64,000 bases of DNA from Perkinsus chesapeaki (Eukaryota > Perkinsozoa > Perkinsida > Perkinsidae). The stretch is from contig JAAPAO010000053.1 of the NCBI GenBank assembly GCA_013115145.1, positions 1-64,000 of the forward strand. The letters are read 5' to 3'. A program made the translations under genes and the position numbers. Shown here piece after piece: positions 1 through 64,000 of this stretch. The notes under the pieces are model-generated. The model was given only the letters and a program-made list of their open reading frames with translations, did no database searches and was not told the DNA's origin. Each line of letters opens with the position of its first letter. Position 1 is the stretch's first letter.

Positions 1-520
1 AGAGATATCTTACGAGCGTTACTTGGCGAGCGAGACAATGGATGCGCTCGACGGAGCGTAGTGAATCGCCATGTTTGAGCTCGCGTGCAAAGAGTCGGTG
101 ACCGTCAGTGACGTGGTTGATTGTCTCCTGTTGTTGAATTAACAACCCAAGGTTCGCTGCCGAGGAGGTTAGGCACGATCAAACCGGCCTCCCGCCTGCT
201 CGGACAGCTATAGACAGCGAGAGATGTCTACTGAACAGCCCGACTGATTCCTCAGTCGATGAAGTGTCCATATTCGAATCTTTTCACCAGTTTACATTCA
301 TTGCCGAACTGTAAGGTGTGGGGGGGGGGTTCTACGATTGATGATCAACCAGGAAGAATAGAGTGTTTCTGGGCCATACGACGAATTGGGAGCGAATCTT
401 ACATAGTGCGAGCTTTTGACATAAGATTCAGAATAGGTTGATTGACGGACTGTCGGTATCGCCTACAGTTTCTTATTTCTTCAAAGCCATTTCTTCTCCA
501 ACAGAATCAAGCGTGAGGAA
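1..520. other. No gene recognised
   Basis: No reading frame here shows family motifs or convincing splice-linked coding sequence. It may hold the 5' part or promoter of the transporter that follows. A run of nine or ten G lies near 320. Nothing else stands out. Confidence 0.4.
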
Positions 521-526
521 GGGTCT

Positions 527-2996
527 CTCTTCGGGTACAATGATATCTTATCTCATCCGCCCAGGACCGCCCTCTTTCACTTCTATCAGGCCACGCTGAT
601 GTTAGTGCTAGTCTAGTCAGCGCCCTAGGTCTTCATCACGACATGAGGCACCGACCGTCCGATTGCTTCGAAGCTGAGGTACTCCCCAGCATATCTATGG
701 TCCGTTAAGGTGTGTGTTAGGAGTCGTCCCTCTCCGGAAGGCTCAGGGCGTGGGTTGGCAGTAGAAGTGAGACCTACTCTATTAGTGTTTGTATGATATG
801 CCTCGGTCTTATGTAGTAGAATTTCTTGTAGCATACTGTTTAACATCATCAAGGTACTCGGTACACAATTTAGTGGCACCTAATATGACATCTATGGCCA
901 AGATGTTCCACTTCAACGCAGTGGAGCGAGACGAGTAAGCGCCCACTCAACCTCCAGATACCGCGGCCTGGTTTGGTATGCGTTTTCTAGGTACCTCGGT
1001 GGTGAGCTCACCTTGGTCTTCTACGCCCCAGGGATGTTCGTGGCACTCTTGGTCGGCCTTCTCTCGGCAGTAGTCTCCCGGAAAACACTTCTCACAGCGG
1101 TGGTTGCTCTCACAGCACTCGCGACCATGCTAACTTTTTTCGCTGGTAAGGCTCTCTCCATCTAGAGAGATAGTCATGCAATCGATAGGTACCTTTCGAT
1201 CGTTGTTGTGGGCCCGAGCCGTCGCCGGTCTCGGAATAGGTGGGGCACTGCCTGTAGCGTACTCGATGGTTGGGGATTGGTACGCCCTAGGGTCCTTGTG
1301 GGCGGCGGCCAGGACTATTTGGTTTTGGTAGGTTCGCTCCGGACCAGCGAGCAGTGGCCTCGGCCATGGTGACTGCGGCTTGCGGCGTGGGGGTGTTTCT
1401 AGGCCAGGTCGCCGCGGCTTACATCGGCAAGGTAGTCAGAAGGCTCGCGGAATGGCCAAATTTCTACCGCAGACGATCGACTGGCGATGGGCATTCCTTC
1501 TCATCCCGATACCAGCACTAGCAGCCGCTGCCCTCTGCCAGGTGAGTCCCGGAAGAATTGTTATTAGCATGAATTTGAGCAATGTAGATCACTCTAATAG
1601 AGCCTGTTAGAGGTGCTATGGATGGGACTGGTCCCACTTCCACCGATGATGAGACCACTGTGAGATTCCGTCCTTCCTCCCTCGTGGACTATACCTTTCA
1701 GACCCTTATCAGCCGAGGCCCCGAGCCATCCGAATCAGCAGCCTTGTCGACAGCGGACACAGAGGGACCGCTTTCGTATAGGGGGGAGGAGCCCACCAGA
1801 ACGACTTGGTTGTCTGATAACGTCGAGCAGCTGAAGCAGGCTTCTTATTCTCGTACGCATCGGTAGTATTCAGTGCTGTAGTCCTCTGTCAGGCACTAAC
1901 CTATTGGTTCTGCTGCAAGCTTTTCCTGGAGGCATACCGTGGGGAATAATCATCGTGTACTTGCACGATTTTCTCGTCCAAGTAGGACACTGCCATTCCT
2001 CGACACAACGCCTGTCTCCCCTGCCAGGACATGGGATTTTCGATCGAACTGGCCCTTTTCGCCTCGGCCACGATGGGACTGGCAGGCTTCTGCGGCGTGC
2101 TTATCGGCGGTTTCATCGGGGAGAAGCTCTATCGGGCCGACCCTCGGTAACTATAAGCTTTCCAAGAATCTTTGTCGACCCTCCGTCTCAGCTACTGCGC
2201 CCTCTTCTGTGCGGTTATGTCGTTGCTGCGAGTGATACCCTTCTTCGCCGTGTTCGGATGGACCTCCCTATATAAAGCAGGGCCCAGCGAGGTGGACCAG
2301 TTGGCAGCTGCAGCTGTTGGCAAGGCCATGGATGCAGTAGTGTAGCCCGCCTCCAGCGTTGCCCAAGGCTTGCTGCAGGTTGGAGGCTCCCAAGGCAACA
2401 TGGGCTCAACAGAGATGCTGCACATGTCCTTTTTCGGGACCCTCTTCATCGGTGGTGTCATAGCAACTACTCCGGCAGCCAACCTTGGCGCCATTCTCCT
2501 CAATGTGAATCCGCCTCAACATCGAGGTGACCCGACCGTGCTGGCTTGGGCGGGACTGCCGTTTCTGCTAGGCACGGTTTTTGCCGTCTACAGCGTCCTC
2601 GACGACCTTTCCAAGGGCGTGGGCACCCTCCTAGTCTCGCTCCTAGTAAGTTCGCCGACTGACCCTCCGGTCTGTGTAGATGTTTCTGTACAGATTCCCT
2701 ACACTGGTGGCAGAGCCGTAGCCTATCAGTTCACCTTGATGGTGTGGCTCATTTGCGGCCTTCTCCTTATCCCCGTCATTTCCAGTCTCCACGAGGATGA
2801 GCTGTATATGCAGCGAACGCTCCGTGAACAGCAGCACAGGAAAAGGGTACTCCCACCCCGCACATGGCACCTCATCGGTGGTCAGGTCAACGACATGCGT
2901 TCTGAGGCCAACTCACGGATACTCTCCTCGACGGCCAAGGCAGCAGCCTCGCTGGTGCTTCATCGCCGACCTGCAGTGATGAGTAATGTTACATAA
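527..2996 (+). CDS. MFS transporter, Spinster-like (multi-exon)
   Basis: Predicted multi-pass major facilitator superfamily membrane transporter, closest in style to Spinster-type lipid/sugar carriers; the substrate cannot be read. Joining exons across short introns gives alternating hydrophobic helices: GLGIGGALPVAYSMVGDW, then FAPDQRAVASAMV, then IDWRWAFLLIPIP, and later FFGTLFIGGVIATTP and a last helix before a charged tail (MQRTLREQQ). Introns that restore the frame include 1280-1331 (52 nt), 1432-1472 (41 nt) and one near 2645-2692 (48 nt). The stop TAA is at 2994-2996. The 5' end is uncertain: an exon-like stretch lies near 527-616 and the clear transporter sequence starts near 930. Family known; substrate and start are not. 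Confidence 0.68.
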
Positions 2997-3235
2997 TACC
3001 GTTGCCATGTGTGTAGCCAGTCGTCGACTAGCGTTGTCCTCAGCGGTTTTAAGTGTTGTGTTCGCTTGTGGGGGAAACCATCGACACTGCGCCCGCGCAT
3101 TTCGGCGCTGAAGCCGTCTCCGACACGATTGTGTCACCGCTGTCTCCCTCATGATTCTTCGGTTGACCCTGCTCTCACTGGCGCCGCTGCCGTGCTTCCT
3201 TTCGATTCAGTCGGTGTTAGCTTTTTTATTTAACT

Positions 3236-4936
3236 ATGGGAGCCTGCAATTCATGCTTTGAGACCTCGAGGTCGACCGTTCCTCCGCCAGCGCCTCCGCC
3301 ACAGGTCGAGACTGTCACCGATCAGAGGGCCGAGCAGTGCCCTGAAGTCGTGGTCTACGATGACACCCTCGAGCTTCCCGTTAGCCCAACGACAATGATG
3401 GCATCACAAGGGTACACCTTTACGGTGACGGAAGATACCAGCGGCCAGCCTGGCCAGGAGCAGATCTCAGCGACCGTTGTCGAGTCGAATCGCCCCTCCG
3501 AGGACGCCGTCGAAGAAATCGAAGAGGTTTCTGATGGTGATTCGGTGAAGTCCGGTGATGTTGAAATCACCAGTACCGCGGCTGAGCCCTCTATGGTGGG
3601 GACTCCTGACCAGGCCGACCGTGTCACCCCTATGAGTAACCCGATGCCCGTAGAGCTCCTTCGGACTGCGGCCGCTCTACGTGCAAGCCAGAGCGATGAA
3701 CAGCAGCAACCGCAGACGTCTCAGGCGCCTGTCCATGCTCTCACTCCCGAAGGGGCTTCCTTCGCCATGGCAGCTTGCTCTGGTATATCACTCTCGTCGA
3801 TGAACAGCGGCAAGTCTGAGGACGAATCTCCGGTGGTCCCGACGGTCGCACAGACCATCATGACCATGACTTCGGGCGTACAGCCCGGGGCAACTGGACC
3901 TGCCTACCAGGCCGCCGATGAAGCTGGTTCGATGATGCCCATTGACGCTGGTGAACTTGGCCAACTGCCTCTGGGCCTTGCTGAAGTGTCGGCGCAATTC
4001 GACATAGGGTTTGTCCAACAGGGCCCCGACGTGACTGAAGAGGACGACGCCGTCAGCACTGAAGAGGTTACCGAGGTCGTTGACGAGACCGCTGAGCTCG
4101 AGCCTAGTACTACAGGAACTCAGAGTGACCCTCTTACGGAGAAGCACTTCCCTTATATGTACGACAGGATGCCGAGCCCCCCAACAACAAGGAAGTTCCC
4201 TTACCTTTATGATACACCTCAGTTGGCGGATTCCGTTGAAGATGAAGCGGCGGGACATTGCAATTCGGCAACTAGGAGCAGTTTTGGTCCAGCAATAGAG
4301 CCTTCGGTGCCGTCAAGAAAGTTCCCTTACCTTTATGACCATCCTGAGGGTCCGTGTTCGTCTCCTGATGCTTCCACTTCGGTGACGTCAAGAAAGTTCC
4401 CTTACCTTTATGACCATCCTGTCGTATCGAGTGTTGAAGGCCCTACCAGATCATCATTATCACCAGGAGCCGAGAGGGAGTTCCCCTACCTTTACGCCCC
4501 GCGTGTGGAAGGTACTACAGCTCCAGCGCAAGGACCAGTGCAAGGTGAGGACGCCAACGAGGAACCGACAATAACTCTGTCGACCTGCACTGAAAGCAAC
4601 TTCCCTTACTTATATGATACATGCTCCAATGGAGATGTGAAGGTCCTCTGTCCAGCAGCAACGAGCGAAGGCCCTCAGAAGGAGTTTGGCTCGACGGACT
4701 CTCCGATGGAATCTCGCAGATTCCCGTACTTGTACGACAAGGCCGCCGAGAAGACCTCTGAAGAAGGCTGCGATGTTTCGAATTCCATTCATAATGAACT
4801 TAGTGATAGGAAGTTCCCTTATTTATATGATCACACCAGGAAAGGTGCTGTTGACATCCCCGCTACAAAAACCACCCAGCAGACCGCTGCTCCAGAGCAG
4901 ACCACGAGGGCCGCAAGGTCCGTGGTGCGCGAGTAG
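3236..4936 (+). CDS. FPYLYD-repeat protein with N-terminal dual-acylation signal
   Basis: One uninterrupted 566-residue frame, unusual in this intron-dense region. It starts MGACNSC: Gly2 fits N-myristoylation, and Cys4 and Cys7 fit palmitoylation, so the protein should sit on the cytoplasmic face of a membrane (inference). Residues about 15-300 are acidic and rich in Ser, Thr, Pro and Glu with no recognisable fold. From about residue 303 to the end there are eight copies of a motif with consensus [KR]-[KE]-FPYLYD, spaced about 15-55 residues apart; variants include HFPYMYD and EFPYLYA. I do not recognise the family. The region looks disordered with short linear motifs, suggesting multivalent docking. 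A short paralogue lies 264 bp downstream on the same strand. Confidence 0.85.
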   Translation: MGACNSCFETSRSTVPPPAPPPQVETVTDQRAEQCPEVVVYDDTLELPVSPTTMMASQGYTFTVTEDTSGQPGQEQISATVVESNRPSEDAVEEIEEVSDGDSVKSGDVEITSTAAEPSMVGTPDQADRVTPMSNPMPVELLRTAAALRASQSDEQQQPQTSQAPVHALTPEGASFAMAACSGISLSSMNSGKSEDESPVVPTVAQTIMTMTSGVQPGATGPAYQAADEAGSMMPIDAGELGQLPLGLAEVSAQFDIGFVQQGPDVTEEDDAVSTEEVTEVVDETAELEPSTTGTQSDPLTEKHFPYMYDRMPSPPTTRKFPYLYDTPQLADSVEDEAAGHCNSATRSSFGPAIEPSVPSRKFPYLYDHPEGPCSSPDASTSVTSRKFPYLYDHPVVSSVEGPTRSSLSPGAEREFPYLYAPRVEGTTAPAQGPVQGEDANEEPTITLSTCTESNFPYLYDTCSNGDVKVLCPAATSEGPQKEFGSTDSPMESRRFPYLYDKAAEKTSEEGCDVSNSIHNELSDRKFPYLYDHTRKGAVDIPATKTTQQTAAPEQTTRAARSVVRE

Positions 4937-5199
4937 CCCCCACGCGATCGACTTTTTCTCAGTGATTAGTTTCAAACCAGATTTTTCTGACTCGTGTCGC
5001 TTGGCTACTGTCGAGCAGGAAGGCTCAATTCTTGAATCATTATTAGTACAGTTGTCGCCTGTTTTGTGATGAGTAGTCTCATCAGCTGTCTTTTTTTGCT
5101 ACATAAACTCATATTTTCAATGGCGAGAAGTGTTTGGTTTTCAGCTTGCTTGGACTTATAACGTGAGGCTCCCTGTAGTTACCTCTTCTGGAGCTCTCA

Positions 5200-5469
5200 A
5201 TGGGTTGCACCTCCTCTTCTGCTTCCGATACCGCCGCTCCTCCGGCTCAGCCAGCTGCTGATCAAGCCGGCGGCAGTGATAGCGGTCTCAAGGCTGAGAC
5301 AGACGTCGCCATCGCCAGCAATGTGACCACTGGCAAACCATCCGTCAGCACCGAGGGCTTCCCTTACCTCTATAGCTCCGCACAAGACGAAGACGCGAAG
5401 TCCGGGCAAAAGGTGACCACAAGATCTTTTCCCTATCTCTACCCAGAAGGTTCTGAAGCACAGCAGTGA
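5200..5469 (+). CDS. Short FPYLY-motif protein, N-myristoylation signal
   Basis: Intronless 89-residue frame starting MGCTSSSAS. Gly2, Cys3 and a Ser at position 6 match the N-myristoylation/palmitoylation consensus. The middle is Ala/Pro/Gly rich, and the second half carries two motif copies, GFPYLYSSA and SFPYLYPEG, matching the FPYLYD repeats of the 566-residue protein upstream. The shared lipid-anchor start and shared motif argue that the two are paralogues or partners in one membrane-associated structure. Function unknown. The stop is at 5467-5469. The 263 bp between the two genes hold only T-rich, UTR-like sequence. Confidence 0.78.
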   Translation: MGCTSSSASDTAAPPAQPAADQAGGSDSGLKAETDVAIASNVTTGKPSVSTEGFPYLYSSAQDEDAKSGQKVTTRSFPYLYPEGSEAQQ

Positions 5470-5726
5470 GGTGTCTACGATGCTCACAGGCCCTCTTCTG
5501 CCGCCGTGCACAGAGTTTTCAGCCAAGAGTGCCTGGGCTCTCTCTTATAAGCCCCAGCAGAGTCGTTTTACCGCGAGGCTACAGCGTCTTCCTGGCGCTG
5601 GTATACTAAAACACTTATAGACGAAGTACATCGGTATCCTGTTTTTCGTGTCGAGTTGTCAGTCAGTATTAGAAGACTCGCGAACAGCACCACACTGAGT
5701 TCTGAGTGGTAAAGTTTCATTACTAA

Positions 5727-7818
5727 TGGCATTGAGGAGGCGCGAACTGATTATCTGCCTCTCAAACAACGAAGCTCGCATTCGGCGATGTATCCAAAAG
5801 CACTCGTGTCCGCGTTGCTGTGGAAAGGTGGTCTTCAAAGTCTAGCGATACCAAGTGTTCGATCGTCGAGCCCAGCAGGTGCCTCCCGGAGCAGGAGTGG
5901 ATTGCTTCGTATCTGCTGTAGTGGGAGATAATGATATAATCCCGAACTTGACACCGGGTGTCGAGAGTCTTCTGCGTGAAGTTGTAAGAGACCTACCGTA
6001 TGGTACACTTACCTCGATATGCTGCTTCAGCTTCGCGGGTGCTGCGATTACTACGACAGAGTAAATGTTGACTTAGTATTCAAAGTCATAGAAACCGCCT
6101 CGAAGAAGGTCAGAGAAAAGGTGAAGTGCAGTGCAATTTGGAGTGGTTATCCACCCTCCGTCAGGATTGGAGGTTATGGAAGTCCCTCGTCGGCGGTGCC
6201 TCTGCCAAGTGCGTTTTGCGAGCCACTTTGAGGGAACAGATGCTCCGCTGGTTGCTAAGCAGAGAAGTGGACCAAATAGCTGGAAGCCAGCTACTGGAGG
6301 TTTTGGAGTCGAAATGACGTGACCGTGCAGTAGACGTTTTTGCTCCAGGGTGTGCTGGAGCTAGCAGATCCTCACGACACTGGCGTCATCGAGCGAGATA
6401 ACTTCATTAAAGCGACGGGTCTGTGCGGAGGAACCGACATTCTCTGCTCGGAAAATATCCCCACCATTCTCTCTTGGATTCAAAGACTAAATACCTCCTG
6501 CCACGCCGGAGCGAGGGAATCTTCCACCGTGGCATCCAGCAAGGATGATTGCGAGCTCCGCGAGTTTCCTTATTACGTAACGGATGACAGCCACTCTTCG
6601 ACTGTGACCGTACCGGAAGTCGATGCTCAATCCCAACTCTATCGGAGCACCGTAACCGACATGGGTCCTGCGTATGACGTGAGCGGCTCCACCATCACAG
6701 AGTATCGCTTCATTTGGTTGAACAATTCAACTGGATTCGCTTCCAGGTTGCAGCAGTTTCCCGGGGAAAGTGCGCAATCTGTTGTCGCGGCATTACTGAA
6801 GCCGGTGCACCGACGGCTATGGAGCTCCCTGGTCTATATTACTCTAGGCAGCAATCGAAACTACATGACAAAAACACCAGCAGTTGTACGGATGAATAGT
6901 CCACCCTCATCCCTTCTATGGACGACTTCAGGTTTCTCTGCTCCATCTGGCTGTCGTTCGACGGATTGCGTGGGCCCTGTCTAGGATGACTGCACGAACC
7001 ATGGTAGATAAGCCTAGCCACCCCTTCTATGTGATGCAGGTAAGAGAAGGTCGATTGTTGGAAGATATCGAGGACGAATCAGGCATTCACTATGCGGCAT
7101 CTCACCTCAGAGTTGTAAGCCTTAAAGTCCTCCTCTCGTCAAAACACTGGCGTCAGCGCGAAGGTTTCCGTCAGGCTCGACAGGCTGCTGCACTCGCCTC
7201 AGCTTGTACTTCAATTCGAACTGCTCTGCGCAGATCACTCTACTTCGGGTGGCGTGCTGTGCTCATATTGGTCTCACAGCGGCCCGTAGAAGAGAACACA
7301 ACCACTTTGCTGGTCAACTCCGAGCTATCCCCCCCTACGTATGATTTCCCATCTCGCGTGTGAGGCTCGGCGACTACTAGGTATGACTTGCGCCATTCTC
7401 ATCGAGAACACGTTATTGCATTGCCTGTTTCACCTCTCCCGGTATGCCCGCCAAAGCCTGGAAGCATCCACCATAGTGTGGCCGATATCTCCCGTAGCGA
7501 TCTACTCCCGAGGTAACTTCGATCTTACTACTGCAGGCCATTCTAGCCCGGTTCTGCACGCCCCCGCCGCCGAGTCCTCGAATTTATGGAGCCCGGCAAG
7601 GCAAGATTCCTGGCAGATTTTACCGCAGCGGCTTCCACATCCAGCGGGAAACAGTGGCGTAACTTCTCAGCAACTTGAGTCAAGTAACGCGTGTAACTAC
7701 TACGGCATCAGATTCGTGCTTTTCAGGATACACCGAGAGAATCTCCGAGCCCCGACAGCAAACTCCAATTCAGAAGTTCCGCAAGAAGCAACCTATCTCT
7801 GTCAACCTTTTTGCATGA
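5727..7818 (+). CDS. Spliced gene with EF-hand-like loop and a degenerate FPYLY motif
   Basis: A multi-exon gene assembled by eye; internal joins are tentative. The first exon starts at ATG 5727 (MALRRRELIICLSNNEAR...). A later exon from about 6343 reads ELADPHDTGVIERDNFIKA, which resembles a calcium-binding EF-hand loop, although not every coordinating position is canonical. The same exon contains REFPYYVTDD, similar to the FPYLYD motif of the two upstream genes. The last exon, after an intron near 7649-7721, ends KKQPISVNLFA with stop 7816-7818. Sharing the rare motif with its neighbours suggests a common structure, but this is inference. An alternative is two genes. Confidence 0.45.
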
Positions 7819-8226
7819 GTGTGCAAATTTCATCACCTCTGTTACGCTGTTCTGAGTTTTGGAGTTATTCTCCACGTTTCGCTCCGCCGGGCAAAAAGCC
7901 ATGGGGTTCGTAATACGCCTTCCTTGAACACCCCCGCTTGCAACGCAATGCTCAAAACTTGAGATAGGATCGTGAACGTTTCGACGATTGACGCATCAAT
8001 AACTTCGAACTGTAGTCTTCTGTAAAGTTGCTGTACCACAGTTAAGAGGAGCTAACGGCATACTGATGTGAAAATATATCTCATACGGTAAGACCCTTGA
8101 AAGTAGGCAAAATTTTGTCTTTGATAGTGGCAACTCACGACGTGAGTGATGCCATAGATACTACATCAACATGAAGTTAGTGGTGCTGAAGAAGTGATGC
8201 ACCTATTCTGAGCCTGTAGTATCATA
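7819..8226. other. Intergenic, nothing recognised
   Basis: AT-richer sequence between the 3' end of the EF-hand-like gene and the first duplicated segment. One TCGCTCCGCC word occurs at 7879-7888 (also found upstream of other genes in the window). No conserved frame was seen on either strand. Confidence 0.4.
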
Positions 8227-8673
8227 GAAGCCTCGAAAGCGAAGACCTTAGGTCGAGTAGAGCATAGACACGAGCGATTCACCAAACGCTAATAGTACAT
8301 AGTGGTCAGAGGAGTCATAGCCAAGATAGCGGAAGGTGTTGATGTTGAGTTCAGGACAAGAGCGGATGATCCCCGTGAGGCTGCAGTCTAGAAAGACTGT
8401 GATAAGACCCTCTTTATAGTCATAATCTTGCCAGTCACTATCAATAATACAACCGCGGCAAATCATATCATATCTAAGACGACATGATTGAGGGTCGATA
8501 AACACGAACCCGGTCACAAGTCGATCCTTGGCATAATATGATATAGGCTTACAAACAGCTGATGATGACATCGAGATGTTGATTGGCAATGAGCGTAAAA
8601 TAGGAAGCCGATAGGGAGTCGCTTAGTCGTAAAACAGTCGCTCAGCTATAACCGCTGCTCCCTCCCGGAACAA
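8227..8673. repeat. Segmental duplication, copy 1 of 447 bp
   Basis: Aligns without gaps to 13395-13841 at a constant offset of 5168 bp, with roughly a dozen mismatches by eye (about 97 percent identity). Similarity fades with small insertions beyond both ends. Both copies are in direct orientation and flank the Wee1-like kinase gene. No terminal inverted repeats or target duplication were found, so it looks like a tandem or ectopic segmental duplication and not a transposon. Confidence 0.9.
8248..8571 (-). CDS. Unknown protein, duplicated frame copy 1
   Basis: A frame of 107 residues from the first ATG (8571), reading MSSSAVCKPISYY... to ...LVSMLYST. It stays open for 14 codons upstream of that ATG without another ATG, so an upstream exon could supply the true start. 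The sequence is rich in Tyr, Asp, Cys and Ile/Leu, with four cysteines, and looks like a small beta-rich domain; no family recognised. It lies inside a 447-bp segment repeated at 13395-13841 with about a dozen base differences, and the protein is essentially unchanged between copies. That conservation suggests either real coding sequence or a very recent duplication. Confidence 0.5.
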   Translation of the reverse strand: MSSSAVCKPISYYAKDRLVTGFVFIDPQSCRLRYDMICRGCIIDSDWQDYDYKEGLITVFLDCSLTGIIRSCPELNINTFRYLGYDSSDHYVLLAFGESLVSMLYST

Positions 8674-9833
8674 ACGATGTGACCCTAGGCTAAAGTCGTG
8701 AAAGACAGCATGCAGTGCTGAGATGACTTGCGGAGAGCAGAGATAAATACAGTGCAACCCTCTTGAACCTTTCGATAGGCAAGTAACCAGTAATATTACT
8801 CAGACTAGTAACAATGCCACAGCACGTGTGTTTCCGTGACGCGACACAATAGCTTGCGGGTGAAGCATAAGACAGAGAATGTTGGAGCGCTGCGGCTAGA
8901 GGGTAACACGAATTGTTTGTGACAAACGCCGAACTCATAGATAGTCACCTGCAATGACCTGGAATGATGCCTGGTATTATACTCTCTTTCCCACAGAATT
9001 CTCGTAACAGAAACATGTTATAGATCAACATCGCTTCGGCGTCATTCCGCAACTTCATATCAATTTTCGTCGTGTTTGAGTGTTTGAGTGCAGCGATTGC
9101 TGCGGAGTAAATCAATTCTTCCCGATGGATAGAGTTTAACCTAAATGATTAATGGTAGCTGCCATCATCCCATGCATCTATAAACGCTTTTCGGACTCAG
9201 CGTCTTTGACACCCTCGCTTAGCCATAATGCCTGTTGATACGCGGACATGTATTCACTGATGTGCTCACCAACCACAATTGAGAAAGGAGACCTTCCACG
9301 TGGATCACGGGACTGGAATAGAAGTTCCGGCCGAGCCTCCTACGTGCTGAGTTATGCGCTGTTCAACTTGAGTGGCTGTAAGTTCCGAGACTCCCGCGTC
9401 ACGGCTATGCCGATCGACGCTAAAGCAAGCTGGCCAGCAAAGAGACACAGCAAATTGCCACGAGTGCCGATATACAACGTGGAAGGTGGTCCTTTCCTGA
9501 ATCCGTCCGTGAGAAGGGGACTTGACTGCAAAATGGGCCCGCAATCATTTTTGGACAACCGGAAGATGAAATCACTCCTATGAGGAGCACCTCCTTCACT
9601 GATTTCACCTCGGTGGAGGTATGCAGACATCTCTAGATGGGGCGACAACTATGAATGGCTCTGACCCACTTCTCCACCAACCAAAAAGTGTGAGCTCCAC
9701 ATGTCCTTGCGTGTTAATGCCGATTCGAAAGTGGTCAATTTCTATTCCTCGACCAAGTCGTTCGCACGCTTTGGCTTGAAACACCTAACAATTATTCCAA
9801 GGTTCGCCAGATTTACTGATGCATGTTGTCTCG
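8674..9833. other. No gene recognised
   Basis: Several overlapping frames of 60-110 codons exist on both strands (for example 9248-9583 plus and 9305-9544 minus), but they overlap each other and show no domain motif or splice-consistent continuation. No gene is supported. Confidence 0.35.
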
Positions 9834-9882
9834 TGCTCTGCCACATCCAACTCTCAAGTTGAGAGTTGGATGTGGCAGAGCA
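9834..9882. repeat. Perfect inverted repeat, 24-bp arms, 1-nt spacer
   Basis: Positions 9834-9857 are the exact reverse complement of 9859-9882 with one G between them, so an RNA or single strand from here would form a nearly loopless 24-bp hairpin. A second small palindrome (8-bp arms, 1-nt centre) follows at 9891-9907, and the word GTTGGATGTGG occurs both in the right arm and just before that palindrome. It lies outside recognised coding sequence, downstream of the kinase gene. Confidence 0.92.
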
Positions 9883-10199
9883 GTTGGATGTGGTTGAGAG
9901 TCTCAACCCAAGGTAGGAATGCCCCACTAACCGTTTGTACGAATGTCGGTTATCATGATACACTTGGAACAATCGCTTCAAAAGCCATTCGCGGTAATCG
10001 CCTTTGGCGCGGAGCTCTTGCGGCTTTGTATGGGGTTCCTCCACCTTGCGTGGGTTTCCCTTTACGCTGTTCCGAGTTCGTATTTCTGAGTGAGTGAGAG
10101 TCACGTTTATCAGTTGACTTTTTCAAAACAGCCGACTCAATAACGCAATACTCGATATTAAAGAGACAGAATCATGAATGGAGGAACTTGTGCAAACTG

Positions 10200-11422
10200 T
10201 CATGGACTATTCAATTGTGCTAGAACTGTATCAGCATCTGGACGCACCTGTAAACGACGACGATCGGTAACGTCGTAACGAGACAGAGCACCTCAGGGGT
10301 CGGATTGAGCATGGCCTTGATAAGCTCGGTCAATTTTGATGGAAGCTGATCCATCTCATCGAATGGTAGATGCCCATCGCGTAAAGACTGCCATATGTCA
10401 CCATTTGGCGGGAGGGTCCGTCCGATGCCTACCAAGCCAGGGTATGCATCTACAGTCAACTCGTTCTTGTCTTACCGCATTCAAGCGCTGACGCTCCCAA
10501 TGAGAAAATATCCACTTTCGTCATGTCGTTTCCCAACGGCCGATCGGCATGACACGACAGCATTTCTCGTGGCAGATACCTTCAATAGATTGCTGGTTGA
10601 GGCGATCCAACGAATCCCACCTGGCGTCGCCACTGCCGAGGTCACTGCATGCTTCACTATTCTCGTGGATCGATGTTGCCAGGCCAAAGTCACATAGCTT
10701 GTATCTTCAAACGGGCTCAATATCGGACCGAGTAGGCTCCTGTACTTAAATCTGTCGCCCCTCATCGAGATCCTCAAGATGTTGTCGGGCTTCACATCCT
10801 TGTGAGCAACATTCATATCCATATGGAGGAACCTAGAGGCGGCGGAGGCAGCTGAGGGAGGGGGGCTCTGCTACTTCAAGGCGGCGCTGATGTCTTGCAA
10901 GACGACTGTCAACTTATCAGCACAGAATCGGCCAAGTCGAGTAACCTCTGCTGAGAGGGATTCTTCACACAGCTCGGTCTGGATATGCAACTGGCCATCT
11001 GAGGGCTGCTGCAGTCTTGCACGAGGATGCCAGCTTGATAAATACCACCTTCAAACCAGCAGCCAAAATAACGTGTTATGTGTGACGCCAAGACGCTGCT
11101 CTCCTCTCCGTAGATGTCTGCCGAGCGGCTTATTAACGCCAGCACCTACAGTGTGAGAGCGCGTCAAGTGAATTTCATCAAAGCAGGCCTACACGTGCCT
11201 CCCTAAGTATGAGCTCCTTCTCGTGGTTACCGCGATAAGGCCTAAGCCGTCGCTTTACCGCGTATCTGTAAATAGCACGAACCGCTTACAGCCACCACCG
11301 CCGCTGGCCGCACCTCTGGCCATCGAACCGGTTCTCGACGCTGAGCACTTCAGCGAAGGATCCTTCACCAACTTTCTTGAAGCCTCGAAACTCATCGTGT
11401 AGTCTAATAAGGAACCTTTCAA
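10200..11422 (-). CDS. Wee1-like protein kinase, catalytic domain
   Basis: Protein kinase of the Wee1/Myt1 branch, which in other eukaryotes phosphorylates the glycine-loop Tyr of cyclin-dependent kinases to delay mitosis. Splicing short introns gives, in order: glycine loop KVGEGSFAEVL; AVK lysine; REAHIYGEES; HITRYFGCWFEDG followed by HIQTELCEESL; catalytic loop HKDVKPDNIL; KLCDFGLATS; the Wee1-typical GDARYLPREML; DIFSLGASALECG; LPPNGDIWQSLRDGHLP; and VRPDADTVLAQLNSP before the stop at 10200-10202. Introns of 42 nt and similar remove every in-frame stop. The order and wording match Wee1 closely, including LPxNGxxW. The catalytic-loop Arg is replaced by Lys. N-terminal exons upstream are unresolved. 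Confidence 0.85.
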
Positions 11423-13099
11423 GATACAGAATTCATGCTTCTACCGGGAGTAATCGGTCGCGCGGCCTATCTTCCGTCGTTTCACTTCATGGCCGTGATA
11501 CACCGTGGGCGCCGCGAAGCTAAACGAGCAAGTACAACTGGGCGAACCGCCAAAACTCACTCGCGGCCTCCACCTCGATCAAGGAGCATCCGCTGCAGTC
11601 GAACGCTGGCTGGAGGATGGTTGATCACCTGAGTCGCTCGGAGTCGGTGCCGCACCATCGCGCACAATGCCCACCTTCTGATTGGTGAGGATGTGCGTGT
11701 GAGGTGTCTGTGCCACCTAACACAGTTGCATAACGAACCATACCAGCTGTGGTTTGGTACGATAGGCGTCCCGGGATAGGTCGCAAACACACTATTAGAG
11801 CTTCCGCGCCGAGTCAGGATGCCAGAGGGCAGCGACAACGGCGCTGCTGAGGGAACGTGCGGCGTGCCTAGGAGACGGATAGTGATATGGGTTTAGTGTT
11901 AGAGACGTACACAATGGTTCGTTGGCGCCTCCACTATTGGCAGCGCTCATCGGGCAGGCTGGAAACCAAGCGTATGTGGTACCGACAACCGCTGACGGAA
12001 GCAACACTTAAATCGCAATGGGCAACGATGGTCGTCGTCTTACAGTCCTTTCGAACAAGGGCTTCAGGAATCGGGCAGGTGTTAGCGCTGTGGGGCAACT
12101 AAGGGGATCAATAATGTAAGAGCCACATGACGTCGCACGTTTTCCTTCGAATGTTTTCCGTGCCAAGCTGGCATCGACGTATCCGATTCCGAACCTAGTC
12201 GGAGGTTAGTGTCCGTCACTTTGAGTTGGCCTACTGTGGGTGCGCCTCAAACGGGCTCGGCGAGGGATCGCCTTATTGTTACATGCTCTCTCGGAGCCAA
12301 CGTCGCAGAGCTCAAGGTTACCAACAGAGCTGAAAGGTTCTCAGAATTATAATCCGCGTGTATAATGTGTAGCCGTACTGCGAGGCCGAAAGGACTCGAT
12401 TAGTGGGTAATGAAAGGAAGCTTGAGGAGCTCCGTGCAGAGTCGCAGCCACCAGGCCCGGAGCTGGAGACAGAGCTCTGGCAGCATGACATGATGCACAC
12501 GAGGGCAGGTAAGAGCTCACCTGCGAGAGCGGTAGCCTTGGCAGCGCTCCACGGAAGCTTCCGCCCTGGCAAATGTTGTCGGCTTAATTGACAAGTATCG
12601 AAGACTACTTCGTAGTGCCGTTCGTCGGGAGGGCTGGCCTGGAAATCCCGCACTGGGAAGAAGCCTGGCGGGGAGGAGCAACCTGCGAGTGCAGCTCGAT
12701 GCAGGAAAAACCTGACAAGGACAGTGAAAGGGGCCTCGTTAAGCTCTGACTCTCCCGCTGAGGGCAGTCCTTCTGCTGGTGCAGCATGTTGATCGACAGG
12801 CGTCTGGCTCCATCTGAGAGGAAGCTGCTTCTAAAGGGCTGCAAGAGGAGTCCTACAGTCGCTCGACGTTGGGGATTTCAATTGGGTCATCGTCGAAGGA
12901 CTGAAGTGGACCAGGTGGACAGAAGGAGGGTTAACAGGAGGCTTACTGGGGCTCTTCTCCGAGACAGTCCAGCATAGAAGCCGGGTGTCACGCGGGGCCT
13001 GAAGGAGGTGTACTTCGAGTCGGCAATGCAGAACATGTACCCTCCGGCGAGCACCGCCCCGCTGGCATCCTCTCGTGTAGGGTTGCCATGTAACGTCAT
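11423..13099 (-). other. Probable N-terminal exons of the kinase gene or a separate unknown gene
   Basis: Minus-strand exon-like pieces lie between the kinase domain and an ATG at 13097-13099 that opens a frame containing GGYMFCIADSKYTSFRPR. Further fragments such as DDDPIEIPNVERL follow, separated by possible short introns. Wee1 kinases have long, poorly conserved N-terminal regulatory regions, so these could belong to the same transcript. I could not build one continuous frame, and a separate gene is equally possible. Confidence 0.3.
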
Positions 13100-13394
13100 T
13101 GTAACTAAAATTTACTGACCGACCACTTCTATAGGGTTATGCCTAGAGAGACATGTATCGGTGGATCTCCTACCACTGAAGAGCAGTCCAAGGAAGGGCC
13201 CTAGGGTGCGAAGGTAGTGCCGAGGTGATTGACAACTCAGAAGAAGGTGGGATAGAGTCAAAACTATTCCTTGTATAGTTATTCGAACAAAAGAATGACT
13301 GCACGACATCACTAAGCATTACGAAAATGTAAGACAGTTGGATCCTTGTTACTAACCATAACAGAATTGTATTAGAACGGAGGTAGCCCATCGA

Positions 13395-13841
13395 GAAGTC
13401 TCGAAACCGGAGACCCCAGGTCTAGTAGAGCATAGACACGAGCGAGTCACCAAACGCTAATAGTACATAGTGGTCAGAGGAGTCATAGCCAAGATAGCGG
13501 AAGGTGTTGATGTTGAGTTCAGGACAGGAGCGGATGATCCCCGTAAGGCTGCAGTCTAGAAAGACTGTGATAAGACCCTCTTTATAGTCATAATCTTGCC
13601 AGTCACTATCAATAATACAACCGCGGCAAATCATATCATATCTAAGACGACATGATTGAGGGTCGATAAACACGAACCCGGTCACAAGTCGATCCTTGGC
13701 ATAATATGATATAGGCTTACAAACAGCTGATGATGACATCGAGATGTTGATTGGCAATGAGCGTAAAATAGGAAGCCGATAGGAAGTCGCTTAGCCGTAA
13801 AACAGTCGCTTAGCTATAACCGCTGCTCCCTCCCGGAACAA
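13395..13841. repeat. Segmental duplication, copy 2 of 447 bp
   Basis: Gap-free match to 8227-8673, direct orientation, offset 5168 bp. Beyond 13841 the two copies still share patches such as CTAGGCTAA and AGTGCTGAG, but with insertions, so the original duplicated unit was probably longer and its edges have decayed. Confidence 0.9.
13422..13739 (-). CDS. Unknown protein, duplicated frame copy 2
   Basis: Second copy of the small frame described at 8248-8571. From ATG 13739 it encodes 105 residues, identical to copy 1 except for a Glu-to-Asp change near the end and an earlier stop (ends SMLY, where copy 1 continues two more residues). It lies within the duplicated 447-bp block and points the same way as copy 1 and as the neighbouring UROD gene upstream of it. 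Function unknown. Confidence 0.5.
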   Translation of the reverse strand: MSSSAVCKPISYYAKDRLVTGFVFIDPQSCRLRYDMICRGCIIDSDWQDYDYKEGLITVFLDCSLTGIIRSCPELNINTFRYLGYDSSDHYVLLAFGDSLVSMLY

Positions 13842-14094
13842 GAGTCGAATGATGCGAGGTCAAGTCTAGGCTAACTTAACGGTGTGCAACACAGCATAAA
13901 GTGCTGAGCCTCAGCAGCTGAGGGGACTGGTGGGCAGGGCAGAAGATGATAGTAATGAAGACCTATTAGGCCTACTGTGATGGGCAACAGTACTACGACT
14001 CACTTCCGACCTCCTACGTATCCTGTCTGCATTAACATCATTGACGACTTCAACAAAAACAAAGGGATGGTGAAACATTGTGGAAACATTTCTT

Positions 14095-15664
14095 TTACAA
14101 GTTGACACTCTTCACAGCATCAATAAAATAGCCCGCCATCTCAGGCGACATGTCTGGCATCATACCGTGGCCGAGGTTGGCAATGTACCTGAAATAAAAC
14201 ATGAAACGGGATGCATCGCGTAGTAGCTTAGACGAGTAACAACTCACTTTGAACGCTCGCCGCCGAATGCCTTTATATTTTCAAGGACGGCCTTGGTCAC
14301 TGTGGCCTTCGGACTATAGAGCATTGCTGGGTCCAAATTGCCTACCAAAAGAGTTGCCTTGCGATCTCAAATATAAGCCTACCTTGAAGGACTTTCCCGG
14401 GTAGTTCCTTCCTGGCCTCTTCGGGCCTCTTCCTCCAGGTCAGTGAAATAACGTCATAGTCCGAGTCCTCTAAGAGAGCAAGGTCCTGAACATCCTTGGG
14501 GAAGCCTATCACCAAAGCATTAGGACGTTTCCTTTTAACCTAACTCGCAGCACGCATGCGCAACAAAGATACCCAACAAGGATGAGCGCGTGCTACCTCG
14601 GTTGGAATCCTTTTGAAGTTGTCAATACAGAACTCCTTGTAGCAATCGGGCGTTATCTCACCACCATTGGTGTCAAAAACCTACACAACAGTAGACATTT
14701 TACGACTGCCGGTGGTGGCTTACCTGCAGAATCTTCGCGCCAGCATCATACTGGTGAATGAGGTAATCGATGCAGATATTAGCTATGGCATCCATAACCT
14801 TCTTGGCATCTTCGGGGTACGAATACAGCCTGAATCGTAGAACTCCAGCCGACGCTAGAGACTGTCGGGACCTACCACGAGCGAGCCTTTGACCAGGTCT
14901 TGCTGCCGCCCCCTTCGACCATGTAGCAGAATAGCGACCAAGGCGCACCTTTGTGGGAAAATACGCACTTGAAAAGTGCGTGAAAAGAGCGTACCACAAA
15001 AGCCGATGACAGTTAGTTCGTTATTCAGCTTCGATACGGTGGCAAAAATCGCATCGTAGACATACGCTAGGCTACCAGACACGTTCGGTGTTAAATTAAG
15101 GAACCTAAGAAAAAACGGTTCGCTAGAGCTTGGGAAGAGCTGGTACTTATTGATATCCTCTGGCCTCTCAAGCTTGGGGCTGAGCACCGGACCAGTACCA
15201 GGCACCATCTCTAGGTGTTGACCCATAGCCATCGGTATGGTCAATATGTCGGAAAAAACTGAGCAAGGACCTCCAACGGCCACCACGTTGGTATCTCACC
15301 AATGCACGCATCGAGCTTTGCGAATCTTCTGAAGGGTTGTATAGTAACCTCGGACGCGAGATCCGGATTCTGGCAGACCTAAGGATCGATAATATAAAGA
15401 TATTTGCAAGTGGAGAATACCTTGACGAAATCGTGCTCGGCTCGGAGGGCTCGAAACTCTGGAAGATACCGCCCGGCCTGCCTCATGATCCATACCGGAA
15501 TTTCGTCCACTTCCTCCCCGCGAGCGGCTCGTAGCAATCTGGCCGCCAGTAGGAAACGAGAATGTTTCTCACCAGTACCTGTTTTGCTTGGGCTCGGGCC
15601 ACGACTTTCCGGCGGCAATGAAATCCTTTCTGGCCGCTGAGTAATCCACAACAGTTTCGGCCAT
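14095..15664 (-). CDS. hemE/UROD: Uroporphyrinogen decarboxylase
   Basis: Fifth enzyme of haem synthesis; decarboxylates uroporphyrinogen III to coproporphyrinogen III without a cofactor. ATG at 15662-15664 opens [16 protein letters not shown] 40-nt intron (15539-15578) then joins KQNR to [19 protein letters not shown], leading to the invariant [13 protein letters not shown]. Later exons give [16 protein letters not shown] with the catalytic Asp, [52 protein letters not shown] and [16 protein letters not shown]; stop 14095-14097. All diagnostic motifs are present in order, so the gene is complete. The N-terminus shows no obvious plastid or mitochondrial leader, suggesting a cytosolic enzyme unless an upstream exon was missed. 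It is transcribed divergently from acetyl-CoA carboxylase. Confidence 0.93.
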
Positions 15665-16344
15665 CGGAAAAAACTTAACCCAAAAACTAGCAACACGTGA
15701 GCGATCCTAGAACGTCTGGTTCTGTGGGTAACAACCAAGGGCTGAAAGTGGCCCTAAAAAGAACAATAAAAGGCTGGTGAAAGATGTCTCTGTCTCTGGC
15801 CGTTTCGACTGGTAACAGCTTCCCACCGACCGTGTACATTAATGCCTTTCCTGACTAAACCTTTCAGCCCGTAAGCCTATCTTACAAGGTCCGCTTCAAT
15901 ATTAGACATTTTAAAAGCTCCATAGGTATTAGGCGAACAGAGAGCTACTCCCTAGGCGTAAAGGTCATATCTATAACTTTCAGAAATCTATGTCGCGCTC
16001 AAGGCCACCAGTTTATCGAACAGGGAAATCACGTTCACGGATAAGGACGTAAATTTCGGGCTGTACTTTCAACTACACAAAAGGATCCCCGTAATATTAA
16101 GACTCCTCGGGGAGGATGTTGCCTAATCTGTCATCTGTATGATTGGTGAGTCGAACTTCTTCGCTTTCATGAACGTCATAGAGCACCAAGTCCAAGGAGT
16201 CGGTTCTGAAGACGGCCCCGAGAACGCCGATCAAACGCCTCCACAACACCCAAGGGCCAAGAAATTAGCAGTTCTGCAGAGTTGCGCCACAGACGGAATC
16301 ATGCCTCGCTCCGCCGTCAAAATGATTCATGTTTAGTGATTTTT
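15665..16344. promoter_or_regulatory. Shared intergenic region between UROD and acetyl-CoA carboxylase
   Basis: About 680 bp separate the start codons of two divergently transcribed metabolic genes, so both promoters (and 5' leaders) should lie here. I see no TATA-like pair or strong repeat, apart from the TCGCTCCGCC word near the carboxylase end. Function is inferred from position only. Confidence 0.4.
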
Positions 16345-16359
16345 ATGCGTCGCTCCGCC
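16306..16359 (+). promoter_or_regulatory. Two copies of TCGCTCCGCC at the 5' end of acetyl-CoA carboxylase
   Basis: The 10-mer TCGCTCCGCC occurs at 16306-16315 and 16350-16359, 44 bp apart, and again about 100 bp upstream of the small membrane-protein gene (31031-31040) and at 7879-7888. The recurrence near 5' ends suggests a possible promoter or leader element. The second copy would overlap coding sequence if translation starts at 16345. Weak evidence. Confidence 0.25.
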
Positions 16360-16437
16360 TATTTTAGAAGCTATTTTTCTCTTTACTTGTCCCTCGATCG
16401 TCGTTCATCCGTTGCTTACAGTTTTTGGCGTTCAAGA

Positions 16438-19400
16438 ATGTCCCTTTCCACCCCAGCGGCGGCGTATCTTCATCGCAAGGGCTCAGCTGAGCTGAGACCT
16501 CTCAGAATCTTAGTGGCCAACAATGGTCTTTCAGCCACAAAGTTCATAAGAAGCACGGCCAAGGCTCAATTGCAGCCAGAAACGTAACCTTTCGGGAATC
16601 TTGCATGCGTCAAGCTTGGATATCCATCAGGTGTATTACTAGAGGAGTTGATCTATATGTCATGGAGACTCCTGATGACAGGGAGGCCGGGCTTGCGTAT
16701 AGGTCGGAGCCTAACCCCCTGCTGCCGGCAGGATGCGGTGCTAGAGTGGTCCCTGTAGAGGCCCCTGCTGGGCCTGGTGCAAATAACTACGGCAATGTCG
16801 AGGTAGAAACTTTGGGACGTAGAGAAAAATACGGTATGGCGGATTAGGTCATTCGTCGTCTCGCAATCGAGAACGAATGCGACATGATCTGGCCAGGCTG
16901 GGGCCATGCTTCTGAGAACCCAGAGCTACCCGAGGCCTTCCAAAACACCGGAATAGAGTTCATAGGACCCTCGACTGAGTAATAGCCCGCCCTACGGCCG
17001 TTCACTATCCTCCTCCAGATGCATGAGGCTCCTCGGCGATAAGGCAGAGTCCACCATAACCGCCAAGAAGTGCGGCGTTCCCTGCATCCCCTGGTCGGGA
17101 GATTACCCAGATCTCGCCACAGAGGGATTCGTAGCAGATGCTGAGGCCGCTGCTGAATGCTGTGATAGAATCGGTTATCCATGCATGATCAAGGCAGCCA
17201 TGGGCGGAGGTGGAAAAGGTAATAGCATGCCCGGTTGGGCTGAGCTTTAGTACGTAATAGGCATCCGAATGGTATCTTGCCGCGAGGAGGTCGCCGATAA
17301 GTACGATCTGGTCAGAGGGGAGATCCCAACCGGCGGTATTATGGTTATGAGATGCGTCACTAGAGCGCGACATTTTGAGGTGCAGATTCTTGCCGATAAG
17401 TACGCGCGCCAGGAAATTGCCGAGGGTCGAGCTGGGCTTTAGATACAACAATGTGGTGGCTCTGAGTACCCGAGATTGCTCCCTCCAGAGACGCCAACAG
17501 AAAATGGTCGAAGAAGGCCCGGTGGTCCATACCAGCCATGAGCGCGTTCTCGAAATGCAGAAGTGCGCTGAGAGGCTGTGTGCTGAAGTCGGGTAGGACG
17601 CCTTGGCGGTTAGGATTGTGATACGGGAGCTTGTTGCTTGAGGGCAGGTACGAGTCGGCGGGCACTGTAGAGTTTTTGTACGATATAGAGACCGATAACT
17701 ATTATTTCTTGGAAGTCAATACGAGGCTGCAAGTGGAGCATCCGGTCACTGAGCTCCTCAGCGGCGTAAATCTTCCGAGTGCGATGATCCAAGTATCTTT
17801 GGGGAAGTCGCTTTACGACATACCAGATGTCGCAGCATTTTTGGCGGATCCTGATCGTTACAGATTCAAGGATAGGCATGTTATGGCCTGCCGTATCACA
17901 GCCGAGGTAAGATACTTTTCGAGGTCGATTAGAACCCCCTGTCCCCTCAGGCTGCTGATGATGGCTTCCGTCCCACCGCTGGTGTTGTTGAGCGTGTGAA
18001 GCTATACGAGGACCAGATCAGCTACGAGGAGCTCAATGAAGATGTCTTGTAGGGCAGTTCCGTCTACTGGCTTCCCGATTTCGTTACGCCGTTTTTCAGC
18101 CTCTACTATTTTTCGATTGCCGCAGATGGCAAAAAGAAGGCTGCAATCACCCAGTACTCGGATAGCCAGTTCGGTCACATTTTCGTAGTTGGTAAGCTCG
18201 CCCGGAGGCGGCGGCCATCGTCGAGTTGATGATGAGCCCTTGCCGGCAGGTTCGGACCGTCGTGACGCTGTAAGGCGCATGGTTGAGGTGTTGAGGAATG
18301 TAGAGGTTGTTGGGGAGATCAAGTGCAGTGTCGACTATATTAGAGAGGTACGTTGGCCATGTGGAATCTTGCTGGCCCAGTGGCGCTGAACAGCCGCAGC
18401 TACTCCCGCGCGGGTACGCAATTGTCTGTAGTAGAAGCATTGAAATAGTTACGGCAAGGCGCTAATGCTGATAGTGGATTCCGACCCATTTTTGCACAGC
18501 AATATATTCGCCATGGCGATTCTGTGGGAGAAGCTAGAGGCTTGAGTGCTTAATGTTTCGATCAAGAATTATATTAGACCTGCCTGGACGAGGTCCTTTA
18601 AGGTGGATCTGTGAATATATTCGTCATAGGCTTATACTGTAGGTGATAGTATCTTACGTTCAGGTCATGCGCACGAGTGAGTTTGAGAATGACACCTACC
18701 ACACCAACTGGCTCCTGTCGCCCACTGAGGGCCAGAAGGTCATCACCAAGGCCATCGCCATGGACTCTGTGGTGAATGGCAGTCTCGTCCTGGCCAAGGT
18801 TGGCGTGGCGGCTGCTATCTGCAAGTAGCATGACCACCTGTCAGCGCTTACCGGTCACTTTCCTGTGGTTCAGGTTCCTGTATCAATCTTTACGTGCCGA
18901 GTCCCAGTTCGAGGCCAAGTTGTCTGCTGCACAATTGCCGCCTCATCTGGCCACCACAATGCACGAGGATGTCGTCCTTGGCAAATGCGGTCGTCTGCCC
19001 TACAGGCCCTGCAAGTTTTTGACCCAGGTCTCAGCCACCGGCCCGGATACCTTCTGCGTCACCCTAACGATGCCCAACGGTGAACAGATCGCTATACCCT
19101 ACTTGCACGCGGAGCCGGTGAGCGGAGATATCTACGAGTTCCGTTTGAGTGGGTGGCAGTTCAACCCCACTGGTCAGCGTGTCGTCTTCGCTCCCCACGG
19201 TGAGACATTGACGATGTACTTTGGTGAGTGTAAGAGTGAGAGCTGGGACATCGTTCGTGAGGTCGACCCTCATGAGGTCCGCTCCCAGATGGCTGGTAGT
19301 GTCCACTCCTTAAAGGTCTCGGACGGCGACCGTGTCGAGGCCGGCTCTGTGATATGCCAGGTCGAGGCCATGAAGATGTTCATGCCTATATTGATGCCCT

Positions 19401-22400
19401 TCACTGGTGTCATCAAGTTCAATGTGGCGCCAGGCAGCACTCTCAAGGTTAACGACCTTATCGCTACTCTCAGCGATTTGGAGGTAGACGACCCGGCCAA
19501 GTTGGAGGACCGCAAGCCCCAAGTTTACTCGGATGACGCAGTCCTTCACAAGAGGCGCATGCCTGTCCAGTTCGACCCCAAGGAGGTTAAGAGCGTTATG
19601 AGGGGATACGAGCTCATCGGTATGACGCCCCACGAGTTCGTGGCGCAGGTGGCCGAATACGTCCTCACCGAGGGGGAGCAACTCGATGGCAGCTACGACA
19701 CCACCGCTGCACAAGATATACTGGAGATGATGGTGAAGATCGAGGACCCTGCTGATGAGATGCTGGCCCATCTCAGTCATATGAACCCTGGGCCTTCTCG
19801 ATTGGCCCTGTCTGTGGCGAAGGCTGGGTTGGTAGATCCTAACGATATGGATCTCCTCATGGACATAGCCAGGAGCCGCAGAAACACCAGACTGCGGGTT
19901 GACATTGCCATGTGTGTGATCGCAGTGCTTTGGGAGAAGTCTGCCTGGGTTGAGCCACTTGAGAAGATGCGTAAGTGGAAGACAGCCGATATGGAGAACT
20001 TGAAGCTGGCTGCTGGAGCTTTGACTCTGAAGGCCAACGGTATCACTACGACCGACACCGTTGCCGAGCCCATCCTTACTGTTATCGATGAGGTGCCGCT
20101 CTGCCGCGTGGATAACACTGGAGCTAGCCCTAATGATCTCAGCAGCTTGAGCTCATCGGAGGGTAACTCGAGCTCTGAGGAGAGTGTTGTGGCGCCGCAG
20201 ATGGCCAGAAGCCCACTGAAACGCATGATAAGAAACGACAGTGTTCGCAGTCTGTTCGAGAGAGCTCTCGGACGACGCACCTCAGAGAAGGTGTCAACTG
20301 GTTTGAGGTTGGAGGTGGTAAAGGATCTGTGGCCAGTGGCTAAGGATAACATTGCCGATCCTTACACCTACTACTCGCAGCTCAATTTCAACCTCCAGAG
20401 CGCTACTGAAATGCGCTGGTCGGACTCAGTCGTCGGAGGGGCCCGAAAAATGGACAACCTCTTCACAGCGGAAGTTCATCTGGACGAGACCGCTGGCGAC
20501 TACGTGAAGGAGGTTGTTGCTATGTACCAGAGGATGCGCCGTGAGCTTACTATGGCCGGACCGAGTCTGGGGGATCGCAGAACCCATCTGAGAATCGACG
20601 TTGCTCCGGCTCGACTGTTGAAGGGTACCACCGATGAGGCGTGTGCTGAAGCTCTCCGTATCGGCCTTAATGAGGGCAGCCAAGTTGTGAACAAGGAAGC
20701 ACCGGTGGCCAGTGTCGCGGTTGTCTTGGGGCCACATAGGAGGTGAGCAGCAGTCGGTCAAGGTTGTCAGCAGCCAGAGTCAAGTCTATCAGGTTCTATT
20801 TCCACAACTCAGCAGTCGTGTCCGAGGCCAAGTTCGATGAGCTTGTTCTGTACCGTAACGTGCCTCCTCATAGGTGGCAGGAGCTCGAGTGGCGAAGGTT
20901 CCAGAATTACGTGGTGAAGCCTTTGCCGCTGGGACCGTGTCCGAACGCCTACTCGCCATTGTCGCCTCAAGACGTCACCGACTTCGCTTCGGTGGTGCAA
21001 GCTACTCCGAGGGAGTTCAATAAAGGTGAGCTGCTGAGGGCGCCGGTGTGACGGAAAGATTCCTCAGGCAAGTGGGCCGAGCCTATCCTCAGCGCCGGCG
21101 CGTTTGTGACCAGTAGTGGCGCTACGTCGACGCCGGTGAAGCTAATAGAGAGCGCTATGATCGCGGCTTTGGACTGTCTGATGCTAAACACAAAGGGGCC
21201 TAGGAGGACCAAACAGCAGTGCAACAGGTAACGGAAGCAGGGTCATAAAACCCCACGGGCGATGCTAGCACTCAGAATGTACTTGTCCGTCAACTGCCCC
21301 GAGTGGGATGATGGAAAGGACGCTGATGAGGACGATGATGAGATGGGCGACAACTCGGCAATTTTGGGCCGTTCCCTCAGCGAGGCTGAGAAGCTCGTGG
21401 CCGCCGCCGTCCGCGGATATTCATCGGTCCTATGGGCGTATGCCAACGATCTAGAGGTACCACGGGCTTTGCCTTCCGACCTCGAAAGGAATCTTTTACA
21501 GGTCCGCCTGTCCTTCGGTCAACACATGCCCATCAGAGTATTTGCTCGAGGCACTCCATCACAGCTCGATGTCACCACGACGGCCTACCACGAAGTCCGG
21601 CATCCCACCACAGGAGTGTTGCAGCTCAGACGCCTGCCCAATCCGGATGATGGCAGCCTAGCTGAGGCCGACGGTGTCGACGTTGATGCCCCCTTGCAGC
21701 AGCCTGAGGGTGTTACCGTCAGGAGGCACGCTGCTGAGCGATTGGATGTAGGCTTCCCGTTGGACTTGTCCATGAGTTTTCTCATATGAGAGGCGCAGCA
21801 TGTGTCGTCATCCCCGAGCGCTTTGATATATCTCCACTGGTCATTATTGATATGTCAGACCACATACGTCTACGACTTCCTAGAGCTCTTCGAGCAAGCC
21901 GTCAGAGAGGAGTGGCGTCGAAAGAAGAGCGGCCATCAGGCTCGTATCATTCTATCCGAAACCAAGCGTTTCGTTAAGGTTGAAGAGCTCAGGCTGAAGC
22001 CAGGTAAGAGTCACCCGGGGGCAGTCTGTGAAGGCGATGCTTCTTTTGTCAGGCATGGAGGACCCTCTGCGGGACAAGGACCCGGCGTCGATGCTGGACT
22101 TCATCCCCAACTCTCCCGGTACAAACAACATTGGCATGGTGGCTTGGAAGCTGACCATGAAGGTAGGTTGCGGGTCGAACCCCGGAAGCGGCTTTTTATG
22201 TATTTTTTTCAGATGCCTGAGTGGCCCGCTGGCCGTGACGTTTATGTCGTTGCCAATGACATCACCTTCATTCAAGGCTCCTTCGCTCCGCTAGAGGATG
22301 AACTCTTCTATTACGTTTCCAAGCTGGCCAGACTTTCTGGCGCGCCACGAATTTATATTGCAGGCAACTCCGGTGCCAGACTGGGCATTGCCAAGGAGGT

Positions 22401-23601
22401 TTACAGCAAGTTCAAGGTGGCCTGGCGTGAGAACTCCCCGAGCGAAGTTGACTATCTTTACCTCGACCGTAAGGACTATGAGGCCATCCCGGACTCGGTC
22501 CGCGGCGAGTGGGTCGGTGACCGATTCAAGATCACCACAATAATCGGCAAGGAGAATGGCATCGGTGTGGAGTGTCTATCGGCATCTGGCCTCATCGCTG
22601 GAGAGACCTCGCTCACCTACGACCAGAACATGACCATGACCTACGTCACCGCAAGAACCGTCGGTATTGGTGCTTATTTGGCCCGGCTGAGTCAGCGTAT
22701 CATACAGAAGAGAACGGCTCCTATTATCCTCACCGGCTTCAAGGCCCTTAACTCGGTCATCGGCAAGGAGGTCTACACCAGCAACGATGATATTGGCGGC
22801 CCACATGTAATGTTCACCAACGGCATCACTCAGACCACCGTGGACGATGATCTCTCTGGTGTGCGTGAGATGGTGAAGAGGATAGCTATGCTTCGCGAGC
22901 CGCAGGCGCCGCTAGGTAAGTTGCCCCATCCTGCTGGTCCAGAATGCATCTACGACAACAAGTCCTTTGAGGAGCAGATGGAAGGCTGGGCCCCGAGCGT
23001 GCGTGTTGGTCGCGCCACGGTGGGCGGGTCTCCCGTTGGGATTGTCATGTGTGCCACTGAGACCACCACAGCTGTTCGCCTGGCCGATCCTGCTGACCCT
23101 AACTCCAGCGAGAAGACCATCACCTATGAGCCCGGAGTGCTGTATGCTAATGGCGTCTCCAAGGTGGCACAGACGGTCAGCGATCTTATCACCGAGGACC
23201 TTCCGTTGGTAATGGTATTGAACTGCCGTAAGGTAGATAGTAGCGACGTCGAGATGAACCATAACGTGGCCCACTTGATTGAGGAGCTTGTCCGGTTCGA
23301 GAAGGCCGGTAAGCCTCTGATAGTGCTACCGGCCAAGGGCTGCCGCCTGGCCCCTGAGGTAAAGACCGTCATTGAATCAGCCTCCCCGAGTAGCTACATC
23401 TTCGATAACTCTTACGGCACGCGAGATATGTGGACATGTCTGTCCCTGACCGACAGCGAGAGCTATTCTTGGAACGAGCTTAGAGGGTGGTTGGCATGCT
23501 TCATAGGCTGTGAGGAGGAACAGTTTAATGGTGCTGTGGGGAGCAATGATGATATTGATGTTATTAAGAGGGAGTTGTTGGGATATATTAAAGAAGGGTA
23601 A
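16438..23601 (+). CDS. ACC: Acetyl-CoA carboxylase, multidomain eukaryotic type
   Basis: Makes malonyl-CoA for fatty acid synthesis. Biotin carboxylase exons (to about 17.9 kb) carry [23 protein letters not shown], the ATP-binding [24 protein letters not shown] and the catalytic [16 protein letters not shown]. After YSDSQFGH comes an intron of about 300 nt, then one long exon (about 18.8-20.75 kb) with the biotin site [11 protein letters not shown] and the central domain. The carboxyltransferase exons (about 21.8-23.6 kb) carry [63 protein letters not shown] and [13 protein letters not shown]. Stop 23599-23601. The last ~200 residues are strongly divergent and lack the usual NWRGFSGG and GGSWVV motifs. 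The start is 16438, or an in-frame ATG at 16345 that would add 31 Arg-rich residues resembling a targeting leader. Confidence 0.92.
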
Positions 23602-24194
23602 GCAGCAGTAGCAGCAAGGGCCTCGTCTTATAAAAATGGTTAAGCAAACTTTTATCGTTTATTTGATCATCAAAATGATATAATGAAGTCGTTGAAAATT
23701 GAGTGTTCGGCGTTCTACTGGAATCGCCCACCATCGTCGTCGCTGAAGCTCTTGTATTCGTACAAGGTTCTTTAATCGTCGTCTTACCTCTTCCTCATCT
23801 CAGGTACGGTAATCTGGTCGAGAGCGTCGTCCAAAGCCAGAACAAGGGCAACCCGCTAGTCGCCGGCCCCTCCAACTTGGCATTGTCCCGATACATCTCT
23901 CAAAGCCGTAGATTCTAGAACGCCCAAGAGTTATTGAAAGATTATTGTTAAGCTGCTGAGCCTTTATAGAGCTCGTGTTTCTTCGTTTCATTTATTGTAG
24001 CATTTATAACAGGGATGCTGGTGCTGATGATAAGGCGCGCAGGAGTTGCCATTTTCGTTGGCGGTCCGAACTGGGCCGCTGTAGGCCTCCTCGTGGCATC
24101 AGCTACATCCTATTATGTTACCTCAACAAACACTATGGTTCCTAGCTCGCCGTTTTGCTTGCCTGGTCACTTACACCGATAAAAGAAAGATTCT
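23602..24194. other. Intergenic region, possible 5' exon
   Basis: Follows the carboxylase stop. A hydrophobic reading near 24014-24150 (starting MLVLMIRRAGVAIFVGGPNW) could be the first exon of the next gene, but it runs into a stop without a clear splice donor. Otherwise nothing recognised. Confidence 0.3.
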
Positions 24195-25355
24195 TCATGC
24201 ACCGACTGTTGAGTTCCGTTACCAAGTGCACGGGTGAAGCTCGGCTGCCTATTGGCGATGATTCCTTCCTACCGTCACGGCGTGCTCATCAACAACTACA
24301 GCGAGGATCTCTTCGGTGTTGATCTTTATAAGAAAAGGTTGGCCCTAGCGGGGCGCTGCAGTCTATCACGGTCTGAGTTCAGGCTGGGCGCCGGCGGCTA
24401 CCTGGAGGATCCGCAAGTCACAGCAGCTCGCAAATGTACGGTAAAGCCGCTGGGCAGTTTGTGGCCAAGGAACTTCAGGCTCGATATCCCATCTAGCTCA
24501 TCAGTGGTACCAGCCGAAGCCCTACAACCCAGTACCGGACCCGGAGACAGCAGCCGCCCAGGACAGGAGGTAAGGAGTATTGAAGTGATGAGAAGGCAAA
24601 GGGGGCCGTTGACAGGCAATGCGTGCCGCAGTACTTACTCTTCGGTCATGCTGGGGATGTTAATAAAGACCCAAGAAGGAATCTTCAGAGGAGGGAGTTC
24701 TTTACCAGCCATCAGTTCTTCTATCAGCCTCCAGAGGTAGTGGGGCCGCCGGCGGGGAGGGGTGTTCATTTGCAATAAGAATCTGCGCACCGTAAATGGC
24801 GGGAATCTTCGGACTCGGTGTCTTTTGTGACATGGGGACAGGAGAGCTCCACGTCATTTCCTTGTGCATCGAGCTGATAGTCCAGAGCAGTAAAAGTATT
24901 CAACGCTAAATGTAAGTACACAACTCAACCTGTAGGCTGGTGAGAAGGTCAAAGCGATCAACAGAATGCCGAGCGAGTTTTTCCTCGGTGATGCCCACGA
25001 GCTTAAGGTGACCTGTTCTTGACACTGCCACTCCACCTGCATCTCTACAGGCTTCCGCCCCAGTAGCGACGGACCTTGTCCGACGATCTCGTGCCAAGTG
25101 GGCTGAGGAGGCGGCAGCGGACCCGTAGGAGCCTCACAGTTTTGACCGTGAAATCTTCCTGATAGTTTCGCCACTACCCATTCTCTTCACTTCCGCAGCA
25201 AGAGCCTGAACCTCCCCCAAGGTAATGAATTGTGGAGTGTCTTTTCCGATGGTACTTGTCAGACTCGTCACGGCACCCTAGAAAACGCGGCGAGTTCACG
25301 GCGGCGGTCAGTAGGAATTTCCACAAGCTGGGCCTTCGGAAGGCTGCTGTGGCAT
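24195..25355 (+). CDS. Spliced gene of unknown function
   Basis: Plus-strand exons join well over short introns, but the product is not recognised. An ATG near 24197 opens MHRLLSSVTKCTGEA, which looks like a mitochondrial leader. Following pieces are LINNYSEDLFGVDLYKK, MYGKAAGQFVAKELQARYP, WYQPKPYNPVPDPETAAA, DPRRNLQRREFFTSHQFFY and AINRMPSEFFLGDAHELK. The C-terminal exons read LVRRSRAKWAEEAAADP and, after an intron, KRGEFTAAVSRNFHKLGLR, with stop at about 25353-25355. The result is rich in aromatic and basic residues, without membrane helices in the C-terminal part. It may be a lineage-specific mitochondrial or cytoskeletal protein (inference). Confidence 0.45.
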
Positions 25356-25452
25356 GAGCCTCCACGGTGTTGTCATCGGATTTGCTGTTGTTAGTGTGAG
25401 ATGTTGGGTTACTAGTTTGGGAGGGGACAGACGATTGTGCAGCGATAAGGGA

Positions 25453-25629
25453 ATGTCATCGGCGCACAGTAAAGAGAGAGGTGTTACGCAAGCCGATCTG
25501 CAGCAAGTGGACATCGATGCCGAGTTCAAGTCATCCAGCTCCTCCTCCTCTGAGGGCAGCGACTCTGAAAAAGAAGACGACGGTGAGGCCGCTGTGGATT
25601 TGGCCAATATGGGGGAGTCTTCGATTTAA
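25453..25629 (+). CDS. Short acidic, serine-rich C-terminal exon or small protein
   Basis: From ATG 25453 the frame encodes 58 residues: VTQADLQQVDIDAEF, then a run of serines followed by EGSDSEKEDDGE, ending NMGESSI. The serine/acidic run is a classic casein kinase 2 target composition. It starts about 100 bp after the stop of the preceding gene and may instead be a last exon of that gene reached by alternative splicing. Confidence 0.35.
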   Translation: MSSAHSKERGVTQADLQQVDIDAEFKSSSSSSSEGSDSEKEDDGEAAVDLANMGESSI

Positions 25630-26042
25630 AACCTGCAGAGGAATTCTTAATAGTCGCTTCAGTATTGTTTTGGCCGTTCGCTAGTGGGCTCAGTGTTAAG
25701 CCAACACTGCTGCGTGGCCAGGGGCTGATATGACATCGTCTAGTCCAGCCACAGGGAGACATTGTCATTGGGCATTAAGTGATCTCCGAACTTCAAACTG
25801 CCTTTCATATCTCGGGGGGCAGGCTGGTCACCTCTTGTCTGGCGAGCATGTAAATCAACCCTTCTTCTTCGTATGTGAGGGTCGAGAGGAATCTTGCGCA
25901 CCAATATCTTCTCACCAACACTGGTGGCTTCAGGCCCGGAGTCCACCCCAGAGATGCTCATGCGTGCAGTGGCAGTAGGAGGGGATCTGGCCAAGCAGAC
26001 CATTGACACGTGGATCACAGACGAGCAGACTGGTACTAGTTC

Positions 26043-27955
26043 TTGGGGCCCAGCGGGGGGGGATCTCCGCGGTTAGGGTTGAGGTACTGCTACAGCGGCA
26101 GCGAACGGAAGATGTACATGTGGAATGCTCGATCCCAATGCATGTACCATTGGCATGGGCGAGGGAAGATGGACTTCCTGTGGCAAGCTAATCAGGCCAC
26201 ACAGAACGGAGCTACGCAACAACAGCAGCAGCAGCAGCAAGAGGGGACTACTGTAGTGGGGAATTGGGGGGGGGGGCGTTGGGATTGGCCAGTCCACAGC
26301 GGAGCTATCTCACTGTAACGAAATGATGTCACTGACATGGCCGTCAGGGAAACGACTGAATTAAAAACTGATCGAATTGGATAATCGGAAAAGGCTATAA
26401 GTCGTGTCTTTTAGCAAGAGGGTTTTCCTGGTCGGTGGTGGAGTAGCGTTGGAATGTCATCCTCGATAATGACTTTAAAATGACGTTGCCTGTCTCTATC
26501 TGTCATATCTTTCTGTGACTTTCAGATTCCTGCTGCTGCTGCTGTTTCCGTGCATGATGTCGGTGGGGAGACTGGACATGATGTTGATAAAGTCATGTGG
26601 ATAACATATGTACTGAGAGCGCCATGTGCGGTAGAAGTAATGTAGCCCACCGAAGCAGATACCGTCATCCTACCTCTGGGGAGGGGAGAAGAGGGGCGCT
26701 GAGTCTCCAGAGGAATCTATCGAAGGAGCCGAGGATCAGACGGCAACTCCCGATGCGTCCGATTCCGGGTCGGGTATGGAGCCTACGAACAAGAAAGCAA
26801 GAACAGCAGCTGCCGATAACGCATCGGTGGGCTAGAGCGATAGCCGGGGTTGACTGTCACAGGCTGTCTCAGGTGATAGCGAGGTGCGATGCCAGAGTGC
26901 CTGGATTCAAGACGTTCGCCAGACGTTGGGGAATTGACGTGAATATTCTTCGGCACTTTGCGAAGCACGACGGCATGCTGATTCGGCACGTCATCGAGTC
27001 GTTCAAGCCGACAAAGGCCAAGGCCAAGAATGCTCTACAGAAGTAGCGTGCTGCTCAGTTGCCTAGTATCCGAATGCGTCTTCGGGCTCGCTGACTGGGA
27101 TATCCTGTACTGTTGCACAGGTACCTTCAAGGCCTCACTAAGTACCCTCAAAAATGGAGGATAGTAGCGGCATGTCGACAGGCGGTGCTGCTAGAGGAAG
27201 CCGATGGCGAGACCAGAGAGCTGGTGCCACCTAGATCCTTGGTTGTTGGTAGGCTGCATGTGTCGATTACGCCGGCACTGACTTGCAGGTTCGGCTGACG
27301 AGGACATTCGGAAAGCCAGCGATGATAGTGTGACACGGCTGGTGCTACCAGATGACACTGGTTACGTTGCGTCGGAGCATTTCCGCATTTTCCCCCTAGG
27401 AGATGACTTCTATGTAGCAATAGTTGGTCTGGTGTAACGCAGCGACCCGGCAATACGGCAAGGTGTCCCTCGGGGATCGGAAAAGTGTTCCTAGTGCGGA
27501 GTAGAAACTTCTGTAGAAAATGCTTCCAGAGCAAAAGAGAGCGTCAAGCGCATTCCTTCTGGAGCGACTCGCTGTTGTTGTGTTGTCACATTCTTTGTCT
27601 CAGGTACAGGACCTCGGTAGCAACTACGGCATCACGGTGGACGGCATGAGGTATCGGTCGACTGATGGCCCTATTGGGCCACTCAAGGACGGTAAGCTTC
27701 TGCTTGGTGGAGCGGAGAGGGTTCTTGGCCGAATCAGGATTGTTGTTACTGGTAGGTTCGATTGTCTCGATCGGCGGAGGGTCCCAACATAACCCGCCGA
27801 TGTTCATTTGCGAGTTCAACACTCCAGAGGAGCTCCGCAGACGACGGGTCGAGCCCGAAGGTCCGCCTGACGGACCTACGCCTCCAGACAAGTCAACCGA
27901 AGTTGAGGACAGGGCATCACAAGACAGCACTGACAAAGGAACAGAGGAAACGTAG
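26043..27955 (+). CDS. FHA-domain protein with polyglutamine and an alveolate-type helical motif
   Basis: The forkhead-associated (phosphothreonine-binding) domain lies in exons from about 27.2 to 27.75 kb: PRSLVVG, SDDSVTRLVLPDDTG, SEHFRIFPLGDDFYV, then QDLGSNYGITVDGMRY and PLKDGKLLLGGAERV. The conserved S-x-x-H and LGSNxG positions are present. Upstream, FKTFARRWGIDVNILRHF...VIESFKP matches a short helical motif that recurs in dinoflagellate RNA-associated proteins. Further upstream is an aromatic exon (KMYMWNARSQCMYHWHGRG) ending in a run of eight glutamines. The tail is charged and proline-rich (PPDGPTPPDKSTEVED), stop 27953-27955. The 5' start is not resolved. Likely a nuclear phospho-dependent scaffold. 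Confidence 0.6.
26221..26241 (+). repeat. CAG-type trinucleotide run (polyglutamine)
   Basis: Short CAA/CAG run that encodes a polyglutamine stretch in the probable 5' part of the FHA-protein gene. Likely length-polymorphic. Confidence 0.7.
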
Positions 27956-27995
27956 CTTCGTGTTGTTGCTTAAGGTGCATTGAGTTGAATTGTTA

Positions 27996-28860
27996 ATGGT
28001 CGTTGGGGAACAGAGGGCATCTGACACGAGCATGGCCAAGGACCGTGCAGCTGCCCTGCAAATTCTCCTGCCGGAGCAATTCCAGCGCGCCGAGACTCGC
28101 AGCAAGCTACTTCGAGAGACCTGCAAGTACCAGCGGAATCCGATAGACTCATCTGTTGTTAAGCAAGAGACCTGCAAGGCAATGCTGGAGAGTATGTACA
28201 AGGACGACGCTGCGCAGGTTGGGCAGAATAGTGGCGACGATGGCTTCAACTACCCTTGGTAGTTCCAAGCTGCGGTTGACCGAGTGGTGACGAAACTGAC
28301 AGAACATTTCGATGAGACTTTAGGCGGAGAAGTCAATCTGGTGGGTTTTCGACCTGTTCCGGTAGCCGGCAGAGACTCCTTCAATTTCAGGTTTTCTGGT
28401 TTTGCGCTCACTATGGTCGGCTTGAGTGCATGAAGCTGATGGTCGAAAAGCTTCCAGTGAACCTCAATTTCCTACACAGTTGTGGCCACTCAGTAAGTTA
28501 CTTGTGATAGAATCTCACAATCCCAAACTAGCTGCAGGTAATTGCTCGAGCCGCGATCAACGATCACGTCTCAGTGGTGGATTGGCTGTTTACCGTTGGG
28601 GCAGACCATGCCGCCGTCACAGGTGGCGTGAAATTACGTTTGCTGTCGGTTTGATTTTGTCCCAGACCCACGCTTCCTGGAAATGGCTGCTCATTGCGGT
28701 GCCCACCGAACGGTGAGTGTTTAATCTTGTCGATGCTCGTCGCCATTAGATTGCGCAGGTCGAACTTCTGCGAGGGTTTGCTGTTCGACCACCAACAGTC
28801 GATGACACTATTATCATCTCGATGGATGATGATGATGATGATGTTGCGGGGCTTCAATGA
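27996..28860 (+). CDS. Ankyrin-like repeat protein
   Basis: Starts about 40 bp after the FHA gene stop. From ATG 27996 the first exon is helical and charged (KDRAAALQILLPEQFQRAETR ... ESMYKDDAAQ). The next exon reads FQAAVDRVVTKLTEHFDETL, and a later one CAHYGRLECMKLMVEKLPVN followed by HVSVVDWLFTVGADHAAVTGG, both with the helix-turn-helix spacing of ankyrin repeats (A-H-Y-G-R-L-E-C-M-K-L). The last exon ends in an aspartate run (SMDDDDDDVAGLQ) with stop 28858-28860. Ankyrin assignment is by pattern on two repeats only; partner unknown. Confidence 0.5.
28826..28846 (+). repeat. GAT trinucleotide run (polyaspartate)
   Basis: Seven tandem GAT-type units encoding six or more aspartates in the C-terminal exon of the ankyrin-like gene. 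Confidence 0.75.
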
Positions 28861-29229
28861 AGCTCACCCCAGCACCGGTACATTTCAATTGAACTTTCCG
28901 GGCCATTCTTGTCGTGTTCCATCAGTGTGATCGTGCAAACCGGGCGAAGCAGCGGGCTGCAGCACCGTCACTGAATAGAAAAAACGCGCCTCACTTGAAG
29001 TGGAACCTTTAAAAGCCATCGTGCGCTCCACCGGAGGAGCTCTACTCGTGCTTATATGAAAGCAGTACGATACCCGAGGCACCCTTATCATTTCCGGCCT
29101 TAAGGTGTGGGAATGAGATAGAGGGAGATGCTTATCTTGAACTGTCGTTAGCTCTATTGCTTAAATGCCGATGTCGAGTGTAGATAGTGACGCACCGGTA
29201 AGCACGAGAGAATCCGATAAGTGAGAGAA

Positions 29230-30655
29230 CAATGCTCATACCTTCCCCAGCCCGACGGAAAACGTTACCAATCTCTCTACATGGCCAGTAGGAAAGAGTG
29301 TGACAAACTGCGACAAATGGGGGACGCTCTTGTGAAGAAAGTCGCTCGAGCAGAGCAGAAACGAAAGGAAGCTGAAGAGTGAGAAGTTCGTGTGAGCTGA
29401 TGCTGCTGCTCAGCGAGTTCACAGAGAACTCTTGGAGCTCCGAAGGCGCTACCGACAGATGAAGGCTTCTAGTGACGAGCTACGCGCACAAGAAAAGGTA
29501 TAGATGGGCTTGATGGAGCTAGCCCAGGACTGCCTGGCAGATTTCTAGCACCTTCGAGTCAGAGAAGTTATTGAGCTCCCGAATACGGGAAGAGACTTCT
29601 TCCTTGCGAGCCGCAAAGGAGAAGGCCCTGCAGCAATTGGTCACGCAGACCGATCGGGCTGAGAAGCTCAAGCAGGCCACCCAGGATCTGGCTAACGAGG
29701 CGAGCCTGACCGTTCCAGCTGCTCTTCGGTCAAGCTGACCGAGGAAGAACGATCATGTATATGTTAGAACGCTTCACTTCGAGGCGATCTGGATTCCGTG
29801 CGTTGTGATGCTGAGCGGCTGCAAAGGCAGCTAAGACGAAGCTCGCAGTCGGCTGAGATCCTGAAGAGGGACTATAAGGTGAAGTCGGAGCTCATCGTTA
29901 AGCTTGGGTCAGAGAACGAGGTGATGTGGAGCACGTGATGCTTCGCTCCTCTATCGCTAAGCTGCTCAGTTCCTCAAGGGAGAGAAAGAGCGTCTCGAGA
30001 ATATGCTTGCTCGCTCGGACGAAGAGAAGAGGCAGCTACTGTGAGTGTGTCATTTTAACAGATATCGCCGCTGGTATTATCTCAAGGTCCCATATCAACG
30101 ACTTGCAGCAAGAAGTGGCGGCTCTTAGAGATCTTTGCGACGACGCTGGTGGTCGAGTGCCCAACTTGGAAAGACAGGTCGGTGGCTGTAGAGTCCTCAG
30201 TGAGAGATTTCGGTGCTTCAGGCTTCGGATTGGCAAGAGGAAGCTCGAGGACTACGCGGCGCGCTCTCTCGAGTTCAAGCCGCATTCGACCACACAAAGC
30301 GCGAACGGGAGCACTGGAAGCAACAAAGCCTGAAAGCTACGCGAGACTTCGCTGAAATGGATGAGCGCGTCGCAGAGTACCAGCGGTTTGCGAGGCCTTG
30401 TTCTGATCTGGAACTTGTAGGCTGACCATGAAGTTGAAAGCTGTTGAACTGGAAAACGCCCGGCTGAGCAGTCGCCGCGATCCCAACGCTATCGGTGTAC
30501 AAGGCATACATGCATTAGTGGTATCTTCGCCGCGGATAGACGACGAGGAAGAGGACATGGTACGTCTAGCTCGAAGTTGTGTCTACTCCGCCTCCCTTTG
30601 GTAGGAGTGGCAGCAGCTGACAGAGCGTATGGCTGCAATAGCGTCCGGATCGTGA
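29230..30655 (+). CDS. Coiled-coil protein, multi-exon
   Basis: Successive plus-strand exons separated by ~20-50 nt introns all encode charged heptad-like helix: LRQMGDALVKKVARAEQKRK, ELLELRRRYRQMKASSDEL, SSLRAAKEKALQQLVTQTDR, DLDSVRCDAERLQRQLRRS, GEKERLENMLARSDEEKRQL, QEVAALRDLCDDAG, RVQAAFDHTKREREHWKQQ and MKLKAVELENARLS. The last exon is WQQLTERMAAIASGS with stop 30653-30655. No globular domain is seen. Long, continuous coiled coil suggests a cytoskeletal, centrosomal or tethering role, but no specific family is recognised. The first exon before about 29230 is not defined. Confidence 0.6.
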
Positions 30656-31131
30656 TACCATCCTCGATCACAAGCTCATGGCTTTAAGTCCTTTACTGCT
30701 GTTGAGTAATGCAACCGAGCTTTGGTGTCGAGTTCTAAACGTACACTTGCTCCAACCTACGTCAACCAGCGTTAAAGTACGTACTTCCATATTCATAGAA
30801 TTCTAAATAGCGATACTGCAGCCCGACTTTACTGGGCAGCCCAATCTGGGTTTGCCCACCGGTAAATTAGTTAAAGGGCTTACAACAGTCTCAGATTATC
30901 GATTCGCTCGACTACTAACATCTGGCGTGACGTCGTGTGTATGCGTGCGAATTTTTTTACTTGTCGCATGCCGGGGTCGAACCCGGGTCACAGCTCAGCA
31001 CCTTTGGAAAATCGGAGGTTATGTAACGCTTCGCTCCGCCGTTTTCGCCCAAGATCCTCACGCGCCGATTTTTTTAATCTTGCTACTGCAGGTTGCATCC
31101 ATTTCAGAGGTTTTGAGACCATCCCCCAGCA

Positions 31132-31740
31132 ATGACCAGCAAACCCCCGGCCTCCGTTCCCGAAAAGGCGTCCACTCTGGCCACCGGTAAGGGTGTCGTC
31201 GGCATCGATCCTAAGCTTCCCACTCACACCCCTCCTGCTGCTACCGACGTTCTTTCAAGCGGGAAGCCCAAGCCCGTCCATGTCGCCAAGTGGCCACCTA
31301 TGCCTGGCGGAGTCCCGATCCCTAAAGGAGGCCTCGGAGGTGTCTGGCGAGGTGCCTTCGAGGTCGCCTCGGCTTATACCGCCCTCAATCTTGAAAGGCA
31401 GCGCTTCGTCAACATTATCAGGTAAATACCAGCACTGTAAACATTGCCTCACATTTCCCTTCAGACTGGGCACCTTCTGCCGTGTCGTGGTCTGGCCTGT
31501 TATCCCCATTGTGGGGCTTTTCCACTACATCCGTCAGCGTGACCGTGACTGGTACGCCTTGGAGCTGTTAAGGTCCAGATGCAAGAGTGAAGGTAGCCTC
31601 CTCCTTCCCTTCCACCCTCTCGACTGTCCTTCGCAGATTGTGCTGCTTTCTACGATTGGACCATGCCCGGCTCTTCCGGTCACTGGAGGATGCAGAACGA
31701 TCTTGAGATCATTCGTCGGGCTGCCAATGTCGAGGACTAA
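31132..31740 (+). CDS. Small membrane protein, possibly mitochondrial
   Basis: Three exons joined by two introns of about 44 nt give a protein of about 173 residues. The N-terminal ~50 residues are Pro/Lys/Thr rich and disordered. Then come VWRGAFEVASAYTALNLERQ, one hydrophobic helix (VVVWPVIPIVGLFHYI) and a C-terminal soluble part with DWTMPGSSGHWRMQNDLEII, stop 31738-31740. The layout (basic, disordered N-terminus, single helix, short charged tail) resembles lineage-specific subunits of alveolate mitochondrial complexes, but that is inference only. An upstream leader intron may contain the tRNA-arm-like word near 30967. Confidence 0.6.
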
Positions 31741-32377
31741 GTACCATTGCTATACCAGTTCCCTTGTGTATCCCTGTCTCCTTAGGCCCTACCGTACAAG
31801 CAGGAGGCGGGAGCCTCCACTAGTAATGTGTGCTGATATAACATTATATCAATGACGGTCTATCCGCTTTGACTTTTCTTCATGGGGCGATGATAGCGGT
31901 TTTTCTGAGGTCACTTTTACCTTGCTCTTGTGTTCGTCACATAGCACCGGGACGCTTAGCTCCACTACCGATGACCTCCCTCTGCGAGGAGTCAGTAAAC
32001 AAGCTTTTCAGCTCGTAAGCCGCCATGCATGATTAACCCTGGAAACACTATAGTGGCAGGTGTAACGCGTATATGCGTACACAAGCTGCGGAGCTTGACC
32101 ATGAAGCTGCACAAATTAGATCTGGCCTTCGAGCCAAGAAGAGGTCGATAACTATCAATAACAGGTGTGGTGACCGAATCGTCCTGCCAGCGCAAGCTCC
32201 GTTTGCTGCAGGCCATCAATCTCATCGCGGCGGAATCAACCGCAAAATAGGAAGCCCGACAGATGTGAGTCTTATCGCCAAGCCAACGTCACGTCTTGTT
32301 CGCAGCTCCACCACCTCCGGGTGAACATCGGTCAGCAAGCATAGCGCCGCCCAGACCGGCGATGATACCATCTCCAG

Positions 32378-33004
32378 TTGTACCCGGCCACGACTATGCG
32401 ACTTTGTGGAAGTGCTGAAATCGAGCGAAGGGTGAACTGTATCATATGCCTTCTCAGATTGCACGAGCGAGCATGGGAGAAGTTCACGTTGCGTCCACCG
32501 GAGCATTTGAGGTTCATCGACGTCCCCTGGCCTCCTTGCGACTCGGACGTGCTCGAGTTTACCGAGAAACAGTGTAAGAATTGGAAGGCATTGCAGAGCT
32601 GGAGGTGTCATAAGGTCTACTTCGGAACCGTAGTGATGACGCCTTCCTCGATCGAGAATCGAAGGATAGAGCATCGTACCGTGCAGCGTGCCGGCGATGG
32701 CATCCTGATAAGTTCGTCCAAGTGTAGGCTCGACGAGGAAAGGCTTGGAGAACGGCATAGTGGCAGATACGGTCGAAGCATCCGAGACCCGAAGGAATCC
32801 GAGCAGATAATGAACAAGTTGACGATGATAATGCAAGCAGTTAACGAGAGCTGGAAAAATAAAACGATGAGAAGTCAAATAAGAAAGGTGGGGTCAACTC
32901 GGTCTACTTCTCGAGAATCTATCAAGGCCTTTCAGGCCTGTGCTGAGGAGGCCGCTAGAGCCTGTCGTGGTGGGTCGTGTCGGAGAGCACGTTCTGGATC
33001 GTAA
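32378..33004 (+). CDS. NFKBIL1-like protein with RWHPDKF motif
   Basis: Plus-strand exons show the signature of the NF-kappa-B-inhibitor-like-1 family, which carries a degenerate J-domain: HERAWEKF followed by LRFIDVPWPPCDSDVLEF (family DVPWP), then after a short intron YRAACRRWHPDKFVQ (family RWHPDKF), then KESEQIMNKLTMIMQAVNESW (family helix before the end). An intron between about 32606 and 32666 is needed to join the second part. The stop of the last frame is near 33002-33004. Upstream exons before 32378 are likely but unresolved. The family is linked to mRNA processing in animals; the role here is inferred. Confidence 0.6.
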   Translation: MYPATTMRLCGSAEIERRVNCIICLLRLHERAWEKFTLRPPEHLRFIDVPWPPCDSDVLEFTEKQCKNWKALQSWRCHKVYFGTVVMTPSSIENRRIEHRTVQRAGDGILISSSKCRLDEERLGERHSGRYGRSIRDPKESEQIMNKLTMIMQAVNESWKNKTMRSQIRKVGSTRSTSRESIKAFQACAEEAARACRGGSCRRARSGS

Positions 33005-33481
33005 TAATATCCGGGTGTTCAAAGCTCTCCATGTTGCGTTGTTCTAAATAATCAACCATGAAACGCTTTGTAAGACATGATCCAGGTGGGAGGCTTTGAA
33101 AGGACCGAAAAGAAGAAAGACTGTCTTTGAAAGTTCTGCTGAATCTACTCCGCAGTTTTGTGGTCAGAGAACTGATGGGGGTTGAGGTTCGATATGTCCT
33201 TCGGTTCGCAAATACTGTTATGAGATACTAACGAACACAACTAACTACGACAGTTGAATCATATAGGGTGCGGTTCCGAATCAAACTGGACAACAGAAGC
33301 CCTTCGAGGCTGCTTGAGGGGAGGGGAAGTGTCCTCTGGGGGATCGGAGATGTCATAAAAAGATACACCTGAGGAACATCTTTGATACTTGCGAAAGGAA
33401 GGCGGTAAGATTCTCGATTCCAAAGGCAGTACTAAAGTGAAGGTAAAATGGATAATAGATTAATAATTAATTTTAATTATA
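33005..33481. other. Intergenic, AT-rich
   Basis: No supported gene. The 3' half is AT-rich (runs of TAATTAATT near 33460-33480), a typical landing site for the TA-inserting element that follows. Confidence 0.4.
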
Positions 33482-33483
33482 TA

Positions 33484-33646
33484 CAGGGTGCATAAATGCA
33501 TATATTCTGGCGCGCGTGAAGGAAATCACCAAGAATACCATTTCATAGATCTCATTGAGCCCTCTAGATTGTTATGTATTAGATGATCAAAGTCGTTAGA
33601 CCTGAAAAGCTATGAGCGGTGGGCCCTTATTTTCTATGCACCCTGT
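33484..33646. mobile_element. Mariner-type MITE, 163 bp, TA target duplication
   Basis: The left end CAGGGTGCATA (33484-33494) is the exact reverse complement of the right end TATGCACCCTG (33636-33646), and both ends are flanked by the dinucleotide TA (33482-33483 and 33647-33648). This is the hallmark of non-autonomous Tc1/mariner elements. No transposase frame fits in 163 bp. The intact ends suggest recent insertion. Confidence 0.78.
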
Positions 33647-33719
33647 ATTAACTAAACCATCATCAACTACTTCACTAATGAGCTGACAATATCAATTGAG
33701 CCGGGAATATATGATCATT

Positions 33720-34600
33720 ATCAGCCACGCTTACCTTTGCACGTCGATGGTCGTCGCTTTCGCCCCTTCCTAGACCTTGGGGAGGAGTTACCAATACTAG
33801 ACTGGCAGTCTGAGGATGCCGCCGACACTTTACGATTTATCTCGGTGTTGAATGCCCTGCGGAAACCATAACAAAATTTCCAGCTTCCGGGCCTACGTTG
33901 CTGATCGGCTGTCGGCACTCTCGTCATCGGCCACCGACGAGATTCCCAAGGACTGGCAGCCTCGGAGCAAAGCTTGCGGAGTGATGCCTGTATAGTCACC
34001 GAGGGAGAGTGTTGCACTGTGAGAGCTACCCAGATAGAGCGTGGACTCTGGCTAAAGAGAACGTTAACGATACTGCTATAACGAACATTAATATAAGTAA
34101 ATAAAAATTGGTTTGAAACAAATCGAGGAGAGGCCGACGCGGAGGAAACAAGTAGGAGAATGAAAAGGCAATTGTTAAAGTAAAAAGGCGGCTGGTAAAC
34201 CGCAATCTTACGTCCCATCTAACTGCCTCTCCATATTGAAGTGTCACCCATTCATCATCATCTACTGTGGGGGCCAAACGAACGACCGTCGAATTATTGC
34301 CAACAGAATCGTCAGAAATCTCGATCGAATCGTCAGTGGGCCGCAATAACATAATATATACGTCGGCTCCATTCTCGTGATTAAATAGGGCTAGGCGGAG
34401 GCTGCTGTCCATCCCGGAGATCCTGATAGTGCCAGCTTCATCTAGGTCGCTAGTGGAGCTGCCCTGGTCACCCAAAAGCACGTAGTGCCTAGCCGCGAGG
34501 AGCATGTCACTTCGCCGGGCTTCGTCGAACTCACCCGAGCTCTCCCACACAGTGACTTTGAACTGTCTCCTCCATCCATGAAATAGTTATCATTCTATCT
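33720..34600 (-). CDS. Spliced gene of unknown function
   Basis: The main exon (about 34216-34575) encodes FKVTVWESSGEFDEARRSD ... ARHYVLLGDQGSS ... MDSSLRLALFNHENGADVYI ... DDDEWVTLQYGEAV, a folded-looking acidic sequence with a consistent frame and an acceptor-like AG at its start. After an intron of about 170-200 nt, another exon reads SLGDYTGITPQALLRGCQSLG, then NTEINRKVSAASSDCQSS. No family recognised. The 5' exon beyond 34600 is missing from my reading. Confidence rests on codon-like composition and splice consistency only. Confidence 0.4.
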
Positions 34601-35370
34601 TCTATGGGCCTGCCCGGCCTTGCGGACCAGTAAGGAAGATGCAACGTTGTTTGCGAAGGTTCAGTGGTGTCCCAAAGCATCAAGATATGAAGTTGATCAG
34701 TTTAATTAAATTGAACAGAACACAGGAATGCTGTAAAAACTAGACAGATTCAAGACATAGCCCAATTCTTGACTGCCTCTCCAACAAAAAGATCTGGTCG
34801 TGTGCGAGGTAGATGCTCCAACACTGAAAATGCGATACATGCGCTGAGGAACATATCTACACTTCCGGCCAACTACAGGAAACCGCACGCTGTCGGCGGT
34901 GACAATCGGGGCAATTATAGGACGCCCACGTTATAGCATTCATCACCCAAAATAGTGAATTTCTGAGACTTCAAAAAGTCAGAAGGTTCAATTAAAATAT
35001 CTATATTACAAATGTGCCTTGATTGGCGCCAGACTCGATCAGGTTGGGGAGAAGTGCAAAGTTAAAGTTCGATAATTTACGTTGGACCGCCAGAAATTTC
35101 CTAAAACCCGGATATCTCAGAGGTCAGAGCTCGTGCGGAGGTCAGTCGTATACCTCTGGAAAGGGGTACGAATTTCTGATCGAATGCCACCTAGTTCGCC
35201 CTCGTATACGATCGAAAACTTATTCAGATCGGGGTTGGACAACTTTCTGACCAGTATGTATAGGCCTTCCTTGCGATAACTAATATTGATAATTTATCAG
35301 GAATGATACCTGGTTAGAGTTGTACATCTCGTGTGTACTTTCATTATTTTTATTTTATTCATATATGAGT
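34601..35370. other. Intergenic, nothing recognised
   Basis: Short frames on both strands without motifs. Probably 3' flank of the SDR gene and 5' flank of the unknown gene on the minus strand. Confidence 0.35.
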
Positions 35371-37288
35371 CTATAACGATGTAAGCTTTAATTGATATGC
35401 GGACATAAATGACTCAGGCGCACCATTGTCAGAATCAACAAAGTCGCCATTTTCAACTCGCTCGTCAAGTAAGGCCTTCAATACGCCCACAGCGCCTTCC
35501 GTCGAGTCACGCAACATCAGCCAGCGGAGCGGTGCCAGACCACCGAACAAAGGTCCTGAATACACCAATAAAGGCGACAAAGGTGTAATGATTCGAACCT
35601 GGCAAAAATGGGGCACCGAGGTTGGTGTTGCAGAAACCCGGAGTGCAGGCCACAAACTTGGTCGTCGGATCTCTATTGGGGTCGCCACTCCTGAAAGGAA
35701 CCCTACCCAGGATTATATACACGGGTTCATATATGGCAAATATGGTGCTTCGCCCACCAATACCCGAGATACTAGGAATTGGTATGGAGTTCTGAGAGAA
35801 AGGCTGGATTATCAAACACTGATTACCACCAGCCATATTAGCTATTATAGGAGCTTAATTAGCGATTGCAGTGGAGTTATGAAGACCTCTTGTGGCAAGA
35901 GTGCGAGGAGGAGCTTACTTGCTGGCAACATACGAAAGTACAGCACGTTTGCTATCTGCATACTGAGTGGTGGATGATGGGTTACCCAGGACATCAACAA
36001 CATCATCGGCGGTTGCCAGTAAGGACTTTTTCTGCAATCGACTGAAAGGAAATAACGGAGGTTCCCGAGGAAAAGGAGGCCATGTCTTTAGTAGAATAAT
36101 TTTTGCCTTCTTCGGCCACTATGACGTTTCTATTTTTTGAACTACAAATTCACTCAGTAAACTACACGAGTCCCAACTCCTATCCGAGCCGTGCATCACA
36201 CCCACAGCGCGATTTTAAAAATACGGTAATTATCATCATAACCCCATCCCAGCAAATACCTGCTAACATACACCATACGTAGGGCTCTTCGCACATTAGC
36301 CTCGGCTCTAGCCTTCAAGAGGGCCTCTGTCATCACCACAGGGCCCACTAAATTGGTCTGTATGACCTTCTCTTTAGGCAGCATAATCCCTGAAGATCCG
36401 TGAGTGGTAAAATGAAGAGACAAATCACCTGCGTTGTGAATGACAGCGTCGAATCCCTCCGGCAGAGACTCCTCGGCGGCGAACCACATCTGGCTCAGTT
36501 CCCGTACTGCACTCTAACAAAAAACGTTGTTAAACTCAATGGGGCTGCCTAACCTAAACCAGATGATGTGCACCGAAACCACGTAAACTCACACGACGCT
36601 ACCGTCTCCGGCCAGGAAAAAATCAGCGCGAAATTTCGCAAAATCGCCCGTATATTTGCATGCTTTGCCAACAGTGTCTCGGCACTAACGGCAGTTCCCT
36701 CCATCTTCGCAGGATACCTCAACAGAGACTCTATCGGTCAAGTCGCAATGGATGACAGCGGGCGGTACGGCCCCTTCGCCTTGTCTCTCTGCTAGAACTC
36801 TAGAGATGTCATTGCCGGCTTCAACGTCTCGAACCAGGAGGACCTACCGTACGTCTTCCTCCCGACAAGCTTCCAGTCTTACCAGCGACACCTGTGGTTG
36901 ATAACGGCTGAGTATCTCTGTAACGGCTCGGCCGACCCCCGATGTCGCTCCTGACAAATGAGACCATCCAACCGACCAGGCACGGATCGAGCAAGGATCG
37001 AGCTAAGATCGATGGGTTCTTGTAGGGGAAACGTTGCTCCCAATGCAAACGTGCAAGCTCCTCGTCAAGCAGTTGAGTGCGCTGTTCCCGCAGCCGGCGG
37101 GAACACCGAGGACTCTTACCCGTAATGGCTATCCGGAACTTCTTATTGGTGTGATTCAACGCAGCACCTCGGCAAAGTCCGACAGCCTTGGTGCAGGCTG
37201 TCACAATATTGCTATATCGTCTAAAGGCCATCGCCCCCGCACCAGTGACAGTCCCCACCAGTGCCCATGCTGCAGCTCCGATCGCCAT
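35371..37288 (-). CDS. Short-chain dehydrogenase/reductase with N-terminal membrane anchor
   Basis: NAD(P)-dependent oxidoreductase of the SDR superfamily; substrate unknown. ATG 37288 opens a hydrophobic stretch (MAIGAAAWALVGTVTGAGAM), probably a membrane anchor. An intron then joins KKFRIAITG to ATSGVGRAVTEIL, rebuilding the TGxxxGxG cofactor loop. Later exons give IHCDLTDRVSVE (adenine-pocket Asp), FDAVIHNAGDLSLHF (NAG motif), VIQTNLVGPVVMTEALL, the catalytic YADSK (in STTQYADSKRAVLSYVA) and TPGFCNTNLG. The C-terminal exon ends ESFMSAYQLKLTSL with the stop at 35371-35373. The catalytic Tyr and Lys are present. The gene lies only about 60 bp downstream of the PHD-finger gene on the same strand. 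Confidence 0.8.
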
Positions 37289-37349
37289 GCCTAACTGCGA
37301 CCAACTTCCGAAGATGCCTAACGCAACTAAAGGGGACAGAGAAGAAACT

Positions 37350-38160
37350 CTAAGTAGCAGCGCAGTTCCTGTGAATGCGAATCACACCAGGCTTCTTCGG
37401 CCCCGGGCTGCCGCAATGCCCATCATCATCTGCGCTGTGGGCACAATTTTGGCAGATTCGACCGATCTCGATCACTCTGGTGCTGCCGACTGTGAGCGAG
37501 CCTCCACACTGGGCACAGGTCTTACAGTCTTTGCATTGCCAACGATCACAGGGCAACTGAAGAAGAAAGGACTTCATAGTAGTAGTAATAGGACACAGGC
37601 CTCTAGTTTAGGAGGACTAACGCCAAGTGAAGTGTGTTTACGGTACGCAGTGCACTACAAGCCTAGCCTTCACCGCAGCGAACATGCTTAATCTTCGGAT
37701 GTGTTCTATCGTCCACACATGATAATCTACAACGTGACATTTAATGCATTCTATGACCACTTATGTCAACGGAGATACAGTACTAACAATTACATCAATT
37801 ACAAGTAAATTATTAATCAGACGGCCTTCTCCATCTCCCCTACCATGAGGGTCGACGCCTCCTCTTGGCTCATCCCAGCACACTCTGGATGGAACCTCCT
37901 ATTACAATCAGTACACACCGCCGTTGCCTCCTCATCTGCCATCGAGGAGCCACAGATCACACACGCCTGAGCCGGGACAGCTTTACAGTAACCATTTGAG
38001 ATGGGACTATTACCGAGCATTCTTGGCACTTCCAATGAGATCCTTCTGAATACCTCCTCACCAACCGGACGTCCAGCGGGGGGTCGCAGCAGAATGCATG
38101 ACAGTGGCGACCACAGGCAGTGCAGTGGAGCATGTACTGAAAAACTTGGAGTACGGAGAT
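37350..38160 (-). CDS. Multi-PHD-finger chromatin protein (3' part)
   Basis: Zinc-binding PHD fingers, which read histone tails. The first exon seen (about 38160-38030) carries LHCTACGRHCHAFCCDPPL ... HWKCQECS. A ~45-nt intron joins it to ACVICGSSMADEEATAVC, CTDCNRRFHPECAGM and GEMEKA. An intron of about 250 nt then joins to LPCDRWQCKDCKTCAQCGGS, where one finger ends and another begins (the WQCxxCKxCxxCG link typical of tandem PHD fingers). The last finger is shortened (ICQNCAHSADDDGH) and the frame stops at 37350. At least three fingers are present. The 5' part of the gene beyond 38160 is not resolved. Confidence 0.75.
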
Positions 38161-39376
38161 CGGTGAGGTGCTAGTAGAGACCCATCTGATATTAATCTTT
38201 AACTCCGAGGAAATTTTCCTGCCACGTTTTGCTGTTCCAACCTATGCCTAATGTGAATGACTTTGACGAGGACCTGCTGGCGTCGGTATCAAAGTGGTTC
38301 CATATATGAACCGATGCCGTTCTAGTTGGGAGAGACGATATGAAGGTTGCTTTGTTGGGTCGACTGTGGTGCCTTATCCTATTCCCACGGTGATAGCTTT
38401 TGTTATTGCTATTTATTATGTTCAATTCCCTCAACAAAGTCAAACCCTGTCTAAGTTGACAAACCTAAGCTCGTATGTAATAGTAAGATGTAGAAGCAAG
38501 GATGTCTACGCAAAGTCCAATGTAATTTCACCACATAACGAGCACTGGTAGCTCTACCTCCTGCTGATGTGAATGCAAACAGGTGCTCCACGCACACCGG
38601 TACGCAGGCTCGGAGGAGCTATCGGTAGGCTCCGAGGAAGGGGTCGCTGCTGAAGCATGATCAGAGGAAAAGACGGTATGAAGTTGCCGGCCTACTGCTT
38701 CGCCGGACAAGGTGCTTGTGGAGCTCCTCAGTAGGGCTCGAAGGCGTCGCTACTCTGCAAAAGGGACATTCTCGACCACATTGCCAAGTGATTACCGGCG
38801 GGCCTTGCGCCTATGTAATGATCCAAGCTTGTGTACGTCAGCTGAGGTAAGGGAACTGTCGTCGGGGGTAGACATAATAAACTGCATAATAGTGAGGATA
38901 ATATTATATACAGGGACTGCTAGGGATCCGTCCATCTTCTTGGCAGATGATCTATCTAGTGGAAAAAGCCGAATATTCTGAGCTCCTCGATGCCATACAG
39001 TCTACAATAAGCGTATAATGAGAATTATTTTCTTTATAGTGCGACGGTTGCCACTACAGTGATGTGGCTGCGGGCAGCTTAGTCTAGTGCGGGTTAAGGT
39101 AGATGTATGGTACAGCACCAGACAGATAGAGGGAAAGTATCGTACTACCAGTCACACAGAGCCGATCAAGCGAATGGTGGCCTATGCAGATTCAAGCGGG
39201 GAGGAAATACGCAGACGCTTCAGTGCAGTCCAGTAAAAGGATTAGCCCCTCAAGCTCGCAGGTAGCACAACGGCCTTGGGAAGTGAAATACGGTCCCGCA
39301 ACTCAGCTAGCAGCACCGCACCGAACATGAGCAGGTTAGATTGAGTCTTGGAAATAGAGGTAATAAGGTGATTACT
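38161..39376. other. Unresolved region upstream of the PHD gene
   Basis: Probably contains 5' exons of the PHD-finger gene on the minus strand and the 3' flank of the mitochondrial carrier gene. Short frames exist (for example 38712-38981 plus) but none has recognisable motifs. Confidence 0.35.
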
Positions 39377-40976
39377 CTACGATGAGTACTTATAGCGTAC
39401 ATGCTGACCGAATTGGTATGCATAAAGTGCTGCTCCATTGGCAATAAAGGATCGGGCCACCCCTGGCAGCAGTCCCCTATACAGCGTGATGCTCCATTGG
39501 CAATAAAGGATCGGGCCACCCCTGGCAGCAGTCCCCTATACAGCGTGATGCTCCATTGGCAATNNNNNNNNNNNNNNNNNNNNNNNNNNNNNNNNNNNNN
39601 NNNNNNNNNNNNNNNNNNNNNNNNNNNNNNNNNNNNNNNNNNNNNNNNNNNNNNNNNNNNCCCCTATACAGCGTGATGCTCCATTGGCAATAAAGGATCG
39701 GGCCACCCCTGGCAGCAGTCCCCTATACAGCGTGCTGCTCCATTGGCAATAAAGGATCGGGCCACCCCTGGCAGCAGTCCCCTATACAGCGTGCCTGAAA
39801 AGGAGGAGCGGTTTGATACTGAGGGGAAATAGACGAATGATATCGAATAACAGCGGTCATTTCAAGTGACCAATAAAGTGGAGCCGTGATGGTTTTGAAT
39901 AGCCTTGTGACCGAATCCAAGGAAACGTCCAAGGAATATAATAAGCTGGATAACATCGATACTTAAGGGCAACCAGAAGCGGGGCGAAGAAGTCCATTAC
40001 GAGGACCAGTCTCCGAAGAACACTATAAGAGCATGTACTTAACGAATTTACCGATGTCACTGAATATAGGCAATTGAGTTGAACTAATTCAGACAAGCAA
40101 AGCCCGAGCCTTTCACTTGGGGCCCATACCTCCAATATTACCATTCCTAGCACACTGCCACAGTAACGTCGCCATTCCTGCGGTTTGCCGGTGTCCCGCT
40201 TGAATCTGTGACTTCACCACATCCAATGGCCACACTATACACCATGCCAACGTAGCGGCAATGCCTCCCTTGAGGAACGGATGGGCCCCGAAGAACTCTG
40301 GACTCTTAGCTTGGAAAGCCTCAGCTATGACAAAAAAGTTCCCCAACAGAAGTACGTTACGCGCCGTAGTGGCCGAGAACCCTAACGTGAGCTCACGAGC
40401 GCTGTAGGAGGAACCAAGCTGCCGTCGGGTCTTCATCAACTCCAAAGGAGCCTCTACGACAGCCCGGGACAGGCCAGAGGCGAGCCCACCGACCAACACC
40501 CGAGGCTCCAGGAATCCCCCCAGCTTGGTGTGCTCGAACCAAGTATCCTTGAGGCTGGCGAATACCACACCGTAGGATGCAAATTGCAATGACCGAAACA
40601 TCAGACTGCCGATGAATGGTGGAAGGAAGCCTCTGTAGAGGCCATGGACGCCATGGTCCAGAATAGTGGTGCGGAAAGTCCTGAGCATACCGGCGCTCTG
40701 GAACTGAGGCTGGGCTTGCATTTTAGTTTTAATGGTGTCCAGCGGATGCCCCATTATAACACTAGTACCTCCGTAGAGCACTCCACAGCCCAGAGACCAC
40801 ATACCTTCTCGGAAGGCTGATCCAGAGCCTACTAGTCGCCCAACCTCGGACATTTGAAAAGCAGACCGAATAGACGACTGGGAGCTGCTTATTGCTCCAC
40901 CGAAAAAGGATGTAGCATTACCGCTTAGATTGATAAGGGCGAGATTCCAAAGCACCTTTGTATATTCTATATTCAT
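39377..40976 (-). CDS. Mitochondrial carrier family protein with expanded terminal exon
   Basis: Inner-membrane solute carrier with three ~100-residue repeats. The long exon shows GHPLDTIKTKMQ, GLYRGFLPPFIGSLMFRSLQF, EAPLELMKTRRQ and VWPLDVVKSQIQ, the three signature PxD/ExxK motifs. The exon ends NGNIGG near 40125. After an intron of about 320 nt, an acceptor (TTTTCAG near 39800) joins LYRGLLPGVARSFIANGA, the expected end of the third repeat. The true C-terminus (ANGAALYAYQFGQHVRYKYSS, split here as ANGAALYAY and QFGQHVRYKYSS) comes only after the last unit of a 59-bp tandem array, stop 39377-39379. The start is ATG 40976 or 40853. Transport substrate unknown. Confidence 0.82.
39431..39794. 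repeat. 59-bp tandem array derived from the carrier's last exon
   Basis: Units beginning TGCTCCATTGGC start at 39431, 39490, 39549, 39677 and 39736, exactly 59 bp apart on each side of an assembly gap. On the minus strand each unit encodes LYRGLLPGVARSFIANGA of the carrier. Because 59 is not a multiple of three, each unit shifts the frame; the third consecutive unit would meet a TAG. The outer units have GCTGCTCC where the inner ones have GATGCTCC. Confidence 0.93.
39564..39660. other. Assembly gap (97 N)
   Basis: A run of N inside the 59-bp tandem array. The unit phase does not carry across it, so the gap length is only an estimate and the true copy number is unknown. Confidence 1.
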
Positions 40977-41548
40977 AGGAGTCCACAACCACCCTTCTGC
41001 CACAAAGGCATTCACTACTACTTTAAACTCAGGGACTTAAGAGAATCAGAGAAGCATTAGTAAATGATAAGGTATTCACTTTTGTTGTTGTATTAAGTGA
41101 CTCTAAACAGAGGTATATTACTATGGCTTTTTAAACGGCCAGAACCGCTCCAGCTCTTTACATGTACTTTAACAAGAAGAATAACTGATAGGAACAGTGT
41201 GCATCTGGGAATAGAGCTACTCGTTATTATTACCATCATAGCTGCAGGTTGGCCAGTGAAACAGAATGTTATCCAGAAAAGGCAGTTGCCGAAATTCGGC
41301 CTGTCCTTGATGAACTTCTTCTCAGTTAGGGACATGAGAGGGACCTGCATAATATCCATTAGTCAGAGTCGCTACCACTACTACAAATACTATTATTATT
41401 CACTACTTAGTAAGCCCGAAATTGAACACTATTAACTAGCCTCAGGAGCTATGAATATCTATGTACGGAGGTATGTGCAAGGGTTTCACAGCGAACAACA
41501 GTTGAATAGTCCAAGCTTTTTGATTATACGTGAAAACCCATAACAGTG

Positions 41549-44500
41549 CTATAATCCCACAAGGACCATGAAAGTATAAAATAACGAAATATATATAAAC
41601 TGAAGTATGCTGTAGATCACGCTCCCCTGTGCAAGGTGGGGAAGACAGCAACTTGCCTGTGCTATGAACATCTGAGTGACAAGTGTGTAGAAGGGCAGGC
41701 CAAATGGTATCATAGATACGTATTCGTGAAGTACGCCAGAGAACACCTAAATGGCCGCAAGATGTCATTGATCGAGCAGGAGATCCGAGCCTACGAAACA
41801 GAGCATTCCGGCAGCGTCTTGAGACAGTCCGAGTCTTCTCATGGGAACGTACATGTGACGCAGTATAAAGTAGTGGACCTGGAAATGAGTTGTAAGGAAT
41901 CTTAACTTGAAGCTTGTTTTTGGCTCACAGGAAGATTCCATTTCTGCCAGTATTCTCTAAAGCTGACAGAGTTCCACCAATCAAGATAGAACTCGCGGTC
42001 ACCGAATCTGGTGATCTCAGCCAGTATATCTGAAGGGGCAAGAGCTTTCGCATAGATCCAGCAAATGGCAGCAGTGCGAACTAGCCAGGTGTTGCTTATT
42101 CGGCCCTATATTCTTCTACAAGGCATGGGGAGCCCAGGACAAATAATATAATTATGGTCATAAATAACTATCAAATATATGTAATCATTGGATAATAATA
42201 TAGCGATGTTAAAACAGTAGCGCAAGGTGAACGATTTTGGCTCATAGAGATACCATATGGGGACAGGCGACACAACTTACTCATCCACACGTGGAACAAC
42301 GTGAAGAACATTAACAGCCAGCAATAGAGGTTAGGAACCGCGAGCTTGAGCACACGTTCGGCAATAATCCTGACAAACAGCAGCATCACCAATATAGACA
42401 GCTTCAGTGGAGACTATTTATTATTATTATTACAATGTACTCTGGTACCAGCTCTTAGACTCATTTAGCATTATACGTGCATTAACCAGGATCGGCAACA
42501 TATACCTGAATGGAGGTAGAGGAGTTGACATTGCATAGGATAGCACTAGAAGAAGAAGGCACCGCCACTGTCTTGGATGATTTGGAACCATCCGCAGCTG
42601 TGAATACCTATCCGGGTTTTTCGAAAACCCGAAACCCGAATCGAGTCATCAGTGGAAGTATGTAAATAGAGCTACGTGACTAGTACAAATAATCCCTATA
42701 GCGAGCACTAAACAACCACACCACTTTGACGCTCGGAACTGCTACGGCAGCGGTATGATATATATAATAGAAAGGTGAGCTGAGAAGTGACCATGTAGTT
42801 TGTTGGATGCTACTTACTGTTGAACAAGAATAAGCTGTAGAGCCATGCAGAAGAGCAACAATGCTGTGTACTTGGCCAGTCTCACCCACTAAAGAGGAAA
42901 ACAGCAATAAATAGAGGATTAATAGGCGGCACTTACGTTACGAGCAGGATAACGGGGATACCACAACTGATAGCACAGAGTAGGATAAGCTATGAACATG
43001 TACCTGGCGAGAGATGGAAGGCTTCCACATTACAACAACAAGAAGAAAAATACAGAGGAAAGGCTTCCTATAGTCTGATATAAAACAGCGGAGCGTAGCG
43101 ATCCTTTTCTAGTTACGCTGTAAATTATTTCTCTCAAAAATACTTGCAATCATTCTTGACTATTGCTGAATCCCTATGAAACTTACATATCTTTCAACGA
43201 CAGGCATTTAGGATACTTCCTGGCAACTTCGAGAGTCTCCTTCTCCTCGGCCAAGAGCATCTGAACAAAGCCGTTAGAAACTTACCAAAGATACCATCAA
43301 GCATCCTACCTCCAATTTGCCTTCCTTAACGGACCAGTAAAGGTCATGGCAGACGTGCCAGTAACTAGCGAACGATGCTTATCGGAAATTTTAGACATAC
43401 GAAAGCTCACCTGACGATCTTCATAGCGTACGTGACAGAGCAGCACAGGAGTCCACATGCTAGCAGACCATTTGGATATGTCGCTGAGACATGACCCAAT
43501 ATAGATAGACAAGATGCCCTATATTACTTTCGATAGTGTAAAGTGGTCCAAGTAGAACGAGAAGAAGCACGCATGTTTGAAGGGTATTCGCGAGCTTACG
43601 GTCCTTTTGTTTCGGTGCTATGTACCTAAAAGAGAAACCGTACAGATGAAAGTGACATGGCATACGGGGGTGCTAGAGTGTATAGCAGACCACATGCCCA
43701 TTAAGCTGAATCCTAACGGAATGACATGTCTGACACCTATAGCTGTGAGCAACTACTGCTAATACACATAAGAATACGTACTACTACACATTGATATATA
43801 ATGGACTACATAAGAAGGTATATAAGGGTACATAAAAATATAAATTAAACATATTAATATATACGGCAAGATACCACCAACTGCTACCACTCCTTTATAT
43901 TACCTCTCTATAATATAACTCAGAGCTGGACAACATAGCACTAATGCTAGAGTATATAGTAGTGGAAGATGATGACGGAGGTTGTTTATGGAAAGATACT
44001 CCCAAGGTCGTAATAGTATACCGTACTTTATAAGATTCTCCAATACAAGACGGAGATTAAGTGCCTAGAGAAGGCTCTACAATCCTAGCCATTATGCAAG
44101 GCACTTACCACTAATAACAAGCACATAAGGTTAACAATACCGCGGTAGTTGGTGTTCTTGGCGCTCATACCGAGAAGGGGTGGCTACACCAACAATTGTC
44201 GCTTCAATGAGGCGAGAGCGGTATAAACTTACGCAGCATTTCCTATTGACAACACGCCCTAACGGATGGGATCGTCTGAGCCTACGAAGCTCCTTCTCTC
44301 GCTTAGCGGCCTCGTCAGCATCAGCGGTGGTAGAGGCGGCCTCTTTAGGCTTCTCCTCCTTAGTCTGTGACGCCTAAACAGTGTAACTTCACCAAGCCGC
44401 TGGGATGCTGCCAACCTACCTGTGTTGGTATCTTTTCAGCATCGCTTTGATAAATGCTGCTGACTTGGTTGAATGTACCGGCCTTTTCGACCTCTATCCG

Positions 44501-44644
44501 CTTTAGTTTCTTCTTGGAATCCTCACCAAGCTCTACGGGTTTAGAACCTGAGCTTAGATACGCCCTCACCAGCACGACGCCCCTACCTTCTTTATTAGAC
44601 ATGCCTTTGAGAGTATCCGCAGCTGTAGAGAAAAAACTACTCAT
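41549..44644 (-). CDS. DGAT1: Diacylglycerol O-acyltransferase 1-like (MBOAT family)
   Basis: ER membrane enzyme expected to make triacylglycerol from diacylglycerol and acyl-CoA. ATG 44644 opens [20 protein letters not shown] and a charged cytosolic N-terminus ending [15 protein letters not shown]. Later exons give [90 protein letters not shown] with [16 protein letters not shown] and [20 protein letters not shown], which holds the active-site His of MBOAT enzymes. The order and spacing match DGAT1 throughout. The last exon ends [10 protein letters not shown], stop 41549-41551, a little shorter than usual. It is divergent from the secreted coiled-coil gene, 273 bp between start codons. Confidence 0.9.
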
Positions 44645-44917
44645 ACGAAATAAAGCTGACACCTCTAGCTATTGAATACTGCTCATCACTTTAAGTACAT
44701 CCCTACACTAGCGTGGCTAAGCTACTTGGAAGAGAGCAGAGAATGCGCTGGGGCGCGCGGTCACCGATATCGATTATACGGGCGCGCGCTTTTTCAAATA
44801 TGCGATCGGCGCAGGATCGTCGGCGTTGACGGAAAGACTGCTTTTGAAGTGGCGTTTGTACATTGTACTTTTCAGCTATTACTACTTTGAAATCTGTCTG
44901 CACTACGACTCTTCCAT

Positions 44918-47900
44918 ATGGCCGTATTGTACACTACTCTTACAATTACACTGTAAGGCCCTAATAGGCACTTGTAGAGCTCATCTTTGCTTCGGGAAAT
45001 TGCCCTACGACCGTCGGTTCCCTTTTCAGGTCTTTGTCATCAACCTGGGCTATAGTGGCCCCGCAGCCTGCACTGACTACTAAGGTCATACCGCAGAGTA
45101 AGCTGACGAACTCACTGAAGATTATTTTTACGGGTTTTCCATCAGATGTGACCACTTCCCTCATCCAAGCCCTTGAGAACGCTGAGAGCAATCTCAACGA
45201 CATCGAGAACGATAAAAGGTGGTCTAGCTGCCAGGCGAACCAGAAGGATTGGGACTGTCAAAAAGTTCGGTAAGAACTCATCCCCATAGACGTCGCAGCA
45301 AGGGCATCTCGTTCAGATGGGACGCTCTGAAGGTCCTCGAAAAGGACCAAGTAGAAGTGGCCATTCTCATTCAAAAAGCCTTTGATATCAACCTAGCCGT
45401 TACCAAGGGCATCAACGGCCGTCAGAAGGACATTGATGAGCTCAAGGACGCTTTAAGTACGTCGGCACCCTTCTAATGGTCGCAGGGGCCATGTCGCGTT
45501 TCATCGTTCAGATGGCCCCGACGGTCTCGTACAGAGAGCCAAGACCATTGCCGATGGTATCCTCCACACTAAGGTGAGTTCCTCAAGAGCTCCTCTTGCC
45601 TACGTTATCGCTTTGCTATCAGTCTACCATACACGACCAGGCCGAGGCTATTAGCACCCAAGTCAAGAACTTAGCTGATCAGTTGAAGGTGGAGGTTACA
45701 ATGATTCAAGAGGTGGGACGATGAGGGCAACAGTGAAAGAGTAACTCTTTACCTTTCAGCACGTCGAGACCAAGCTCCATAATCTCAACGCAGCTAGTGC
45801 GAAGCTCATGAACGATCAGATGGGCCTCGAGGTGAGCCCTCCCTCTAGGGTGTCCCTGTTACTGTTTGTGTGCAGATGAAAGCCCTGCAAACTAGCGCTG
45901 AAACTGTGAACGCTGAGGAGGCCAGTATTGCCCAACAGGCAACTCAGAATGCTAACCAGACCAACGCTGAGATCGAGCAGACTCGTGGAGAGGTCTCTGA
46001 GTTCTCCGCCAGTGTGAGGGACGAGTTCGACCAACTTGCACAGAGCCTCGATGAGGAGGAAGATACGATCAAAGCTGAGGACCAAGAGAGCAAACAGAAA
46101 GACCGCGAAATGAAGAGCGCTTGGAAGGCCGAGCTTCAGACCAGCGTCAACGAGGGCTTCAAGAAGGCCCAACATTCCTTGGATGGCGCGCAGAAGCAGC
46201 TTGATGAGAAACTGTCCTCCATGACCAAGGAGCTTGAACATCATAGAGAGCAAAGTGTGGCCGCCACTGAGAACGAACAGAAGGCGACTAATGAGGAGCT
46301 GAAAAACGACCTTAAGAGCATCAACTCGAAGATTGAGAGGCTTGCTGAACAAAGCATGGGCGATGTCAGTGCCTTGGAGAAGAAGAATAACGCTACTCTT
46401 GAGAGCATCAAGAGCACTCAAGAGAGGACACTAAAGGATGTACAGCGGACTACTGATGACAATGCCGCTGGTGTCAACGCCCTCGATGAGGAGGCCCGAG
46501 TGGTCAGAGCTGAGTCTGAGGCCGAGCTAGATGAGGCTAGAAATAGCAACACCCAGGGCTTCAGGGAGCTACAAAACAGCGCCGCCAGCGCACAACGAGC
46601 TTTGACTAAAGATGCTAGTGCCCAGTTTGAGAAGGCCAACCAGGAGATCGCTGCCCAGGGAGCCGAAGCTAAGCAGAAGGGAATGCAGGACTCGAAAGAG
46701 CTTGAATCTGAGATCAATAGTCTGAAGGTCTATACAGCTAAGGGAGGCAAGAAGAACGCTGAGGGCCTTGGTGATGCCATCAGCGAAGTTGATCACATGA
46801 AGAAGCTTCTCACTGGAATGATCAAGTCCGGTGGTGATTCTAACGACCAGCGGAGGCAGATGGTCGAGGCTATGTTCGACGGTGAGCTGAAGGACACTGA
46901 AGAGACCAGCAGGGAGATGTCCAGAAGCGCTGCGGCTCGAGATCATGCACTCAGCCGTTCTCTCTCGAAGGAGATGGGCACTGCTAATAAGGAGCTCCAT
47001 GATGAGATGCGGAGGACAAGAGACGAGCAAGAAGGCGCAGTGTAAATCAATACCGCCATGCGTTTTAGCGAGGTTATTTATTTTCAGCGGAAAGCTCCAA
47101 CAGCGTCAGATCACAAACAGCCAGAAGTCTCAAGGAGACATGAGAAGGCTTGGCTTCGCTGTAGAGGAAATTGAAGGAGGAGTTGAGGAACAGAAAGATG
47201 CTGGTGATGTAAGTGAACGCTATGAACAACAACGCTTGATACAGTTATTGATACGAATCACCTCTTAGCAACTGGCCCAGTGGATCAATAAGGTCGAGGC
47301 ATCCGCGGAGGACTCAATGAAGCAGCTTGGCACCCAGATCGACTCATCCAAGGCCTTGGAGAAGAGCGAGATTGGTGAGCCCTTGGAGACTACGCTTGAC
47401 ATAACTGGCAGAATCTTATTTGGATCAGATAACGTTCGTGATAAGATGGCAGCTGATTATGCATCCTTAACTGATGGAGAGAAGGCAGCCATTGACAGCA
47501 GAAAACAGAAGATCCTATCCGCCTTCACCGGGGACCTGTCGGACGCCCAGGCGAAGACGCATGTGAGTTCTCACGCTTGAAGGTTCGGAGTGAATATCTT
47601 CGGCCTGATTACAGGACACCATGAACCGACTCCAAAGCGACGCCGATAGGCAGAAGCAGCTCCTCGCCAACGACCGTCTTGATGTCGACAAGCTCCTCAA
47701 GGAGACCCAAGAGTTGTCGGCTACAGTAAGGAAAGAGCGCTTTGTATGGATTCATCGTCGAATTCGCTTCTTAGGGCAACGCGGAGTTCGAGCAGTTGGA
47801 GGCAGCTCTTAGCCAGAAGACAGATGATGCCAACATCGAGCGTCAACAGAAGCTCGCTGGTGTGAAGGATAATGTCAACAAGGAGCTCAACGAGCTTGAA

Positions 47901-50078
47901 GGAAGGCTCTCTGGGGTCATCAAGCAGGAATCATCAGCGATTGAAAAGAGGGGAGAGGAGCAGTTCTCTCAGCAGAAGACTACCCTTGATAAGCTAGCCA
48001 ACGAGCTCCACCAGCAAAGCGCCGAAAGCGAAAAGGTTCAGAATCTCGCCAAGAAGGAAGCTGAGACTTTCACGGCCGACTCTAACCGTTTCAAGGAGCG
48101 CATGGACACAGCTAAGTCGACCTTGACCGACGAAAGCAAGAAGCAATTCGAGGAGTTGAGGAAGCTGAAGAACGGCGTTGAGACGTGGTATAATAAAGCA
48201 GGGGAGGACCTGAGCAAGAGCCAGCAAGTCTTACACAAAGGCATGACAGAAATACCTAAGGCTACCGCAAAGAAGCAGAACCAGATGAAGGAGGAGATGA
48301 ACAGGGTAGAGAGGAGTACCCAAGGCACAGTGACCCAGTTCGCTGGAAACCTAAACGAGTTGAGAAGCTCCATGAACAAGCGACGAGATGAGCACAACGC
48401 TAGGCGCCTGAAGGCGGTCTCTGGAATCCATGAGGGTATGGTCATGAGCGAGACCGGATTGCTGGAGAACCTTGTTGCATCTCAACTCACGTCAGCCGAT
48501 GGGACAAAGCGAATGAGCGCGGTAAGATACGGTTGCTTTCACGGCTGTGAGAGCCGAGTTGGTGAGAGTTCGCCGTCTTCTTCTGTGTAGATGCTTGCCG
48601 CTTTGGCGAATAGCGTCGGTGCGATCAAGTCTGAGGGCGGATCTGAACTGCACAATATTATGAATGAGGTCCTCCAGCTGGGCACCAACACCGGCGGTCT
48701 CTACCGTAACCTTCAAACTGGCCTCTCCAAGGGAATGGCTGACCTCGACCATGAGAGAATGGTGGATGCAATGCAGAGCGAAGATGCCATTCGAGGTAGA
48801 TAGGATAAGTTGTGTTAGAGAATCACAGCATACTTCAGGCTATGCCCTGATGGACGGCCGCAGACTCAGTGGAATCGGTAACCAAATTTCTTCAATGCTC
48901 TCCGACTTCCACAAGGATTCCTCCGCGGCCAACTTAGCTCTTGCCGGCGATAAGAAGGTAGATATCATCTAGCTTCAATTATGTATATAGCATAATGGCT
49001 TTAGGACGTTTACTCTTTGAGCAATCTTGTGCAAGGCATGGGCGCCGACAGTAAGCTAAAGCTCAATGACGCGCTCCACAGAATTGAGTAGTCTCTCTTC
49101 GATCTCGGATGTCTCAAGGAGTTTACCGCTAGGTCCGGCGAGACTACGATGCTCCAAGAGATCAACAATAACGTTGGCGTCGACTTGAAGAAGATCACTG
49201 CTGTCAAGGACCTTGTGCAGGCCTTGTTGCGCCCCATCGAGTCCTTCCGAGCCCGCGCCCGGCTAGGCTTCGACGAGGTGAGAATTCCGCGCCACAGTGC
49301 GGCGAAGCCTCGTCCGTTCATAGATCCACTCTAAGATCGAAAGTATCAGCGCATCCCTCAACGGACAGCTCCGAAGGGTGGGTTCGCAGTTGTCGGTTTA
49401 CTTGTTTGCTAAACAACCCATCTAGGCCGACGTGAAGATGGTACTTATGTCCCACCAAGCGAAGCAGGCCCTCGAGAAGGCCCAGCGCAAGCAGGAAGTC
49501 CTTGAGAAGACGATGGAGGACACTGGTAAGGATGTGGCTTTGGAATGGGAATTGTGGTTTATGTTGTTGGTTCAGGCAAGAAACTGAAGAGAGAGTTGCA
49601 CAACATCCAGGAGGAGCACACCGAGATGCGGAAGCGACAGGAGGATGAGTTCTACGAGTTGAAGAATGAAGTGGTCGAGAAGACACACGAGATGCTTGAT
49701 AAGCAGAGAAACATGACCGCTGAGATTAGTGAAATGCAGAAGAAAGAGGATAGCTTCATGGAGGCCAAGCTGAGGGTAAAATCTCGCCCCACTGTTCTGT
49801 CTCCGGTGATGACCATGTGACATTTTCAGGAAGTCACCAATATTATGCGTAACGGCAAGCCTGCGAATCACACCCTCAAGGGTCTTGGCGTCAGCATTAA
49901 GGACGTCGCCGGTAAGAGAAAATATCAACATTGGAAATCACAAACGCTTTCTGGTTCAGAATCACCAGATGCGGCTGATAGCGGCTGGTGGGCGAGCTTC
50001 CTATCTCGTGGCAGTCCGATTAAGCATAACGATAAAGCACACCTTGTCAATGCGAGGAAGCATGACTTCAGTGTGTGA
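44918..50078 (+). CDS. Very long secreted coiled-coil protein
   Basis: A multi-exon gene giving well over 1000 residues. ATG 44918 starts a 35-nt exon. Intron 44953-45029 (77 nt) then joins it in frame to give MAVLYTTLTITLSLSST and WAIVAPQPALTT, a typical cleavable signal peptide. After that nearly everything is charged, Ala/Glu/Lys/Gln-rich heptad helix, with the largest exon at 45878-47045 and another at about 47775-48520; examples are EIEQTRGEVSEFSASVRDEF and LDKLANELHQQSAESEKVQ. A non-coil patch (LDITGRILFGSDNVRDK) lies near 47400. The tail is aromatic and basic (SGWWASFLSRGSP, stop 50076-50078). No transmembrane segment. An in-frame TAG near 49091 is removed by a 45-nt intron. Function unknown; extracellular or vesicular structural role inferred. 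Confidence 0.72.
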
Positions 50079-50167
50079 ACCAGCCTCATCACTATGTGAT
50101 CATGTTGTTAATCTATTATTATGCCAATGTTGTATTTTATATGTCAATCAATAAACCCATTACATAA

Positions 50168-51379
50168 CTAAACACCACCACAGCAAACAGAAACAACTTT
50201 ACACAACCATGTGTCGACGTTTGCAACCCGCGTACGGGTAACTTCTCCCCCATAGGGATCACAGCCAAGCACCTCAACGTCCTCTGGGCTGCCCACGGCC
50301 ACAACGCCAGTAGAACCGTCAACGTCTAGGAAGTGTTTGATGGATTCTACGAGCTTTTCACTTCTAGTCAACCGAAGCCCGAAAGGCGGGTTGGTTATCA
50401 GAGCTACTGGAGAGCCACTGTAAAGCTGCGAGAGCTTTACCCAATCAAACGCTTGCAAAGGGACGCTGCTGATATCGCAAAGTCTAATTAGTGGATCCAA
50501 GTTGGAAGCGGCAACTTGTATCATTCGTGGGTCCTTGTCAAATCCAGCGATGAACTCGTGATGATGTGGCGAGATTTTAGAGTCTTCCTGTTCTATTGTG
50601 TGCCGCCATTCCTCCTCGTCAAAGCCAGTTCCCACAGTGCAGCTTGAGAACGCCTCTGATGCCTGCCGAAGGTGACGCTGCTCGAAGTGGCGATAGTAAG
50701 AGTTGAAGTACTGTGCTGGCACGTTGCAGCGTCGCATCAGATATTCCAGAATAATGGTGCCGCTGCCACAGAAGGGATCGATCACCGGAACTTGGCCAGC
50801 AGCTTCGTCGGGGACCATCGATACCATGGCGGCAGCTAATGTCTCGTTCATTGGAGCTACGCCTTGCTTCTTGCGCAGCCCTCTGATGTGGAGACTGGTG
50901 TGACCATCACCGGCGTAAACCCGGAAGGTATGGTCCTTCTCGGCGACCAACAGCAAGCGGACCTGGTAGTCGTCCCACGCGAATGTAGCGCCATACCGAT
51001 CAGCTAGGAAGGTCTTCCAGCGTGCCAGCAGAGCTTCACTCAAGTCATCAACTCTGGCAGGATTTCGAATGAAGGCGGCGACCGTGTTCCTTGCCAGCGC
51101 CTTGGGATAGTCTACTTGTGTCAGAAACGAAAACAACCTGTCTTCGCTCATAGATGTATGATTGACATCAAGGTTGCCGATCTCGCGCCACAGGTGTGTG
51201 ACGAATCGCGAAGTGTAATGAAGTCGATAGACGTCGGTCGGCAGGAGAGGCCCGGAGACAGAAACAGCGCAGGGGAAAGGCCTCTCTGTGATAACCGACC
51301 TGGACTGCCCTAGAATCATACGGACCTCCCTCTCGAGGATGGATTCAAGACCAGAAATGCACCGCAACAATAAACGCAT
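50168..51379 (-). CDS. RlmL/THUMP-type RNA methyltransferase
   Basis: S-adenosylmethionine-dependent methyltransferase of the UPF0020/RlmL family, which makes N2-methylguanosine in rRNA or tRNA. A single exon of 403 residues runs from ATG 51379 (MRLLLRCISGLESILEREV). The N-terminal half resembles the THUMP-like region; GLRKKQGVAPMNETLAAAM precedes motif I, VIDPFCGSGTIILEYL; an acidic FIAGFDKDPRMIQVA follows (ribose-binding acidic residue), and motif IV is ITNPPFGLRL. The stop is at 50168-50170. The same frame stays open upstream of the ATG into the last exons of the neighbouring MFS gene, which is probably coincidental. Confidence 0.82.
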   Translation of the reverse strand: MRLLLRCISGLESILEREVRMILGQSRSVITERPFPCAVSVSGPLLPTDVYRLHYTSRFVTHLWREIGNLDVNHTSMSEDRLFSFLTQVDYPKALARNTVAAFIRNPARVDDLSEALLARWKTFLADRYGATFAWDDYQVRLLLVAEKDHTFRVYAGDGHTSLHIRGLRKKQGVAPMNETLAAAMVSMVPDEAAGQVPVIDPFCGSGTIILEYLMRRCNVPAQYFNSYYRHFEQRHLRQASEAFSSCTVGTGFDEEEWRHTIEQEDSKISPHHHEFIAGFDKDPRMIQVAASNLDPLIRLCDISSVPLQAFDWVKLSQLYSGSPVALITNPPFGLRLTRSEKLVESIKHFLDVDGSTGVVAVGSPEDVEVLGCDPYGGEVTRTRVANVDTWLCKVVSVCCGGV

Positions 51380-51642
51380 ACCGTAAACTGCAGACACCCG
51401 ATTAACAAAATGAACACAACAAAGGTAGAAGTGATGAACATCACCTGTTGTAAATATAGTATCACCGAACCGCCGATGAAGTGGCTGGACAACAAGAGCA
51501 AAGCACAAATGGAAGCAAGCAATGTCGTCACTTCTGAGTGTAACAATGGGGCTCAGCGAGACTATGAGGAGTGGCTTGGAAAACATCGTTTTCGAGATCC
51601 TGGGGAGGGATTTCTCGCGCGCCACGAAACTAAGGACATCAT

Positions 51643-53619
51643 CTACCTGGCTTTGTATCCGATCCACTCTAGTCTCGGTTTCCTTCGAGAGTTTGCCATG
51701 GTACGTGTGATGGAAGAAGTTGAGCGAGAAAACGCAAAGTAGACCTGATGGCACCGAACTGTAGCCATGGAAAAGGGTCATCTTACCGCAGCAGTGGACA
51801 AGTCCAGTGACGATGAAGTTGAATCGATAACCCCAATGGTCAACCAGTAGGCCACCGATAGCTGCTGAACCCGACCATGAGAACATACGAACCTAGAGGA
51901 GCATACGACAGATTGAAAAGACGATTTGAAATGGAAAATAGGAAACTGGCAACTATTCAATTGATGGTTAAATTGTTGATTTTTGATCGAAACGAGATGG
52001 TATGGGAGTGTTACTAAAAAGTATTGTATTTCGAGCTTTAGATATGTTCTTAAACGTTCAAGAATGTACGATGCGACTGCCTCCTTACCATATCAACTGC
52101 ATTAACTTTTCCCCTGTCCTTTCTCGGCGTGTGGTCCATAAGCATTGCTCGAAATACTGGGCGAGAACAATTCATAAATGCCATTCGGATAACGTACAAT
52201 ACAAGAAGAATTTGTATAGGTCTCACCACCACCTGAAGACACTCTACGCCCCAGTGCATTCGATGCCGTTCGCTTACCATAGCCCATAGCAGCGAAACTG
52301 CAATGAGTCGAATGGTCACAACCACTTTCACGGTGCCGAAGCGCGTGGCAAGCTCATTGGTAACGGTGTAGGTCATAAACGCTACTGTTCTGAAAAGGGC
52401 GAAATCCCATACGTTGTAATGAGGAGGCGGCTTCCTACAGTGTCGTCACCACATTGAGGATGGCCAGCGTCCGAGGATCGACACCGTAGTCGTTCTTGAA
52501 CCAAAGCTGGAAGTACTGGACAGACATGCCGGAGCCCAGCGCTGTAATGACGTCCTGGCCGAGAATGGCACAGACGATGCAAATCGAATTGGTGTAGGAG
52601 CGGATCATCTGCAAACAAGCCGCATGGCTGTGACGTGACGCGACGTTGGCGAACCTTCTTCTTGTGCGTGAAGGGTATTGTGATCTCCACCAGCTCATTC
52701 GGGTTGTCCTCGCAAACAGCTTTGGTCGCCACGGCAGCGGTGCCCTTATTCCCCTCATCACGGAAGAACATATCCGCCACCATGCCAAATATCGCACACG
52801 ATGAGCCGAAAAGGAGAACCTAAGAGAACACCTACACGTCCCATCAGCTGCATACTCTCTGGCACTTCTGAGTGTCTTGGATTTTCGAGAATGTTAACGT
52901 AAGCACAATTTTCTATAACCGAGCTCTCACCTTTTTCAGGCATGGCAGTGTCCATGTGTTTCCCGCGACCGACAGAATTATAGCGTTCAAAATTGGACCG
53001 CTGGCAGTCGCCAACTGGGCAAGCGTCCACCTGAGGAGACCTTAGATAGCAGCCAAGACGATAGCAGCACCAACCTCAGGGACTCGAGAGGCGCTCGGTT
53101 GCCAGTCGACATACCATCAGCGATAAGAGTGCTCAACGTGGTTTCAGAGAAGGCCGTGAAGGTGCCCCAAAGAACGTATGATGGATAGGCGATCCACAGC
53201 TTATCAGTGAGAAACAACGCAAAGTTCATACCGATATTGAAGATACCCAGGAAGCCTAAGGCCCGCATCAAAGCTGGCTTAGAGATGTTGTCGGCCACTA
53301 TACCGGCGATTGGGGCACACGCCAAACAAGTAAGACCCTGCACGGAGGAGAACACACCGACCATAGTGTTAGAGCCTCCCGTGATCGTATAGAGGTAACC
53401 CAGCATAGGGATGCCCGTCCAGATGGATTGACTGAACTTGATGAGGAACGTGACCAGAAAGCCAAGCTTGACATTGTAGGATGCGCCGAGGAAGCTCCGC
53501 CAAAGGAACACTATCGGCTTGGTCTCCTTCTTCGCTCTGCCGCTCCTGCTCCTCGATAGATGATTAGCCCGGTTGGTGGTGGGCAGGAGGCTCTCTCTGA
53601 GGTTGCGACGATCAGGCAT
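51643..53619 (-). CDS. MFS transporter (multi-exon)
   Basis: ATG 53619 opens MPDRRNLRESLLPTTNRA, then a long exon of membrane helices: FSQSIWTGIPMLGYLYTITG, VFSSVQGLTCLACAPIAGIV, LGFLGIFNIGMNFALFLTD and FSETTLSTLIADGMSTGNRA. Later exons give WTLAQLATASGPILNAII, a cytosolic loop (GNKGTAAVATKAVCEDNPNE), MIRSYTNSICIVCAILGQD, MLMDHTPRKDRGKVNAVD (the MFS loop between helices) and SGSAAIGGLLVDHWGYRFNF. The 3' end is uncertain: one reading stops at 51643, while another frame continues into the methyltransferase gene. The transported substrate is unknown. It is not closely similar to the MFS gene at the left end. Confidence 0.75.
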
Positions 53620-53744
53620 CTCGAATGGCAGGCAAACTGCAACGGTGAAAATGAGATCCAGAAATCAACAGAGATACGGTAAAAAGGGAATCATGAGTCG
53701 GTAAAGCTGAGCCTGTCGGTAACTCTAAAACACAAACTTTCATC

Positions 53745-54650
53745 ATCTTCACCAAGGCATTCACAACCGACCAACCCTTGCGCCACAGCAGCGTCGACTT
53801 TGCCTCGAATCGGCCCAGCGCTCTGAGATCGACCGTCTGAAAGCCGGAAGCCGATCGCTTACGGAATCGTCCAGCCTTCGTTCCCGCCAAGTCCAATCTC
53901 TCATAACATCTGTAGTGCCGAAACGGTGAAACAGACGAGTTTCAACAAGGCGTACGACAACACCATCAACACGCAATAGGAAGGAGGCCAATACGTACCT
54001 ATGAAGAAGAGCAGGCTGAAAATGGCTAAGTGAACAACGTCTACCAGAATGTCGGCATCACCCGTACTCTAATAATATATTTACACCATCCATTGTCGGC
54101 TAGCTCATCCTCCCACAGGCATACCTAACAACACAATCGCACTGTGGAATGTACCTTAGTAACTGCTGCTGCTGATGCTGCTGTTATAACAGTGTAGAAT
54201 CTCTGGCGTGCAACAGCGCAACTAATGTTGAGATCTCCATAAATCACCTTCTACCCCGATTCTATCGTACAGTTCATAGTAACTCCATTTCACACATCCA
54301 CAACTCCGCTCCATCGCCAGCAGTAGGATGGCCCCCCCAGTTCAACCTACCTGGGAGAACCATCGGATAGGTTGGCTCCTGTCCGTTAGCTCTTCAAACG
54401 GCAGACATCCAGATGGATCGCTAATTTCATGGACCTTCCACGGCCCCTCCAGTGTTCCAGCGTAGGCTGTAGTATAGGTCCAATCTGCCTTGGGCAGCTG
54501 CGGGTTATTATTGTTGTTAGTAGGGCTCATCGCAACAACAACATGCACATCGGGGTTGCTAGTGTCAGGATGCCAGTTCTGTGCTGCTGCCACGCGGACT
54601 TGACAGGGACTAAAACAAAGTACCATCAGATGCCCTCCCATCTCTGCCAT
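53745..54650 (-). CDS. TIP41: TIP41-like protein (PP2A regulator)
   Basis: In yeast and animals TIP41/TIPRL binds PP2A-type phosphatases and TAP42 in TOR signalling. Exons on the minus strand give ADWTYTTAYAGTLEGPWKV (family DWTFTTxYxGT), FEELTDRSQPIRWFSQV, then EDELADNG, VRVMPTFW, and ASFLLRVDGVVVRLVETRLF followed by HRFGTTDVMRDWTWRE, matching the family LRVDxVxxRxxDTR...EFGT...W+E core. ATG 54650 is the likely start, with a short first exon. Introns are small. The C-terminal exon (DLRALGRFEAKSTLLWRKG) is weakly conserved and its stop is uncertain; it approaches the start of the MFS gene. Confidence 0.78.
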
Positions 54651-54841
54651 TTACGTGGACGAGTATGAAGGGAAAGCGAGGCCGCGGCGAAGTCAAATAT
54701 ACTACTCGAAATTATACCCGAAATCAAACGTAGAAAACGGCTTGCATCTGCCAAAGTAACTCAGCCGTTGTGTAACCTATCCTAGCTAATTATAATATTA
54801 GCCCACTGCTCGTATTGGTACGGAGAGCGGTTCTACTACTA

Positions 54842-55650
54842 CACTACCATGTCCTGCTGCTGCTGTCGGCCAGGTCCTTCCATACACCCGCTGGTACTCT
54901 AGCCAGCAGTCCATCCTCCGCTGCCGGTATCCCCTCATGCCATTCAACCACACCTGCTAGAGCCTCGTATACATCAAACGATATGGAGACTCCGGCCAAG
55001 GGGTGAGAGATCATCAAATGGGCACCTGAGAAAGGCTCAAGCACTACCGAAGCCTCTGACCGCTCTAAGAAGACGACTCTGCTATGATATACATCGACCC
55101 CTCAAGGCTATAGCTTCCACAACTACGTCCTACGAAACTACACTGCACTTATCAGTGTTGGGATGAAAGCATGCGGCCGCCTACGTACGTCAGTACAGGA
55201 AAGTTTCCAGGGAGTTCCAACCGACTTTTCTGTTACTTAGCAATGGAAAGCATATCAGATGTACGCCTGCACTCCCACAAACGTATGTCACGGGGCCGTG
55301 GGAAAGCACTCACGCCGAACAGGAATGATGGAATATTCTACACTCCGAAGAAGAGCAGGACTGGAGCGCCACTGTGTGAAGTGAGATGGTGCCGCCCCAT
55401 AGAAGAGGCCTCACAATGAACTCAAATCAACACAACCTGTCCGGTTCTCACTAACCGCTCGGCCGCCGAAGATCACAAATTCCGCAGCTCCTACCGGCCC
55501 ATTATCACTACCAGAAAATATCATATCCGGGATCCATCTCCTATGTGACGGCAGCCTCCTTTCGATCCCATCTCGCTCCTTTGCATCAGCTATAGCAGCC
55601 GCAGGATCGGAGGAGTCAAAGCTCCACCCTTCCGCCGAGAACTTGGACAT
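54842..55650 (-). CDS. Spliced gene of unknown function
   Basis: ATG 55650 opens MSKFSAEGWSFDSSDPAAAI and continues to VGAAEFVIFGGRAV before a splice donor. The last exon reads DVYHSRVVFLERSEASVVLE, AHLMISHPLAGVSISFDVYE and ends DLADSSSRTW with stop at 54842-54844. Intermediate exons are not resolved. The sequence looks globular with alternating beta strands, but I do not recognise the family. Confidence 0.5.
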
Positions 55651-56048
55651 TCAGATAGGGACTCTAGGGACTCCTCAGTAGGGACACTTCAACACAACAC
55701 GCAGGTGCTTCCACAACTCACACTTTCATACTAGCATAACCAATTAGTAGGAACACCCTCAGGTATACCACCACCATGCTCCTCCACTAATCCATTTCCT
55801 ATCCCCGACCACTAGCCTCTCCGGCCTGGAGCTTCGCAATCATCGACGGGGCTCTCTGATGGAAGTGGAAGTACTGCACCCCTCCTATTTGCCGATGCTT
55901 CGACTTATCTCGACTCATTATGTACCTTCCCAATACAACAATACGTCAGTTCGGCAGGAGGGGAAACCGTTACATTCCCCATGCTATGTAGAGTGCTCCA
56001 CATATTATCAAACCAGCCCCGAGCATTCTGTTGCGGCCACCTTGCCAG
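55651..56048. other. Intergenic, nothing recognised
   Basis: Lies between the unknown gene and the C-terminal exon of CDC50. If the CDC50 C-terminal helix is spliced further, a last exon could lie here; no clear one was seen. Confidence 0.35.
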
Positions 56049-58125
56049 TTAGCCGTAGACAATACCAACGACCTGATAAGATATCACCAACAGGAAGAAC
56101 CAGACCGAATCCTGATTCGCAGAACAGGTCACTTCATCATAACTGAGATCTAACCGGCGACTCTTCACCAAATGAAAATAAATTGTTGTCGGAATTACTG
56201 TCAACAAGTTGAACGCTTCTATTCAGCTCTATAATCTAGGAAATAGAAAGCCCGACATTCCCCAACAAACCACACAATGTTCGCCCACTCACTTAGAGCC
56301 TCCAAAGGAAAGAGCATCCCACGTGCTCTCTATATACACTGTCACCTCATCCCCAGGCTCCAAGGTTTCATCAATAACACCCCAAAGCTTCTGGAAGTTC
56401 GGGACCAGCGGTGTCACTAACAAGCCAAGCACCCAGGTTCAAATCCCGGCCCCTCCATATATTATACCCATCCAGTTCTTGAAGTGCGAGTTCTCCAGTC
56501 CCCAGCCAGCCGGATTCTTCTTTGCGGTGTGATTTGCCAACGACGAGCAAGGCGGATCGAAGTTACAGGTGGGTGGCTCTAAGAAAGGTCACCCCCATCG
56601 GTAAAGCGTCTCAATCATTTTTCAGAATATCTTTCCTTTCTCGGATTCCACAAAATCTAAGGACTCAGCTAGGGATGACGAGCGGGAATAATTCCCTTCA
56701 GAAAGTTTTTGCTATATCATCAACACCACTAAGAGACAAGAACGAGCCCCCTAGTACTACCAGCCGTGAAATTGCAGTCAGCGATCTGGACCGTGTTGCC
56801 GTTCAAGTCCGTTATGCTCGTACCTGCCAAGAGACACGTTGATTGCATTTTTGGGGCGTACATTGCTTTTTCTATTGGTAATATTAACATAAAGGCGTAC
56901 ATTGCTTTTTCTATTAAGACCCCCTCCCCAGTACTACGTGCAACCTTAGTCGGTATAGGAACCGTAGTGACGTTAGCCGGCACGCACACTTGTGGCGGGA
57001 ATTCATCCAGCAACCAGAAGGAATGCGTTCTGAACAGAACTGCCGCCGTTTGAAGCTCATGCTATTATTACTTGTAGAACGACGAGCCCTGCACCAGATC
57101 TGCCAGCTCCGGATTGTTTGTCACTATGGAAGGCTTGGAGCTAATCCGACCGCTCGACTGCTTTACCACTAACAATCGCAGTTACGGATTTCCCATCCCG
57201 AAGCACTACCAAGCTCGGTGGCATTTCCCTCCGAGTTCTTCACAGAAAAGTAGTACTTGTCATTGAACACCGAACGCGCGATAAGGCCGCACGGATAGAG
57301 GCTAACGGGAAGCCCATATTTAATGGCGGTAAACCAACGCCTACACTCTGGAGTCGACATCACCGAACTTGGCCGGCTCATCATCAGCGGTGATCCAATC
57401 ACTACATGCATCTAGATCGTCCTTCAACATACTAGTGCCGGATTTAAGCTGGTCTCTATCCAGTGAGGTAATGTACCTTATATTTAAAAATATAACAATA
57501 AATGGACCAACGGGGCTATGATAGCCCGGCTATCACACCGACGGTGTGATACCGTACCATTGCCATAGATAGCTATTCTATATCTACTATTACTACATTA
57601 CAGTATTATCTACTCCAGTGAAGCAGCAGCACCACCAGTTGGGTTGGGGCGGCTGCTTCCGCATGACATATTTTGGCCCTTCCAAGCTAGAGCAGCAGCA
57701 GTAGGAATTTTTAAAGTATTAAACACTTTTTTCCACCTATGCGAATGCAGCCCCCTCCTTGCCCCAATAGCCTACTCCCTATGGTTCTGGTAGACCTTCT
57801 CCAGCCTGTAGTAGACATATACAGGTTTCTTCATTTCCTTCTGTATTAATGTTCGCATAGTAACCACACCATTAACATCTCCCGGTATAGAGGTATAGTC
57901 CAGCTCTATCTCTCGTACAGCACTAACAGCCAGATCTCAGCCAGCTGCTACGTACAAAGCAGCTTACTTTGCCGATATAAGGAGGGCTAAGCCGTAGAGA
58001 ACGCAAAAGCCACCAAATACGAATACGCAACAGGCCGCCCTAGCAACTGTCAGGATCGGTACTGTGCCAGGCAGGGTCTGCTGTAGGACCTGAGACGGAG
58101 TGCCAAATACGGGAAGGAGTGTCAT
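56049..58125 (-). CDS. CDC50: CDC50/LEM3 family protein (P4-ATPase beta subunit)
   Basis: Chaperone and subunit of phospholipid flippases (P4-ATPases). ATG 58125 opens MTLLPVFGTPSQVLQQ, then TM1 (ACCVFVFGGFCVLYGLALLI). Exons follow with EIELDYTSIPGD, KKPVYVYYRLEKVYQNHRE (family PVYVYYxLxNFYQNHR), YITSLDRDQLKSG, LYPCGLIARSVFNDKYYFSV (diagnostic PCGxIAxSxFND), ITDLNGNTVQIADC, NPAGWGLENSHFKNWM, VPNFQKLWGVIDETLEPGD and TWDALSFGGSKSVQL. A C-terminal helix, SVWFFLLVISYQVVGIVY, is TM2, with a stop at 56049-56051 if unspliced; this leaves TM2 with almost no tail, so a further exon is possible. The partner ATPase is not in the window. Confidence 0.87.
57519..57551. repeat. Two overlapping palindromes in a CDC50 intron
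   Basis: TGATAGCC/GGCTATCA (57519-57535, 1-nt centre) overlaps TATCACACCG/CGGTGTGATA (57531-57551, 1-nt centre). Both are perfect. They lie in a ~300-nt intron of the CDC50 gene and are mutually exclusive hairpins. The single-base centre matches the style of the hairpin at 9834. Confidence 0.85.
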
Positions 58126-58404
58126 TGAGTATCATCGAACATGTGCCTTAAAAACTACCTACGACTATAGGGATACGTCGCTTCAAGACGTAAATTAGCA
58201 AATTTGAGGCCTGCTAGTATGTAAAGTACCACGTGGTAAGGAGGGAGCACATAAGCCATATAGCTGATCGGAATACATATGAACATATCATTTGCAGTCA
58301 GCTACAAGTAAAGACTACACCACACTTCGAAATGTACGAAAATAGCACCGGAAAAAATTTGGCAAATTTTTGGGTAGCAGAAACTTTACTATTTGGTGGA
58401 ATAG
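58126..58404. other. Intergenic, nothing recognised
   Basis: Upstream flank of CDC50; presumably its promoter. No motif identified. Confidence 0.35.
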
Positions 58405-58933
58405 TTAAACATTGGATGGGAAAGGTTTACTAATTATCTCATAGTGGACTTGTTCCGAAGATGAACGTACGTCGTGCTTCGCCTTCTTCCAACAAGACTG
58501 TCGGATGCTTTTCGCCTCACTGTACACTTTGTCCTCCTCAGGGTCCACCGCAGGTATATCATTTGACGGCAGTTCGGGGTCCTCAGACGATTGCGAGACA
58601 CCCCAGAGATTGGCCTTCGGCAGCATATGCCTCCGGCCACGGCTCGAGGAAGAAGAAGCTTCATGGTGCCCAACTAGGGCTGCGTGAGAAGCCCGTCGAT
58701 GAGGGCCTTCGGACATGAGATGGAATAATCGATCTAGCTTGGGAGGAGGAGACGTCCTTCATGCCAAAGTGCGCAATTGAAACCGCGCGCGCCACAAAAT
58801 TATGCAATCCCACTGAAGTTTCCAACACATACGCTGGCCCAGCGTCGCCGGGTGTCGAAGGCTCACAAACATCTTTGCCATGGACCGACACAAGATCTGT
58901 CCCCATCACAGTCGTCGATCGAAGACATGGCAT
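58405..58933 (-). CDS. Small spliced gene, unknown
   Basis: ATG 58933 opens MPCLRSTTVMGTDLVSVHGK and continues GPAYVLETSVGLHNFVARAV. The final exon reads NLWGVSQSSEDPELPSND, VDPEEDKVYSEAKSIRQSC and ends EIISKPFPSNV, stop 58405-58407. An intron near 58700-58745 is needed to link the two. The C-terminal half is acidic and polar. No family recognised, and the join is tentative. Confidence 0.35.
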
Positions 58934-59021
58934 GTGAAAGCACTCACATAATGCAACACCGCAGAATATCAGTAGAAACGTTTACGTTGTTGTAGTAATC
59001 GACAACAATGAGGACAACAGG

Positions 59022-59814
59022 CTACAGGCGTTTCTTCTTAATCGACCTATTAGCAGCTCTCCGTTTCGGCCGGGATGCCTCCGCCACGGGGCGTTTGGCA
59101 GGCGTTGCCTTTTTGGTGGATTTCTTTGCCGCCTTGGTCGGTGAGGCCGGCTTCGGCTCCTCCGGTGTTTCCTTCTCAACCTGGTCGGTGATAATACAAG
59201 AAGCTGACAGCAAGGGCAGCCTACCGCTTCCATCACCTCTGGTGGATCCGCAACTGCCTCCTCCTCTTCGATCACAGGAGCGTTCCTTGCTGGGCTACTA
59301 TTAGGCCCACCGTTCTTGTACAGTGTAAAGGCGACGTTCTGCCACTTGTCACGCTGAAAGAACACTCGATGTTGCCAGTACGTATCCCTTGTCTTTCCTA
59401 TTCGAACAATTCTAGCATAGCTCTTAAAACAAGCGGGCTCACACTACGCAGGTGGTGCTACGCTTTGCCACTTACCATTTGATTAGCCTCGGTCACTGAC
59501 TGGTCACAGGCCGGAGAGGCGAAGACATCCTCAAGAAGACCATGGGTGAGGCAAGAGACCGGCGATTGCTGCCGTTCCCTTTCGATGTCCTCACCGAACA
59601 CCTCAGCCAGCGACACGGGCTTCACTGGCTCCACTTTACGCGACGGCATAGGGATGGTCTCGATGTCGTCCATTGGCGTGAGAACCCGCTGAAGAGCTTG
59701 GAACCGAGGCGCCACGAATCCAGGCGACTGTCGCATCATATCCACTCGGGACAACATCGTCAAACCGGATGGCGGCTGGAGGCTCAGCTGAGCAGTAGAA
59801 ACCTGAGAAGACAA
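59022..59814 (-). CDS. Basic-tailed, probably nuclear protein (3' part)
   Basis: The exon from about 59814 starts after an acceptor (TTCTCAG) and reads STAQLSLQPPSGLTMLSRVD ... FQALQRVLTPMDDIETIPMP ... LAEVFGEDIERERQQSPV, ending TEANQM at a donor near 59474. The next exon gives FFQRDKWQNVAFTLYKNGG, then acidic EEEEAVADPPEVMEAV. The last exon is Lys/Pro/Ala rich like a histone H1 tail (TPEEPKPASPTKAAKKSTKK) and ends RPKRRAANRSIKKKRL, a strong nuclear localisation signal, stop 59022-59024. The 5' start is unresolved. It may be a separate gene, or the C-terminal extension of the WD40 gene upstream. Confidence 0.5.
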
Positions 59815-59947
59815 AAAGGGTTCAAAAAGTCCAGGCTCCTATCCACGGAACCATGTCGCCGAAAGGTTGCGAGATTGGCTCGAACCCTCGAAGATTATCA
59901 TAATAGCAACTGGGAGCTCGAGAGTGTTTGCCAACTGTAAAGGGCAT

Positions 59948-62455
59948 TTAAACACCTCGTGAAAGTTTTGAACTATTCATTTCTCCTGACAATTTTCTGA
60001 CCACGACTTGATTATTCTTTTCGGAAGAATCTTTCGTACGCCTAGTATCGATGATATCTCCACTGAGGATATCATCGATTCGCTGAAGATTCTCCAGCAT
60101 TGCCACGCCGCACGAGATCCGCATGTTAAGTACGTTTCGAGATGTAGGCACTGAAGTCGTTAATACATCAGTTACTATATGCGAGAAATACAACTCCTTC
60201 GGAAGTATGCTACACACGCTCAGGCACATTTAGGCGACTCACCTGTTTAATGATCTGCCCGCTAAAAACATCCCAAACCCTGACACCATCGGCGCCCACG
60301 CTCACCACACGGCTGCCGTCTATACCTGAAGAGACTCTCCGAAATTTTCACTTTTCTGTTCTTCGCTTACTGCATCCTAATCCGAGAATGCTGGATTCGT
60401 GGGATCCTGTGAGAACGTGGATCTCTCTGGTTTGGACATCGATAACCTAAAAACCGATTAACACCATAACCTCATTGGAAGTAACGACAAGCTCCGATAA
60501 GAGCTCGCAATTCGCAGATGCGTCTGCACGGTGTTGCCAAAAAGTTGGAAGTGCCCTTTTACAGAAGCGACACGCAGTAGGCTATGAACCTAGCCAATCC
60601 CCAAGGTCCACTTGATATTCGAGCTCGGTGCTTTAGTCTTGTACGGTGGGTGCTCCAAGGCAAAATTCTGTATGTTGTCGAGTAACACTGTTAACCTTGG
60701 AGACGTTTCGCGGAGCTTTTTCACAATTATCTCAGACGAACTCTTGCTAGCCTCTCTTCAAGTGCTATCTCAATATGCGCCTTATATCAACAACATACTC
60801 CTTTATTGACTTGCGGATGCACCCTATGACCTATCACCGAGTCTTCCCGTACGTGAGAAATTTCAACTATGACGAGTTTCGCGTCTCGATAAGGGAACGA
60901 AAGCAACAGCAATCTACAACGAATGCACGAAGGCAGTTGACCGCAGCACAGAACAGTAATATTTCGCACGCTGAGATTCGACCGGCCCCTTACATGAACT
61001 CTGCCGTCATCACCACCAGCATAGAGCGGCCCTCTGGGGCTCACAGCTATATGTTTGATAAGTGTTGGCAGATTAAATGTAGCGACTTGACGACCACTGC
61101 CACCGGGGGTGAACTCCCACACCTTCACGTTGCCATCTGCCGAACCGGACGCTATCAGAATCCTAACACAAATGAGTTCAGTGACCTAAATCTGGTTAAA
61201 ACCCTGGTAGGAAATATCCAAGATAAAGAATCAGGCAATGCGGCGCGAGGTAGTCTAATATTTCCGCCCACTCACTTAGCGGGCTCCGTGTAAGAATTCC
61301 TCCCTGTAGCTTCCTGTAGTATCTCTAGTGCGTATACTGGTAAAGTGTGCCCACGAAATACGCGAGCAGGGCTAGGCGCGCCGCCTGAAAAGGGAACTAG
61401 GGAAGAAGCGTGGTGAGGTACCCACCTCCACTGCCGCTGCCGGAGGTTAGCAGACTTGATAGTGTGAATACCTAACAACGAGCAAGTGACCCGAGTAGTA
61501 GTGGGGCGAATTATGTGATTCACTGGCAAATGTAAGATTGAAGATGGAAACAGGACGACCTGCCTACCAGGAGTACTATATCGAGTACAGTGAAGAAGGG
61601 ATACTGGTGAGTGAAGAAAGTACAGCAGCGATAGAAGTTACGACAAGTTTGCTAATCAAAACTGATCATAGCAACCAAAATGGGATGTCGTACACCAAGT
61701 ACAAGGCGGCCGCCGAGAAATCATTCCTATGTAGACAGCGCGCACAACGCCTTCAGTCGCACAGTAACCCACCTTGATAGTGGTATCCTGGCTAGCCGTT
61801 ACAAGATAAGTGCTGTCGGCAGTTAAACGCATTTGAGTAACACTAGAGTAGTGGGCCTTCCACGTCCGAAGAAGACGACCGGTGCTCCTGAGGCAAATGG
61901 CTGATAGCCGCGCAACAACAGCAGCAAGGCCGGCCTACACTTGCCACACATATATCGTCCCCGAAACACCGCCACCAATGAGCAATTGAGCCGGTCCAGG
62001 CGTGAATAATATACTGCTGAGCTTCTGAGGTGAGCAGAATTCACGATACAGCGAGATAAGAGAAGGTTACCTCGGGCGTGGAGCACTTATAGCACGGATT
62101 CGACGAGACCCCTCGAAGGCTGTCATCATCTCCATCCAAGCTGCCGCTGTCTACCATCTTCCAGTAGTGCAAAAGGCCCTTATTGCTTTGGGCTGCACAG
62201 ATATACCCATCATCAGTGGGAACTACAGCGGCGGATAGAGAATCCTGCAAAAAGACAAATAACCAAGGTACAGGAAGGACCCCAAATCCACAAAGCCGGA
62301 AGACTTTCGAAGAGTGTCATGCCTACCTTCATTTGCCTGAGTATGGCCCCGGTATGGACATCAATAACGAATATACCGCTACCACTGCCTGTAGTGGGGA
62401 CAAGTGCCACATCCAACATACCCATATGACGACTGCTACTAGTGGGAGTTGGCAT
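59948..62455 (-). CDS. WD40 protein, WDR18/IPI3-like
   Basis: ATG 62455 opens MPTPTSSSRHMGMLDVALVP. Exons follow with IFVIDVHTGAILRQMK, TDDGYICAAQSNKGLLHYWK, QLLIGGGVSGTIYVW, LRTWKAHYSSVTQMRLTADS with YLVTASQDTTIKV, FRGHTLPVYALEIL, KVWEFTPGGSGRQVATFN, LYAGGDDGRVHV and SRVVSVGADGVRVWDVFSG. That is a seven-bladed propeller. The openings GYICAAQSNKGLLHYW and GGGxSGxIYVW with WKAHYSSVT resemble WDR18/IPI3, a subunit of the Rix1 complex in 60S ribosome maturation. The C-terminal helix ENLQRIDDILSGDIID ends at a stop 59948-59950. The family call is by pattern only. Confidence 0.6.
60047..60079. repeat. Inverted repeat, 12-bp arms, in coding sequence
   Basis: ATCGATGATATC (60047-60058) is mirrored exactly by GATATCATCGAT (60068-60079) across a 9-nt spacer. 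It lies in the C-terminal exon of the WD40 gene, where it encodes the near-symmetrical peptide IDDILSGDIID. Confidence 0.9.
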
Positions 62456-62788
62456 TGTGGGGACAAAGCTGCGAGCAAAACGGATTGTTGGCAAATGATT
62501 CCATGCCTCCTAATGCAGCCCACACTATAAATGCAAGCTTAACCAGAGTATGGTGTAGAGTACAAAAGCAACGAGGCAGCCCCTCGCCCCTCCAACGCGA
62601 TCTACAACAGATTACTATAATGAATGTAGCACTTTTATTACTGTATTTATTCTACGGAGCAAAACGTATCATACACAGTGGGCAATCTTATATTACGACA
62701 TTCTGCTTTCGGGAGGTTAACAAAAGCCTTGATAGATATTGCATAGGAAAAGATGTGATAGAAACGTTAGTAGTTCGTACGTGGTAAA

Positions 62789-63501
62789 TTAGTCTCTCAG
62801 GAGCTGCGGAATGCTCGGCTGCCCATAACGCTCAACAACACCTACACAAGAAGACCGCCGTACAAAAAAGCATCGAACCTTCTGCACCCACTCGATTCGC
62901 CAAAGTGTCCTCCATTTCGAAATCGTCTTCATCATAATCAGGTTCGTCCCAGTGATTGTTAGCCGAGTCCCCAGCCACCAGCATAGCGGGCGGCAATAAC
63001 GGTATGGAGCTGTCGTATCTAGATAGGAAGGCGAAGCTGGCATAGATACACAGTAGGTCTTGATGCAGCATCATCCTTCTAGTAGGAGCTTTCTCGTATC
63101 TTCATTTATTCGTCGGCCCACCGAATTTAACGCTACACCCTCCACACACGTCGGTGACGGGAACCAGTGAAAAATCTCGAAATTCTGCTCAAGCAGAAAC
63201 CCATAACTTGTGCAAAGAGTTGAAGGGGAAAGTGCTAAGTGTCCCAAAAGTCAATATCGTCTTACAGTTCATCCTCATCAATAGATGCCAGCCTTTGCCT
63301 TTTCGGAGATGGTTCCTCCAGCGATGAGCCTCGTCGGCTTCGAGGAACATCCGGCACATGCCTGGGATGGAAGGCTGGCGAAGGCCTGATAGAAACGTAC
63401 GTGGGACACTGGACACAAAGAGGTGTTTCTGCTGGACTCACGTGGCGAATTATTTTACTAGGAAAGATCACAACGATTTTCCGCCTACCGTTGGCGCCCA
63501 T
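62789..63501 (-). CDS. Unknown spliced gene (3' part)
   Basis: Exon pieces on the minus strand: SRRGSSLEEPSPKRQRLASI with an acidic DEDEL end, then ASFAFLSRYDSSIPLLPPAM followed by DEPDYDEDDFEMEDTLANRV, and a last exon VVERYGQPSIPQLLRD with stop 62789-62791. The PKRQR patch could be a nuclear localisation signal. No domain recognised; the gene probably continues beyond 63501. Confidence 0.35.
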
Positions 63502-64000
63502 ACTTTCTACTTACATAACAGTGGCTCCCTTAGAAGGCTCATGGCTTTCCTTTGCAGATGTAGGCTCCTGTAGAAAGCATTCCAAACACCATAGGGCAAA
63601 CTACCTTACCGTCATGTGTGGGGGAGGATGTAATGTATTGGCAAAACCGGCATTCCTGAGGCCTGGGGTTGCTATCCTTGACCGAGGGTTGTAGGTCAGC
63701 TCCTCATCGGTAGCGCTCGATGAATACCCACCTGAACATCATACAGCAACAACTTTGTACAATATAAGATACAGTCGAGTTGTTCGAAGCAACTAAACAA
63801 ACTGAAAATACTCGGACCATCGAGCCCCTTCCAGATGCTTATTAGTAGACAGTGCCACCACCAACTTTTCACAGCGCTACCTGCATTCCCACCACTTTTA
63901 GAACCCTGGGAGCCAACAGATAAGTAGTATAATACAATCCCCTTTCCGTGGCCAAAGAGTATCGCTATCATCATGCAAACAGCAAACAACCAAGTGACGG
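63502..64000. other. Unresolved right edge
   Basis: A hydrophobic minus-strand frame near 63696-63989 (VCMMIAILFGHGKGIVLYYL) may be an exon of a gene that runs off the window. Not enough to annotate. Confidence 0.3.

Follow-up and report, generated by a model that had tools for sequence, protein, structure and literature searches.

Coding minisatellites (VNTRs) consist of tandem, near-identical units of 10–100 bp inside a coding exon, and those that are retained usually have units divisible by three. Phase-variable contingency loci form a second class of repeat-bearing genes, in which out-of-frame repeats lie within the coding region. Tandem duplication within exons has also been linked to intron gain: in fission yeast (SPOG_01682/SOCG_00815), tandem exonic repeats are reported to have turned into introns, their units carrying AGGC (PMC3629103, excerpted text), and in potato an intron of an RdRp gene came from a tandem duplication, under a model that needs AGGT in the unit (PMC4974935, excerpted text).

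The locus described here can be set against all three. It lies in the window, that is, the whole stretch of 64,000 nucleotides that was analysed (the first 64,000 positions of contig JAAPAO010000053.1, Perkinsus chesapeaki assembly GCA_013115145.1). Like coding minisatellites, it has tandem near-identical units of 10–100 bp in an exon and an apparently recent expansion, but unlike the retained ones its unit, 59 bp long, is not divisible by three and breaks the frame. With phase-variable loci it shares a unit in the coding region that is not divisible by three, but the array cannot toggle the gene stepwise. As in fission yeast, there are several repeat units; however, the unit has neither the AGGC of the fission yeast repeats nor the AGGT of the potato model, and splicing of the array is hypothetical. 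In the titles and abstract openings of papers on Perkinsus repeats, introns, assembly, polyploidy and carriers with a premature stop, on intron gain and on coding minisatellites, no description of the 59-bp array was recognised. The most likely reading, with a probability of roughly three in four, is a recent expansion of a coding minisatellite that has left the assembled allele as a recent loss-of-function allele.

The carrier gene and its array

The host gene is on the minus strand (Table 1). Its 307-aa open reading frame matches the Pfam family Mito_carr at 103.8 bits (4.1e-30), above the cut-off of 22.3, which places it among the SLC25 mitochondrial carriers; its relatives are named SLC25A20/29-like or BAC2-like by their sources. 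The upstream exon is covered by an open frame at 40113–41036. The splice join reads ..ARNG/TLYRGLLPG.., in agreement with CARDGTLYRGLLPG of P. olseni (junction NG/TLYRG versus DGTLYRG). The introns described in PMC3101222 (excerpted text) are canonical GT/AG introns of 39–1622 bp, most of them below 100 bp, and the seven introns of a neighbouring MFS-type gene on the same strand (42–196 nt) fit this description; the carrier intron is long, yet inside the range given there.

Table 1. Coordinates of the carrier locus in the window, listed in the direction of transcription.
Feature	Position	Strand	Remarks
Upstream coding exon	40142..40853	-	Open throughout; likely start ATG at 40853 (MSEVGRLVG...); last base before donor, 40142
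Intron, 347 nt (predicted)	39795..40141	-	Donor ATG/GTAATA, acceptor CTCCTTTTCAG/GC, phase 1; placed by protein alignment and GT-AG
Unit 1 (G variant)	39736..39794	-	Opening bases of last exon
Unit 2 (G variant)	39677..39735	-	Identical to unit 1
Unit 3, start (T variant)	39661..39676	-	16 bases visible; contains in-frame TAG, 39666-39664
Assembly gap within array, 97 N	39564..39660	.	N run; not the true length
Unit n-2, end	39549..39563	-	From unit comparison
Unit n-1 (T variant)	39490..39548	-	From unit comparison
Unit n (T variant)	39431..39489	-	Identical to unit n-1
Genuine C-terminus ALYAYQFGQHVRYKYSS and TAG stop	39377..39430	-	In frame with last unit only; aligns with SLYAYQFGQRLRSRFSS of P. 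olseni

The array runs from 39794 to 39431 in the last exon of the gene, and it opens at the very first exon base, right after a good 3' splice site. A 59-bp period was found by TRF on both sides of an assembly gap, at 39427–39563 and 39661–39794, with a 98% match and scores of 267 and 261. Four complete units can be read. Units 1 and 2 are identical, as are units n-1 and n, and the two pairs differ solely at base 1 (G versus T). This difference at only 1 of 59 positions suggests that the expansion is recent. At the level of the DNA, this is a frame-breaking coding minisatellite.

The order of the variants along the array, starting from the acceptor, is G,G,T...T,T. Unit 2 carries G and unit n-1 carries T, so unit n-1 can be no earlier than the third and the array must have four or more units, provided that the two sides of the gap come from one haplotype. 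A G at base 1 of the unit gives Ala, as at the gene's own last junction, and a T gives Ser (GCA TCA), the residue that the P. olseni protein has at the corresponding position. Going by that protein rather than by P. olseni DNA, the flank may originally have carried T. The four bases GCAC stand at the start of the exon and again immediately after the last unit. Secondary structure of the unit was considered as a cause of the expansion and rejected: on neither strand did the unit DNA fold better than its shuffles (z of 1.38 and 1.81).

Reading frame and predicted product

Every unit encodes TLYRGLLPGVARSFIANGA in one frame but, because 59 is not divisible by three, the frame moves at each unit. 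Read from the acceptor, unit 1 gives this peptide; unit 2 is shifted and gives ARCIGDCCQGWPDPLLPMEHH, the end of which reaches into unit 3; then follow AV and the TAG. Acceptor, array and stop are contiguous, with no N between them, and since the TAG precedes the gap, the predicted truncation is independent of the missing bases. The preliminary description of this DNA had reported a frame-shifting 59-bp array in the coding exon of a carrier, the same peptide in each unit, a TAG on reading into the third contiguous unit and a C-terminus after the last unit only, all of which the TRF period, the four units and the translations confirm. Of the three outcomes that it offered, truncation is supported by the stop in unit 3; splicing to a single unit, in its exact form, and a copy-number switch are not supported, for reasons given below.

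When model arrays of one to seven units were translated, only n = 1 led in frame to the real C-terminus. The n = 2 model runs on out of frame; its product has 81 residues when counting begins at the last full codon ahead of the splice. The models of n = 3 to 7 all give one identical truncated product that stops in unit 3, and larger arrays must stop alike, because unit 3 comes first. The truncated product carries a new tail of 22 residues. An alignment of 15 rows was made from the one-unit product, the P. olseni protein model (P0001) and 13 further sequences chosen among the 120 listed of 241 matches; in it, the Q of the YQFGQ stretch is invariant, and this Q falls in the part that is lost. 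Given the layout of the family, the lost part is presumably the second half of transmembrane helix 6, with five of the six helices retained. Like other members of the SLC25 family, the gene has Mito_carr, but its predicted product ends inside helix 6: the conceptual product lacks a complete third repeat with that helix, which is present only when a single unit is read. The Mito_carr score is not evidence of a loss of function, since it falls only from 116.0 bits for the one-unit product to 111.1 for the truncated one.

Relatives and other copies

Read with one unit and the genuine tail, the carrier shares 77% identity with the P. olseni protein across 274 aligned positions; the P. olseni protein model has one unit. 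No extra copy of the unit is present in the 13 other relatives, chosen from 120 listed of 241 matches. The genome searched comprises 35.4 Mb in 884 contigs, and the contig with the window measures 100,716 bases. In it, the array, the DNA of intron and exon and the protein each match one place only; as the scoring covered just the best candidates, a weaker copy may have escaped it. With 11 candidates scored, the protein search listed five matches, all of them to the carrier gene itself, and among the 93 stretches listed for the Mito_carr family, two are in the carrier gene. The genome thus has other carriers, and no near copy was seen among the candidates scored.

The repeat was not found in a plasmid collection, the viral contigs had no relative of P0001, and Rfam and tRNA scans of the window were empty. 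A search of solved structures with P0001 returned uncoupling proteins and ADP/ATP carriers, but its best carrier stretches fall in the first half of the query, and helix 6 was therefore not mapped with it.

P0001 fuses the carrier to a PHD finger. Weak matches to the PHD part (E 0.005 to 0.047) are found on the minus strand at 37365–37541, 37880–37969 and 38555–38716, downstream of the carrier and past a stop codon. A PHD gene may be next after the carrier in both species, and the fusion in P. olseni may be an error of the gene model.

Neighbouring genes

An MFS-type transporter gene on the minus strand (51605–53619) has seven short introns of 42–196 nt, all with CAG or TAG at the 3' end; its 45-nt intron, 52277–52233, keeps the frame open. 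Only two matches at E<=1e-20 were found for it, in P. marinus and P. olseni. Divergence is uneven between neighbours: the first exon of this gene (53089–53619, minus strand) is 82–84% identical, whereas an RNA-methylase-type open reading frame (50168–51376, minus strand) is 62–64% identical to P. olseni and 63% to P. marinus. On the plus strand, a FPYLYD motif recurs in a 571-aa open reading frame (3221–4936), and the long open reading frames at 18776–23601 resemble, by eye, parts of a putative acetyl-CoA carboxylase.

Could the array be spliced out?

If the array were wholly or partly removed from the transcript, a near-normal carrier could still be made, and the locus would be an intermediate of intron gain by tandem duplication. 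Such a nascent intron is an unlikely explanation. Its more specific form, in which an intron has been caught at birth, the spliceosome using sites internal to the repeat to remove most of the array and alter the carrier by a few residues, is a little less likely again. GT and AG are indeed present in each unit. However, neither the unit nor its junctions contain AGGT, AGGC or AGGA, so an intron of an exact number of units is impossible with AG before a GT, GC or GA donor. (Introns other than GT-AG were checked as the AGGC and AGGA motifs only.)

Paths through arrays of four, five and six units were enumerated, allowing either a single extra GT-AG intron of at least 39 nt or an alternative 3' splice site. 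There are 19 in-frame paths to the true C-terminus for n = 4 and 20 for n = 5 and n = 6, and with at most one extra intron or alternative acceptor none of these (0/19 and 0/20) restores the unaltered protein or even keeps its length. The splicing first proposed, which would pick a single unit, thereby falls away in its exact form; an inexact splice is possible. The locus has neither of two marks of intron gain by tandem duplication, namely an AG/GT (or AG/GC) proto-splice site in the unit and a peptide that is unaltered once spliced.

How good are the inexact paths? They include changes of minus 2, plus 3, minus 5 and minus 9 residues. Splice sites were weighed with eight introns, seven of the MFS-type gene and the carrier's own, a ninth (i8) being left out; since these were placed via protein alignment and GT-AG, the presence of GT and AG in them does not count as an independent finding. 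In the minus 9 path, the real donor (9.4 bits, or 6.9 once it is removed from its own training set) is joined to a CTGCTGCCAG acceptor in the last unit, which at 5.2 bits falls within the leave-one-out range of the real acceptors (3.2–10.1). The minus 5 path pairs the same acceptor with another donor, 12 nt beyond the real one, which scores 5.3 bits where the real donors span 2.8–9.4 by leave-one-out. On the other hand, both paths lose the TLYRGLLP stretch, including the YRG signature, and both have to skip not only the stronger true acceptor (9.3 by leave-one-out) but also the same CCAG wherever it recurs in the earlier units. Both donors inside the array, at -1.4 and -0.3, are weaker than the weakest of the eight real donors (2.8 by leave-one-out), and the plus 3 path requires a GAG acceptor at -5.6. 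Because the training set is small, at eight introns, these scores lower the likelihood of splicing but do not dispose of it.

The assembly gap

The array is interrupted by a gap in a draft assembly, and this raises the question of whether the assembler might have multiplied what are truly one or two units. The spacing of the units over the gap, from 39553 to 39681, is 128 bases, or 2x59+10; this is out of register and no multiple of 59, so the 97 N are not a real length. Gaps and arrays were surveyed in a sample of 264 kb (12,150 N), made up of the window and one 10-kb stretch from each of 20 of the 884 contigs. Five gaps were found, of 97, 98, 100, 3,149 and 8,706 N (at L013:3646, L014:997, L015:118, L018:2911 and window position 39564), and each of the five has a tandem array no more than 5 bases away on one side or both, which makes 8 of the 10 edges in total. 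The adjoining minisatellites have periods of 33–59 bp; the one in L015 begins at the end of the sampled stretch and is possibly longer. Arrays with a period of at least 15 cover 1.02% of the sequenced bases of the sample. With this coverage and with all five gaps adjoining one, such arrays can be said to recur in the sample and to be poorly resolved. The gaps of about 100 N look like a default rather than a measurement. A codon-usage score trained on the window failed to separate coding sequence from background, and no frequency of exonic arrays is therefore claimed.

An artefact is nevertheless improbable, even though the gap lies inside the array and three short gaps share nearly the same length. 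Each side of the gap has more than two units without an N, attached to different unique flanks, and the order of the G and T variants calls for at least four units (the two sides being assumed to be one haplotype). Moreover, a single 59-bp unit would presumably be no obstacle to assembly, whereas a long array would.

Origin and fate of the expanded allele

Recent expansion of a coding minisatellite could have proceeded as follows. A 59-bp piece of the last exon, bounded by the short repeated GCAC (or CAC), would have been duplicated in tandem; since GCAC stands at the start of the exon and after the last unit, duplication via this 4-base repeat would be the simplest start. Slippage or unequal exchange could then have brought the array to at least four near-identical units. 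With normal splicing and translation, unit 1 would be read in the right frame and unit 2 in the wrong one, and translation would end in unit 3. The product would keep five of the six membrane helices and lose the second half of the sixth along with the conserved Q. Judging from this structure, function is probably lost. No new mechanism is needed.

Why, then, is the rest of the gene in good condition? Neither the upstream exon nor the stretch of 17 residues behind the array shows damage; a gene still in use would look the same, which is a counterpoint to loss of function. An intact one-unit allele may coexist with the expanded one, if the species carries several genome copies; going by a title cited in PMC9550989, polyploidy has been reported for the draft genomes of P. 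olseni and P. chesapeaki. The assembled allele is perhaps one among several haplotypes.

The truncated carrier with its new 22-residue tail might itself be a selected product. Its identity for all arrays of three to seven units would make it stable against changes in copy number, and most of the Mito_carr score is retained; however, the genuine C-terminus beyond the array is still intact and recognisable, the truncated form is without the Q that is invariant in the 15-row alignment, and this explanation is very improbable. Least likely of all is that the gene is switched by gain and loss of units in the manner of a phase-variable contingency gene: a unit length that is not a multiple of three and near-identical units that suggest a recent change in copy number speak for it, but stepwise changes are without effect when n = 2 already shifts the frame, n = 3 to 7 share one stop and the only intact form is n = 1, and reversal would need the loss of the whole array, leaving nothing to re-expand. 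One-unit alleles may exist, but these would constitute a polymorphism and not a stepwise switch.

Significance

The locus is of more than trivial interest because the gene is otherwise undamaged and because it is a possible case of intron birth. If the array is spliced, intron gain would be in progress here, by expansion of an exonic minisatellite without a ready-made AGGT, and the copies would be free to grow since they are spliced out. If, as appears most likely, the allele is truncated, it would show clearly how a coding minisatellite disrupts a conserved gene in a lineage of oyster and clam parasites, and would caution that in draft Perkinsus assemblies such breaks can lie concealed beneath gaps of roughly 100 N.
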